Part shown: positions 1-64,000 of the stretch, piece after piece
How positions within the stretch are numbered: position 1 is the first letter of the stretch
Layout of the letters: each line of letters begins with the position of its first letter
DNA from: Actinomycetota bacterium
Lineage (GTDB): Bacteria; Actinomycetota; Actinomycetes; Nanopelagicales; Nanopelagicaceae
NCBI GenBank assembly: GCA_009704505.1
Contig: WLEB01000003.1
Location: 1 to 64,000 of the forward strand
Length of the DNA: 64,000 nt
Reading direction: 5' to 3'
Program-made: the position numbers and the translations under genes
Notes under the pieces: generated by a model
Seen by the model: only the letters and a program-made list of their open reading frames with translations
Databases searched by the model: none
Told to the model about the DNA's origin: nothing

Positions 1-366
1 ATGCCAACACCAAGTAAAGGTCCTCGTCTGGGTTCAGGCCCATCACATGAGCGACTACTCCTACGCACACTTGCAGAGCAGTTGTTCGAGCATGGCAAGA
101 TCACAACAACAGAGGCAAAGGCAAAGCGTCTACGCCCACTAGCTGAGAAGTTAATTACTCATGCAAAAAAGGGTGACCTACCAGCACGTCGCATGGTTAT
201 GGCACAGATTTCAAACAAGAGTGTGGTTCACACACTTCTCACTGAAATCGGTCCACGCTTTGCAACACGTGAAGGTGGATACACACGCATTACTAAGGTC
301 GGTCCTCGCAAGGGTGACAATGCACCTATGGCAGTTATCGAACTTTTGACTGAGAAAGATAACTAA
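1..366 (+). CDS. rplQ: 50S ribosomal protein L17
   Basis: Translation [52 protein letters not shown] is characteristic of L17. Confidence 0.98.
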
Positions 367-398
367 GTCTTAAACCTTAGAAAATATTCTCATGACGG

Positions 399-430
399 AA
401 CCCACTCTCTACCCTGAGAGTGGGTTTCTT
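399..430 (+). terminator. Rho-independent-like hairpin downstream of rplQ
   Basis: Perfect 11-bp stem AACCCACTCTC (399-409), loop TACCCT, GAGAGTGGGTT (416-426), followed by T-rich TTCTTCGTTT. Confidence 0.8.
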
Positions 431-433
431 CGT

Positions 434-1231
434 TTGCGATTAGATCTTGCATACGATGGAACCAACTTCTCCGGATGGGCAATTCAACCTGAGCGCCGTA
501 CTCTTCAAGAAGAGGTTGAAAAAGCTATTGGGATGGTTTCCCAGACAAAGATTGAAAGTATTGTCGCTGGCCGCACTGACGCAGGTGTTCATGCAACTGG
601 GCAGGTTATTCATGTTGATGTTCCCGAATCATTAGATATGTCAGATCTGGCTTATAAGTTAAATCGAATCCTTGATGCAGATATTCGTGTTACAAATGTA
701 AGTGTTGCACCTGAAGCTTTTCATGCGCGTTTTTCTGCTTTGCGTAGGCATTACACATACAAGATTTTGGATGAAAACAAAGTAGTTCCACCATTAGATC
801 GCTTTGATGTTGCTTCCTGGTATCGACCTTTGGATATAGATTTGATGAATAAGGCGAGCGCACTTGTTCTCGGCCATCATGATTTTGCAGCCTTTGCAAA
901 GTTTCGAGAGGGTGCCACAACTATTCGCGAACTGCAGCGCTTTGAATGGGTAAGAGATGGGCGAGGCTATTTGGTGGCCGACGTTGTTGCCGATGCATTC
1001 TGTTATTCAATGGTTCGAAATTTAGTTGGGGCTGTTGTCTGTGTTGGTGATGGTCGGTTTGCACCTGAGTGGATCCAGACAACTTTGATCAATAAAGTTC
1101 GCATCTCAGATAGTTTGGTCTTTCCTGCTCACGGGTTAACGCTTCGACAGGTTGACTACCCCTCTGATTCCGAGCTTTTGGAGCGCGCACAAAAAACCGT
1201 GGCTCGCCGAGACCTATTGGATGCTAATTAA
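434..1231 (+). CDS. truA: tRNA pseudouridine synthase A
   Basis: LRLDLAYDGTNFSGWAIQPERRTLQEEVE...AGRTDAGVHATGQV. The ORF opens at 392, but a terminator hairpin lies in that extension; in-frame TTG at 434 is the more likely start. Confidence 0.93.
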   Translation: MRLDLAYDGTNFSGWAIQPERRTLQEEVEKAIGMVSQTKIESIVAGRTDAGVHATGQVIHVDVPESLDMSDLAYKLNRILDADIRVTNVSVAPEAFHARFSALRRHYTYKILDENKVVPPLDRFDVASWYRPLDIDLMNKASALVLGHHDFAAFAKFREGATTIRELQRFEWVRDGRGYLVADVVADAFCYSMVRNLVGAVVCVGDGRFAPEWIQTTLINKVRISDSLVFPAHGLTLRQVDYPSDSELLERAQKTVARRDLLDAN

Positions 1232-1249
1232 CGCTCTAAATAGGCCATT

Positions 1250-1278
1250 TTGACCCCTGAGCCTGTCAAAGGTACCCT
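1250..1278 (+). promoter_or_regulatory. Candidate sigma70-type promoter for rplM-rpsI
   Basis: TTGACC (1250-1255), 17-bp spacer, TACCCT (1273-1278). Confidence 0.6.
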
Positions 1279-1338
1279 TACTCTCTGCGCTCGCGAGGGC
1301 GCCGGAATTATTCATAAAAACAGAAGGTAGGCAAGAGC

Positions 1339-1791
1339 GTGCGTACATACACTCCAAAAGCCGGTGATGCAGTTCGTAACTGGCACATCATCGATGCGCA
1401 AGATGTGGTCTTAGGCCGTCTTGCAACTCATGCTGCCGCACTTCTTCGTGGAAAGCACAAGCCAACATTTGCTCCTCACATGGACATGGGTGACTTTGTC
1501 GTTGTTATCAATGCAGAAAAAATTGCACTCTCTGGAAATAAGGCAACACAAAAGTGGTCACACCATCACTCAGGTTTTCCAGGTGGTTTAACATCAACTG
1601 TTTACGGTGAGCTAATTGAAAAGCACCCAACTCGCGCAGTTGAAAAAGCAATTAAAGGAATGCTTCCAAAGAATCGTCTTGGTCGCGACATTGCAGGAAA
1701 ATTAAAAGTTTATGCAGGCCCAGAGCATCCTCATGCAGCTCAGGCACCTAAGCCATACGTATTCAATCAAGTTTCACAAATTGTGAAGTAA
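1339..1791 (+). CDS. rplM: 50S ribosomal protein L13
   Basis: [48 protein letters not shown] start. Confidence 0.98.
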
Positions 1792-1802
1792 GGGAAAAGT
1801 AA

Positions 1803-2285
1803 ATGTCAGATAACTTAGATTTAATCGACAACGAAGAAGCTCCTACTTCATACTCCTCTGCAACTCCAGCAGCTGCAACCAACCGCCCGGCCATCAAGGC
1901 ACCAGGTGGCGGAACTGGTCGTCGTAAAGAGGCAGTTGCACGTGTTCGTCTTGTTCCAGGAACAGGACGTTGGGTTGTAAACGGTAAAGAACTTGCTGCA
2001 TATTTTCCAAATAAAGTTCACCAACAATTAGTTTCAGAACCATTTCGTACAGTCGGCGCCGAAAATCAGTACGATGTTTTTGCTCGAATCAACGGTGGCG
2101 GAGTATCTGGTCAAGCAGGAGCACTTCGTTTAGGTGTTGCACGTTCACTCAATCAGATTGATGAAGAAGCAAACCGCCCAGCGTTAAAGAAGGCTGGATT
2201 CTTAAAGCGTGATGCACGTGTAATTGAACGTAAGAAGTACGGACTAAAGAAAGCCCGTAAGCGTTCTCAATACTCTAAGCGTTAA
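1803..2285 (+). CDS. rpsI: 30S ribosomal protein S9
   Basis: [19 protein letters not shown]...[18 protein letters not shown]-terminus. Confidence 0.98.
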
Positions 2286-2309
2286 TTCACTTTTCGCAAA
2301 GGAGCTACC

Positions 2310-3650
2310 TTGGCCCTTTTTGGTACAGATGGAATCCGTGGCTTAGCCAATCGAGATTTAACTGCAGAGTTAGCCTTAGATGTTGCTGTTGCAGCTGCGC
2401 ATATTCTTGTTGAAAGTTCATCAAATAAAGATCATCAACCAACTGCAATTGTTGGTCAAGATTCACGTGCATCCGGAGAATTTCTTGAAGCTGCAATCGT
2501 TGCAGGATTAACAAGTGCTGGTATTAATGTCTATCGAGTTGGGGTGCTTCCAACTCCGGCAATTGCTTACTTAGTTGCTGAATCGAAGGCAGATCTTGGA
2601 ATTATGATCTCTGCTTCTCATAATGCAATGCCAGATAATGGAATCAAACTTTTTGCCCGTGGTGGTGGAAAATTAGATGATGCAATTGAAGCTCGCATCG
2701 AAGCACGCATGGGCGAAAATTGGGAAAGACCAACCGGGCGCAATGTGGGGCGAGTTTTCAACGATGAAACTGCGGCGCAGCGTTATCTCAAGCATTTACT
2801 TTCATCCGTTGATACACCACTTAAAGGATTAAAAATCGTTGTTGATTGCGCAAACGGTGCTTCTTCTTTTGTTGCCCCGCAGGCATATCGCCAGGCTGGA
2901 GCAGAGGTTGTTGCAATATTTAATTCACCTGATGGTTGGAACATCAATGATGATTGTGGATCGACCTATCTACATCAACTCCGGTCTGCAGTTTTAAAAG
3001 AGGGAGCCGACCTTGGTGTGGCACATGATGGTGATGCCGATCGTTGTTTGGCTATTGATGCTGCTGGAAATGAAATTGATGGTGATCATATTTTGACGAT
3101 TTTAGCTAGAAGTTTTAAAGACAGAGGGCTGTTAAAATCTGACACTGTTGTTGGAACAGTAATGAGTAATTTAGGTTTTATGCATGCCATGAAGGATTCA
3201 CAGATCAACGTTGTCACCACTGCTGTTGGTGATCGTTATGTGCTTGAGAACATGATTACACATGGATACTCACTGGGTGGAGAACAATCTGGTCATGTGA
3301 TTATGCGAGATTTTGCCAATACTGGTGATGGAATATTGACCGCCTTGCAGTTAATGCAAGAGGTTGTTCGAACTGGAAAAACACTTCAAGAGTTGAGTGC
3401 AACAATGGTTCGTTTTCCACAAGTTTTGATAAATGTAAAAAATGTAGACAAAAACAAATTGGACCAATCACAAGCAATTGCTCAAGCGGTAAAGAATGCA
3501 GAGGATCGCATGGGAGATTCTGGTCGAGTTTTACTGAGAGCATCAGGAACAGAGCCGTTAGTAAGAGTTATGGTCGAAGCTTCCAGTGATAGCCTTGCTC
3601 AAGAGGTAGCATCACAGCTAGCTGATCTGGTTAAGAGTGAACTTTCTTAA
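2310..3650 (+). CDS. glmM: Phosphoglucosamine mutase
   Basis: FGTDGIRGLAN, ISASHNAMPDNGIK, DGDADR motifs; TTG start with upstream GGAG. Confidence 0.97.
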   Translation: MALFGTDGIRGLANRDLTAELALDVAVAAAHILVESSSNKDHQPTAIVGQDSRASGEFLEAAIVAGLTSAGINVYRVGVLPTPAIAYLVAESKADLGIMISASHNAMPDNGIKLFARGGGKLDDAIEARIEARMGENWERPTGRNVGRVFNDETAAQRYLKHLLSSVDTPLKGLKIVVDCANGASSFVAPQAYRQAGAEVVAIFNSPDGWNINDDCGSTYLHQLRSAVLKEGADLGVAHDGDADRCLAIDAAGNEIDGDHILTILARSFKDRGLLKSDTVVGTVMSNLGFMHAMKDSQINVVTTAVGDRYVLENMITHGYSLGGEQSGHVIMRDFANTGDGILTALQLMQEVVRTGKTLQELSATMVRFPQVLINVKNVDKNKLDQSQAIAQAVKNAEDRMGDSGRVLLRASGTEPLVRVMVEASSDSLAQEVASQLADLVKSELS

Positions 3651-3709
3651 TAGGTTAAGTTCCAATTAACTCAGAATAGAGTTACAAGGCAGAACTAGGA
3701 GTTCCTATA

Positions 3710-5548
3710 ATGTGCGGAATTGTGGGTTACACAGGACCGCAGTCTGCATCTATTCCATTAATCGCAGGACTACGACGTTTGGAGTATCGCGGATACGACT
3801 CAGCTGGCATCGCACTTGGAACTACGGGCAAACTTTTTGTTGAAAAAAAAGCAGGAAAACTATCGAATCTGGAAAGCGCACTTGATTCCTCATTACCCTC
3901 TGTGCACTCTGGAATTGGGCATACGCGATGGGCAACACATGGTGGACCAACAGATCAAAATGCACATCCTCATCTAGACAATGAAGGAAAGCTTGCTGTT
4001 ATTCACAACGGAATCATCGAAAATTACACAGAGCTTCGTATCGCCCTAGAAGCCAAAGGTCACAAGTTTTCATCTCAAACAGATACTGAATCAGTAGCTC
4101 ATTTGCTCAGTGACTTACGAAAAGAACACAAAGGTGATTTAACAAAAGCAATGAGTGATGCCGTAAAGGTCCTGCGGGGTTCATTTACTCTTCTTGCAAT
4201 TCATGCAGACAAGCCCGAAGAAATTGTTGGTGTTCGACGCAATTCTCCTTTAGTTGTTGGAGTCGGTAAAGGTGAAAACTTTATGGCATCAGATGTTTCT
4301 GCATTCATCGAATACACAAAACAAGCGATCGAATTGGGTCAAGATGAAGTAGTCACAATGGATCCAACATCAGTAGTGGTGACGGATTTGAATGGAAAAG
4401 TAGTCAAACCAAAAACCTATGAAATTTCCTGGGATGCAACTGCAGCGGAAAAGGGTGGGTTCGCACATTTCATGCTCAAGGAAATTTTTGAACAGCCCAA
4501 GGCAGTTGCAGATACGTTGATTGGACGCCTCAGCGATAACAATCAAATACTCCTTGACGAGCTTCACATGAGTAAGCAAGAGATACAGTCACTTAAGAAA
4601 ATCACAGTTATTGCCTGTGGAACTGCCTACCATGCAGGTTTAGTTGCAAAGTATGCGATTGAAAAATGGGCAAAGATTCCAGTTGATGTGGAAATTGCCA
4701 GCGAGTTTAGATACCGAGATCCAATTATTGACTCAGCAACTCTGGTTATTGCTATTTCTCAATCAGGTGAAACTATGGACACATTAATGGCCGTAAGACA
4801 TGCAAAAGCCGCTGGTGCACGAGTGCTCTCTATTTGTAATACAAATAGTTCAACGATTCCAAGAGAATCCGATGCAGTTTTATATACACACGCTGGACCA
4901 GAGATAGCAGTTGCTTCAACTAAAGCCTTGTTGACTCAGATAATTGCGGTGTACTTGATTGGATTGCATTTAGCACAAGCAAATGGTTCATTGTCAGATA
5001 ACCAGGTGCACGAAATATACAACGAGCTTCTAGAACTCCCAGGAAAGATTGAGCAAATCTTAGAAACTGTTGAACCATTACGAGAGTTGACACGTAAGTT
5101 TGCAAGAAACGATACAGTTCTATTCTTAGGAAGAAACATTGGTTACCCTGTTGCACTAGAGGGTGCGTTGAAATTGAAGGAGTTGGCATATATTCATGCT
5201 GAGGGATTTGCTGGCGGAGAACTCAAACATGGGCCTATCGCATTGATCGATCAAGGAACTCCAGTAATTGCGATTCTACCTGCGGGCAAAGAACACGCAC
5301 TGGACGAAAAAATGCTCAGTAATATTCAAGAAGTTAAAGCACGGGGTGCTCGAGTGATTGTTATAGCACAAGAGGGTGTTGTGGTTGAAGGAGCAGAACA
5401 TGTGATCACAATTCCGATAGCTCGACCAATTTTTCAACCAATACTTGCAACTGTACCTTTGCAGGTTTTTGCATACGAAATGGCTGTTGCAAGGGGTAAT
5501 GATGTTGATCAACCAAGAAATCTGGCAAAGTCCGTAACGGTTGAATAA
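3710..5548 (+). CDS. glmS: Glutamine--fructose-6-phosphate aminotransferase (isomerizing)
   Basis: MCGIVGYTGPQ N-terminal amidotransferase; C-terminal DQPRNLAKSVTVE. Confidence 0.98.
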   Translation: MCGIVGYTGPQSASIPLIAGLRRLEYRGYDSAGIALGTTGKLFVEKKAGKLSNLESALDSSLPSVHSGIGHTRWATHGGPTDQNAHPHLDNEGKLAVIHNGIIENYTELRIALEAKGHKFSSQTDTESVAHLLSDLRKEHKGDLTKAMSDAVKVLRGSFTLLAIHADKPEEIVGVRRNSPLVVGVGKGENFMASDVSAFIEYTKQAIELGQDEVVTMDPTSVVVTDLNGKVVKPKTYEISWDATAAEKGGFAHFMLKEIFEQPKAVADTLIGRLSDNNQILLDELHMSKQEIQSLKKITVIACGTAYHAGLVAKYAIEKWAKIPVDVEIASEFRYRDPIIDSATLVIAISQSGETMDTLMAVRHAKAAGARVLSICNTNSSTIPRESDAVLYTHAGPEIAVASTKALLTQIIAVYLIGLHLAQANGSLSDNQVHEIYNELLELPGKIEQILETVEPLRELTRKFARNDTVLFLGRNIGYPVALEGALKLKELAYIHAEGFAGGELKHGPIALIDQGTPVIAILPAGKEHALDEKMLSNIQEVKARGARVIVIAQEGVVVEGAEHVITIPIARPIFQPILATVPLQVFAYEMAVARGNDVDQPRNLAKSVTVE

Positions 5549-6216
5549 TGTTAGTTAAAGCAGCAATTAGAAGAAAGCAAATGTTTCGGGCTTTTCGCTG
5601 GTCCTTACTTCTTCTATTTGGTTTTTTATTGGTGACTCATCAAGTCATAATTAATGGTCCTCTCGTTACCTACGATGAAGAGATAGCTAGCCAACCTCAA
5701 CCAGAGTTTGAGGGAGTACAAGAGTTCATTCTTAGGCGACTTGATGATCTTGGACTCCGTGGGCTAACCGCAACGGTACTTTTAATTGCAGCTGCTTTTA
5801 TTGCATATAAATTCAAAACATGGCGCCCACTTAATCTAGCTTTTCTTTCAGTTGTTCTGCTCAATTTAGTTGTTGGAGGATTCAAAATCATGTTGGGTCG
5901 AACAAAGCCTCGGGATGGCTTTGACCTACTTCATGCAGGGGGAATGTCATTTCCAAGTGGTCATGCATCCAACGCCGTTCTATCCTGGGGGATTTTGGCA
6001 TACATTATTTATCGCTATGCAAAGGTTGATAGGTATCAAGGAAAGTTAGCAACTGCTGGAGTGGTTGCAATTACTCTGACTGTTTGCATAGTTTCACTTA
6101 TACGTCGTACGCATTGGTTTAGCGACTTACTGGGCGGTATTTTTATTGGTAGTGCACTGCTTGTAGCCGTTATTGCGATTGATAGATATGTTCCGTCAAA
6201 AAGCCAATTGCACTAG
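5548..6216 (+). CDS. PAP2-family phosphatase, membrane protein
   Basis: KIMLGRTKPRDG...SFPSGHASNA...RRTHWFSDLLGG motifs; start overlaps the glmS stop by 1 nt. Confidence 0.9.
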   Translation: MLVKAAIRRKQMFRAFRWSLLLLFGFLLVTHQVIINGPLVTYDEEIASQPQPEFEGVQEFILRRLDDLGLRGLTATVLLIAAAFIAYKFKTWRPLNLAFLSVVLLNLVVGGFKIMLGRTKPRDGFDLLHAGGMSFPSGHASNAVLSWGILAYIIYRYAKVDRYQGKLATAGVVAITLTVCIVSLIRRTHWFSDLLGGIFIGSALLVAVIAIDRYVPSKSQLH

Positions 6217-6225
6217 AGTTCACCC

Positions 6226-7332
6226 ATGTTTGAAAACCGCGCTGAAGCACGGATCGATCTTTCACGATTAACTGAAAATATCGAACTTCTAAAAAACAAG
6301 TGCAACACTAAGTTATTAGCCGTTGTAAAAGCTGATGCCTATGGACATGGATTAGTAGAAGTTGCCAAAGCTGCAGAATCGGCTGGAGCAGATTGGCTAG
6401 GAGTTGCGTTACTAGAAGAAGCGATCACTTTACGAAAAAACGGACTTAAGTCTCCAATTTTAGCTTGGCTAGTACCGCCAGGATCAGATTTTCAGTCTGC
6501 GGTAGATCTTGATATTGATGTTGCCATTGCAGACATCAAGGCATTTAATGAAGTTTCACAATTAACAGTCAAGCCTCGGATTCACATTGAAGTAGATACC
6601 GGCATGAGTAGAGGTGGCTTTTTAGATGAGTGGAATGAGTTCCTTACATCTGATTTTTCACGAGTAACTATTGTTGGAGTATTCTCTCACTTTGCCAGAG
6701 CCGACGAGCCGCAGGAAAAGCAGAATATTCAACAGTTAAATCAATTTAAAAAGATGGTTAGCCAATTAGAAGCAGTTGGAGTACATCCACAGTTTAAACA
6801 CTTATCAAACTCAGCTGCTACTTTTATGAACCCCGATGCCACTTTTGATTTTGTTCGTGCTGGAATTGCAATGTATGGACTTTCACCAGATGTTAAATCT
6901 TTGGGAGATAGCAACAAACTTTCACTCAAACCTGTGATGCAAGTACGTGCGAAACTTCACCTAGTAAAGAGCGTGCCGGCTGGATCTGCAGTTGGTTACG
7001 GCGCATCACATGTAACAAAGCATGCAACAAAACTAGGAGTTATAGCGATGGGTTATGCAGATGGCATTCCCCGAATAGCTCTTAACGCTGGAGTATTTGT
7101 AAATGGTGGCAAGGCACCGATTATTGGTCGAGTCTCTATGGATCAATTCGTTGTTGATTTAGGCCCAAACTCTTTAGCTAAATCTGGGGATTGGGTGATT
7201 ATTTTTGGTGATGGATCGCGCGGGGAATACACAGCAGATGACTGGGGAGATGCTTCTTCGAGCATAAATTACGAGATAGTTACACGAATTGGCCCTCGTG
7301 TGCCTAGAATCTACGCACCTCATGTCTACTAA
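6226..7332 (+). CDS. alr: Alanine racemase
   Basis: AVVKADAYGHG PLP-lysine motif; GRVSMDQFVVDL. Confidence 0.97.
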   Translation: MFENRAEARIDLSRLTENIELLKNKCNTKLLAVVKADAYGHGLVEVAKAAESAGADWLGVALLEEAITLRKNGLKSPILAWLVPPGSDFQSAVDLDIDVAIADIKAFNEVSQLTVKPRIHIEVDTGMSRGGFLDEWNEFLTSDFSRVTIVGVFSHFARADEPQEKQNIQQLNQFKKMVSQLEAVGVHPQFKHLSNSAATFMNPDATFDFVRAGIAMYGLSPDVKSLGDSNKLSLKPVMQVRAKLHLVKSVPAGSAVGYGASHVTKHATKLGVIAMGYADGIPRIALNAGVFVNGGKAPIIGRVSMDQFVVDLGPNSLAKSGDWVIIFGDGSRGEYTADDWGDASSSINYEIVTRIGPRVPRIYAPHVY

Positions 7333-8089
7333 CTCACCGCTGCTGCACGCCAAGGGCGTTTCTATATCCTTTGGTGGTTTGCGCGCACTCAATGATGTGC
7401 ATTTGCAGTTAAACCATGGTGAGGTTGTTGGAGTTATTGGTCCAAACGGTGCGGGAAAGACAACTCTATTTAATGCAATCTGTGGCTTAGTGGAACCAGA
7501 TACGGGCACACTCGAACTAGATGGCCATAAGCGTTCTTGGCCTAAACCATATGAGTTAGCCGATTTAGGAATTGCCAGAACATTACAAGGAGTCGGTTTA
7601 TTTCCCGAACTAACTGTCTTAGAGAACGTAATGATTGGTGCACAGAAATTTGCTAAAGCAGGCATAATCTCTGCGGCTTTTGGATTCGATGCCCGTGATG
7701 AAGCCGATCTACGAAATCGCTCCATTAACGCTCTTGAAAGAGTCTTTGGAATGACTCTGATGAACCGCCGAACTGACACACTCTCATATCCAGATACCAA
7801 GCGCGTTGCAATTGCCAGAGCATTAGTTTCAGAGCCAAAGGTTTTGATGCTTGACGAGCCGGCTGGTGGACTTGGACCTCGTGACATCGAATGGATGAAT
7901 AACTTGATTCGCAATCTAACTTCCACGATGTCTGTATTAATCGTGGAGCATCATATGGATGTAGTTATGTCTGTTTGCGACCGTATCTATGTATTAAATT
8001 TTGGCGAAGTAATTTCAAGTGGAACTCCAGATGTTGTTCGACGTGATCCAGGCGTTATCGCTGCCTATCTTGGAACCGGTGCCAAATGA
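7322..8089 (+). CDS. Branched-chain amino acid/amide-type ABC transporter ATP-binding protein (LivG-like)
   Basis: GPNGAGKTTLFNAICG Walker A, DEPAGGL Walker B; MSTNSPLL start overlaps the alr 3' end by 11 bp. Confidence 0.92.
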   Translation: MSTNSPLLHAKGVSISFGGLRALNDVHLQLNHGEVVGVIGPNGAGKTTLFNAICGLVEPDTGTLELDGHKRSWPKPYELADLGIARTLQGVGLFPELTVLENVMIGAQKFAKAGIISAAFGFDARDEADLRNRSINALERVFGMTLMNRRTDTLSYPDTKRVAIARALVSEPKVLMLDEPAGGLGPRDIEWMNNLIRNLTSTMSVLIVEHHMDVVMSVCDRIYVLNFGEVISSGTPDVVRRDPGVIAAYLGTGAK

Positions 8090-8796
8090 GCCTAATCATT
8101 CGAAACTTAACAGTTGATCACGGCGCAATTAGAGCAATCAATAATCTGTCATTTATTGTTGAAAAGAGAAGGTTGACGGCTGTCATTGGCGCAAATGGTG
8201 CCGGGAAATCGACGTTGCTTCGAACTTTATCTGGTTTAAATCCAGCTACTTCAGGAAAAGCGAGTTGGGGAGACCACAATTTACTAAAAGGAAAAGCAGA
8301 GAAACATGTTCGAAACGGCGTTAGTCATGTCTCTGAAGGTAAGTCCGTAATTCCAGAGTTAACCGTTGAAGAAAATCTAGATCTCGGAGCATTATGGCGC
8401 GGGAGCAGGAAAGAATCAGAAGCGACAAAGAAGTATGTTCTGGAATTATTTCCACGGTTAGGTGAGAGGTTAAAGCAACGTGCCGATACGTTATCTGGCG
8501 GTGAAAGACAGATGCTTGCAATTGGAAGATCGCTTATGGCAAAACCAGATTTGTTGCTTTTAGATGAGCCTTCACTTGGTTTAGCTCCACTTGTTGTTGA
8601 ACAGATTTTCCAAACAATTCGAGATGTTGTTAACTCCTCAAGTGTGACAGTTTTACTTGTAGAGCAAAATGCGATGGGAGCTCTAAAAATTGCCGACATT
8701 GGAGTTGTTTTAAACCTTGGAAAAATTGCTGCAATTGGTCCTGCAGCAGATCTCATAGCTGACCCAGCCATTCGCGCTGCATATTTGGGGTTCTAA
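8086..8796 (+). CDS. ABC transporter ATP-binding protein (LivF-like)
   Basis: GANGAGKSTLLRTLSG, LSGGERQMLAIGRSLM, LDEPSLGLAPLVVEQIF. Confidence 0.93.
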   Translation: MSLIIRNLTVDHGAIRAINNLSFIVEKRRLTAVIGANGAGKSTLLRTLSGLNPATSGKASWGDHNLLKGKAEKHVRNGVSHVSEGKSVIPELTVEENLDLGALWRGSRKESEATKKYVLELFPRLGERLKQRADTLSGGERQMLAIGRSLMAKPDLLLLDEPSLGLAPLVVEQIFQTIRDVVNSSSVTVLLVEQNAMGALKIADIGVVLNLGKIAAIGPAADLIADPAIRAAYLGF

Positions 8797-8797
8797 G

Positions 8798-9694
8798 ATG
8801 CTAAAGCTACTTAATACAATTCTTATTGGACTGTCAACTGGAGCGATTTACAGTTTAATGTCTATTTCCTTAGTACTTGTATGGCGCTCGACTCGGGTAG
8901 TTAATTTTGCACAAGCTGGCCAGGCTGTGTTTTCGACATATATTGCATACGAAGTTTCTTTGCGAACTGGCAATTTTTGGCTAGCGCTATTGTGTGCAGT
9001 TCTTTCAGGTGCCCTATTGGGTGCATTCATTGATTTCTTTTTTATGCGCATGTTATTTAAGCACGTTACATCTGGTCCAATTAGAGCAATTGCCCCAGTT
9101 GTCGCAACCCTTGGATTACTAGGAATTATAAGAAGCGCAGTTGGATACATCTGGGGTGTTGAAGTTAAACCATTGGAACCTCCTGTTTCTACCGATGGAA
9201 TTAGAATTGGCTCAGAAGTCCTTCCATTTTCAACCTACGATGCATTAATTCTTTTGATTGTATTTGTTGTTTTGATGATTCTGACATTTATTTTTCAACG
9301 CACAAGTCTAGGACTTTCCTTAAAGGCATCTGCTTTCTCACCAGAGATCTCACGTTTATCAGGAGTAAGAGTTGACCTAACGCGCACAGTTGGTTGGGCA
9401 ATTGCAGGGGCGTGCGGTGCGATTGCTGGTGTACTTGCAACGCCAACATCTCTGCTTTCACCAAACTCGTTAGACATTCTTCTAGTTTTTGGTTTTGTAG
9501 CCGCAGTTATTGGTGGACTTGAGAGTATGTTAGGCGCAGTTGTTGGTGGAATTCTTCTTGGCCTCGGCGTTACATTTATTGCAAACTATGTTGGTTCGAC
9601 CTTGGTTTTCTTGTCAGCATTTGTTTTCTTGATCATTGTTCTACTTGTTAAGCCAGCAGGAATAATTTCTGGTAAACGGAGTCGAAATGCCTAA
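8798..9694 (+). CDS. Branched-chain amino acid-type ABC permease (LivH-like)
   Basis: Hydrophobic; LLNTILIGLSTGAIYSLMSISLVLVWRSTRVVNFAQ is typical of LivH. Confidence 0.92.
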   Translation: MLKLLNTILIGLSTGAIYSLMSISLVLVWRSTRVVNFAQAGQAVFSTYIAYEVSLRTGNFWLALLCAVLSGALLGAFIDFFFMRMLFKHVTSGPIRAIAPVVATLGLLGIIRSAVGYIWGVEVKPLEPPVSTDGIRIGSEVLPFSTYDALILLIVFVVLMILTFIFQRTSLGLSLKASAFSPEISRLSGVRVDLTRTVGWAIAGACGAIAGVLATPTSLLSPNSLDILLVFGFVAAVIGGLESMLGAVVGGILLGLGVTFIANYVGSTLVFLSAFVFLIIVLLVKPAGIISGKRSRNA

Positions 9695-10673
9695 AAAACT
9701 AAAGGTTCGTTTGAGCTTATTCATCCTCTTAGGATGGGTGCTACTTTTATTAGGTGATCGAGTTGATGAACTTCGTGTTTATCAGGGAGCCAGTATTGCA
9801 GTCTATGCAATAGCAATTGGATCAATCGTTCTACTAACCGGCTACTCTGGACAGATTTCACTTGGGCATGGCGCACTTATGGCAGTGGGTGGCTATGTTG
9901 CCGCTCTTGCTTCATTCGAGTTCGGTGTTCCATTTTGGGCCGGATTTATTCTTGCCGCGCTCTTCTCTGGAATGTTCGGTGGACTCTTAGGAATTGCAGC
10001 AGCTCGTTTATCTGGTCCTTACTTGGCAGGAACAACTCTGGCACTTGCCGTTGGACTTCCATCACTTGCAAACCAGTTTTCAATTTTAGGCGGAGAACAG
10101 GGTCTTTACTTTGATATCGGTATGCCTCCGGCGATATTGGGTGAAAGCTTTACCCAGTACAAATGGTTTTATTGGATCGCATCATTGGCGGCCCTAATTG
10201 TTTTCTTCTTGCTTTCAAACCTATTGTCGTCACGATACGGCCGAACATGGCGCGGTATCGGAAGCAATGAAACCGCAGTTGCTCTCTCTGGCTCCAATCC
10301 ACAACGCCTAAAAATCGTGGCCTTTACCTTAAGTTCGGCTCTAGCCGGCCTTTCTGGGGCTTTGCTGGTAATGACCATTAGTACCGCCTCTCCAAGCGCA
10401 TTTCCGCTTGCACTTTCACTTTCTGTGGTGACAGGAGCGGTCATCGCTGGCGTGTCGAGCCTTAAAGGTGTGATACTCGGCTCCGTGATCTTGGTAGCCA
10501 TCCCAGAAGTCGCCGACGCCATTTCGCACCGTGTCGGTGACACTTTGAGAATTAGTTCTACGTTGCCAGGGTTGATCATTAGCGTTTTATTGGTCCTTGC
10601 AGTTCTATTTACTCCAAACGGTCCAGGAGAGAATTTGCGCCACCTTCTACACAAAGGAAAATCACACAAATGA
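9687..10673 (+). CDS. Branched-chain amino acid-type ABC permease (LivM-like)
   Basis: IGSIVLLTGYSGQISLGHGALMAVGGYVAA is typical of LivM. Confidence 0.93.
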   Translation: MPKKLKVRLSLFILLGWVLLLLGDRVDELRVYQGASIAVYAIAIGSIVLLTGYSGQISLGHGALMAVGGYVAALASFEFGVPFWAGFILAALFSGMFGGLLGIAAARLSGPYLAGTTLALAVGLPSLANQFSILGGEQGLYFDIGMPPAILGESFTQYKWFYWIASLAALIVFFLLSNLLSSRYGRTWRGIGSNETAVALSGSNPQRLKIVAFTLSSALAGLSGALLVMTISTASPSAFPLALSLSVVTGAVIAGVSSLKGVILGSVILVAIPEVADAISHRVGDTLRISSTLPGLIISVLLVLAVLFTPNGPGENLRHLLHKGKSHK

Positions 10674-10714
10674 GTTCTAATCACAGTTCAAACAAACACA
10701 ATACGGAGGAAAAC

Positions 10715-12022
10715 ATGATGGGTAACACCACTAGGAAGCGCGCAATACTTGCTTCTGCACTGCTTGCTATCACGGGTCTGTTTGCAAGCGCCCTTCCAGC
10801 TCAAGCAGCTGAAGTTGGCGTAACTGCAAAAGAGATCAAGTTGGGAATCACATCACCACTCTCAGGAAGAGTTGCTGCTGTGTATGGAAAAGTTCCTGGT
10901 GCTATGAACGCCTACTTCCAGCATGTAAATGACAACGGTGGAGTTTACGGTCGCAGCATCAAGTTAATCTCAAAAGATGATGCCTACCTTCCAACATCAG
11001 CTGTGGCTCAAACTAACCAGTTGATTCTAAAGGATAAGGTCTTTGCAATTGTTGGAGCTCTTGGAACAGCAAATCACTTGGCCGCCCTTCGTTCGACTAA
11101 CCTAAGTGGTCGTGGAATTCCAGATCTTTTTGTTAACACAGGATTTAGTGGTTTTGCAGACCCTAAAAAGTACAAGACAACTTTTGCTGTACTACCTTCT
11201 TACCGTATGGAAGCCAAAATTATGGCCAAGTACATCAAAGACAATTTGCCAGGCAAGAAGATCGCACTTATCGTCCAAGACGATGACTTCGGTATCGATG
11301 CTGCAGCAGGCTTTGCACAAGCCGGTCTAACATTTGAAAAGACAATCAAGTTCCCAGTTGGAAGAGACACTGCTGCAGATGCACAGGGATGGATTACAAA
11401 TACGCTAAAGCCAGCAAACATTGATCTTGCTATCGTATTTGCAACAACCTCCACAACTGCTGCACTTCTTGGCACATCAGCTGCACTTGGTTACCGTCCA
11501 ACAAGTGGATGGATGCTTGGATCAGTCGGTGGAGATTCAAATACCCTTATTGCAGGACGAGTTCCATTGGCAATTTTAAATGGAGCAATTGGATTTAACT
11601 TTGCACCAGATCCTCAGGATCCTACAGATGAGTATGTAGCTGAATTCAAAAAGATCTACGCCAAGTACGTTCCAGGTTCAACATTTGACCTAACAGTTCT
11701 ACAGGGAATGAACACAGCAATGCTTACAGTTCAAGCTCTACGTGCTGCAGGAAAGAACCTGACTCGTAAAGGTCTAATCGCTGCAATCAAGGCAAAGGGA
11801 TCAACTTTTGCTAGTGCAGGATTTACGCCACTTAAGTACTCAAACACTAGCCATGTTGGATACAACGGCTACTGGATCGGTAAGTACAGTGCAACTGGCG
11901 CCCTTCTTCCAATCGATGGAAAGCGCACCATTTACACAACAGACTCTGGATCAGGTGCAGTTAAAGTTATAACTTCATCTCGTGCAAAGTTACCTAAAGA
12001 CGGATTGCCTACAAACAAATGA
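10715..12022 (+). CDS. ABC transporter substrate-binding protein (LivK-like)
   Basis: Signal peptide, EIKLGITSPLSGRVAAVYGK; GGAGG RBS just upstream of ATG 10715 (the ORF opens at 10670). Confidence 0.92.
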   Translation: MMGNTTRKRAILASALLAITGLFASALPAQAAEVGVTAKEIKLGITSPLSGRVAAVYGKVPGAMNAYFQHVNDNGGVYGRSIKLISKDDAYLPTSAVAQTNQLILKDKVFAIVGALGTANHLAALRSTNLSGRGIPDLFVNTGFSGFADPKKYKTTFAVLPSYRMEAKIMAKYIKDNLPGKKIALIVQDDDFGIDAAAGFAQAGLTFEKTIKFPVGRDTAADAQGWITNTLKPANIDLAIVFATTSTTAALLGTSAALGYRPTSGWMLGSVGGDSNTLIAGRVPLAILNGAIGFNFAPDPQDPTDEYVAEFKKIYAKYVPGSTFDLTVLQGMNTAMLTVQALRAAGKNLTRKGLIAAIKAKGSTFASAGFTPLKYSNTSHVGYNGYWIGKYSATGALLPIDGKRTIYTTDSGSGAVKVITSSRAKLPKDGLPTNK

Positions 12023-12033
12023 GGAGCCAATTA

Positions 12034-13620
12034 ATGAATAAGTCACGTCTTGCAGTTTTTGCAACTGCAGCATCACTACTTGCAACTCTGTTGGTTTCAA
12101 TACCAACAGTGGCCCAAGCTGTCACAAACTGTACATACCAGATAAATTCAGTTTCAGGCGAGCCTTACAAACACTGTACTGGTAAAACTGCAGATGGTTC
12201 CAACGTAGAACTACGCGAGCCAATTGGCTACAACGGAACCACATTTGTTTGGTCCCACGGCTACCGCTATAACACAAATCTGCCAGCTGGGATTTCACCT
12301 GCCGGTGGAACAACTCCTTACATCATTGATATGACAGCAGAAGCTGGTCCAACAGTTGCGGTAATGGATACGTTGGTTTCAAAGGGTTATGCAGTAGCTG
12401 GCTCAAGTTATCCAGAGCAAGGTTGGGGTACTGAGAAAGCAATTAAAGCTAATGTTCAGTTAATCTCTTGGGTAAAAAACACCACAGAGGAAGACACTAA
12501 ATCAGTAATTGCTTGGGGTGCATCATTTGGTGGCTTCGTAACACAGGCACTTGCTGAAAAGTATCCAAAGCTGATCAAAGCTGCAGCACCTGTTTGTACT
12601 GCTGCTGGAAGAGTCGATGCCTCATTAACTATGGCTCAAGATCTCCTTTGGGGACTTAAGACATTCTTTGACCCAACTATTACTGTTAGCGGTTATGCAG
12701 CTGGACCAGCAGGTGTGGGCCAAGCAGCAATAAATCTAGGTAAGGTTGCAGCAGTTCTACGACACATTGGTGGAACCATCACCGAGACTGATAACGCAAA
12801 GACATGGCCAGCAACATCAACAATGCCGGCTACTGTTAAAGGTATTCCAGCTCGTAGCGCACTTGTTCTCGTTGGCCTAATGGCTGGAGTTCCTACACAA
12901 AGCCAAAACTTTGATGCAACTTCATTCCCTGGCGCAGAGTTCGCTTTTGCTCTTGCATTAGCACCAGCTTTGGCCTTGGCTGAAAACGCGGGTTATGCAG
13001 CAGGTCTTGGAATCTTTGCAACGCATGATCTTGAACTACGTGCGGGGGGAACCTTCTACGACAACACCAAGACAGATTATGTTGCTCGCGTAGCAGATGA
13101 GCGTGCGAGCTACAACGTTGCACTCAGTGGAAATACTGCGATTGACGCCATGCTAGGCGTTCTATCGACACCACTTGCACCTCGCATTACCGCTAATGCA
13201 GCTTCGCTTGCTAAGTTCCAAGCAAATATCAAGCACAACGGAGTTGCAAAGGTCCCAACAATTACTTTGACAGGTACTGCAGACATGATTACTCCTGCAG
13301 GAAACTCACAGTGGTTAGCTGATAGAAATGCAAAGAACACAAAGAAGTTCCTACCTCTATGGGTAACAACTCCAGAGAAGTGGACTAAGTTCACAGCTCT
13401 AGGTACACCAGATACAACTCGCAAAGATTGGCCAAATGGAACAGGTCACTGCCAGTTCACAACTGATCAATTTATGTTGGTTGCAGACCTAGCAATTGCA
13501 TCTGCAAAGACTGGATCAGTTCCAAGTAATGCAGCGGTAACAAAAGCAGTGGATAAGGTTGAAGGCGTGGTCTTTGACCGCGAATTCTCTGCTCCACTAT
13601 TGAAGTACTACCAAAAGTAA
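12034..13620 (+). CDS. Secreted alpha/beta hydrolase
   Basis: N-terminal signal peptide (MNKSRLAVFATAASLLATLLVSIPTVAQA); nucleophile elbow GASFGG; GTADMITP and GHCQF near the C-terminus. Confidence 0.8.
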   Translation: MNKSRLAVFATAASLLATLLVSIPTVAQAVTNCTYQINSVSGEPYKHCTGKTADGSNVELREPIGYNGTTFVWSHGYRYNTNLPAGISPAGGTTPYIIDMTAEAGPTVAVMDTLVSKGYAVAGSSYPEQGWGTEKAIKANVQLISWVKNTTEEDTKSVIAWGASFGGFVTQALAEKYPKLIKAAAPVCTAAGRVDASLTMAQDLLWGLKTFFDPTITVSGYAAGPAGVGQAAINLGKVAAVLRHIGGTITETDNAKTWPATSTMPATVKGIPARSALVLVGLMAGVPTQSQNFDATSFPGAEFAFALALAPALALAENAGYAAGLGIFATHDLELRAGGTFYDNTKTDYVARVADERASYNVALSGNTAIDAMLGVLSTPLAPRITANAASLAKFQANIKHNGVAKVPTITLTGTADMITPAGNSQWLADRNAKNTKKFLPLWVTTPEKWTKFTALGTPDTTRKDWPNGTGHCQFTTDQFMLVADLAIASAKTGSVPSNAAVTKAVDKVEGVVFDREFSAPLLKYYQK

Positions 13621-13624
13621 GTAA

Positions 13625-13648
13625 TTACTTGTAAACAATTACAAGTAA
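13625..13648. repeat. Perfect 10-bp inverted repeat with 4-nt loop
   Basis: TTACTTGTAA-ACAA-TTACAAGTAA. Confidence 0.85.
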
Positions 13649-13682
13649 AGAAGGGCCCTCGAGAAATCGGGGGCCCTTCTTG
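13648..13682 (+). terminator. Rho-independent terminator after the hydrolase gene
   Basis: AAGAAGGGCCC (13648-13658) ... GGGCCCTTCTT (13671-13681). Confidence 0.85.
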
Positions 13683-13697
13683 TATTACCCTGTAACC

Positions 13698-14138
13698 ATG
13701 CAACATGTGGCATCTGCAGAAGAAATGTTTGATCTGGGAAAACAGATTGGCGCGCAGTGCAAAGCCGGCGATCAAATTTTATTAGTTGGTCCATTAGGAG
13801 CAGGCAAAACACTTTTAGCTCAAGGCATAGGAGCAGCCCTTGGTATAGAGGGAATAACTTCTCCCACTTTTGTGATTGCAAGAAAGCACGGGGGCCAGAT
13901 TCCTATTGTCCATGTCGATCTCTATCGCTTACTAGATAGTGCAAATCTGGCGGCGGCAATCGAAGATTTAGATCTTGAAACAGATGCAGATAAATCAGTA
14001 ACAATTATCGAATGGGCATCACCAGAGTATTCAGCTCTTCAGGCCGATCGCTTAGAAATTACGATAGATCGCACCACTGAGGTTCGACAGGTCAGTATTA
14101 AACCAATCGGTCCACGCTGGAAGAATTTCACATTATGA
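13698..14138 (+). CDS. tsaE: tRNA t6A biosynthesis ATPase TsaE
   Basis: GDQILLVGPLGAGKTLLAQGIGAALGIEGITSPTFVIARKH; HVDLYRL. Confidence 0.95.
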   Translation: MQHVASAEEMFDLGKQIGAQCKAGDQILLVGPLGAGKTLLAQGIGAALGIEGITSPTFVIARKHGGQIPIVHVDLYRLLDSANLAAAIEDLDLETDADKSVTIIEWASPEYSALQADRLEITIDRTTEVRQVSIKPIGPRWKNFTL

Positions 14139-14689
14139 CAATTTCACTTGCAATAGATACTGCTACTTCTAGAACAATTGTGGGGGTAGTCGATAACGGA
14201 GTTGTTGTTTTTGAAGAGTTTCATGAAGGTGCAACAGATCACGGCACAGCGATTTCGAAGTTAGTCGCGCGCGCTTTGAAGAGCACCAAACTTATTGACC
14301 AGGTTGTTATTGGTATGGGCCCCGGACCATTTACCGGGCTACGAGTGGGAATTACTTTTGCGCAATCCTTTGCATTGGCTAGATCTATCCCCTGGATCGG
14401 TGTCTGTTCTTTAGATGCAATTCCTATCGATTCCACAACTAATAATTTGAGTGCAGATGAGTACACAGTTGCAATCGACGCCCGTCGTAAGCAGATCTAC
14501 TGGGCCAGTTATAAAGCCGGTGTACGCATTAAGGGCCCTGCTGTTGATAAGCCAGAAGAGATACCTACATACATAACCAATGTTTATCCAGATATTGAAA
14601 AATTAGTAGAGCAAAGCTCTGTGCAAAATGTGAGAGAGCCGATCTATCTTCGCAGTCCTGATGCGATTCCAACGGCGGAGCGCACATGA
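14135..14689 (+). CDS. tsaB: tRNA t6A biosynthesis protein TsaB
   Basis: SLAIDTATSRTIVGVVD...GMGPGPFTGLRVGITFAQ. Confidence 0.95.
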   Translation: MTISLAIDTATSRTIVGVVDNGVVVFEEFHEGATDHGTAISKLVARALKSTKLIDQVVIGMGPGPFTGLRVGITFAQSFALARSIPWIGVCSLDAIPIDSTTNNLSADEYTVAIDARRKQIYWASYKAGVRIKGPAVDKPEEIPTYITNVYPDIEKLVEQSSVQNVREPIYLRSPDAIPTAERT

Positions 14690-15138
14690 TTACCTATCGC
14701 CAACCAATGGCACTTGATATTCCAACTCTTGTTGTTCTGGACAAAGAGTACTTTCCTTACTCGCCATGGAGTCCGGCTCAATTTAAAGAAGAGTTTGCAG
14801 GCATTCCATCAACAAGGTTTTTTGAATTAGCCATTAGCGATAATCAAATAGTTGGCTATGCAGGAGTAATTGCTCCTGGGCCAGATGCAGTAGCTGATAT
14901 TTTAACGATCACAGTGATCGATGGTTTTAGGCGCCAAGGAATAGCAAAGAGATTGATTGCAGATATCGAAGGTTATTGCCAATCAAAAGGATCTAGCGCA
15001 ATTATGTTAGAAGTTGCTACAGACAATACTGGCGCCATAGCGCTCTATGAAAAATTAGGTTATTCACAGATCTCAAAGCGAAGTAACTACTATGGTTCAA
15101 AAAAAGATGCCTTTGTTATGCAAAAGGAGTTCATCTGA
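14686..15138 (+). CDS. rimI: Ribosomal protein S18 alanine N-acetyltransferase (GNAT)
   Basis: [11 protein letters not shown]-like N-terminus, [14 protein letters not shown], context tsaB-rimI-tsaD. Confidence 0.93.
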
Positions 15139-16169
15139 TGCAGCCATTAGTTTTAGGGATTGAAACATCATGTGATGAAACGGCAATTGGAATTGTCCGT
15201 GGACGGACACTGCTTGCAAATGAAATAGCATCAAGTGTTGATGAACATGCACGCTTTGGTGGAGTGGTTCCAGAGATCGCAGCTAGAGCACACCTAGAAG
15301 CGATCCTGCCGAGTATCCAGCGAGCAGTTAAAGCAGCTGGTATCTCACTTCGAGATATCGATGCTGTTGCAGTAACAGCCGGACCAGGTTTAATTGGAGC
15401 GCTCCTTGTCGGCGTTGCATCTGCAAGTGGTTTAGCACAGGGACTGGGAAGGCCACTCTATGGAGTAAATCATTTAGCATCTCATGTAAGTGTCGACTAC
15501 TTAACTCATAGCGATCCATTAGAACCAACCATCGCGCTTCTTGTTAGCGGTGGTCATTCATCGTTACTACAAGTAGATGACATAACGGGTTCGATCACAA
15601 AATTGGGCGCAACTATGGATGATGCTGCAGGTGAGGCATTCGATAAAATCGCCCGGATTATGGGAGTGGGTTTTCCAGGCGGGCCTGCAATTGATGTACT
15701 TGCAAAATCTGGTAGTGCAACAGCAATTGATTTTCCACGTGGATTAACAACCTCACAAGATTGGCAGAGCAGGCCATTTGATTTTTCATTTTCAGGTTTA
15801 AAAACAGCTGTTGCGCGATATCTAGAGTCAACACCAGATTATGCGAAGGGCGATGTTGCAGCATCATTTCAAGAAGCGGTTGTTGATGTCTTATTGCTCA
15901 AAGCGCTAGCTGCCTGCAAGCAAACAGGTATTGACTCCCTTGTTATTGCAGGGGGAGTTGCCGCAAATTCCAGATTACGTGAGTTGGCAGTGCAGCGCTG
16001 CGAAAAGGCAGGAATCCAACTTCGAATCCCTGCCCCGGCTTTATGTACCGATAACGGCGCTATGGTTGCCGCCCTTGGTTCGCTGTTGGTTAGCGCAGGC
16101 CGAGCCCCAGCAGCCGAGGCCTTTGATGCCGATTCATCCATGCCTGTCACCGACATTAACCTGCGCTAA
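15138..16169 (+). CDS. tsaD: tRNA N6-adenosine threonylcarbamoyltransferase
   Basis: [36 protein letters not shown]. Confidence 0.97.
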
Positions 16170-16255
16170 AGCCGGCCCTCACGGCTTATGGGGATTGAGC
16201 CAAGGCTGATGGGCTTTCAATTTGTGTCGGGCTTTAACCCAGCCTAGAGTTGGCT

Positions 16256-16282
16256 TTAGCACTCTCGACCCGAGTCTGCTAA
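16256..16282 (+). promoter_or_regulatory. CIRCE-like HrcA operator upstream of groES
   Basis: TTAGCACTC-N9 (TCGACCCGA)-GTCTGCTAA versus consensus TTAGCACTC-N9-GAGTGCTAA; left arm perfect, right arm 7/9. Confidence 0.85.
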
Positions 16283-16377
16283 CTCGAAAGTCGAATGAGG
16301 AAACCTCGAATCTGCGGAGACTTTGATCCACGGATTCAAGAATTCATAGATGAAAGAACTAGAGAAGGAGTCACCAC

Positions 16378-16665
16378 ATGGCAATCAAGCCACTAGAAGA
16401 TCGCATTGTGATTAAGGCAAATGAAGCAGAGACCACAACTGCATCAGGACTTGTTATTCCAGATACAGCAAAAGAAAAGCCACAAGAGGGAACTGTAATT
16501 GCAGTGGGCCCAGGTCGCTTTGATGATGGTGTGCGCGTACCTATGGATGTCAAAGTAGGAGATGTAATTCTTTACAGCAAGTATGGCGGAACTGAAATTA
16601 AGCACGGCGGAGACGAATTCATCGTTTTGTCAGCACGTGACATTCTTGCTGTAATCGAGAAGTAA
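16378..16665 (+). CDS. groES: Co-chaperonin GroES
   Basis: [44 protein letters not shown]. Confidence 0.98.
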
Positions 16666-18306
<1,641 letters not shown>

Positions 18307-18344
18307 GTAGTAAGTAATTCTAGAGAGAAATTCTTACAAGAAAT

Positions 18345-18377
18345 AAGCCCCGCGGGATGTTGCTGCGGGGCTTTTTC
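18345..18377 (+). terminator. Rho-independent terminator after groEL
   Basis: AAGCCCCGC ... GCGGGGCTT followed by TTTCTC. Confidence 0.85.
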
Positions 18378-18414
18378 TCTTCTTAGGAGGAAGAAATCTA
18401 AAAGAAATGTTTCT

Positions 18415-18735
18415 TTATGATGCGTGCGAAATTCCAATTGGCTTAGCAATGATCTCTAATCGATCATCTTCTGAAAGTCCGCCCCAGATTCCATAAGGCT
18501 CTTGAACTGCAAGGGCATGTGCGCGACAAGCAGCAATTACTGGGCACGATGCGCAGACTGCTTTGGCAGTGTTTTCGCGATTTCTGCGGCGCGGGCCACG
18601 CTCTCCATCTGGATGGAAAAACATCTCTGATGGAAGATCTCTACAAGCACCCTGATACTGCCACTCCCATTCATCTGCAACGGGGCGGGGTAAGCGTGAA
18701 GTTTCGGCCATGCTCGTACTGTACAACCGCGCCAT
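18415..18735 (-). CDS. WhiB-family Fe-S transcriptional regulator, WhiB3-like
   Basis: WEWQYQGACRDLPSEMFFHPDGERGPRRRNRENTAKAVCASCPVIAACRAHALAVQEPYGIWGGLSEDDR: four Cys and GIWGG. Confidence 0.95.
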   Translation of the reverse strand: MARLYSTSMAETSRLPRPVADEWEWQYQGACRDLPSEMFFHPDGERGPRRRNRENTAKAVCASCPVIAACRAHALAVQEPYGIWGGLSEDDRLEIIAKPIGISHAS

Positions 18736-18821
18736 AAGTTGTTCAAGTATCTTCGCTTCAAAGCTTGTTCAAATAGCCGTTTCAGGTGGTGAGATAGGCC
18801 ACTTCACGCCACTATTACCCC

Positions 18822-20858
<2,037 letters not shown>

Positions 20859-20859
<1 letters not shown>

Positions 20860-21971
20860 TGACTCACATTGAGATAGCACCCGGAAAGCGCGCTCGCACA
20901 GCATATTCATTTGATGACATCGCTATTGTGCCAAGTCGTAGAACTCGTGACCCAGAAAATGTTTCTACAGCATGGCAGATCGATGCCTATAAGTTTGATC
21001 TTCCAATGTTGGCAGCTCCAATGGACTCTGTAGTCTCACCCGATACTGCAATTGCAATTGGAAAGTTAGGTGGCCTTGCAGTTCTAAACCTTGAAGGACT
21101 GTGGACTCGGTATGAGGATCCACGTATTCCTCTTGGAGAAATTGCATCAATGCCAGATAAGAACGCAACAAAACGTATGCAGGAGATTTATACAGCGCCA
21201 ATTCGTCCAGAGTTGATTAAAGAGCGCATTCAACAGATTCGAGATGCGGGCGTAACAGTTGCAGCTTCATTGTCACCTGCACGAACTGCCGAACTTCATA
21301 AGGCAGTAATTGCCGCAGGTGTAGATATTTTCGTTATCCGCGGAACAACTGTCTCTGCAGAACACGTTGCAGATCAAAACGAAGCTCTGAATTTGAAGAA
21401 GTTTATTTATGAACTAGATGTACCAGTAATTGTTGGTGGTGTTGCTACTGCAACTGCCGCACTTCATTTAATGCGTGCAGGTGCAGCTGGTGTTTTAGTT
21501 GGCTTTGGCGGCGGCGCTGCACACACAACACGTAAAGTTTTAGGAATTGAAGTTCCCATGGCATCTGCAGTTGCTGAAGTTGCTTCTGCACGCCGTGAAT
21601 ATTTAGATGAATCCGGTGGACGATACGTTCACGTTATCGCTGATGGCGCAGTAGGTAGAAGTGGCGATATTGCAAAAGCTATTGCATGTGGCGCAGATGC
21701 AGTGATGATGGGTTCACCTCTTGCTAAAGCAGTTGAATCACCAGGTCTTGGTTGGCACTGGGGATCAGAGGCTCATCATCAAGTACTGCCGCGCGGTGAA
21801 CGAGTATCTGTAGGAACAGTTGGAACTCTCGAAGAGATTTTACTTGGACCTTCACATACATCAGATGGATCAATGAATTTATTTGGTGCACTTCGTCGAG
21901 CAATGGCAACGTGTGGATACTCAGATGTTAAAGAGTTCCAACGCGTAGAGGTACTTATTAATCGTGGCTAA
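20859..21971 (+). CDS. guaB3: GuaB3-family IMP dehydrogenase/GMP reductase-related protein
   Basis: [61 protein letters not shown]. Confidence 0.93.
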
Positions 21972-23514
21972 AACTGGTGGCGTACTAGTAGTTGATTTTG
22001 GCGCTCAATACGCCCAGTTAATTGCTCGTAGGGTCAGAGAGGCCAATGTCTATTCCGAGATTGTTCCATCAACAATTAGTGCTCAAGAAGTAAAAGGTAA
22101 AAATCCAAGCGCGATAATTTTATCTGGTGGCCCATCAAGTGTGTATGCAGATAATGCCCCAAAAATCGATGAGGCTATTTTTTCTCTTGGGCTCCCAATC
22201 TTTGGAATTTGTTACGGATTTCAAGTTATGGCAGCAACTCTTGGGGGAGTAGTAACCCGCACGGGCAAATCAGAGTTTGGTCGCACACAAACAACTGTTG
22301 TAGCTGAGTCAAAAACATTTGATGGCCTTAATTCACAACAAAAAACATGGATGTCACATGGTGATGCCGTAACAAAAGCTCCAGAGGGATTTATAACTAC
22401 AGCTTCAACTGAATCCACGCCGATTGCTGCATTTGAAAATGCCACAGGCACTTTGGCCGGAGTTCAGTTCCATCCAGAGGTTATACACACAGAGTACGGA
22501 CAAAAAATCTTAGAGAACTGGTTGATCAACATCGCTAACTGTGAGGCAACTTGGACAACAAAAAACATTGCAGAAAATGAAATTGCACACGCTAGAGAGA
22601 TTATTGGAAATAAGCGAGTGATTTGTGGATTATCAGGTGGCGTTGATTCAGCAGTTGCTGCGGCAATAATTCAAAGAGCTGTCGGAGATCAATTGACATG
22701 CGTATTCGTAGATCATGGCCTATTGCGCAAAGGGGAGGCCCAGCAGGTTGAAAGTGATTTTGTTGCAACTACTGGTATAAAACTTGTCACTATTGATGCA
22801 GCCCAACAGTTTTTAACTGCGCTCAAAGGGATTACCGATCCAGAAGAAAAACGAAAAATAATTGGCCGTGAATTTATTCGAGCATTTGAATCGGCTGCTC
22901 GGGATATTGCCTCAGATGCAGATGTTGAATTTCTTGTGCAGGGGACCTTGTATCCAGATGTAGTTGAATCTGGAGGTGGAACTGGAACAGCAAACATTAA
23001 ATCCCATCACAATGTGGGTGGCCTTCCAGATGATCTGAAATTTAAATTAATAGAGCCCTTGCGTTCACTGTTTAAGGATGAGGTTCGACAAGTGGGAATT
23101 GAATTAGGACTTCCTGAAGAAATAGTTTGGAGGCAACCATTTCCTGGACCTGGTTTAGCAATCAGAATTGTCGGAGAAGTTACACAGGAACGGCTAGCTC
23201 TCTTGCGCCATGCAGATGCAATCACTCGCGAAGAGTTAAAGCTTGCTGAATTAGATAGGGATATTTGGCAGTGCCCCGTAGTTTTGCTTGCAGATGTGCG
23301 TTCAGTTGGAGTCCAAGGCGATGGGCGAACATACGGTCATCCAATAGTTTTACGGCCAGTTTCATCCGAAGATGCCATGACGGCTGATTGGTCCCGAATT
23401 CCCTATGAGGTACTAGAGAAGATATCTACACGAATCACCAATGAAGTTCCAGATGTAAATCGAGTGGTTTTGGATGTGACTAGTAAGCCACCTGGCACCA
23501 TTGAATGGGAATAA
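21964..23514 (+). CDS. guaA: GMP synthase (glutamine-hydrolysing)
   Basis: [40 protein letters not shown]-terminal [12 protein letters not shown] start. Confidence 0.98.
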
Positions 23515-23553
23515 ATTAAGGGTTTTCACAGGGTTATAAATTATGCTGACCCC

Positions 23554-24267
23554 ATGTTTGAGCAGATACACAAGAGCGTTCAAAGCGAAGCAATTTTTGC
23601 TAAGGCTTTTGTTTCCCTCTTCATAGTTTTGATGCTGACGGTTTCCGTTAATTCAGCCGATGCTTCGACAAAGTCAAAATCTGTAAAGAATTCAAAAGCT
23701 GAAGAGATTAAATGCAATCCGAGCAATGCAAAGGCCCACTCGCCAAAAGAAGTCACTCCGGCAGAAGGAAAACCAAAACGTCTTCCAAGAACAATTACTT
23801 TAGAGACTAACTGTGGTGATATTCAGATAACGACTTTAGCCAGCAAAGCCCCAGTGACAGTTGCGCACATGGTCAAACTTGCAAGAAATGGATTCTTTGA
23901 TGAATCTATTTGCCACCGTTTGATTAATCGTGGTGCTTATGTTTTGCAGTGCGGTGACCCAACTGCGACCGGTAAAGGTGGACCAAAATTTGTCTTTCAA
24001 GATGAAAATCTTCCAATGGGCGCAGAAGGAAATTATCCAGAGGGAACAGTTGCCATGTGGAATAAAGGGCCTGGAACAAATGGAAGTCAGTTCTTTCTTG
24101 TCTATTCCGATACAACTTTAATCAAGGGCAACTACACCATTTGGGGCACCATTACCCAAGGTCTAGAAATTGTTAAGGCGATTGCAAAAATGGGTGTACG
24201 TGGTGGTGGCTTAGAAGGTGCTCCAAATCAGATGATCTCTATTGAAAAGGTTATTATTTCAAACTAG
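23554..24267 (+). CDS. Exported cyclophilin-type peptidyl-prolyl cis-trans isomerase
   Basis: N-terminal hydrophobic segment; cyclophilin motifs FFDESICHRLINRGAYVLQCGDPTATGKGGP, GTNGSQFFLVY. Confidence 0.9.
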   Translation: MFEQIHKSVQSEAIFAKAFVSLFIVLMLTVSVNSADASTKSKSVKNSKAEEIKCNPSNAKAHSPKEVTPAEGKPKRLPRTITLETNCGDIQITTLASKAPVTVAHMVKLARNGFFDESICHRLINRGAYVLQCGDPTATGKGGPKFVFQDENLPMGAEGNYPEGTVAMWNKGPGTNGSQFFLVYSDTTLIKGNYTIWGTITQGLEIVKAIAKMGVRGGGLEGAPNQMISIEKVIISN

Positions 24268-24291
24268 ATCAAGTGCCAAAACAAGACAGAT

Positions 24292-25017
24292 TTAGTCTGT
24301 ATGGATTATTTTAAATGCTTCAGCCAAGCGACCATCAGGAAGTCCACCAAATCCTGCATTTCGTTGACCCCAATCTCGCAACATATTCTCTAACTCTTTG
24401 TTTTGTGCAGTTTGCGAAACATGTGCATGTAGGGCGGCAAGTTTTAAATTAAATGTGTCGGTGATATCAACCCAGTGATCTGGGTTAGCAAAACCCATTA
24501 GCCAGATTTCTCTAACGCGCCATGGCGCAAGATTTTCTTTCTCCAATAAGTCTGTAAATGCAAAGGGATTTCGAGCATCTGGGTACACGGCCTGCACGGC
24601 AGCCTCACCTGCGGCTAAATGATCAGGGTGACTGGCGCCAATGCGATCCCAATTGCGCTCTGGACTTTGGCAGACAATGCGATCAGGTCGAGTGCGTCGA
24701 ATCTGTCGAACGATGTCTTTACGAAGTTCGATTGTCGCTTGCAAGTGACCGTCTACATAATTTAAAAAAGTAATGTCGCTAACGCCTATTTCTGAACCGG
24801 CTAAACGTTGCTCTCGCTGGCGAACAGCTGGCATTTCTTCTTTAGTAAAACCAGAGTCTTCGCCGCCCTGATCGCCATTTGTGCAAAAAACGTAAGAGAC
24901 TTCAATCCCTTTTTTTACCCATTGCGCAATTGTTCCTGATGCACCAAAGTCTGAATCATCTGGGTGAGCGCTAATAACTAAGACGCGCTCAATTTCACTA
25001 TCGGCGATCGGTTCCAT
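24292..25017 (-). CDS. PIG-L/LmbE family deacetylase
   Basis: VLVISAHPDDSDFGASGTIAQWVKKG; SHPDHLAAGEAA. Confidence 0.9.
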   Translation of the reverse strand: MEPIADSEIERVLVISAHPDDSDFGASGTIAQWVKKGIEVSYVFCTNGDQGGEDSGFTKEEMPAVRQREQRLAGSEIGVSDITFLNYVDGHLQATIELRKDIVRQIRRTRPDRIVCQSPERNWDRIGASHPDHLAAGEAAVQAVYPDARNPFAFTDLLEKENLAPWRVREIWLMGFANPDHWVDITDTFNLKLAALHAHVSQTAQNKELENMLRDWGQRNAGFGGLPDGRLAEAFKIIHTD

Positions 25018-25043
25018 AGTTGAACCCTAATAGAATGCCTCCT

Positions 25044-27284
25044 ATGAATGAAATCGATCCGTTGCTAGAGGGACTTAACCCTCAACAAAGCGCGGCGGTT
25101 ACACATGCTGGTGGCCCACTTTTAGTTGTTGCTGGTGCTGGCTCTGGAAAAACCAGAGTATTAACACGTCGAATCGCATATTTGATGGCACGTCGAAACG
25201 TTGCACCCTATGAGATTTTGGCAATTACTTTTACAAATAAAGCCGCTGGTGAGATGAAGGAACGAGTTGGTGAATTAGTTGGCACTGTTGCAAAGTCCAT
25301 GTGGGTCTCTACATTTCACTCCGCATGTGTGCGCATTTTGCGACAAGAAGCTAATCGTCTTGGATATAGCAATACATTTAGTATCTACGACTCTGCAGAT
25401 TCACAGCGCCTCATCACAATTGTGGCAAAAGAGTTAAATCTTGATCCAAAGCGTTATCCAGCCCGAGCGTTTCAGTCAGTGATTTCAAATGCAAAAAATG
25501 AACTGCTTTCCCCCCAGGATTATTTGAAGGCCGCTTCCAATCAATTTGAACAAGTTGTCGCAGATGTTTACACGATCTATCAGGGTCGGTTAATGAGAGC
25601 TAATGCAATGGATTTTGATGACTTAATTTTGAAAACTGTAGAAGTTTTGCAGCGATACCCTGAAGCAAAAGCAAGGTTTAGATCTCGATTTCGACATGTG
25701 TTAGTTGATGAATATCAAGATACAAATCACGCACAGTACATCTTGGTTAAAGAGCTTGTTGGTACAGAGTTAGAGGGCACGGCCCCTGCCGAATTGTGTG
25801 TTGTTGGAGATGCCGATCAATCCATTTATGGATTTCGTGGCGCAACAATTCGAAACATATTGCAGTTTGAACTGGACTATCCAAATGCAACTACAGTCTT
25901 ACTTGAGCAAAACTACAGATCAACTCAAAACATTTTAAACGCTGCAAATGCAGTTATCACTAAAAATGAGAGCCGAAAAGAAAAAAACCTCTGGTCAGAT
26001 TCCGGCGCTGGATCACCACTGACTGGTTATGTGGCAGAAAGTGAACATGACGAAGCTAATTTCGTTGCAGATGAGATTAGATCTCTTCAAAGAGATGGAA
26101 ATTCAACTCCGGGAGAAACGGCAATTTTCTATCGCACCAATGCTCAGTCACGCGTATTTGAAGAAGTATTCATGCGAATGGCGTTGCCATACAAGGTCGT
26201 GGGTGGGCTTCGATTCTATGAACGTCGAGAAGTAAAGGATCTGTTGGCATATCTACGGGTACTTGCAAACTGTGAGGATGAAATTTCACTTCGCAGAATT
26301 ATCAATATTCCAAAGCGAGGCATCGGTGACACATCTTTGGATTACGTGGATCAGTTTGCAAATAGTTGTGGAATCTCCTTTTGGCAAGGCTTACTCAGAT
26401 GCAACGAAATTACTTCAGTGCCAGCCCGCGCTGCACAAGCGATCACTGAGTTCACATCAATGATTTCAGCATTGGGCGTTTTAGTAGAGGCAAAAGTTAA
26501 GCCTTCAGTAATTGTTGAGGCGGCATTAGAACAGTCAGGTCTTTTGAAAGAGCTTGCAGATAGCATTGATCCGCAAGATGAGGTTAGAGTTGAAAACTTA
26601 AAGGAACTTGTAGCAGTTTCAATGGAATATGAAGAGCGCTCTTTTGAAGAGTTAGGTGAAGATGAAGAGATTTCTCTTGCAGGGTTTTTAGAAAAAGTAT
26701 CATTGGTAGCCGATGCAGATGAAATTCCAGAAGGTGAGGACCATGGCGGAGTTGTCACAATGATGACGCTGCACACTGCAAAAGGATTGGAATTTCCAAC
26801 AGTATTTCTCACGGGGATGGAAGATGGAATTTTTCCACATTCTCGAACATTTGATGATAAAAATGAGATCGAAGAAGAACGCCGATTGGCATATGTTGGT
26901 TTAACTCGCGCGCGAGAAAGACTTTATATTTCACGAGCGGAGTATCGATCAACGTGGGGAGCCCCAAATTACAATCCACCATCTCGCTTCCTTGATGAAA
27001 TTCCAGAAGATGTGATCGTATGGCGCAATCAATCATCAGATTCACTCATCTCATCGATGACAAAAAAATCAAGGGTTGCAACTGCTCCTCCACCAAGGGC
27101 GACAGGAAAGAAGAGCATAGCGATGGAGTTGGCTGTTGGTGAGCGTGTGTCACATGACACATTTGGATTAGGTACAGTTGTCGCAGTTGCAGGAGCAGGT
27201 GAGAAAGCAGAAGCGACAATTAATTTCGGTCAATACGGAGAGAAGCGTTTACTTCTGCGATATGCACCTGTTGAGAAGCTCTAA
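25044..27284 (+). CDS. pcrA: ATP-dependent DNA helicase, UvrD/PcrA family
   Basis: LNPQQSAAVTHAGGPLLVVAGAGSGKTRVLTRRIAYL; VDEYQDTNHAQY; TLHTAKGLEFPTVFLTGMEDG. Start placed at ATG 25044. Confidence 0.95.
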   Translation: MNEIDPLLEGLNPQQSAAVTHAGGPLLVVAGAGSGKTRVLTRRIAYLMARRNVAPYEILAITFTNKAAGEMKERVGELVGTVAKSMWVSTFHSACVRILRQEANRLGYSNTFSIYDSADSQRLITIVAKELNLDPKRYPARAFQSVISNAKNELLSPQDYLKAASNQFEQVVADVYTIYQGRLMRANAMDFDDLILKTVEVLQRYPEAKARFRSRFRHVLVDEYQDTNHAQYILVKELVGTELEGTAPAELCVVGDADQSIYGFRGATIRNILQFELDYPNATTVLLEQNYRSTQNILNAANAVITKNESRKEKNLWSDSGAGSPLTGYVAESEHDEANFVADEIRSLQRDGNSTPGETAIFYRTNAQSRVFEEVFMRMALPYKVVGGLRFYERREVKDLLAYLRVLANCEDEISLRRIINIPKRGIGDTSLDYVDQFANSCGISFWQGLLRCNEITSVPARAAQAITEFTSMISALGVLVEAKVKPSVIVEAALEQSGLLKELADSIDPQDEVRVENLKELVAVSMEYEERSFEELGEDEEISLAGFLEKVSLVADADEIPEGEDHGGVVTMMTLHTAKGLEFPTVFLTGMEDGIFPHSRTFDDKNEIEEERRLAYVGLTRARERLYISRAEYRSTWGAPNYNPPSRFLDEIPEDVIVWRNQSSDSLISSMTKKSRVATAPPPRATGKKSIAMELAVGERVSHDTFGLGTVVAVAGAGEKAEATINFGQYGEKRLLLRYAPVEKL

Positions 27285-27334
27285 GATTAGACAGCACCAA
27301 CTGATTTGCCCATTACAACTGATTGGAAGATTTA

Positions 27335-28498
27335 GTGGATCTTTTTGAATACCAAGCCCGCGATATTTTTGAAAAGCATGGCGTTCCGGTTCTAGCCGCA
27401 GCGATTGCAACAACTGCTGATGAAGCAGAAAAAGCTGCAGAGACTATCGGTGGAAAAGTTGTTGTAAAGGCACAAGTAAAAGTTGGTGGACGCGGAAAAG
27501 CCGGCGGAGTAAAGCTGGCTGAAAATCCAAAGGATGCGCGTGAGAAAGCATCTGCAATTCTTGGGATGGATATAAAAGGTCACACAGTTCGTACTGTCAT
27601 GATTGCAGCGGCAGCGCCGATCGAAGCTGAGTATTACTTAGCAATTCTTCTTGATCGATCCAACAGAACCTTTCTTGTTATGGCATCTGTCTCTGGTGGA
27701 ATGGATATCGAAGAGGTGGCACACACTGCTCCTGAGAAGTTAGCAAAGATTCCAGTATCTGCAGTTGATGGAATTTCAATGTCAAAAGCAAAAGAAATAG
27801 TTGCAGCGGCAAAGTTTCCTGCAGAAGTTGCAGATCAAGTAGCAGATGTGTTACTTAAACTTTGGGAAGTTTTCCAAAGCGAAGATGCAACTTTGGTTGA
27901 AGTAAATCCTTTAGTGAAAACATCTGATGGAAAGATCATTGCTTTAGATGGCAAGGTGACTCTGGATGAAAATGCAGATTTTAGACAACCAGAACATCAA
28001 GGCTTAGTTGATGAGGCCGGGGAGAATCCACTAGAAGCAGCTGCAAAAGAAAAAGGACTTAACTACGTCAAGTTAGATGGCGAAGTAGGAATTATTGGCA
28101 ATGGTGCTGGCTTAGTTATGAGCACTCTAGATGTTGTCGCATATGCCGGTGAAAAACATGGAGGTGTGCGACCAGCTAATTTCCTAGATATCGGTGGCGG
28201 TGCATCTGCTCAAATCATGGCTGATGGTCTTTCAATTATTCTCGGCGACAAAGATGTTAAGAGTGTTTTCGTCAATGTATTTGGGGGAATTACCGCCTGT
28301 GATTCTGTTGCAAATGGAATTGTTCAGGCTCTTGAATTACTGGGACCAAAGGCGACCAAACCAATTGTTGTTCGCCTCGATGGCAATAATGTTTTAGAAG
28401 GTCGTGCAATTCTAAAAGCAGCAGCCCACCCTCTTGTAGAACAAGCTGACACTATGGATGGCGCAGCTAATCGTGCTGCAGAATTGGCGGCAAAATAA
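27335..28498 (+). CDS. sucC: Succinate--CoA ligase, beta subunit
   Basis: [27 protein letters not shown]-type motif [14 protein letters not shown] start. Confidence 0.97.
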
Positions 28499-29379
28499 TG
28501 ACGATCTTTATCAACGAAACTAGCAAAGTAATTGTGCAAGGCATGACAGGTTCGGAAGGCACAAAGCACACTCGTAGAATGTTGATCTCTGGAACCAATA
28601 TTGTTGGTGGAGTCACTCCAGGAAAAGGTGGCCAAGTTGTAGAAATTGAAGGCCACAATCTTCCCGTGTTTAACACCGTGGCCGAGGCTATGGCCGCAAC
28701 TGGTGCAAATGTTTCAGTTATCTTTGTTCCACCTAAATTTGCTAAGGCAGCAGTAATTGATGCGATTAATGCCAAAATGCCTTTAGCGGTTGTTATAACT
28801 GAAGGTATTCCAGTTCATGACTCTGCAAGTTTTTACACCTATGCACAAAGCGTGGGAACAACACAGATCATTGGGCCTAACTGTCCAGGGTTGATTAGTC
28901 CAGGAAAATCAAATGTTGGAATTATTCCTGCAGACATTACGGGCGCAGGACCAATCGGTCTTGTTTCTAAATCAGGAACTCTGACCTATCAAATGATGTA
29001 TGAGCTTCGTGATATTGGATTTAGTACAGCAGTTGGAATTGGCGGCGATCCTGTAATTGGCACAACACATATTGATTGCTTGCGTGCATTTCAAGATGAT
29101 CCCAATACAGAGGCGATCGTAATGATCGGTGAGATTGGTGGAGATGCCGAAGAGCGTGCGGCCGCATTTATTTCTGAGTATGTAACAAAGCCAGTCGTTG
29201 GATATATCGCAGGCTTCACCGCGCCAGAAGGCAAAACAATGGGACATGCTGGTGCAATAGTTTCTGGTTCATCTGGAACTGCTCAAGGTAAAAAAGATGC
29301 GTTAGAGGCAGCTGGTGTAAAAGTTGGTCAAACTCCTAGTGAAACAGCCCGGTTGTTACGGGCAATAATGGGTCGATAA
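28498..29379 (+). CDS. sucD: Succinate--CoA ligase, alpha subunit
   Basis: [37 protein letters not shown]. Confidence 0.98.
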
Positions 29380-29381
29380 CA

Positions 29382-30461
29382 ATGGTGTTGCGCGTACTTG
29401 GAGCAGCGTTTCCCCAAGTTTTGCGCAGCATTGCATGGCTCATACTTCCAATATCTTTTATTGCACTTATTGCATGGTCAACAGCAGGAAGTGCAACTGG
29501 AAACACGGGCGATCCACTACGTGCAGCTTTATGGATTTGGATTGGTGCCCATCAAATACCTTTTGATTTAACTTTAGGTTCATCGGCATTAGCAGGTCAT
29601 CTTTCATATCTGCCTTTGGGAGCATTAGTTTTCCCCATACTTGCTATTCGAAATGGAGTCTCCCGCACGGTAGATCGCCTTGATGGCGATACATCATTGA
29701 TCGCCCCAGCCAGAGTCGCATTTTCGTTTCTCTATACGATTTTTGCTTTACTTGCTTCAATTTTTTCAAAAACCGACGAAGTAATTCCGGTTTGGTATTT
29801 TTCACTGATATACGTACTTCCATTCACACTCATTACATCAGCAACAGTTGCTCGTCGCACTTTATTAGGGCAAGGATTTTTATTTGGATCCCGCATTATT
29901 GCTCTCTTGCTTGGGATAAGTGCAATAGCACTTGGTATCGCACTGTTGATCAACTTAGATCTAGTAAGGAATCTAACGATAGTACTTCAGCCTGGAATCT
30001 TTGGTGGCTTCCTTCTTCTCTTGCTCAATATTCTCTATCTTCCTAATGCAATTGTCTCAACACTCTCGTATTTCTCGGGAGTGGGTTTTGCCGTCGGTTC
30101 GCAAACGATAGTTTCACCAATCACTTTCGATTTAGATAAAATCCCAGCGATGCCGATTTTAGGAGCCTTGCCTAAGAATGAATCCTTGATTTCACTATTG
30201 GGTGTAGTAGTCATTGTCTTTGCAGGTGCATTACTTGTGACATGGACAGTAGATCTTAAACAGAAAGTGTTAACGCAAAGTTTGATTGTGGCGATTTTGA
30301 TATCGGCTTTCATAGGCTATTCAGCAAGTGGAGCATTAATTACCGAAGCAATGTCGGCGGTTGGAACATCACCATGGAAGTTCACCACCGCCATCGCTAT
30401 TCAACTGGGATTGGGGGCATTTTTAGCAATCTACGTACCTAGATTGTTTAAACGCAGTTGA
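29382..30461 (+). CDS. Multi-spanning membrane protein, DUF6350/PerM-like
   Basis: Many hydrophobic segments; position directly after sucCD matches the actinobacterial DUF6350 (mycobacterial PerM) locus. Confidence 0.65.
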   Translation: MVLRVLGAAFPQVLRSIAWLILPISFIALIAWSTAGSATGNTGDPLRAALWIWIGAHQIPFDLTLGSSALAGHLSYLPLGALVFPILAIRNGVSRTVDRLDGDTSLIAPARVAFSFLYTIFALLASIFSKTDEVIPVWYFSLIYVLPFTLITSATVARRTLLGQGFLFGSRIIALLLGISAIALGIALLINLDLVRNLTIVLQPGIFGGFLLLLLNILYLPNAIVSTLSYFSGVGFAVGSQTIVSPITFDLDKIPAMPILGALPKNESLISLLGVVVIVFAGALLVTWTVDLKQKVLTQSLIVAILISAFIGYSASGALITEAMSAVGTSPWKFTTAIAIQLGLGAFLAIYVPRLFKRS

Positions 30462-30469
30462 GACCTTTC

Positions 30470-30565
30470 ATCGGAAACAGCATGAGAAAAACGGTTCTAG
30501 ATGCCGTAAAAGCCGTTGAGATAGTCATGTACATCAGAGATGTTCGACATTTCTCACACCTCTGA
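30470..30565 (+). pseudogene. purH: Remnant of the purH (AICAR transformylase/IMP cyclohydrolase) 3' end
   Basis: In-frame residual peptide IGNSMRKTVLDAVKAVEIVMYIRDVRHFSHL-stop resembles the PurH C-terminal signature (G-x-S-[IM]-R-D-x-x-V-x-x-A...A-G-[IV]-x-M-Y-x-T-G-x-R-H-F-x-H). Confidence 0.75.
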
Positions 30566-30582
30566 GTCGATACGATAGTGCC

Positions 30583-31422
30583 ATGAGCGCACAGTTATTA
30601 GATGGCAAGGCGTTAGCTGCCACCATCAAATCCGATCTTTCTAAGCGCGTATCGAAGTTAAATTCAGAAGGTGTATTTCCGGGTCTAGCAACAATTTTGG
30701 TGGGTGAAGATCCTGGTTCTCTTTCTTATGTCTCAGGAAAACATCATGACTGCGAAGATGTTGGAATTAAATCCATTCGTATCGATCTACCTGCCAATGC
30801 ATCTGAAAAAGATGTCCTTGCAGCGATTTCTGATTTAAACAACTCAAAAGAGTGCACCGGATTTATAGTTCAACTTCCATTACCAACAGGGATTAGTACA
30901 CAGAAAATACTAGAAGCAATCGATCCAAAAAAGGATGCTGATGGATTACACCCACTTAATCTAGGGCGATTAGTTGCTGGTTTTGATGGTCCAATCCCAT
31001 GTACACCTAGAGCAATTGTTGAACTACTTGAACATTATAAAATTCCAACCCAAGGTGCAAAAGTAACGGTGATTGGTCGAGGCATAACAGTTGGTCGCCC
31101 ACTTGGACTTTTGCTCACTCGTAAAAAAGAAAATGCAACAGTTACCCTTACTCACACTGGGACTAAAGATTTGACTAAGCACACTCAATCAGCCGACATA
31201 GTGATCGCTGCAATTGGACAGGCGAATTTTCTTAAGGCCGAGATGATTAAAGAAGGCGCAGTTGTTATTGATGTTGGAATTTCACGGTTTCAATCTGGAT
31301 TAGTAGGCGATGTTGATCCGAGTGCGAGTGCAAAATCTTCTTTTTTTGCGCCCATGCCAGGAGGTGTGGGGCCAATGACTCGTGCGATGCTCTTGAAGAA
31401 TGTGGTTGATGCATGCAGTTAA
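30583..31422 (+). CDS. folD: Bifunctional methylene-THF dehydrogenase/methenyl-THF cyclohydrolase
   Basis: ILVGEDPGSLSYVSGKHHDCEDVGI; GFIVQLPLP; PCTPRAIVELL; PMPGGVGPMTRAMLL. Confidence 0.97.
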   Translation: MSAQLLDGKALAATIKSDLSKRVSKLNSEGVFPGLATILVGEDPGSLSYVSGKHHDCEDVGIKSIRIDLPANASEKDVLAAISDLNNSKECTGFIVQLPLPTGISTQKILEAIDPKKDADGLHPLNLGRLVAGFDGPIPCTPRAIVELLEHYKIPTQGAKVTVIGRGITVGRPLGLLLTRKKENATVTLTHTGTKDLTKHTQSADIVIAAIGQANFLKAEMIKEGAVVIDVGISRFQSGLVGDVDPSASAKSSFFAPMPGGVGPMTRAMLLKNVVDACS

Positions 31423-31640
31423 ATGAACGTCTTATTTCACTCTTAAGTTACGGCGCCGTTGCCTTGGGTATAGCTCTTGGAGCCTTTGGAATAGTGCGAG
31501 GCGGATCACTATTTATCGCCCTTGGTACAGCGGGCATTGCACTTAAATCCCGGAATTTTCGAACTCTCGAGTTTTATATTCCGCTTGCAATCGCTATCGC
31601 TCTATTTGTTGTGGCAATTGCACTTCCTCGCGGGCGGTAG
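31413..31640 (+). CDS. Small membrane protein, DUF3017-like
   Basis: 75 aa, two to three hydrophobic helices; location folD-X-mdh matches DUF3017 context in Actinobacteria. Confidence 0.6.
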   Translation: MQLNERLISLLSYGAVALGIALGAFGIVRGGSLFIALGTAGIALKSRNFRTLEFYIPLAIAIALFVVAIALPRGR

Positions 31641-31678
31641 AGTTCACCTATTCGCAGATTCACACGAACGGGGTCAGG

Positions 31679-32629
31679 ATGGCTGGGAAAGTCACAGTAG
31701 TCGGTGCAGGATTTTATGGTTCAACAACAGCTCTTCGTTTAGCTGAGTACGACATATTCGACACCGTAGTTTTGACGGATATTCTTGAAGGTAAGTCAGA
31801 GGGTTTGGCTTTAGATATGAATCAATCTCGCTCAATCGAAGGATTTGAAACCAAGATCATCGGAGCAACAACCACCCCCGAAGGTGCTGGCTATGAAGCA
31901 ACAGCAAATTCAGATGTTGTAGTAATTACTGCAGGTCTTCCCCGTAAACCTGGCATGAGCCGTATGGATTTAATCGGAGTAAATGCTGGAATCGTGCGTG
32001 GGGTCGCAGAAAATATTGCAAAGCACTCACCAAATGCAGTCATCATTGTCGTATCAAATCCACTTGATGAAATGACAGCCCTCGCTCAGATCGCAACAAA
32101 GTTTCCAAAAAATCGCGTAATGGGCCAGGCTGGAATGTTGGATACAGCACGCTTTACAAATTTTGTGGCAGAAAAGCTTGGCGAAAAAGTTGGCGCAGTT
32201 AAGACTTTAACTTTGGGTTCACACGGTGACACCATGGTTCCGGTGCCAAGCCGTTGCACAGTAAATGGAAAGCAACTTTCAGAACTACTTTCAGAAAGTG
32301 AGATCGCAGAACTCGTTGATCGCACACGCAATGGTGGAGCAGAAGTTGTCGCGCTGTTAAAAACTGGCTCTGCTTATTACGCACCATCTGCAGCTGCTGC
32401 ACGCATGGCAAAAGCTGTCATTGAGGATTCTGGCGCAGTAATGCCAGTGTGTGCTTGGGTTGATGGAGAGTATGGGATTTCTGGTGTTTATCTTGGAGTT
32501 GAAGCACAGATCGGTCGCAGCGGTGTTGTAAAAATCGTAGAAGGATCACTTACGGATTCGGAAGTTACAGCCCTAAAGGAGGCAGCAGAAGCTGTTCGTG
32601 CAAAACAAGCAGATGTTCAAACCCTGTAA
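31679..32629 (+). CDS. mdh: Malate dehydrogenase (LDH-like family)
   Basis: KVTVVGAGFYGSTTALRLAE; VVITAGLPRKPGMSRMDLIGVN; TLGSHGDTMVPVPSRCTV. Confidence 0.95.
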   Translation: MAGKVTVVGAGFYGSTTALRLAEYDIFDTVVLTDILEGKSEGLALDMNQSRSIEGFETKIIGATTTPEGAGYEATANSDVVVITAGLPRKPGMSRMDLIGVNAGIVRGVAENIAKHSPNAVIIVVSNPLDEMTALAQIATKFPKNRVMGQAGMLDTARFTNFVAEKLGEKVGAVKTLTLGSHGDTMVPVPSRCTVNGKQLSELLSESEIAELVDRTRNGGAEVVALLKTGSAYYAPSAAAARMAKAVIEDSGAVMPVCAWVDGEYGISGVYLGVEAQIGRSGVVKIVEGSLTDSEVTALKEAAEAVRAKQADVQTL

Positions 32630-32731
32630 GAAACAGTAAGAGGAATTAAAAGAATTCAAGACAGGCACGAAAAGCAAGAGCGTAACTAAGAAAATAGCGT
32701 GAAGAGTCGAAGAGAACACTAAGGAGTAAGT

Positions 32732-33946
32732 ATGTCCAAGATTAAAGTTACAGGCACGGTCGTTGAATTAGATGGCGATGAGATGACTCGAATCATCTGG
32801 CAATTTATTAAGGACTCGCTCATATTGCCTTACTTGGATGTAAATCTTGAGTACTACGACTTAGGTATGGAAAATCGAGATGCAACAGATGATCAGGTAA
32901 CAATTGACTCAGCCCGGGCAATTCAAAAGCATGGCGTTGGAATCAAGTGCGCAACAATCACACCTGATGAGGCTCGAGTTGAAGAGTTTGGTCTTAAGAA
33001 GATGTGGAAGTCACCAAATGGAACAATCCGAAACATTCTTGGCGGCGTAATTTTCCGTGAACCAATCATTATTAGTAACGTTCCACGTTTAGTACCCCAC
33101 TGGTCCAAACCAATTGTTATCGGCCGTCATGCATTTGGAGATCAATATCGTGCTACTGATTTCAAAGTTCCCGGTCCAGGAAAGTTAACAATTTCATTTG
33201 TGCCAGAAGATGGTTCTGCTCCAACTACTCATGAAGTTTTCAACTTTGAATCCTCAGGTGTAGCCATGGCTATGTATAACGTTGACGATTCAATTCGAGA
33301 CTTTGCTCGAGCATCACTTAACTATGGGTTACTTCGAAAGTTCCCTGTTTATCTCTCAACGAAGAACACAATTCTCAAGGCATACGATGGTCGCTTTAAA
33401 GATATTTTCGAAGAGATCTTCCAAGCAGAATTCAAAGCAAAATTTGATGCTGCCGGAATTTGGTATGAGCACCGACTCATCGATGACATGGTTGCTATGT
33501 CGCTTCGCTTAGAGGGCGGATATGTGTGGGCATGTAAGAACTACGACGGCGATGTTCAATCTGACACAGTTGCACAGGGTTACGGTTCGCTAGGTTTGAT
33601 GACATCTGTCTTAATGACACCAGATGGAAAGATTTGTGAATCTGAGGCAGCACATGGAACTGTTACTCGTCACTATCGCGATCACCAGGCAGGTAAAGCA
33701 ACTTCAACAAATCCAATCGCTTCAATTTTTGCGTGGACACAAGGCTTGGCACACAGAGCGCTACTTGATAACAACCCTGAGTTGGCAAAGTTCTGCGCAA
33801 CTCTTGAACGCGTGTGCATTCAAACTGTTGAACAAGGAAAGATGACAAAGGATCTTGCACTGTTGATCTCTAAGGACGCCCCGTATCAAACGACGCAGGA
33901 GTTCCTAAGTTCAATCGATGCTAACCTCAAAGTTGCGATGGGTTAA
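32732..33946 (+). CDS. icd: NADP-dependent isocitrate dehydrogenase (homodimeric, eukaryote-like type)
   Basis: [48 protein letters not shown]. Confidence 0.97.
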
Positions 33947-33996
33947 GGGTGAATTCAACCCAACTTGCGGTTAATTGATCGTATACTTGGACCATA

Positions 33997-35298
33997 ATGG
34001 AGCCTGAATCGTTTACTTCACTTCTGTTTGACCTTGGCGTTATTGCCGTACTAATTCTAATCGCATCATTTTTCGTTGCTGCCGAGATAGCTCTTATTTC
34101 CATGCGCGATAGCCAAATTAAGCAGGTAGCTACTCGCGGAAAGCGTGGCGCTCGCGTTGCAGCACTTGCTCAACACCCCAACAGATTGTTAGCTGCAGTT
34201 CAAATTGGTGTGACTGTCAGCGGATTTCTCTCTGCGGCTTTAGGTGCAGATCAGTTAGGAAACTACGTCATTCCTTGGCTGGAGTCACTTGGAATCTCCA
34301 ATGGCTGGAGTACAACGATTTCACTTATTGGCGTAACTCTAGTGATCGCTTATTTCTCACTTGTGTTTGGTGAATTGGTTCCAAAGCGCATTGCATATTT
34401 TAAAGCAGAAGAAATTGCCATGAAGACGGCAGGAATAATCGATATCGTTGCTCGAATTTTTCGCCCAATTATCTGGCTACTATCAAAGTCAACAGACTTT
34501 GTTGTTCGAGGATTTGGAGTTGATCCTAAAGAGGCAAGAACTCAAATGTCAGAAGAAGAGTTACTTGATCTTGTAACTGGTCATGCTGCTTTAACCGATG
34601 AAGAACGAGATATTGTTGAGGAAGTCTTTAACGCATCAGAACGATCTGTGCACGAGGTAATGGTTCCTCGTACCGAAGTGGACTTCATGGATGCCTCCCT
34701 TACTGTTGGAAAAGCAATCGAGTTAGCCGTCGATAAAGCACATTCACGGTACCCAGTTGTTCGTGGATCATCTGATGAAGTCGTTGGGTTTATTCACGTT
34801 CGCGATCTTTTGGACACATCTCTCGCAACTAAGGGCACAAAGATTGTCGAACTTGTACGAAACATTATGTATTTGCCAGGAACAAAAGGTATTTTGCCTG
34901 CACTCTCTGAAATGCGCACACAAGGTCAACACCTTGCAATAGTTCTAGATGAGTATGGTGGCACCGACGGAATCGTGACGTTAGAAGATCTCGTAGAGGT
35001 TTTAATCGGTGATATTCGTGATGAATATGATGACCATAATCAGGAAGTTGCCATAGAAGATCACGCCGGTGATTTTGAAGTTGATGGACTTATCTCTATT
35101 GAGGATTTAATCGAGCAAACACGTCTTGAAATTCCTGAGGGTCCATATGAAACTGCAAGTGGATTTGTAATGCACTTCTTAGGCAGAATTCCACATGAAA
35201 ATGATGTAGTTAATGTAAACGGCATCAAAATCAAGGTTTTAACCATGGAAGGCAAACGCGCGGGTCAGTTGTTGATCACTCCCAACACTTCTGTGTGA
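33997..35298 (+). CDS. Hemolysin-like CNNM/CBS/CorC domain transporter
   Basis: CNNM transmembrane domain, CBS region [11 protein letters not shown]..., CorC_HlyC C-terminal domain. Confidence 0.92.
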
Positions 35299-35311
35299 AA
35301 GAATTAGCACC

Positions 35312-36310
35312 ATGACTGATAAAAGAGTTCTCTCAGGTATTCAACCTACAAGCAACTCATTTCATCTTGGCAATTATCTTGGCGCACTCAAGCAGTGGGT
35401 GGAGCTACAAGAAGCACATGATGCTTTTTACTGCATAGTTGATCTGCATGCTCTTACCGGTGAGATCGAACCCAAGTTATTGCGAGAGCGCACCTTAGCC
35501 TCAGCTGCGCAGTTAATGGCTATTGGTATCTCTCCTGACAAATCCACACTTTTTGTTCAATCACATGTTCCCCAACACAATCAATTGGGCTGGGTAATGG
35601 AATGTATTGCAGGTTTTGGTGAAGCCAGCCGCATGGTTCAGTTCAAAGATAAGTCATCAAAAGCTGGCGCAGACTCTGCGCGTGTTGGACTCTTTACATA
35701 TCCGATGTTGCAGGCAGCAGACATTCTTTTATATCAAGCCCACTTTGTGCCTGTGGGAGAAGATCAACGCCAACATATTGAACTCACTCGAGATTTAGCT
35801 ACCCGATTTAACTCTAAATTTGGAGAAACTTTTAGAGTCCCCGAAGGACGTATTTTAAAAGCTGGGGCAAAGATTTATGACTTACAGGATCCAACGTCCA
35901 AGATGAGTAAGTCATCAGAATCAACAGCTGGTGTATTAGAGATTATGGATGCTCCTGAAGTAAACATAAAAAAGATTAAGAGTGCGGCAACTGATACCGG
36001 TCGTGAAGTTATCTTTGATGAAAAAGAAAAGCCAGGCATTAGTAATTTACTGACAATTCATACATCTTTATCTGGACGTTCAATTACAGAGATTGAAAAT
36101 GAGTTTGCGGGTAAAGGCTATGGCGACTTTAAAGCCCAAGTAGCAGAAGTTGTGGTTGAGTATTTAAGACCGATTAGAGATCATGCTTTAGAACTTCTTA
36201 AAGATGAAGCGCATTTATTGACTCTGTTGCACCGAGGTGGAGAAAAAGCACAAAAAGCTGCTTCAAGTACCCTTGAGACGGCATATAAGAATTTAGGGCT
36301 GGTCCAGTAA
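35312..36310 (+). CDS. trpS: Tryptophan--tRNA ligase
   Basis: [33 protein letters not shown] (KMSKS). Confidence 0.97.
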
Positions 36311-36557
36311 GAAAACTCACATAATCCCTGTCGAAAATTTCAATGAGGGAACCAGCATCAAAAAACTGCCTATTCAGCGCTCGTTGAGTATCAACCATAA
36401 CTTTAGAGTTTTCCCAATGTTTACCTAACTTGCGAATTGAACTCGGCGGGTTCTTGAGAATTTACTGTTGAAAGCAATAGGCTCCCGATTACACAAATCT
36501 TCTCTATCTGCCCTCAAAAGCATGTATCGAAGGCCCAATTTAACATTTGGAGGAAAA

Positions 36558-37616
36558 TTGAAGAGAGCATCGAAACTTGTAGCAGTTCTTGCTGCAGCAG
36601 TTTTAATCACAACAGGCTGTTCAAGCTCATCATCTGATAACGCAGGAGGCGATGTAAAAGTTGGTCTTGCTTATGACATTGGTGGCCGTGGAGACAAGTC
36701 ATTTAATGACTCTGCTGCACTTGGTCTAGATCAGGCAAAAGAAGAGTTTGGAATTGAAGCTAAAGAAGTAACTGTTACAACTGGTTCAGATTCAGAGCGT
36801 GAAGACAAGCTTCGTCTATTGGCAGAAGCTGGTTACAACCCAATTATCGCAGTTGGTTTTCTTTATGCAGGACCAATCAAGGCAGTATCAACAGACTATC
36901 CAGACATCAACTTTGGAATCATTGATGATTCATCAGTAGCAGCTCCAAATGTTGCAGGACTTGTATTTGCTGAAGAGCAAGGTTCATACCTAGTTGGTAT
37001 TGCAGCTGCTCTAGAGTCAAAGTCAGGAAAAGTTGGATACATCGGTGGAGTACGTACACCACTACTACAGAAGTTTGAAGCAGGGTTCGTAGCAGGAGTG
37101 AAGGCAACAAAGCCTTCAGCAACTGTTGATGTTAAGTACATCTCCGAGCCACCTGATTTCAGTGGCTTCAATGATCCTGCAAAAGCAAAGGTTATTGCTA
37201 AGGGAATGATCGATAAGGGTGCAGATGTTATTTACTCAGCAGCTGGTGGATCAGGTGCAGGTAACTTTGCTGCAGCTATTGATGCCGGAAAAGCTGGCAA
37301 GAAGGTATGGACAATCGGAGTTGACTCTGATCAGTACCTCAATGCATCACCAGAGGAGCAGGCAAACATGCTAACTTCAATGTTAAAGCGTGTTGACCGC
37401 GCTGTTTATGACGTCATCTCAGCAGCAGTTAACGGAACAACTGTTAACGATGTTTTAGATGCAGCTGCAGGTACCAATGGACGCGTTTACGGTCTAGAAC
37501 TTGATGGTGTGGGAGTCTCATATTCAGGCGATTACATCACTAAGTACAAGGATCAGATTGATAAGGCAGCTGCCGATATCAAGTCTGGTGCCATCACTGT
37601 TCCAACAACGCCATAA
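36558..37616 (+). CDS. BMP/PnrA-family nucleoside-binding lipoprotein
   Basis: Lipobox LITTGC; VGLAYDIGGRGDKSFNDSAALGLDQAKEEFG typical of BMP; GGAGG upstream of TTG 36558 (ORF opens at 36468). Confidence 0.93.
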   Translation: MKRASKLVAVLAAAVLITTGCSSSSSDNAGGDVKVGLAYDIGGRGDKSFNDSAALGLDQAKEEFGIEAKEVTVTTGSDSEREDKLRLLAEAGYNPIIAVGFLYAGPIKAVSTDYPDINFGIIDDSSVAAPNVAGLVFAEEQGSYLVGIAAALESKSGKVGYIGGVRTPLLQKFEAGFVAGVKATKPSATVDVKYISEPPDFSGFNDPAKAKVIAKGMIDKGADVIYSAAGGSGAGNFAAAIDAGKAGKKVWTIGVDSDQYLNASPEEQANMLTSMLKRVDRAVYDVISAAVNGTTVNDVLDAAAGTNGRVYGLELDGVGVSYSGDYITKYKDQIDKAAADIKSGAITVPTTP

Positions 37617-37664
37617 CGGCAATTAAGAACAGGGTAGTAAGTAGTAAAGAAAGATAAGAAGTGG

Positions 37665-37716
37665 CATTTGGCCCGACAATGGAGTTAGATCTCCTTGTTG
37701 GGCCAAATGTTTTTTT
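37665..37716 (+). terminator. Strong intra-operon terminator/attenuator
   Basis: CATTTGGCCCGACAA-T-GGAG / TTAGAT loop / CTCC-TTGTTGGGCCAAATG, about 19 bp with one G-U and one bulge, then T7. Confidence 0.9.
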
Positions 37717-37736
37717 CCAAGAAAGGGAGGCGATCA

Positions 37737-39242
37737 GTGTCCGTAGCAGTTGAACTACGCCACATCACTAAGCGCTTTCCTGGCGTGATCGCAAATAAAG
37801 ATGTGTCACTCAAGGTTGAGAGCGGAACAGTCCACGCCCTTGTCGGTGAAAACGGTGCTGGCAAATCAACTGTGATGAAAATTTTGTATGGAATGCAGAC
37901 TCCAGATAGTGGAGAAATTCTAGTCAATGGACAGGCTGTAGATTTTAAGAATCCAAATGATGCAATCGCAGCCGGTATTGGAATGGTGCATCAGCACTTT
38001 ATGTTGGCTGATAATTTCACTGTCCTAGAGAACATAATTTTAGGATCAGAGCCAAAGCACGGCCTAACAATCGACTTTAAGTCAGCTCGTGCCAAAGTAA
38101 TTGAAATGGCAAATCAGTATGGGTTAGAAATTGATCCAGACTTGATGGTGGAAGAGCTTGGTGTTGGCGCACGTCAACGAGTGGAGATTTTGAAGGTACT
38201 TTTCCGTGGGGCGCGCATTTTGATCTTTGATGAGCCAACCGCTGTGCTCGTCCCGCAAGAAGTTGATGATCTATTCGCCGCACTAGAAGGATTACGTGCA
38301 CAAGGAATGGCAATTATTTTTATCTCACATAAGTTAGATGAAGTCTTGCGAGTAGCTGATGAAGTTACAGTTGTTCGCCAGGGCGTAACCGTTGCCCAAG
38401 TTAAATCTAAAGACGTTACCTCTCGAGAGCTCGCAGAGCTTATGGTTGGAAGTGAACTCCCACAGCCTCATACTCAAGGCCATACCAAGCGCGATGAGGT
38501 TGTGCTCACTCTCTCTGATGTTTGCGTGCCCACTGCAACTGGAAGTCGGGATTTAATCTCACATATTTCTTTTGATCTACACGCAGGTGAAGTTGTTGGA
38601 ATTGCCGGTGTAGAAGGAAATGGTCAGGCAGAACTTATTGAGGCGATCATGGGCCTTCGCGAGTACACCGGACAGGTTTCCTTCCGTGGTAAATCTGTTG
38701 ATCATATGAGTGTTGCAGACCGTCATGATTTAGGTATTGGATTAATTCCAGAAGATCGTCAAAGACAAGCGCTAATGATGAACTCACCATTATGGGAAAA
38801 CCGAATTCTTGGCCATCAACGTGGCAAACCAGTGATGCGTGGATTTATCGTAGATAAACAGGCCACAATCGCTAGCACTCAAACAATCATGAATGAGTTT
38901 GATGTCCGCGCACCTGGTCCACAAACTTTAGCTGCAGCCCTTTCTGGAGGAAACCAACAAAAGTTTATTGTCGGGCGAGAGATGAGCAAAGCACCAGCAT
39001 TACTTCTTGCTTCACATCCAACCCGCGGCGTAGATGTTGGTGCACAAGCTGCAATTTGGGATGTACTTCGCCAAGCTCGCGAAAAAGGAATGGCGATAGT
39101 ACTGATCTCAGCAGACCTAGAAGAGTTAATTGGAATGTCTGATCGCCTATTGGTTATGTTGCGCGGAACGATTACCGCAGAGCTCAATCCTGCTACGACC
39201 ACGCCAGAACAATTAGGTTCAGCAATGACGGGTGCAGCATGA
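37737..39242 (+). CDS. Nucleoside-type ABC transporter ATP-binding protein (tandem ATPase domains)
   Basis: Two nucleotide-binding domains: GENGAGKSTVMKILYG and ALSGGNQQKFIVGREM; GTG start with GGGAGG upstream. Confidence 0.93.
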   Translation: MSVAVELRHITKRFPGVIANKDVSLKVESGTVHALVGENGAGKSTVMKILYGMQTPDSGEILVNGQAVDFKNPNDAIAAGIGMVHQHFMLADNFTVLENIILGSEPKHGLTIDFKSARAKVIEMANQYGLEIDPDLMVEELGVGARQRVEILKVLFRGARILIFDEPTAVLVPQEVDDLFAALEGLRAQGMAIIFISHKLDEVLRVADEVTVVRQGVTVAQVKSKDVTSRELAELMVGSELPQPHTQGHTKRDEVVLTLSDVCVPTATGSRDLISHISFDLHAGEVVGIAGVEGNGQAELIEAIMGLREYTGQVSFRGKSVDHMSVADRHDLGIGLIPEDRQRQALMMNSPLWENRILGHQRGKPVMRGFIVDKQATIASTQTIMNEFDVRAPGPQTLAAALSGGNQQKFIVGREMSKAPALLLASHPTRGVDVGAQAAIWDVLRQAREKGMAIVLISADLEELIGMSDRLLVMLRGTITAELNPATTTPEQLGSAMTGAA

Positions 39243-40372
39243 AGGCCCAACGTTTCTCAATGACAAAAATTGGTTTGGCAGTGGCAGCGCCGTTATTCGC
39301 AGCTTTCTTTTCAATTATTGTTTCTAGCATTGCTGTTATTGCCACAAAAAAATCTCCAATAGATGCTTTCAGTTCTATGTTGGAATATGGATTTCGTACC
39401 GGATCGTTGATGGAGATCGTAAATATTGCAACTCCTTATTACATAGCTGCAATCGCGATTGCAGTGACTTTCCGTGCTGGTTTGTTTAATATCGGAGTTG
39501 AAGGACAGCTACGCCTTGGGGCATTGTTTAGTTGTTACATCGGGGCGATGTTCGTTTTGCCGCCGGTCTTACACGTTCTAGTTGTCTTCATGATTGCAAT
39601 GACATTTGGTGGACTCTGGGCTGCAATTGCCGCATATTTAAAGGTTAGGCGTGGAGTTAACGAAGTTATCTCCACCATCATGCTCAATAGTTTGGCTGGT
39701 GGGCTTTCTGCATACTTGTTGTCTAAGCATTTTGCAGTTATTGAAGTGGGCTCAAATAACTTAGAAACAAAACAACTTCCAGCATCTGCCCAAGTACCAG
39801 ATCTCATGCCTATTCTGCGAACATTTGGAGTAGAAGATCAGCCCGGTGGTGGAGTCTATGGAATGTTTTTCGTTGCGATAGCACTTGGATTTACTTTTTG
39901 GTTTGTAGTAAATCGCACTCGATTTGGTTTTGAACTCCGTGCCTCTGGAAGTAATCCAATTGCAGCTCGGGTCAGTGGTGTTAACTCTAAAAAGATGACT
40001 TTCTTAGCACTCGTTATCTCTGGCGCAATCGCAGGTTTAGCAGGATTACCAGAAGTCTTAGGCCAAACACATACGTATAACCTAGGTTTTAGAGCGGGTA
40101 TTGGATTTTCAGCAATTGCAGTTGCCTTATTGGGACGAAACTCTGCCGGGGGAATGGCATTTAGTGCTCTGTTGTTTGGCTTCCTAGAGGTTAGCGCTAG
40201 ATCACTCGAACTGATCGATATTGCACCTGAAACCTATGTCATTATGCAAGGTTCAATTTTGCTGAGCGCAGTTGTTGCATACGAAGTCGTACGTAGATTT
40301 AAATTAGTATTGCAGAGCAAAGAGCTTGCAAAAGTGGCTGCACAAGTTACTACAGCGGGGGTTACGAAGTGA
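39239..40372 (+). CDS. Nucleoside-type ABC transporter permease
   Basis: FRAGLFNIGVEGQLRLGALFS; ATG overlaps ATPase stop. Confidence 0.93.
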   Translation: MKAQRFSMTKIGLAVAAPLFAAFFSIIVSSIAVIATKKSPIDAFSSMLEYGFRTGSLMEIVNIATPYYIAAIAIAVTFRAGLFNIGVEGQLRLGALFSCYIGAMFVLPPVLHVLVVFMIAMTFGGLWAAIAAYLKVRRGVNEVISTIMLNSLAGGLSAYLLSKHFAVIEVGSNNLETKQLPASAQVPDLMPILRTFGVEDQPGGGVYGMFFVAIALGFTFWFVVNRTRFGFELRASGSNPIAARVSGVNSKKMTFLALVISGAIAGLAGLPEVLGQTHTYNLGFRAGIGFSAIAVALLGRNSAGGMAFSALLFGFLEVSARSLELIDIAPETYVIMQGSILLSAVVAYEVVRRFKLVLQSKELAKVAAQVTTAGVTK

Positions 40373-41598
40373 AAGCAATGAAGTTTTTGCGTTATGCAAC
40401 TATGTTGCTGTTCGCTCTTGCCTCCATTAGGGTCATTACAGGGGCATCGAATTTAACAAGTATTGGTACCGCATCTGCGGCGCTTTTGTTATCAGTTCCA
40501 ATTGTTTTGGCTGCACTCGGTGGCTTGTTCTCGGAACGTGCTGGTGTTGTAAATATCGGCCTAGAGGGCATGATGATTATGGGTGCTTGGGCCGGCGGGT
40601 TTATTGGAGCCAAATACGGACCATGGCTTGGATTAATAGCTGCAGTTATTTTTGGCGCAGTTGGAGCGCTAGTTCATGCAATTGCAACCGTAACCTTTGG
40701 AGTAGATCACGTTGTATCCGGCGTTGCCATAAACATTATTGCCGCAGGTTTGGTTCGTTATCTTTCAACGCTCATGTACAAAGGTGGTTCGTGGCCAGGC
40801 CCATCACAATCACCACCTATTGAGTCGATTCCCCTTAATGGATTACCTGTTTTATCTGGTGGACGCTTCTTCGGTTGGCAAAGTCCAGATGTTTTAACAT
40901 GGATTTCGGAGAAGAACTGGTTCTTTGTCTCTGATGTTTCATCAGTACTTCGAGGTTTAACTGGCGATCTTTCATATGTAACTATTGTTGCAATCGCATT
41001 TGTCCCGCTGGCCTACTTCATTTTATGGAAGACAGCGTTTGGTCTTCGTTTACGAAGTGCAGGCGAGGCACCAATTGCTGCCGAATCTCTGGGAGTCAAT
41101 GTTTATGCCATGAAGTACGCAGGTGTAGTTATTTCTGGTGGTTTAGCCGGACTCGGTGGTGGCTTTTTAGCAATTGTTGCAGCAAGTAACTACCAAGAGA
41201 ATCAAGTTGCAGGTCGAGGTTACGTTGGATTGGCAGCGCTGATATTTGGAAACTATCGCCCTGGTGGTCTTTTGGCAGGTGCGGGTTTATTTGGTTTTGC
41301 TGATGCACTGCAACTTCGAGATTCGACAGCAATTCACGCTTTGCTAATTCTTATTGCGCTGATATTGGTTTTTGTAGCTTTCCGAAACTTCAAAAAGGGA
41401 AACAACCTTTCTGCAGGTTTGAGTCTTGCCTTTGCTGCAGGCTCTCTCTGGTTCTATTTTGCAGTTGATGAACTTCCTGGACAGTTAGTAACTATGACTC
41501 CATATATTGCAACACTTCTAGTAATGGCACTTGCATCTCAGCGGCTTCGAATGCCCGCAGCAGATGGAATACCGTATCGACGCGGTGGCATGGGATGA
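40369..41598 (+). CDS. Nucleoside-type ABC transporter permease
   Basis: LFSERAGVVNIGLEGMMIMGAWAGGFIG. Confidence 0.93.
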   Translation: MKAMKFLRYATMLLFALASIRVITGASNLTSIGTASAALLLSVPIVLAALGGLFSERAGVVNIGLEGMMIMGAWAGGFIGAKYGPWLGLIAAVIFGAVGALVHAIATVTFGVDHVVSGVAINIIAAGLVRYLSTLMYKGGSWPGPSQSPPIESIPLNGLPVLSGGRFFGWQSPDVLTWISEKNWFFVSDVSSVLRGLTGDLSYVTIVAIAFVPLAYFILWKTAFGLRLRSAGEAPIAAESLGVNVYAMKYAGVVISGGLAGLGGGFLAIVAASNYQENQVAGRGYVGLAALIFGNYRPGGLLAGAGLFGFADALQLRDSTAIHALLILIALILVFVAFRNFKKGNNLSAGLSLAFAAGSLWFYFAVDELPGQLVTMTPYIATLLVMALASQRLRMPAADGIPYRRGGMG

Positions 41599-41996
41599 GC
41601 TCCTTAGATTGGGATTTGTTGCACAAAGAAGCAATAGCTGCCATGAAAACTGCATATGCTCCGTATTCAAAATTTCCTGTTGGAGTCTCTGCTCTCGTTA
41701 GTGATGGACGAATCGTAAAGGGCTGCAACGTTGAAAACGCTAGTTATGGCGTTGGTTTATGTGCAGAGTGCGGTTTGGTCTCCAATTTAATTTCATCTGG
41801 TGGTGGGCGCCTTGTTGCAATTGTCTGCGTTGATGGTCAGGGAGATTACTTAGCTCCCTGCGGTCGTTGTCGCCAACTTTTGTACGAGCACGGTGGCCCA
41901 GATGCATTACTCATGACAGATGATGGCCCCCAAAAAATGTCAGTAATGCTTCCTTGGGCATTTGGCCCCGATGATTTAGATCGTAACGAGCGCTAA
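41595..41996 (+). CDS. cdd: Cytidine deaminase
   Basis: AYAPYSKFPVGVSALVSDGRIVKGCNVENASYGVGLCAE; PCGRCRQLLYE zinc motifs. Confidence 0.96.
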   Translation: MSSLDWDLLHKEAIAAMKTAYAPYSKFPVGVSALVSDGRIVKGCNVENASYGVGLCAECGLVSNLISSGGGRLVAIVCVDGQGDYLAPCGRCRQLLYEHGGPDALLMTDDGPQKMSVMLPWAFGPDDLDRNER

Positions 41997-43289
41997 ATGA
42001 TCGAAGCTTTTTCAGCTGCAGAAGTTATTGCAGCTAAGCGTGATAAGCATGTTTTATCTGACGCGCAGATTGATTGGGTGATCGATGCATACACACGAGG
42101 CGCCGTTGCAGATGAGCAGATGTCGGCCCTTCTAATGGCAATTCTTCTCAATGGAATGCAGAGCCAAGAGATTTCGCGCTGGACTGATGCGATGATCAAT
42201 AGTGGCGAACGAATGAATTGGTCTGCTCTTTCTCGTCCTACTGTTGATAAACATTCAACGGGAGGAGTAGGCGACAAGATAACTTTGCCACTTGCACCAT
42301 TAGTTGCAGCATGTGGTGCAGCCGTTCCACAACTATCTGGTCGTGGCCTTGGCCATACTGGTGGAACTCTAGATAAATTGGAATCCATTCCAGGATGGAG
42401 AGCATCGCTATCTAATGATGAAATGCTTAAAGTTTTACAGGATTGTGGCGCCGTAATTTGTGCAGCCGGTGCTGGTTTAGCACCGGCGGATAAAAAACTT
42501 TACGCACTCCGTGATGTAACTGCCACGGTTGAATCAATTCCACTCATTGCATCATCAATTATGAGTAAAAAAATTGCTGAAGGAACAAGTGCATTGGTCC
42601 TAGACGTAAAAACCGGCAAGGGTGCATTTATGAGTGACCCAGAAAAAGCCAAAGAGCTTGCACACGTAATGGTTGAATTAGGAAAGCGTGCTGGAGTAAA
42701 TACTGTCGCATTGGTTACTGCAATGGATATCCCTCTTGGGTTGACTGCAGGAAATGCTCTTGAAGTCCGAGAATCTATCGAAGTGCTCTCTGGTGGTGGA
42801 CCAGAAGATGTTGTGCAGTTAACTGTTTTACTTGCGCAGGAAATGCTCAATCTTGTAGGAATAAAAGATGCCGATCCTGCTGCTGCACTTAAAAATGGAA
42901 AAGCAATGGATGTTTGGCGCACCATGATTTCCTCTCAAGGTGGAGATCCAGATGCAAAACTGCCCGTTGCTAAAGAAAATACAGTCGTTCGCGCAGACAA
43001 AGACGGAACGATTCTTTCCATGGATGCAATGAAAGTTGGAATAGCCGCTTGGCGATTGGGAGCGGGTCGCTCTCGTCAAGGTGAGAGCGTCCAGGCCGGG
43101 GCAGGAATAGAGATTCACGCTAAACCTGGAGATGTCATTAAGGCTGGCTCGCCCCTCTACACGCTTCATACAGACATTGCTGCCACCTTTGCTCGTGCTT
43201 TAGAGAGCCTTGAGAATTCCGTTGAGATTGGCGAGCTACTAGCAGGTGGAATCGATAGATTGCCTTTGATTATAGAAAGAATCGTTTAA
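41997..43289 (+). CDS. deoA: Thymidine phosphorylase
   Basis: DKHSTGGVGDKITLPLAPLVAACGAAVPQLSGRGLGHTGGTLDKLESIPG. Confidence 0.97.
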   Translation: MIEAFSAAEVIAAKRDKHVLSDAQIDWVIDAYTRGAVADEQMSALLMAILLNGMQSQEISRWTDAMINSGERMNWSALSRPTVDKHSTGGVGDKITLPLAPLVAACGAAVPQLSGRGLGHTGGTLDKLESIPGWRASLSNDEMLKVLQDCGAVICAAGAGLAPADKKLYALRDVTATVESIPLIASSIMSKKIAEGTSALVLDVKTGKGAFMSDPEKAKELAHVMVELGKRAGVNTVALVTAMDIPLGLTAGNALEVRESIEVLSGGGPEDVVQLTVLLAQEMLNLVGIKDADPAAALKNGKAMDVWRTMISSQGGDPDAKLPVAKENTVVRADKDGTILSMDAMKVGIAAWRLGAGRSRQGESVQAGAGIEIHAKPGDVIKAGSPLYTLHTDIAATFARALESLENSVEIGELLAGGIDRLPLIIERIV

Positions 43290-43389
43290 GGTTAGCCAAT
43301 AGTTCTTTTAAAATTATAAAGTGGTTTAGATGCCGCTCATGCAGTGAATTAAATAAGACGTGAAGTGAATTGAAAACGAGGTAGAGCAG

Positions 43390-44487
43390 ATGGCTTTAAA
43401 TAGCATTCCAACAAAAGATCAGATCAAGGCAGTACCAAAAGTCTTATTACATGATCATTTGGATGGTGGCCTACGCCCACAAACAATCATCGATATTGCT
43501 CAAGAGATTGGCTATGACCTACTGCCAACCCATGATGCCGGCGAACTTGCTATGTGGTTTCGAGAAGCCTGCGATTCTGGATCACTCGTGAGGTATTTGG
43601 AGACATTTTCACACACCATTGCTGTCATGCAACGCCGAGAAGATATTGTGCGAGTTGCACGAGAATGCGCACTTGATCTTGCACGCGATGGCGTCGTCTA
43701 TGCAGAGGTTCGTGGAGCACCAGAGCTTTTCACGCTAAAAGGCCTAACAATGTCTGACGTAGTTGAAGCAACTATTGAAGGATTTGAATTAGGAACCAAA
43801 GATGCAAAAAATGAAGGCTTCACAATTATTGTCCGTTCACTATTGTGTGGCATGCGTCAAAATAATAGATCTCAGGAAGTTGCTGAGTTAGTTGTTAAAT
43901 ACAGAGATAGGGGGGTTGTTGGCTTTGATATCGCTGGTCCTGAAGATGGTTTTCCGCCGAGTGATCAAAAAGATGCTTTTGATCATCTTCGTAAAGAAGA
44001 TGCCCATTTTACTATCCATGCTGGTGAAGCGTATGGAATCCCCTCAATCTGGGAAGCGATCCAACTCTGCGGAGCCGAACGATTAGGCCATGGAGTTCGT
44101 ATCATCGATGATATTGATTTCTCTGGGGCTACCCCAAAACTAGGTCGACTCGCATCATATGTTCGAGATCGAAGAATTCCGCTAGAGCTCTGTCCAACTT
44201 CAAATTTACAAACAGGTGCTGCAGCAAGTTATGCCGAGCACCCAATTGGCAAACTAGCTCAACTTCGTTTTCGTGTAACGCTTAATACAGACAACAGATT
44301 AATGAGTCAAACATCGATGTCATTTGAGATGGAAGAGGCAGTAAAGGCGTTTAATTGGAATTTTGCAGAACTACAACGAGTAACAATTAACGCCATGAAG
44401 AGTGCCTTTATCCCATATCCAGAGAGATTAGAGATTATCGAAAAGGTAATCAAACCTGGTTATGAAAAGATTTCATCGGGAACATGA
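43390..44487 (+). CDS. add: Adenosine deaminase
   Basis: [45 protein letters not shown]. Confidence 0.97.
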
Positions 44488-45680
44488 CCCATTCAACAAT
44501 TGATTTTACTGATCCAGAGTTCATTGCTAACCCATATCCTGCATTAAAGGAGTTACGCAAAAGCGATGGTCCTCTTTGGCATGAAGGAATGCAAATTTTT
44601 TTGGCTGCCAAACATGGTGATGCCAATGATGTTTTCCGAAACAAATCATTAGGACGAATATTTGCACCAAAAACTCCAGAGTTTGAGTGGGAGATTTTTA
44701 ACTGGCTACATGCCGACTCAATTTTAGATAGCGAGCCACCTAAGCACACTCGATTACGTTCTCTAGTTGCTAAGGCATTTAACCGTCAAAAAATTGAGGG
44801 AATGCGACCTGGTGTTGAGCGGATCACTCAGCAATTACTGGATAGCATTGAGGAGAAAGTTAAATCAGGGGAAACCTTTGATCTGATTGCAGACTACGCC
44901 GAACCATTGCCGGTAAAAATTATTGCCGATCTTTTAGGTTTTCCTGAAAGCGATGAACACTTACTTCGTCCATGGTCACAAGCGATAGTAAAGATGTATG
45001 AAGTAAATCCATCCCTGCAATATCAAGCAGATGCTAAAAAGGCCGGACGTGAATTTGCAGAGTATGTGCGTGGACTAGCCGAACAACGAAAAAAGACCCC
45101 TGGCCAAGATTTGATATCAGAGTTAGCAACCGTTGAAGAAAACGGTGAAAAGCTCAATATGCAGGAGTTAGTAGCAACCTGCGTGTTGCTTCTTAACGCA
45201 GGGCATGAAGCAAGTGTGAATGCTTTTGGAAATGGAATGGTTGCAGTTTTGGAGCGAGCTGACCAAACAAAACTCCTACGAGAAAATCCTAGAGAGTTGA
45301 CCAATACCGCACTAGAGGAGTTCATGCGCTTTGATGCACCCCTACATTTGTTTGAGCGAACCGCCACAGCTGATACTCACATTGGGGGAGTTGAGATTAA
45401 GCAAGGGCAAAAGATTGCTGCATTGATTGGTTCAGCAAATCGTGATGAATCAATTTTCTCTTCGGCGGAATCAATGGATGTAACACGAGATCCAAATCCA
45501 CATATTGGCTTTGGTGCAGGTATTCACTTCTGCCTCGGTGCACCATTAGCAAGGCTTGAAATGAGTGTCTCGCTGCCTGCGTTATGGGAAAAGTATCCAG
45601 ATATGCAACTGTCCACTAAGCCAGTACGTCGTCCAACATTTGTTTTGCGTGGTTATGAAAGTGTTTTTATCTCCGCTTGA
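44484..45680 (+). CDS. Cytochrome P450
   Basis: Heme motif [27 protein letters not shown]-helix; EEFMRFDAP ExxR region; ATGA overlap with add. Confidence 0.95.
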
Positions 45681-46558
45681 TCAGGATATGAAGACTGGGC
45701 ACCTTTTTTAGTAACGCTTCGAGATGCAACCTTTACACCAAAGCTCATTGCAGTTGCTGGATCATCACCCTTAGCTAAGGCATAGGCAAAACTGCCAACA
45801 AAACTATCTCCGGCCCCTGTTGTATCGACTGCCTTCGTTTGTGGTGCCGGACATTTAACAAGTGAGCCTTCAGAATCTATGAAAATTGCGCCCTGACTAC
45901 CCACAGTTACAATCGAATTTTCCCCAGGCCTAAAGCTTTTTAGAATCTCATCACTAGTTGGCAATTGACCGTGTAGTTCGCGAAACTCTGTTTCATTTGG
46001 AATGATCCAATCGCAGAGGTCAATTAACTCCTGTGAGAGTTTTTCAAATGGAGCAGGATTTAAAATTGTTGTGCACCCGCGGCCCTTGGCGGCTTTAAAA
46101 GCTGCCAAGGTTACTTCTTGCTTGATTTCACATTGGGCAATCACAATATTTAGGTCAGGAATGTTATTGATTGCATCAACTGCTCTACTGACTTCAATCT
46201 CATGGTTTGCTCCAGGAATAATTATGATTCTGTTTTCACCTTCACCATCAACCCAAATATGTGCAACTCCAGTGGGTGTCTCACTTCGATCTACATAAGA
46301 AACATTCACTCCAACTTTATTGAAGTTATCAGCTATGGCATCTCCAAAAACATCTTTTCCAAGTTTGCCAATAAAGTGAACATTCGCACCGCACATGGCT
46401 GCCATTACTGCTTGATTTGCACCCTTGCCACCAAAACCGGTTGTGAAGACTTCTCCTACAAGAGTTTGACCTGGCTTTGGCAACACACTGGCATAGGCAG
46501 TTAAATCCATCATCGCACTTCCTACGACTGCAATAACTGCCGTCTGGTTTTGGCTCAT
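45653..46558 (-). CDS. rbsK: Ribokinase (PfkB family)
   Basis: VVGSAMMDLTAYASVLPKPGQTLVGEVFTTGFGGKGANQAVMAA; DTTGAGDSFVGSFAYAL. Confidence 0.94.
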   Translation of the reverse strand: MSQNQTAVIAVVGSAMMDLTAYASVLPKPGQTLVGEVFTTGFGGKGANQAVMAAMCGANVHFIGKLGKDVFGDAIADNFNKVGVNVSYVDRSETPTGVAHIWVDGEGENRIIIIPGANHEIEVSRAVDAINNIPDLNIVIAQCEIKQEVTLAAFKAAKGRGCTTILNPAPFEKLSQELIDLCDWIIPNETEFRELHGQLPTSDEILKSFRPGENSIVTVGSQGAIFIDSEGSLVKCPAPQTKAVDTTGAGDSFVGSFAYALAKGDDPATAMSFGVKVASRSVTKKGAQSSYPDQAEIKTLS

Positions 46559-46563
46559 TGCGC

Positions 46564-46570
46564 TAGGGTA
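46564..46570. promoter_or_regulatory. Shared bidirectional -10 for rbsK (-) and nucleoside hydrolase (+)
   Basis: TAGGGTA: + strand TAGGGT, 7 nt, ATG 46577; - strand TACCCT, 6 nt, ATG 46558. Confidence 0.6.
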
Positions 46571-46576
46571 CTGGTT

Positions 46577-47521
46577 ATGGAAAAAACTTCAATCATTTTA
46601 GATGTGGATACAGGCATCGATGATGCATTTGCAGTTTTATTCGCAGCAACTCACCCTGCCATCAATCTGCTTGGTATTACCTGCGTAGATGGCAATACAA
46701 ATATTGATAATGTCGTTGCAAATACCTTAAAAGTTTTAGATGCTGCGCAAGCACCTGATATTCCAGTTGCACGTGGGGCATTGCGCCCATTGCTTGGTGA
46801 GAGTCATTATGCAGAGTATGTACATGGGGCAGATGGCATGGGGGATTTGGGAATCTCTCCCTCTAGCCGAAAAGTGGATCCACGTTCTGCAGTTGAATTA
46901 CTACGGGATTTAATTGAAAACTCTTCAGATCCAGTAACAATTGTTCCGCTTGCACCACTTACAAATATTGCATTATTTTTACGAGCATTTCCTGAAACAG
47001 CAAAGAAGATACATCGAATTGTTTTGATGGGGGGTTCTGCCTCTGCCGGCAATGCCACTGCAGCTGCAGAGTTCAATGTCTGGCACGATCCAGAAGCTGC
47101 AGCAATTGTTTTTCAAAGCGGTGTTCCAATAACAATGTATGGACTCGATGTTTTTATGCGCCCTGGAATCACTCGTGAACAAGCCCTGGAACTTAAAGGA
47201 TCAGACTCAAAATCGGCTCAGTTTGGTGGCGACCTGGCTTTGGCATTCATGGAGCGCTTGGGAGTATCTCCAATAACTTTAGGAGATTACGGAGCAGTTG
47301 CTAGCGTGATTCGTCCTGATTTGTTTACTACTGCGATGTTTGATGTAGTCGTTGATACCTCAGCAGGGCCAGCACGTGGTCAGACAATTGTTGATAGGCG
47401 CGATGCTTTTTTACGTGAACTTGAGCCGATTGATTTAGAAGATTCAGCAAAGGTCCGTGTGACATTGGATTTAGATGTAGATGCTGTTGTAAAACTCTGG
47501 CTTGAAACTATAAGGAGTTAA
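46577..47521 (+). CDS. Nucleoside hydrolase (inosine-uridine preferring type)
   Basis: IILDVDTGIDDAFAVLFAATHPAINLLGITCVDGNTNI; NVWHDPEAA. Confidence 0.95.
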   Translation: MEKTSIILDVDTGIDDAFAVLFAATHPAINLLGITCVDGNTNIDNVVANTLKVLDAAQAPDIPVARGALRPLLGESHYAEYVHGADGMGDLGISPSSRKVDPRSAVELLRDLIENSSDPVTIVPLAPLTNIALFLRAFPETAKKIHRIVLMGGSASAGNATAAAEFNVWHDPEAAAIVFQSGVPITMYGLDVFMRPGITREQALELKGSDSKSAQFGGDLALAFMERLGVSPITLGDYGAVASVIRPDLFTTAMFDVVVDTSAGPARGQTIVDRRDAFLRELEPIDLEDSAKVRVTLDLDVDAVVKLWLETIRS

Positions 47522-48360
47522 ACTCCAATTGTGTGCCAAATAGTTTTACTCTCCGTAAAGGCAGTAATTCGAGTAGGGGTAGTGCCCTTAAAACTATGAA
47601 TTCTCTTCAAGTTTTCTGCCCCAGCAACCTTAACTTCTGAAGTTAACTTGCCTGGTAATCCAGAGATATCCATCGCATCGATATCCATATGTGATGCCAT
47701 CCAAGGTGCGATTTCATCCTTCTTGCCCGTCAAAACATTTATCACTCCTGCTGGTAAGTCACTAGTTGCAAGAACTTCAGCAAAGCTCATTGCAGATAAT
47801 GGGGCTTTAGTGCTTGCAAGAACAATTACTGTATTTCCAGAAGTTATTACTGGTGCAATAGATTCGATTAAGCCCAGAAGAGATGGGTTCTCAGGTGCTA
47901 TGGCAGCTACAACTCCCATGCTTTCAGGAACTGTAAAGTTATAAAAAGGCCCAGCAACAGGATTATTTGCACCCGTTAGAGAGGAAATCTTATCGCTCCA
48001 CCCTGCATACCAAACTAATGTATCAATAGCTTGCAAAACTTCTTTCTCTGCTTTTACTTTTGTAACACCAGTTGTCATCATGATTTCTTGGATGAACTCA
48101 CCTGTTCGAGCTTGCAGCATCTCTGCAATTCGATACAAAATCTGTCCACGGTTATATGCCGTTGCTTTACTCCAACCGTTGTGTGCGGCCCGTGCTGCAA
48201 CAACTGCTTCTCGCAAATCTTTTCTAGAGGCCAGACAGGCATTAGTAAGAAAGACACCCTTAGATGTTTTCACTTCATATGTGCGGCCAGACTCGCTACG
48301 TGGAAATGCTCCGTTGATAAAGAGTTTGTAAGTTTTTTTCACATCAATGCGATCACTCAC
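47518..48360 (-). CDS. Truncated aldehyde dehydrogenase-like protein resembling the ALDH16 C-terminal domain
   Basis: YKLFINGAFPRSESGRTYEV...GWSKATAYNRGQILYRIAEMLQ; 280 aa, ends before the catalytic-Cys region. Confidence 0.85.
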   Translation of the reverse strand: MSDRIDVKKTYKLFINGAFPRSESGRTYEVKTSKGVFLTNACLASRKDLREAVVAARAAHNGWSKATAYNRGQILYRIAEMLQARTGEFIQEIMMTTGVTKVKAEKEVLQAIDTLVWYAGWSDKISSLTGANNPVAGPFYNFTVPESMGVVAAIAPENPSLLGLIESIAPVITSGNTVIVLASTKAPLSAMSFAEVLATSDLPAGVINVLTGKKDEIAPWMASHMDIDAMDISGLPGKLTSEVKVAGAENLKRIHSFKGTTPTRITAFTESKTIWHTIGV

Positions 48361-49792
48361 CAGTAACCCCCTTCAAATATGCAGCCAAACCATGGCGCCC
48401 ACCTTCGCGGCCCCAGCCCGATTCTTTATATCCACCAAATGGTGATGTTGGATCAAACTTATTAAATGAATTACTCCAGATAACTCCAGCTCTTAGTTGC
48501 TGAGCTGCCCACAACGTTCTTGAGCCCTTCTCTCCCCAAATCCCAGCAGATAGGCCAAACGGGGTGTTATTTGCCTTCTCAATTGCCTCTTGAGGGGTAC
48601 GGAAAGTTAAGACTGAAAGGACAGGTCCAAATATCTCTTCGCGTGCAATTCGGTGAGCCGAAGTAACTCCAGTAAAAATTGTTGGTGCAAACCAATATCC
48701 CTTTTTAGGGAGTTCACTTGCCGGGCTCCAACGCTGCCCACCTTCGGCATCTCCAACTTTTGCAAGCTCTACAATTTTTGCCAGCTGCTCTTTGCTATTT
48801 ATCGCACCAACATCTGTGTTTTTATCTAATGGATCACCAACACGGATTTTCTCCATACGCTTTTTGAGCTTATGTAAAACCTCTTCTGCGATGTTTTCCT
48901 GCAGAAGTAATCGGGATCCAGCACAACAAACGTGCCCTTGATTAAAGAAGATCCCATCAATAATTCCTTCAACTGTTTCATCGATGGCTGCATCTTCAAA
49001 AACAATATTAGCCCCTTTGCCACCCAACTCTAGAGTCACGCTTTTCTTTGTTGGTGCAACGGATCGAGCAATAATCTTTCCAACTTCAGTGGAGCCAGTA
49101 AAGGCGATCTTATCGATGCCTGGATGATTAACAATGAGCGCACCGGTCGATCCATCACCGGTCACAATGTTTACAACACCAGCCGGAAGTTCTGCCTGTT
49201 GGCACACTTCGGCAAACAAAAGTGCGGTAAGTGAAGTTGATTCTGCAGGTTTTAGAACCACTGTGTTTCCAGTAGCTAACGCCGGAGCAACTTTCCATGC
49301 CAACATGAGTAAGGGAAAGTTCCAGGGAATTATCTGTCCTGCAACGCCAAGTGGTTTGGGCGAACTGCCAAGACCGGCATATTCAAGTTTATCGGCCCAA
49401 CCTGCGTGATAGAAAAAATGTGCTGCAGCTAATGGAATATCAGAATCACGTGATTCACGGATTGGCTTACCGTTATCTAAAGTTTCTAAGACGGCAAACT
49501 CACGAGCACGCTCTTGTAAAAAACGTGCGATTCTAAAGAGATATTTTCCGCGTTCTTTACCAGAAGTCTTTGACCATGTTGAGGTGTAAGCCTTACGAGC
49601 TGCTTTAACTGCTGCATCAACTTCAGCTTTGCCAGCCAATGCAATCTGGCTTAGGACCTCTTCGGTTGCTGGATTAATCGTTGCAAAATGCTTACTACCA
49701 GCGACAAACTTTCCTCCAATAAAATGTCCATACTTTGGTTTAATTGTTGTGATTGCGCGAGATTCTGGAGCCGGTGCATATTCAAAAATCAT
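48353..49792 (-). CDS. Aldehyde dehydrogenase resembling the ALDH16 N-terminal domain
   Basis: GQIIPWNFPLLMLAWKVAPALATGNTVVLKPAE; LELGGKGANIVFEDA; FFNQGHVCCAGSR (catalytic Cys). RBS GGAGAG before ATG 49792. Confidence 0.93.
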   Translation of the reverse strand: MIFEYAPAPESRAITTIKPKYGHFIGGKFVAGSKHFATINPATEEVLSQIALAGKAEVDAAVKAARKAYTSTWSKTSGKERGKYLFRIARFLQERAREFAVLETLDNGKPIRESRDSDIPLAAAHFFYHAGWADKLEYAGLGSSPKPLGVAGQIIPWNFPLLMLAWKVAPALATGNTVVLKPAESTSLTALLFAEVCQQAELPAGVVNIVTGDGSTGALIVNHPGIDKIAFTGSTEVGKIIARSVAPTKKSVTLELGGKGANIVFEDAAIDETVEGIIDGIFFNQGHVCCAGSRLLLQENIAEEVLHKLKKRMEKIRVGDPLDKNTDVGAINSKEQLAKIVELAKVGDAEGGQRWSPASELPKKGYWFAPTIFTGVTSAHRIAREEIFGPVLSVLTFRTPQEAIEKANNTPFGLSAGIWGEKGSRTLWAAQQLRAGVIWSNSFNKFDPTSPFGGYKESGWGREGGRHGLAAYLKGVTGE

Positions 49793-49836
49793 CGATCTCT
49801 CCAATCCGTTTTCAATGTTTTCAATGTTTTCATGGA

Positions 49837-50784
49837 CTAATCCACGCTCACATAAGTAGGACTAGCGTAGTAGCCATTGTCCATTTTCATACGTTGCATC
49901 AATAGATCATTGAGCAATGCACTTGCTCCTATGCGAAACAGCTTCGAATTGAGCCATTCTTCACCTGCAACTTCCTTCACCAACACCAACTGCTTAATGG
50001 CATCTTTTGTGTTTCGAATTCCACCTGCTGGCTTGACCCCAATTCGTTTCTGAGTCATTTCGTAAAAATCTCGAACCGCTTCTAGCATTACCAATACAAC
50101 CGGGGCAGTGGCAGCCGGTGCCACTTTGCCCGTTGATGTCTTTATAAAGTCTGCCCCTGCAGCCATTGCTAAAAATGATGCCTTTCGCACATTGTCATAT
50201 GTCACCAATTCACCGGTCTCAAAAATCACCTTGAGGTGTGCTTTATCTCCACACACTTGGCGAATGGTGACAATCTCGTTAAAGACATCAATCAATCTTC
50301 CCTCTAGAAATGCTCCACGATCAATCACCATATCTATTTCACTTGCTCCGGCATCAATTGCATCCTGAGTATCTAGAACTTTAACTTCAATTGATGCACG
50401 ACCGGAGGGAAATGCCGTTGACACTGCAGCTACAGGTACATGCTTTCCACCGATTAAATCAAGATGCTTACGCGCCACAGCAACCATGTCGTTATAAACA
50501 CAGATTGCACCAACACTTGGAACGCTTGAATCAGTTGGGTCGGGCCGCACAGCTTTTGTACAAATCGCTTCAACTTTTCCAACAGTATCTGCACCTTCCA
50601 ATGTAGTTAGATCTACCATCGAGATTGCAGTATCTATTGCCCATCGCTTTGAAGATGTTTTGATGCTTCTAGTTGAAAGCATGGCTGCACGCGCATTTGC
50701 ACCCACTTGATCTACGCCTGAAAGAGTTTTTAAGTAGTTTTTTAGCGAGGCTTCACTTCCATCGACTAACCCATAAAAATTCAC
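49837..50784 (-). CDS. deoC: Deoxyribose-phosphate aldolase
   Basis: AIDTAISMVDLTTLEGADT; FIKTSTGKV; GVKPAGGIRNTKDA. Confidence 0.95.
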   Translation of the reverse strand: MNFYGLVDGSEASLKNYLKTLSGVDQVGANARAAMLSTRSIKTSSKRWAIDTAISMVDLTTLEGADTVGKVEAICTKAVRPDPTDSSVPSVGAICVYNDMVAVARKHLDLIGGKHVPVAAVSTAFPSGRASIEVKVLDTQDAIDAGASEIDMVIDRGAFLEGRLIDVFNEIVTIRQVCGDKAHLKVIFETGELVTYDNVRKASFLAMAAGADFIKTSTGKVAPAATAPVVLVMLEAVRDFYEMTQKRIGVKPAGGIRNTKDAIKQLVLVKEVAGEEWLNSKLFRIGASALLNDLLMQRMKMDNGYYASPTYVSVD

Positions 50785-52397
50785 GATAGCAATTCCTTCA
50801 ATGGTGGCCGTAGTTGATTCAAAATCTCTACTGCCTTCTCTTTATTGATTTCAATGACCTCAATGTAACACTTGAGTTTTGGTTCGGTCCCACTTGGGCG
50901 AATAATTATGCGGATCGATCCTTCTAGCCACATTCTCAATCCATCTGTTGGAGGCAGTCCATCTTTTGGTTTTGATAAATCCTCTAAGAGCGTCACTTGC
51001 CTACCGGCAATCTTTTGTGGTGGATTCTTGCGTAAGGAGTTGAGCAACTCCTTGACCTGTGAGAGATCCTTCAATCTAATAGAAATCTGTTCCGTCGCAT
51101 GATAACCATATGTATTCCAGATTTCGTCAAGGAGATCCAGAATTGTTTTGCTATTGCGTGCTAAGTCAGATGCAATCTGTGCAATAAAAATGGCGGCAGA
51201 GATGCCATCCTTGTCATTAACTGTTAATGGATCTACGCAATATCCAAGAGCTTCTTCATATCCAAATGAAAGATTATTTACCTTTGAGATCCATTTAAAC
51301 CCTGTCAAAACCTCCTGAAACTTAATGGAGTGTTTTTCGGCAATTTTTTTCACAACCGTTGATGAAACTATGGAATTAGCAAACACCCCGGATGTATTTC
51401 TCTGTGAGATGACATGAGCAAAGACTGCACCTAACTCATCGCCATGAAGAATTCTCCAACCAATCTTCGGATCTTTAACTGCAACTGCGCAACGATCGGC
51501 ATCTGGATCGGTTCCAATAACCAAATCAGCATTAGTCTTTTGTGCCATCTCTATGGCTAAATCCATGGCGCCGGGTTCTTCCGGGTTTGGAAAAGCTACT
51601 GTTGGAAAATTAGGATCAGGCTCGGCCTGTGCATCAACCAAAATTGGAAGATCAAAGCCCGCCTTTTTAAATACAGCTAGCAATGTTTCTTTTCCTACTC
51701 CATGCATGGCTGTGTACACAATTTTTAATGTGCCTGGGTTCTTTGCCAATTGTGCTGTTTGAGAAATGTAGTTCACGACCAGCTGATCATCAACTGTGCT
51801 CCAATTATTTGCACGTGGAAGATTTTTTGCCGAAACAACTTTTGAAATCTCTTGTGCGATTAAAGAATCAGTGGGTGAGGTTATTTGAGAGCCTCTATAT
51901 GTAATCGAATCTACAGTTCCACCGAGATAAACCTTCAACCCATTATCTTGTGGAGGATTATGACTTGCAGTAACCATTATTCCAACGTCACAACCGAGTT
52001 CATTTGTTGCATAGGCGAGAACAGGTGTGGGTAGAGGATGGGACAAAACAACTGTTGTAAGACCGGCCCCAGAGAAAATCTCTGCCGCCTCGAGTGCAAA
52101 CTCATAAGAGCCATGTCGGGCATCTCGTCCGATTACTACAGATGTCAGAGCACGAGCCTTCATGTATGCAACTATTCCGGCCGAAGTTCTGGCAACGACT
52201 GCTCTATTCATCCCTGAGGGGCCTGGACGTACTGGACCTCGCAGACCTGCAGTTCCAAATTCTAGAAAACCGTTGAAAGATGTTTTTAACTCTAGTTCAT
52301 TACTTGTATCGACCCAGTTTTGAAGTTGAGCAGCAGAAACTGGATCTGGATCATCGAGAATCCATTCATTAACTGCTTGTAAAAATTGTTTATCCAT
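50781..52397 (-). CDS. Alpha-D-phosphohexomutase superfamily protein (phosphomannomutase/phosphopentomutase-type)
   Basis: FGTAGLRGPVRPG; VTASHNPPQDNGLKVY; GTDPDADRCAVAV; RPSGTEPKLKCY. Confidence 0.93.
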   Translation of the reverse strand: MDKQFLQAVNEWILDDPDPVSAAQLQNWVDTSNELELKTSFNGFLEFGTAGLRGPVRPGPSGMNRAVVARTSAGIVAYMKARALTSVVIGRDARHGSYEFALEAAEIFSGAGLTTVVLSHPLPTPVLAYATNELGCDVGIMVTASHNPPQDNGLKVYLGGTVDSITYRGSQITSPTDSLIAQEISKVVSAKNLPRANNWSTVDDQLVVNYISQTAQLAKNPGTLKIVYTAMHGVGKETLLAVFKKAGFDLPILVDAQAEPDPNFPTVAFPNPEEPGAMDLAIEMAQKTNADLVIGTDPDADRCAVAVKDPKIGWRILHGDELGAVFAHVISQRNTSGVFANSIVSSTVVKKIAEKHSIKFQEVLTGFKWISKVNNLSFGYEEALGYCVDPLTVNDKDGISAAIFIAQIASDLARNSKTILDLLDEIWNTYGYHATEQISIRLKDLSQVKELLNSLRKNPPQKIAGRQVTLLEDLSKPKDGLPPTDGLRMWLEGSIRIIIRPSGTEPKLKCYIEVIEINKEKAVEILNQLRPPLKELLS

Positions 52398-52401
52398 AGT
52401 T

Positions 52402-53232
52402 TTACAGCAGCTTTGGAATTACGCCTTTAAGCAATGAGCCCATACGGTCTGCAGCAGCTTTACCCGCTGCAATAACTTCTTCATGGTTTAACTTCTCACC
52501 AGTTACTCCTGCAGCAGCATTTGTCACTAACGAGATTCCAAGAACTTCTGCGCCTAGTGCATGAGCAGCAATAGCCTCTGGCACAGTCGACATTCCAACT
52601 AGATCTGCTCCCATAGTTCTCATCATTAGGATCTCAGCAGGTGTTTCATAAGTTGGCCCACGCCAGTGAACATAGACCCCCTCTTGAAGTGACGCATCTT
52701 CTTTTTTAACAATCTCTCGGATCCGCTTGCTATATAGATCGGTTAAATCAACAAAAGTTGCACCAGATAATGGTGAGACTGCTGTTAAGGATATGTGATC
52801 ACGAATTAAAACAGGTTGGCCAACTTTATAAGCGGTGTTTATTCCACCACAAGCATTGGTCAAGATAACAACTTTGCATCCAGCTTTAACTGCTGTCCGT
52901 ACTCCATGTACTACTGGCTCAATACCTTTGCCTTCGTATAAATGAGTACGACCGAGAAAAACCAATGCACGCATTTTTTTGCCATCTGCATCTATTTCAT
53001 ATGATCTAATCTTTCCAGAGTGTCCTTCCACCGCAGGAGGCAAGAATCCGGCGAACTCTTCTGCATTGCACTCAAAGGCAGGAACACCAAGTGCATCAAC
53101 GGCACTTACCCAGCCAGATCCCATAACAAGTGCTACATCATGTGCAGCAATACCTGTTTTCTTTGCGATCTCTTCGGCTGCAACAACTGCGGCGGCAATT
53201 GGATCACTGTATAAAAGCTCAGTCTTTCCCAT
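52402..53232 (-). CDS. punA: Purine-nucleoside phosphorylase
   Basis: VALVMGSGWVSAVDALG; GRTHLYEGKG; ILTNACGGIN; GMSTVPEAIAAHALG. Confidence 0.95.
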   Translation of the reverse strand: MGKTELLYSDPIAAAVVAAEEIAKKTGIAAHDVALVMGSGWVSAVDALGVPAFECNAEEFAGFLPPAVEGHSGKIRSYEIDADGKKMRALVFLGRTHLYEGKGIEPVVHGVRTAVKAGCKVVILTNACGGINTAYKVGQPVLIRDHISLTAVSPLSGATFVDLTDLYSKRIREIVKKEDASLQEGVYVHWRGPTYETPAEILMMRTMGADLVGMSTVPEAIAAHALGAEVLGISLVTNAAAGVTGEKLNHEEVIAAGKAAADRMGSLLKGVIPKLL

Positions 53233-53262
53233 GGCCTAATACTGTCACAGAGTTTGATTTCA

Positions 53263-53877
53263 TCAATGCATACCCTTGATCTGCGGCCAGGAGTATCCCA
53301 GTTGGGCACAAGCCTTTCTTAAAAACGGCATTGATATTCCGACAACATTTGTGTAGTCGCCTTCGATACTAGCGATAAATGGTGAACTAAATCCATCGAG
53401 TGTAAATCCTCCAGCAACATGTAATGGCTCTTCTGTTGCCACGTAATCAATAATCTCTTCATCAGTTAAATCTGCAAAATTGACGCGAGTAGTTACTCGA
53501 TCCGAAATCTCTTTATCTTTTAAAGTATCAATAATGCAATGGCCGGTATGTAGCAGCCCACTATTTCCTCGAACTCTCTGCGCCCGCTCGATTGCAATCT
53601 CCGGTGTGCCAGGTTTGCCAAGTGACATACCGTCAAATTCGAAAGTTGAATCGCAACCAATAATAATTGCCGGAAAATCAATTTGCTCACGAACAGTATG
53701 TGCCTTAGTGATCGCGAGAGCGATGACCATATCCGAAGGATTCATTGAGTTAAAGAACTCAGTTTCTTCATCAACATTGCTGACAATAATTTTCGGTGAG
53801 AGTCCAGCCGATTCAAGCAATCGACGACGGCTCTTTGAGGCAGATGCTAGAACAATTGTTGGTTGATTCGAAGGCAC
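53263..53877 (-). CDS. maf: Maf-family nucleotide pyrophosphatase
   Basis: IVLASASKSRRRLLESAGL; IIGCDSTFEFDG; GDYTNVVGISMP; GTG start. Confidence 0.95.
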   Translation of the reverse strand: MPSNQPTIVLASASKSRRRLLESAGLSPKIIVSNVDEETEFFNSMNPSDMVIALAITKAHTVREQIDFPAIIIGCDSTFEFDGMSLGKPGTPEIAIERAQRVRGNSGLLHTGHCIIDTLKDKEISDRVTTRVNFADLTDEEIIDYVATEEPLHVAGGFTLDGFSSPFIASIEGDYTNVVGISMPFLRKACAQLGYSWPQIKGMH

Positions 53878-53956
53878 GGGTTAAAGGTACTCGTTAAATG
53901 GCATAAATCAATTAATGAAATCTAATTAAACTAATTCTGACTACTAGGATGATTGC

Positions 53957-54949
53957 GTGAAGAACTCATTTCCAACCCTAGGAGTTATCGGTGGTGGCCA
54001 GCACGCTCGAATGTTTGTGGCTCCATCTGCATCTTTAGGTCTCGATCTTTTGATTTATGCATCAGATCCAAATGATTCAGCGGCTCAGATTTGTAAACAC
54101 GAGATCGGTAGTTATAAAGACTTAGATTCAATTCGTGAATTTGCAAAAAAATGCGATCTGATTACTTTTGCAGATGAGTTAATTCCACTGAGTATTATCC
54201 GAGCAATCGAAGCAGATGGTGTAGTTGTTCGACCATCTGCTGCAGCGCTAGAGCTCTCGCAAAATAAAGAATCCTTCGATTTGAAACTGATCAATTATCT
54301 TGGTACAGAATACGAAGAGAAAACCGGAAAAGTTCTCATTGAGAGACCACTTGATTTTGATTATGAGATTACAGTCATGGTTGCCCGCTCACCACACGGC
54401 CAAGCATCTACATGGTCACCAACTATTGATATGAAAAAAGATGGAATAAGCGTTATGACAATCACTCCCGTGCCAAAACTTTCACAAAATTTAAGTGAGC
54501 GAGTGCAAAAGATAGCAATTGAAATTGCCGAGATTTCTGGTGTAGTTGGTGTTGCAGCTGTGGAAATTCTTGTGAAGGGTGAGGAAATCTTCATCAACAA
54601 TCTTGTCATGGGCACCCACAATTCAGGGTTATGGACAATTGACGGTGCACGGACAAGTCAGTTTGAACAGCATTTGCGAGCAGTACTTGATTTGCCTTTA
54701 GGAGACCCAACAATGACTGCGCCAATTGCCGTGACAGGAAATCTTGTTGCAGGAAAGAAAGCAAATATGTATCGCCCATATTTGCATTTAATGGCAAGAA
54801 CTCCAGCACTTAAATTTCATCAGTATAGGAACGAAGTAAGCCGAGGTCACAAAGCCGGTCACATAACTTTACTGGGGGAGAGCCTCGAAGATCTAACTAA
54901 TGAAATCCAGCATGCGATTGACTATGTCAGTGGAGAGATTGATGAATGA
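53957..54949 (+). CDS. purK: Internally deleted N5-carboxyaminoimidazole ribonucleotide synthase (PurK) homologue
   Basis: PTLGVIGGGQHARMFVAPSASLGL; FDYEITVMVARSPHGQ; NNLVMGTHNSGLWTIDGARTSQFEQHLRAVLDLPLGDP. Central ATP-grasp segment (normally with K-x-x-x-GGYDGKG) absent. Confidence 0.9.
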   Translation: MKNSFPTLGVIGGGQHARMFVAPSASLGLDLLIYASDPNDSAAQICKHEIGSYKDLDSIREFAKKCDLITFADELIPLSIIRAIEADGVVVRPSAAALELSQNKESFDLKLINYLGTEYEEKTGKVLIERPLDFDYEITVMVARSPHGQASTWSPTIDMKKDGISVMTITPVPKLSQNLSERVQKIAIEIAEISGVVGVAAVEILVKGEEIFINNLVMGTHNSGLWTIDGARTSQFEQHLRAVLDLPLGDPTMTAPIAVTGNLVAGKKANMYRPYLHLMARTPALKFHQYRNEVSRGHKAGHITLLGESLEDLTNEIQHAIDYVSGEIDE

Positions 54950-54986
54950 TTTTGCAGTATTTATAGAGTTAGATCTTTGATATTAA

Positions 54987-56297
54987 CTAGTCGGTGCGAC
55001 CGAGTGCACGAAACTTCCACCCAGCTTTGCGCCATAAATCTCGATCCAGCATATTTCGCCCATCAATAATGACCTTGTTTTTTACCAATGCTGCAATTTC
55101 ATTTGGATCAATCTGGCGATACTCTTTCCATTCAGTAAGGTGTAAGACTAAATCCGAACCCTTTACCGCATCATTAATACTTTCGGCATACTCCAAATTT
55201 GGAAAACGCTTGCGAGCAGGTTCAATTCCCTTAGGGTCGTGAACAACTACATGTGAACCTGCTGCATTTAATTGAGCAGCAATATCTAATGCTGGGGAAT
55301 CGCGCACATCATCACTATCTGGTTTAAATGTTGCACCCAAAACGGCGATTTTGTATCCAGTTAATTCCTTGGAGAGTTCATCACGTACAACATCGATTAC
55401 GCGAAGACGGGCACGTAGATTGATTGCATCAATCTCTCGTAAAAATTCCAAAGCCTGCTTAGCACCTAACTCTTCAGCTCTAGCCATAAATGCTCGAATA
55501 TCTTTTGGAAGGCAACCTCCGCCAAAACCAATTCCAGCTTGAAGGAACTTGTTTCCAATACGTGGGTCGTAACCAATTGCTTGGGCGAGCACGGTTACAT
55601 CTCCGCCTGCGGCCTCGCAAACTTCAGCCATTGCATTTATGAATGAAATCTTTGTTGCTAGGAAAGAATTTGCGGCTACTTTTACTAATTCAGAGGTAGG
55701 CAAATCTGCACGAATCCATGGAGTGCCAAGATCTAGAATTGGTTTATAAACTTTTTTAAGAGTCTCTTCTGCCAGGTCATTGGCAACACCAACAACTAAT
55801 CTATTTGGTGTCAATGTATCCTTAATAGCAAAACCCTCACGTAGAAACTCTGGGTTCCATGCTAAATCAGATTGAGGTGCGATCTTTACTAATTCACCGC
55901 GAAGTGATTGCGCAGTTCCCACCGGTACCGTGGACTTACCAACGACTAACGAACCCTTTTTTAAGTACGGCGCGATAGCTGCAACTGCTGATTTTACATA
56001 CGTTAAATCAGCGGCAAGTCCATCCTTGCTCTGGGGCGTCCCAACGCAAACAAAATGAACATCAGTCTTTGCGACAGCAGCAAAATCAGTTGTAAAAGAC
56101 AATCTGCCTGACTTCACTTCTTGGGCAAGTAATGTTTCTAAACCAGGCTCATAGAATGGCAAACTTCCACTTTGTAACTGTGCGACTTTTTCGGGATCAG
56201 TATCAACACCAACAACTGTGTAGCCAAGTGAAGACATACATGCTGCATGTGTTGCGCCAAGATAACCACAACCAACAACCGAAAGTGTTAAATCCAT
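54987..56297 (-). CDS. ugd: UDP-glucose 6-dehydrogenase
   Basis: LTLSVVGCGYLGATHAACMSSLGYTVVGVDTDPEKV; FGGGCLPKDIRAF. Confidence 0.95.
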   Translation of the reverse strand: MDLTLSVVGCGYLGATHAACMSSLGYTVVGVDTDPEKVAQLQSGSLPFYEPGLETLLAQEVKSGRLSFTTDFAAVAKTDVHFVCVGTPQSKDGLAADLTYVKSAVAAIAPYLKKGSLVVGKSTVPVGTAQSLRGELVKIAPQSDLAWNPEFLREGFAIKDTLTPNRLVVGVANDLAEETLKKVYKPILDLGTPWIRADLPTSELVKVAANSFLATKISFINAMAEVCEAAGGDVTVLAQAIGYDPRIGNKFLQAGIGFGGGCLPKDIRAFMARAEELGAKQALEFLREIDAINLRARLRVIDVVRDELSKELTGYKIAVLGATFKPDSDDVRDSPALDIAAQLNAAGSHVVVHDPKGIEPARKRFPNLEYAESINDAVKGSDLVLHLTEWKEYRQIDPNEIAALVKNKVIIDGRNMLDRDLWRKAGWKFRALGRTD

Positions 56298-56307
56298 GGT
56301 CTTCACT

Positions 56308-57435
56308 TTACTTCAATGCCCCACAGGGATTTTCATCGGCGGTACGAGTCTTGAATTTATCGATAATTGTCGGAGTTGGGCTCCCCGAAGCCGACGGGGA
56401 TGGTTCAACAATATCTGTTAAGGGAAGATCTTCTCGTAGTCGATTAAAGAGTTCGGGTGCTAAAACTGGGTCCCACTTTACAACTGAACCGACTCCATCA
56501 ACTCGAGCATTGGTATTTCCAAGTGGAATAGTCAAAGTTCGAACATTGCTTGCAGATAAGTTCTTTAACTGCTTTGCAAGAGTCAAGAGATCACCCTTAT
56601 CTAATTCGGCATCAGTTTTTACAGTTGCAATGAGCGAGTTAAAGAAATTCACTAACTTAACTGGGTTTAACAAAACCCCTGTGCTAGTTACTTTTCGCAA
56701 TACAGCGCTCATAAACTGTTGCTGACGCTGCATTCGACCGATGTCACCAAGTCCATCAAAATCTCTAGTTCTTACATACTTCAAAGATTCAATTCCATTA
56801 AGTGTGTGGACTCCGGCCGCTAGAACTAAGTGACTGCCTGGATCATCAATGTCCTTTTTGGTGCACACTTCAATTCCACCCAGTGAATCAACCATGCCTG
56901 CAAAACCAGCAAAACCTATTTCAATGTAGTGATCAATCCGAACACTTGTTTCGTTTTCAATTGTTTGAATGAGTAAGGATGGACCCCCAAATGCAAATGC
57001 TGCATTAATTTTGCCAAGGGCAGCTGGAATAATTTTTCCACTACCCGAAGAAGAAGGATGTTCTGGAATAGTTACTAAGGAATCACGAGGGATGGAGATG
57101 ATCGTTGCCTTATCTCGCGATTTTGAAATGTGAACAATGAGCATGGTGTCCGACCTTGAACCTGCTGCAGTTTTAGTACTTCCTACGCGCAGCAACTTCC
57201 TCTGTTCTTTGGTTAAACCTTCGCGTGTATCTGCACCCACGACAAGATAATTAAGAGCAGATGTTGGTTTATCCGGTCTATCGATCACGGCGCCGAATGC
57301 GTCTATACGAGAAATAGCACCGCTTATTTGTCCAAGGCCTAACCAAGAGATGCTTGAAATCACAACGATCCCCACAGACAGTGAGGTAAAAATTCGAATT
57401 GCCCGCGTTGATTTCACTAGGAGAGAGTACTTCAA
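56308..57435 (-). CDS. LytR-CpsA-Psr (LCP) family cell-envelope ligase
   Basis: LNYLVVGADTREG; RSDTMLIVHISKSRDKATIISIPRDSLVTIPEH; DHYIEIGFAGFAGMVDSLGGIEVC. Confidence 0.93.
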   Translation of the reverse strand: MKYSLLVKSTRAIRIFTSLSVGIVVISSISWLGLGQISGAISRIDAFGAVIDRPDKPTSALNYLVVGADTREGLTKEQRKLLRVGSTKTAAGSRSDTMLIVHISKSRDKATIISIPRDSLVTIPEHPSSSGSGKIIPAALGKINAAFAFGGPSLLIQTIENETSVRIDHYIEIGFAGFAGMVDSLGGIEVCTKKDIDDPGSHLVLAAGVHTLNGIESLKYVRTRDFDGLGDIGRMQRQQQFMSAVLRKVTSTGVLLNPVKLVNFFNSLIATVKTDAELDKGDLLTLAKQLKNLSASNVRTLTIPLGNTNARVDGVGSVVKWDPVLAPELFNRLREDLPLTDIVEPSPSASGSPTPTIIDKFKTRTADENPCGALK

Positions 57436-57453
57436 CGGTACCGTGTACGGGTT

Positions 57454-58464
57454 ATGTCGACATCAGCAAATACCTTATATGGCTTACCGAGAGCAGAAAT
57501 CTCGGTAATTTTACCTGTTCTCAATGAAGAGAAGTATTTAGCTGATTCAGTAAGTGCCATTCTTAATCAAAAATTTGATGGGCCATTAGAGGTAATTCTT
57601 GCGGTCGGACCATCGAACGATAAAACCATGGAGATAGCACGCAAACTCGCTACCCACGATGCGCGTGTAGTTGTTATTGAAAATCCCTCAGGACGAACTG
57701 CAGCGGGCCTTAATTTAGCAATCTCAGCATCTTCTCATTCAATAATTGTCCGAGTTGATGGACATGCAAACATTCCAACAAACTACTGTCAATTGGCCTA
57801 TGAAACTTTAAGAGAAACTGGGGCCGTAAATGTTGGCGGGATTATGGATGCAAGTGGACAGACAATTTTTGAAAAATCTGTTGCTAGAGCAATGAGAAGC
57901 CCACTGGGTGTTGGTGCATCTCGTTTTCACACCGGTGGAATTCCTGGTGAAGTCGACACAGTTTATTTAGGAGTATTTAGAAAAGAAGCCTTACTTGCCG
58001 TTGGTGGATTTGATGAGAGATTTACACGAGCCCAAGATTGGGAGTTAAATTTTCGCTTGCGCCAAATGGGAGGGGTAATTTACTTTGATCCTCGCTTGGT
58101 TGTTTCTTATCGTCCTCGTTCAACTCTAACGGCTCTTGCTAGACAGTATTTTCAATATGGTCGATGGCGAAGAGTGGTATCACGTCTGCATCAAGGAACC
58201 ATAAATTACAGATATTTAGCTCCTCCATTTACAGTTATTGCAACATTTCTTTCTTTTGTATTGGGTTGGTTGATCACCCCAGTTCTGTTTTTACCAGCAA
58301 TAATCTATGGAGTATTTATCCTGTTGGCCTCCGCTTTAATTGGGAAATCCCTGATTGAAGTTCTTTGTTTACCTGCAATATTGCTCACAATGCACATTTC
58401 ATGGGGAATTGGTTTTCTTACTTCGCCGAACTCACTTGTCCCTACGGTAACCTTGCGTCCGTGA
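57454..58464 (+). CDS. Glycosyltransferase family 2, membrane-associated
   Basis: ISVILPVLNEEKYLADSVSAILNQ; IVRVDGHANIP; C-terminal TM segments. Confidence 0.93.
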   Translation: MSTSANTLYGLPRAEISVILPVLNEEKYLADSVSAILNQKFDGPLEVILAVGPSNDKTMEIARKLATHDARVVVIENPSGRTAAGLNLAISASSHSIIVRVDGHANIPTNYCQLAYETLRETGAVNVGGIMDASGQTIFEKSVARAMRSPLGVGASRFHTGGIPGEVDTVYLGVFRKEALLAVGGFDERFTRAQDWELNFRLRQMGGVIYFDPRLVVSYRPRSTLTALARQYFQYGRWRRVVSRLHQGTINYRYLAPPFTVIATFLSFVLGWLITPVLFLPAIIYGVFILLASALIGKSLIEVLCLPAILLTMHISWGIGFLTSPNSLVPTVTLRP

Positions 58465-59288
58465 GTACCCCACTTCAGGTTTATGAGCCATTTAAAGCTG
58501 GCCTTCCTAAACTAGGCAAGTACTGGAAGTCGCTCTGGTCCAGGCGTACCTTTATCGCAGAGCATTCTAAATCTGAATTACGCGAACAGCACTATGACTC
58601 AGTCTTTGGTCAGATGTGGCTAGTAATTAATCCGCTATTGCTTTCTGGGGTCTATTTCATTTTGATTGTAATTATTGGGGGTAAGACAGATACAACTCGA
58701 TACGTACATCTTACGGGAACGCTTTTTTTATTTTACTTAGTTGCCAACAGTTTAAGTTCAGGTGTTAAATCCGTAACTTCAGGACAAAGATTAATTCTAA
58801 ATACTGCTTTTCCGCGAATAATGTTGCCACTTTCATCTGTCGTGATAGCAATGTTTAAATTCCTGCCAACAATTGTTGTTTTCATGGTAATTAAGGCAGT
58901 AGTTGGTTCACCGTTTACAATCCAAATGCTATGGGCGCTTCCAATTCTGTTCATTACGACACTTTTGGCACTGGGACTTGCGATAGCAATCTCATGTATA
59001 AATGTTTACTTCCGGGATATTTCAAGCTTTTTACCGTATATGACACGGACGCTTCTATACCTATCCCCAATTTTATATGAAGCATCAACGTTAAAGCCTG
59101 GTCTACTCTTTTTAGAGTACGTGAATCCACTTTTTCCAATTTTAGATTCCTGGTCAAGTGCTTTGGTTCATGGTCAAAACCCTGAAATGTCCAGCATGCT
59201 TGCAGGCTTAGGGTGGGCAACCGGAATATTCTTTTTAGGTACATACTTTTTCCTATCGAGGGAGCGTGAGTTCGCTGTCCGTCTCTAA
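58461..59288 (+). CDS. ABC-2 type polysaccharide/teichoic acid export permease
   Basis: SELREQHYDSVFGQMWLVINPLLLSGVYFILIVIIGG; GTG start overlapping GT2 stop (ORF opens at 58365). Confidence 0.88.
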   Translation: MSTPLQVYEPFKAGLPKLGKYWKSLWSRRTFIAEHSKSELREQHYDSVFGQMWLVINPLLLSGVYFILIVIIGGKTDTTRYVHLTGTLFLFYLVANSLSSGVKSVTSGQRLILNTAFPRIMLPLSSVVIAMFKFLPTIVVFMVIKAVVGSPFTIQMLWALPILFITTLLALGLAIAISCINVYFRDISSFLPYMTRTLLYLSPILYEASTLKPGLLFLEYVNPLFPILDSWSSALVHGQNPEMSSMLAGLGWATGIFFLGTYFFLSREREFAVRL

Positions 59289-60069
59289 TTTACATAAAAC
59301 AAATGAGATTGCCGTTTCAGTAAGAGACTTATCTCTTACTTATTCGACAACCATTGATCGCAGGCCGACATTTAAAGTTAGAGCTAAGGCGCTTATGCGT
59401 GGGAAAAAACAAACTCGAGTTGTTAATGCTTTAAGAAATGTAAATTTGGATGTTGAATACGGGCATGTGCTAGGTGTAATCGGTGCAAATGGTGCTGGTA
59501 AGTCTTCACTCATGCGATGCATTGCCGGAATTTTGCCGCCAACTCAAGGTCGCATAGAAGTCTATGGATCTGTAAGTACATTGCTTGCACTCGGTGTTGG
59601 CTTTAATCCATCTATGTCTGGCCGGGACAATGTCTACTTAGGTGGCTTAGCTGCCGGAATGACTCGTGATGAGATCAACGGGCACTTTGATGAGATCGCA
59701 TCTTTTTCTGAATTAGGAGATGCAATTGATGCACCAATGCGTACCTATTCATCGGGAATGTATGCCCGCCTTGCTTTTTCGGTTGCGGCAACTGTTCGCC
59801 CAGATATTTTGATCATTGATGAAGCATTAAGTACAGGTGATGCAAAGTTTAAAGAAAAAAGCCTAAATCGCGTTAAAGAACTTCGAAGTGATGATCGAGC
59901 ACTAATTTTAGTGAGCCATGCCATGCAGACATTGCGAGAAACATGTAACGACGTTGTTTGGCTAGATAAAGGTAAAGTCATTTCAAGGGGTGAGCCAAAC
60001 AAGGTAATTGATGCTTATCAAGAGTTTTTACAAGTTGGAAAGAGCGCTGCAATCGATGAGGATGTTTAA
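59266..60069 (+). CDS. Polysaccharide/teichoic acid export ABC ATPase
   Basis: GVIGANGAGKSSLMRCIAGILPPTQGRIEVYG; TYSSGMYARLAFSVAATVRPDILIIDEALSTGD. Confidence 0.93.
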   Translation: MSSLSVSNLHKTNEIAVSVRDLSLTYSTTIDRRPTFKVRAKALMRGKKQTRVVNALRNVNLDVEYGHVLGVIGANGAGKSSLMRCIAGILPPTQGRIEVYGSVSTLLALGVGFNPSMSGRDNVYLGGLAAGMTRDEINGHFDEIASFSELGDAIDAPMRTYSSGMYARLAFSVAATVRPDILIIDEALSTGDAKFKEKSLNRVKELRSDDRALILVSHAMQTLRETCNDVVWLDKGKVISRGEPNKVIDAYQEFLQVGKSAAIDEDV

Positions 60070-61345
60070 GCTTCTCACATTAACTCTTTCTATTGTTCTG
60101 CCAATCTCATTAATCTCGCCATTGCCGTCAAATGCTATAGCGGTTCCATCCACATTTCAATTTACTGGCGCTGGATATGGTCATGGCGTTGGAATGAGTC
60201 AGATGGGAGCGCGCTCTAAGGCGCTAGCTGGAGAGAATGCGACTTCAATTTTAAATTATTACTATAAAGATGTTGCTCTGGAAACAGCAGATGATACGAA
60301 GATACTTCGCGTAAATATTGGGCATCAATTAACAACTGCAAGAATGTTAACTCGTACTCAAGGTGCAAACTTACAGATTTTCAGCGGCGATATTGGTGAT
60401 GCACAAGGAGTTCAACCACTTGCAACAATTCCTGCCATGAGTTCGCTCAATTTTTCTATTTTTGGTTCGACGGTAATTCCAAGTATCACAACTGGCAAAA
60501 TCGTTTCAAGCATTCCAGGAAATCGAATCTTCACGGTTCGCTGGAGTGGAACTCGATATCTTGCAGGCGTCGATGGAATCATGACTTTGTCGCATGCAAA
60601 CAGAAAAAGTAACTACCGTTACGGACAAGTTCAAATTCGTGCTGTTAGAGCAGGCTCACTTGGTTTTCGACTAGCCATTACCAACTCTGTTCGACTAGCA
60701 GATGAATACCTATGGGGAGTTAGTGAAATGCCTTCGTTTTGGCCAATGGCTGCCTTAGAAGCACAAGCAATTGCATCGCGCACTTTTGCATTAAGTAAAG
60801 CAGGAGTTATCCGAACTGCATGTGACTGCGATCTATATGGAGAAATTACTGACCAAAAGTTCCTGGGTTATGCAAAAGAAATAGAGAAAAAGTGGGGAGT
60901 CTTCTGGAAAGCAGCTGTCACAAATACTGCAGGATTGGTATTAACACAATCAGGTAAACCAATAACTGCATGGTTTGGTAGTTCAAGTGGTGGTATCACA
61001 GAAACAGCGCTGAGTGCTTGGGGGAGTGAGCGAGCTTTTACTCATAGCGTTGAAGACTTAGCAAGTCTAGATCCAACTCTTAATCCTAACTTTTATAAGT
61101 GGGAGCGAAGCATTCCTCAATCAGTTACTGCCGCCGCCTTTTTGCTTCCAGATGTAGTAACTCTAGAACTCTTAACTAGAAATCCAAGTGGAACCGTTGG
61201 GATGATTAGAGCGACGGCAAGTAATGGAAAGCAAGTTTCAATACGAGGTGAAACATTTAGAAGTCGGACAAAGATTCCTTCGGCATACTTTAATTTAGTT
61301 GGCGTGCAAAACGCTGTTGAGCCCGCCCCAAGTCCCAGTTCGTAG
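60056..61345 (+). CDS. SpoIID/LytB-domain exported protein
   Basis: Signal peptide; [68 protein letters not shown]. Start at ATG 60056. Confidence 0.9.
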
Positions 61346-62257
61346 TACAGCCTCCAGAGCGCCATCTACTGAGTTTCTTCTAAATAAAAGATTGCTAGCC
61401 CCAGAAAGTGATTTAGCTTTTACAACCTCACCATCGGGCAGTTTGATCTTTGCTGAAGCTGTTATATAAACACCAGCTTCGATAACACAGTTATCACCTA
61501 AGGAAATTCCTGTACCAGAGTTTGCTCCCAATAAACATTTTTCGCCGATAGAGATGACTTCTTTTCCGCCACCACTTAGCGTTCCCATGATTGAAGCGCC
61601 ACCACCGATATCGGTTCCATCTCCAACAATTACTCCAGCTGAGATGCGACCTTCAACCATTGATGATCCAAGAGTGCCAGCATTGAAGTTAACAAAACCC
61701 TCATGCATGACAGTCGTACCAGTTGCAAGATGAGCTCCCAAGCGAACGCGATCTGCATCAGCGATTCGTACTCCACTTGGGATCACATAATCGAGCATTC
61801 GAGGGAATTTATCGACACCAAATACGGTGACATGACCGAGAGATGCAATTAATCGTGCGCGGGTAACTTCAAATCCATCAACATTGCATGGACCAGCTGA
61901 AGTCCAAACCACGTTATTTAGAATTCCGAATATTCCATCTAAAGAAATGCTTTGCGGCTTAACAAGTCGATGTGAGAGCAAATGCAAACGAAGATAAACA
62001 TCGGCAACATTTTCTGGTGCTTTAGCCAGATCTATTTCGAGACTGACTAATTCGCGTTGAACACTTCTATTTTTATCTTCACCCTTTAGCGCTAACAATT
62101 CAGCAGGAATATTTCCTGGTAACGCAGAAAGAGATGGTGATGGAAACCAAACATCCAACGTTGCTCCCTGTGAAATCGTTGCGATTCCATGGCCAGATGC
62201 AATTTTTTGAGTCGCCTTAGTCCCACCACTTGGGTTGCCAGTTGTTGAGTTGGTCAT
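61295..62257 (-). CDS. dapD: 2,3,4,5-tetrahydropyridine-2,6-dicarboxylate N-succinyltransferase (actinobacterial type)
   Basis: Hexapeptide-repeat region [58 protein letters not shown]. Confidence 0.94.
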
Positions 62258-62287
62258 GTGCTAAGCCTAACCCCTATTCTAGGTGTC

Positions 62288-62824
62288 ATGCGTATTGCCG
62301 TCTTTTGTTCATCATCACCAGCGATCGATAACAAATATGTAGAGCTGGCGTATCAACTCGGGCAAGGTATCGCATCTCATTCAAGTGAACTTGTTACTGG
62401 CGGCGGGCATATTTCAATGATGGGCGCTGTTTCAAGAGGTGCACGAGATGCGGGTGGCAAAACTATTGGCGTGATCCCTCAGGCACTGGTAGAAATTGAA
62501 TTTGCCGACCACGATAACGATGAACTTCACGTGGTGGAAACGATGGGTCAGCGAAAGCACATGATCACAGATATCTCTGATGCGTTCATTACTTTGCCTG
62601 GGGGAGCCGGAACTCTTGAAGAGTTTTTTGAAATTTGGGTAGGTCACTACTTAAAGTTCCACTCAAAACCAGTAGTAATTTTAGATCCATTTGGAATTTA
62701 TGAACCATTGCATGAATTAATCATTCATCTTGAAGCTGAGAAATTCATCAAACCTGGAATGCGTGAAATCGTTAAATGGACAACAACTGTTGAAGATGCA
62801 TTGAATGCATGTGAGGGTATGTAA
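62288..62824 (+). CDS. LOG-family (TIGR00730) protein
   Basis: RIAVFCSSSPAIDNKYVELA; LVTGGGHISMMGAVSRGA; LPGGAGTLEEFFEIW. Confidence 0.94.
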   Translation: MRIAVFCSSSPAIDNKYVELAYQLGQGIASHSSELVTGGGHISMMGAVSRGARDAGGKTIGVIPQALVEIEFADHDNDELHVVETMGQRKHMITDISDAFITLPGGAGTLEEFFEIWVGHYLKFHSKPVVILDPFGIYEPLHELIIHLEAEKFIKPGMREIVKWTTTVEDALNACEGM

Positions 62825-62827
62825 GAA

Positions 62828-63259
62828 ATGACTAGCAATCACATTGCAATGACTTTAGTTATAAAAGCACCCATCGAAAAGGTATGGCAAGCCCTTGGGC
62901 AATGGGAGAACCAAGGTGATTGGATGTTGCTTACAAAAGTTGAAGTCACTTCAAAAATTCGTGAGGGAGTTGGAACTTCAATCGCAGCTTTCACTGGCAT
63001 TGGAAAATTAGGCCTTATGGATCACATGACAGTGACAGCATGGCAGCCACCAAATATTTGCGATGTAGTTCACACAGGTCGGATAATTAAAGGCACAGGC
63101 AGATTTGAATTGACTCAGATAGATGCCTTTACTACTCGATTTGATTGGTCAGAAGAGATTGAGGCTCCACGGGCAATCTTTTTATTGATTGCGCCTGGTC
63201 TTTATGCGGGAGTGAGAATCTCTCTCATGGCTTTTCGCCGACAACTCCAATCAGTTTAG
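62828..63259 (+). CDS. SRPBCC-family protein
   Basis: IEKVWQALGQWENQGDWM...; START/SRPBCC-like pattern. Confidence 0.75.
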   Translation: MTSNHIAMTLVIKAPIEKVWQALGQWENQGDWMLLTKVEVTSKIREGVGTSIAAFTGIGKLGLMDHMTVTAWQPPNICDVVHTGRIIKGTGRFELTQIDAFTTRFDWSEEIEAPRAIFLLIAPGLYAGVRISLMAFRRQLQSV

Positions 63260-63271
63260 TAACCTAGGAGT

Positions 63272-63466
63272 ATGAGCCCTTCATCCCAAAGCCTTTCGGA
63301 TGCTATTGCTGGCTTGCCTGAAGAAGAGCGCATCATTTTGACGATGCATTATTTGCGCTCTATGTCTACAGGTGAAATTGCTCAGATCCTTGGGGCACCT
63401 GAGCGCTCAGTTAAAGCCATTATTGAGCAGGGCAAGGCTCGATTACTGACAATCATGGGTATGTAG
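63272..63466 (+). CDS. Small stand-alone sigma-70 region-4-like HTH protein
   Basis: 64 aa: IAGLPEEERIILTMHYLRSMSTGEIAQILGAPERSVKAIIEQGKARLLTIMG. Confidence 0.75.
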   Translation: MSPSSQSLSDAIAGLPEEERIILTMHYLRSMSTGEIAQILGAPERSVKAIIEQGKARLLTIMGM

Positions 63467-63563
63467 GCCTCGATTTCTACTAATGCCAAATGTGCGAGAT
63501 ACTTAACCTCCGCAACTAGCACCACGAACGTGATCCACTCAAGTTCTTTAAGAGGAGTAACAC

Positions 63564-63743
63564 ATGGCAGCCATGAAACCCCGCACAGGCGATGGTCCAA
63601 TGGAGGTTACTAAAGAAGCTCGTTCCCTAGTCATGCGAATTCCACTAGAAGGCGGCGGCCGCCTAGTTGTTGAAATGAATGCCGAAGAGGCTAACAATTT
63701 AAGCGCGGCATTACACGCGGCAGTAGGTCTAGTTAAGAAGTAA
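63564..63743 (+). CDS. DUF3117 small protein
   Basis: Not in the supplied ORF track (59 aa): MAAMKPRTGDGPMEVTKEARSLVMRIPLEGGGRLVVEMNAEEANNLSAALHAAVGLVKK; AGGAG RBS upstream. Confidence 0.92.
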   Translation: MAAMKPRTGDGPMEVTKEARSLVMRIPLEGGGRLVVEMNAEEANNLSAALHAAVGLVKK

Positions 63744-63775
63744 ATCTGATTCCAAAGCGATAGCCTTTGGTAATC

Positions 63776-64000
63776 ATGTCGGCACTACCCATCGCATCCT
63801 CAATTGATATCAATAATGCTGTCCGTGCTGACTCAATTTCAGTCGGGTACTCTAAAAATACAGATGGCGAATTTGAATTTATCGGCTCACTTGTTTCTGA
63901 GTTAGAGCAATATTTTCAGGTCAGCTTTGGTGATGAATTAGATTTTTTCACCCCAACAGGTAAAGCCGGTGAACTATTTGAGATCCCCGTTAGAGCACCT
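63776..64000 (+). CDS. Leucyl aminopeptidase-like protein (N-terminal fragment, runs off window)
   Basis: MSALPIASSIDINNAVRADSISVGYSKNT...FTPTGKAGELFEIPVRAP open to the window end; DUF3117-pepA adjacency. Confidence 0.6.
   Translation, partial: MSALPIASSIDINNAVRADSISVGYSKNTDGEFEFIGSLVSELEQYFQVSFGDELDFFTPTGKAGELFEIPVRAP

Follow-up and report, generated by a model that had tools for sequence, protein, structure and literature searches.

What does a bacterium keep when it retains a purK gene from which part of the ATP-grasp region has been deleted in frame, and beside which purE is missing? This question is raised by a 64,000-nucleotide stretch of DNA (the window; contig WLEB01000003.1 of an Actinomycetota bacterium of the Nanopelagicaceae). 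The initial annotation offered two answers, a gene caught in decay before its first frameshift or a repurposed protein with the PurK fold. We compared the gene and its locus with those of other members of the genus, which is probably, as we take it, Ca. Planktophila, and of further genera of the family; most of the genomes compared are incomplete MAGs. Our preferred reading, to which we assign a probability of about 0.7, is that the gene product is a pseudoenzyme with the PurK fold, catalytically dead and kept for a non-catalytic role.

The window PurK is shortened in frame and altered at conserved sites

The open reading frame was confirmed as a GTG-initiated gene of 330 aa (Table 1). The comparison set was 17 full-length PurKs from its genus, which are 370 aa long. 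The in-frame deletion in the ATP-grasp region is real, with a net loss of 40 residues instead of the 60-80 first estimated. The junction lies at approximately residues 120/121 of the window protein, its placement shifting by a few residues with the alignment, and the stretch present there in full-length relatives and missing from the window is FPVIAKAISGGYDGRGVWK. The deleted segment held the Lys and Asp of K..(S/T)GGYDGRG, which correspond by alignment to E. coli Lys120 and Asp127; these residues are thus gone rather than present in a divergent form. In E. coli PurK, Lys120 contacts adenine, Asp127 is the proposed catalytic base and Gln11, Lys307, Arg313 and Lys314 are the proposed AIR contacts (PMC3261824).

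Both blocks flanking the junction are clearly PurK, as annotated, but the C-terminal block is not catalytically intact. Its replacements include N215, G219 and L225, where the former motif NELAMRPHNSGH now reads NNLVMGTHNSGL, and N292 and H298 in the former AIR-contact motif. G219 replaces the Arg of RPH, L225 the second His of HNSGH, and N292 and H298 correspond by alignment to E. coli Lys307 and Arg313. The Glu replaced by N215 (NE motif) is a Mg ligand in ATP-grasp enzymes. All five sites are invariant in the 17 full-length PurKs and replaced in each of the four members of the window's clade. The AIR-contact residue Gln11 is kept in the window and is Glu in the other three members, and Lys314 is kept or is Arg within the clade.

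The Pfam ATP-grasp domain (PF02222) matched over profile positions 61-179 of 179, compared to 24-179 in an intact relative. The scores against the NCBIfam PurK models were under the cut-off (NF004680, 286 versus 327 bits; TIGR01161, 222 versus 318). Of the features by which an N5-CAIR synthase would be recognised, the complete ATP-grasp domain, the equivalog score and the full set of AIR contacts are missing from this protein, and the pathway partners were not found in its genome. As in pseudoenzymes, catalytic residues have been lost from a protein that is still homologous and similarly folded, and the coding sequence is under purifying selection; the stops, frameshifts and omega near 1 of a pseudogene were not seen in the window's clade. 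Confident AlphaFold2 models of the window protein (pLDDT 89.4, pTM 0.89) and of a shortened PurK from genus g32 (G225; pLDDT 91.8, pTM 0.87) both had PurKs as their best PDB matches. The input alignments were made up solely of homologues from this family, and confidence gained from homologues may show no more than the ancestral fold.

Table 1. Features of the shortened purK locus in the window.
Feature	Position	Strand	Description and basis
Purine nucleoside phosphorylase (salvage)	52402..53232	-	Neighbour conserved in the family
maf-like nucleotide pyrophosphatase	53263..53877	-	Divergent neighbour
ACTACTAGGAT, -10-like element	53940..53950	+	Followed by a 6-nt spacer and GTG; maf-purK intergenic alignment
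Shortened purK (probable PurK pseudoenzyme)	53957..54949	+	330 aa, GTG start; ORF, homology, alignments, dN/dS
Junction of 40-residue in-frame deletion	54314..54320	+	Placed by aligning the genus's shortened PurKs with its full-length ones
Former motif NELAMRPHNSGH, now NNLVMGTHNSGL	54596..54631	+	E to N215, R to G219, H to L225; alignment
Former AIR-contact motif KEVRPGRK, now NEVSRGHK	54830..54853	+	K to N292, R to H298; alignment
ugd (UDP-glucose dehydrogenase)	54987..56306	-	Convergent neighbour

The locus has contracted around the shortened purK

The gene order in full-length relatives is pnp-accC-maf-pccB, birA-purK-purE, a CoA-binding gene and ugd, which places both purE and the CoA-binding gene ahead of ugd on the far side of purK. 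From the locus of the window clade, accC, pccB, birA, purE and the CoA-binding gene have been lost and the shortened purK has been kept, and the gap to convergent ugd is indeed 37 bp. This removal of its neighbours while the shortened purK stayed supports the pseudoenzyme reading. The TAGGAT sequence (53945-53950), 6 nt ahead of the GTG, also stood up to inspection. It forms part of an 11-bp block, ACTACTAGGAT, that is identical in the four window-clade species while the positions just upstream vary, which suggests that this candidate is probably a conserved leaderless promoter. Within the reach of the contigs, accC, pccB and birA are also missing from this locus in G020 and G027.

Shortened PurKs occur elsewhere in the genus and family

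A search of 135 genomes of the genus found a closely similar form in G016 (81% identity), G113 and G087 (both 77%), with deletion boundaries identical in the window, G016 and G113. G110, G096, G020, G027 and G111 are shortened at the same place with other boundaries. In all, nine species of the genus carry a shortened PurK, all of them without PurE and PurC, and in the other members with a PurK match the frame is open and full-length, or the gene is cut off where a contig ends. G094, G151 and RFRA01000086 were rejected as shortened forms, since they retain GGYDGRG and are cut by contig ends. The shorter C-terminus of G016 and its second PurK fragment were treated as an assembly artefact and not as a second copy: contig C53 appears chimeric at its end, where the sequence matches the adjoining contig in reverse complement, and C40 carries the proper PurK C-terminus.

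Shortened PurKs were also found in five further genera, g32 (which we presume is probably Ca. Nanopelagicus), g27, g31, g35 and g36, the last much diverged. Their lengths are 273-310 aa in g35 and ~225-236 aa in g31, the family minimum being ~225 aa. In g32, all seven genomes read end to end (three of them single contigs, 99-100% complete) encode exactly 273 aa at 55-72% identity, and the g32 forms are missing the entire KEVRPGRK loop. Every fully read shortened form has an open frame except that of G247 (g32, L091), which is possibly broken; its purK is in pieces, with matches at several places and a 141-aa ORF, either as a broken copy or through an assembly fault. PurK was not found, even by profile search, in G140 (84% complete, without PurE or PurC), nor by profile search in several well-covered genomes of g31, G207 (96%), G214 (99%), G213, G215 and G218. 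The residual role would therefore be dispensable in some lineages.

The same lobe appears to have been lost repeatedly

On a midpoint-rooted tree built from five neighbouring genes, shortened and full-length forms are intermixed. G110 groups with full-length G001 (support 95, on few positions for G110) and G027 lies beside that pair (100); G096 groups with full-length G014 (100); and the window clade groups with G020 (100), adjoining full-length G015/G095 (94). Genera g31, g32, g27 and g35 represent a further group with shortened forms, with poor support inside g35. Provided that the lobe was never regained, this tree implies that it was lost at least five separate times. In G286 (L108, L109), a shortened PurK of 290 aa occupies the ancestral position between birA and ugd, without purE there, and the genome also has a full-length purK-purE pair at an unrelated site, probably a reacquisition by import. 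Of all the observations, G286 speaks most clearly against redundancy of the shortened form with PurK.

Apparent loss of purine biosynthesis accompanies most shortened PurKs

PurE is absent next to the window's purK, as annotated, and neither PurE nor a second full-length PurK was found in the rest of the genome (78.7% complete), where PurM, PurL, PurC and PurH were likewise not found. The missing purE accompanies what seems to be a loss of de novo purine synthesis and not a second copy elsewhere. PurE, PurM, PurL and PurC were not found in eight of the shortened-PurK species (the window's own genome G000, G016, G113 (92% complete), G087, G110, G096, G020 and G027), and all four are contained in the complete control genomes. 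PurH is absent from the first five of these and present in G096, G020 and G027. The ninth species, G111, is without PurE and PurC, PurM and PurL having been tested in the other eight. Single weak AIRS_C matches in G113 and G087 score far under the control PurM/PurL matches, and the one in G113, considered as a PurM/PurL remnant, is a thiamine-phosphate kinase.

Shortened PurK was present in 8 of 20 PurE-negative and in 0 of 115 PurE-positive genomes of the genus, with G111 left out and genes cut by contigs set aside in the latter count (Fisher p = 6e-8, which is descriptive only as the species are related and some PurE-negative genomes are mere gaps). MAG gaps were rejected as the reason for the absence of purE in the shortened-PurK genomes, where PurC and PurM/L are also missing, and in the window clade, where the locus has closed up between maf and ugd. 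Such a gap is likely in G018, G019, G035, G090 and G148, which have PurC.

Genus g35 differs in that both PurE and PurC persist in G294 (100% complete), G296, G290, G292 and others, where the shortened purK, the sole PurK found, overlaps purE. The class I PurE motif GGAAHLPGM, present in G282 and G015 with full-length PurK, reads GGAAALPGV in g35 members G287, G294, G290 and G292 (L079, L081, L087, L089), the conserved His being replaced by Ala; PurE of G296, G299 and QYPT keeps the His but has the V. The g35 PurE may itself have adapted. In G305 (g36, 82% complete), PurE and a much diverged PurK homologue were found and PurC was not.

The shortened PurK is under purifying selection

Comparison of the window gene with its relatives gave pairwise omega (dN/dS) of 0.18-0.23 within the window clade, well below 1, and omega = 1 was rejected in all six pairs (2dlnL 68-99). 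Region-wise omega was below 0.3 in the N-terminal, ATP-grasp C-terminal and PurK_C parts. Omega of intact PurK in the genus was mostly 0.02-0.07, about 0.05, with 0.12 in one little-diverged pair, and that of seven neighbouring genes was 0.01-0.15. The constraint on the shortened PurK is real, and looser than that on intact PurK and the seven neighbours; partial relaxation is possible. Several distant pairs had saturated dS and their omegas were not relied on. Since the deletion boundaries are identical in three of the clade members, the substitutions are most likely younger than the deletion. In g32, the fixed length at 55-72% identity together with low omega (dS mostly saturated) points to strong constraint.

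These results make ordinary decay, a purine-auxotroph pseudogene that has so far acquired only in-frame changes, unlikely. Decay would account for the apparent loss of the pathway, the eroding catalytic residues, the omega some four times that of intact PurK and the related genomes that have no PurK. It does not fit the rejection of omega = 1 in every window-clade pair or the absence of stops and frameshifts from a form common to four species, when only ~0.1% of copies stayed stop-free in a neutral simulation of 0.2-0.25 substitutions/site on one branch. Nor does it fit the retention of the gene in several lineages, the conserved promoter block or the constant 273 aa of the g32 proteins.

A possible second function of PurK

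The pseudoenzyme reading rests on sequence evidence. In the alignments, the ATP-binding lobe is gone, and with it the proposed catalytic Asp; most of the substrate and Mg contacts are gone as well. To this are added the failure to find any of the tested de novo purine genes in this genome, the purifying selection, the conserved promoter block and the recurrent in-frame loss of the lobe. We propose that full-length PurK of this family has a second role, independent of the ATP-grasp reaction, that would sit in the Rossmann part at the N-terminus, the second half of the ATP-grasp domain and the C-terminal PurK domain. Once AIR carboxylation was no longer needed, the catalytic lobe could be deleted; the remainder would then most likely serve as a folded scaffold, or else as a ligand- or partner-binding regulatory protein. 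In its more specific form, which we consider about as probable as its negation, the PurK of these actinobacteria would have a second function needing neither ATP nor AIR, exposed by the repeated lobe deletion, and the shortened protein would form a conserved family of its own, with the tightest constraint at RSPHxQ...W, EQxxRAxLDLPLG and RPYLHLMARxP. Repurposing was the better of the two initial options, with two qualifications: the form recurs across the family instead of being peculiar to one genome, and what remains of the protein may serve an old second function of PurK that outlasted catalysis, not a new one.

A new function, for example as a nucleotide sensor or purine salvage regulator, that each lineage gained on its own or in parallel once the pathway had gone is slightly less probable than decay. 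Purine nucleoside phosphorylase and maf adjoin the gene, its fold is of nucleotide-binding ancestry and auxotrophs should depend on purine salvage; however, that neighbourhood is ancestral and not new, shortened forms also occur in genomes retaining PurE and PurC, and that every lineage retained the same parts is more easily explained by a single old function than by several new ones. A continued role in purine synthesis, as an ATP-independent helper binding AIR or N5-CAIR for transfer to PurE, is very improbable, as the window's species and its relatives have no PurE, PurC, PurM or PurL and hence no AIR by that route, the AIR-contact residues are replaced and g32 has dropped the KEVRPGRK loop, even if the g35 arrangement (e.g. 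in G294) and the ability of class I PurE to work without PurK at high bicarbonate (PMC3261824) would suit it. Conversion of AIR to CAIR without PurK catalysis has been proposed for archaea with class I PurE (PMC3261824); this could explain the g35 genomes with PurE, although purK is wholly absent from those archaea and g35 retains its shortened PurK. Slow decay and a PurE helper are both weaker readings than a pseudoenzyme, though either might hold in some lineages.

The window protein resembles PurK (TIGR01161; PDB 3aw8, 3k5i, 3r5h) in the homology of both retained blocks (E 1e-36 to 3aw8), its predicted fold, and its ancestral locus and orientation. It departs from PurK in having no equivalents of Lys120 and Asp127, no Mg-site Glu, no AIR-contact Lys and Arg, scores below the equivalog cut-offs and no PurE partner. 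Pseudoenzymes, dead homologues with regulatory or scaffold roles, likewise lose catalytic residues and retain fold and purifying selection; in contrast to them, the dead form here recurs through deletion of a whole lobe, mostly alongside pathway loss, and derives mostly from the only PurK copy. Full-text literature on PurK or ATP-grasp pseudoenzymes yielded no comparable bacterial case. Domain atrophy, in which core structural elements of a domain are lost from still-functional proteins, includes the 2-Hacid_dh_C domain of S. aureus PurK (PMC4432964), but its cases are individual proteins, whereas the loss described here is recurrent and tied to auxotrophy.

Implications for the Nanopelagicaceae

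A housekeeping enzyme that repeatedly loses its catalytic lobe, with the remainder kept after the pathway is gone, would be a natural experiment separating catalysis from a hidden non-catalytic role. Streamlined freshwater actinobacteria tend to shed unneeded genes, which makes the retention of the shortened PurK informative. Shortened PurKs also look like PurK to similarity searches and could lead to wrongly reconstructed purine pathways, because the nine species of the genus and the tested g32 genomes have no PurE or PurC despite a PurK homologue. A search for literature on purine auxotrophy in Nanopelagicus or Planktophila found nothing specific. All four acI genomes described in PMC5301498 were reported to have complete pathways of de novo nucleotide synthesis, so purine auxotrophy in the family may be under-recognised.
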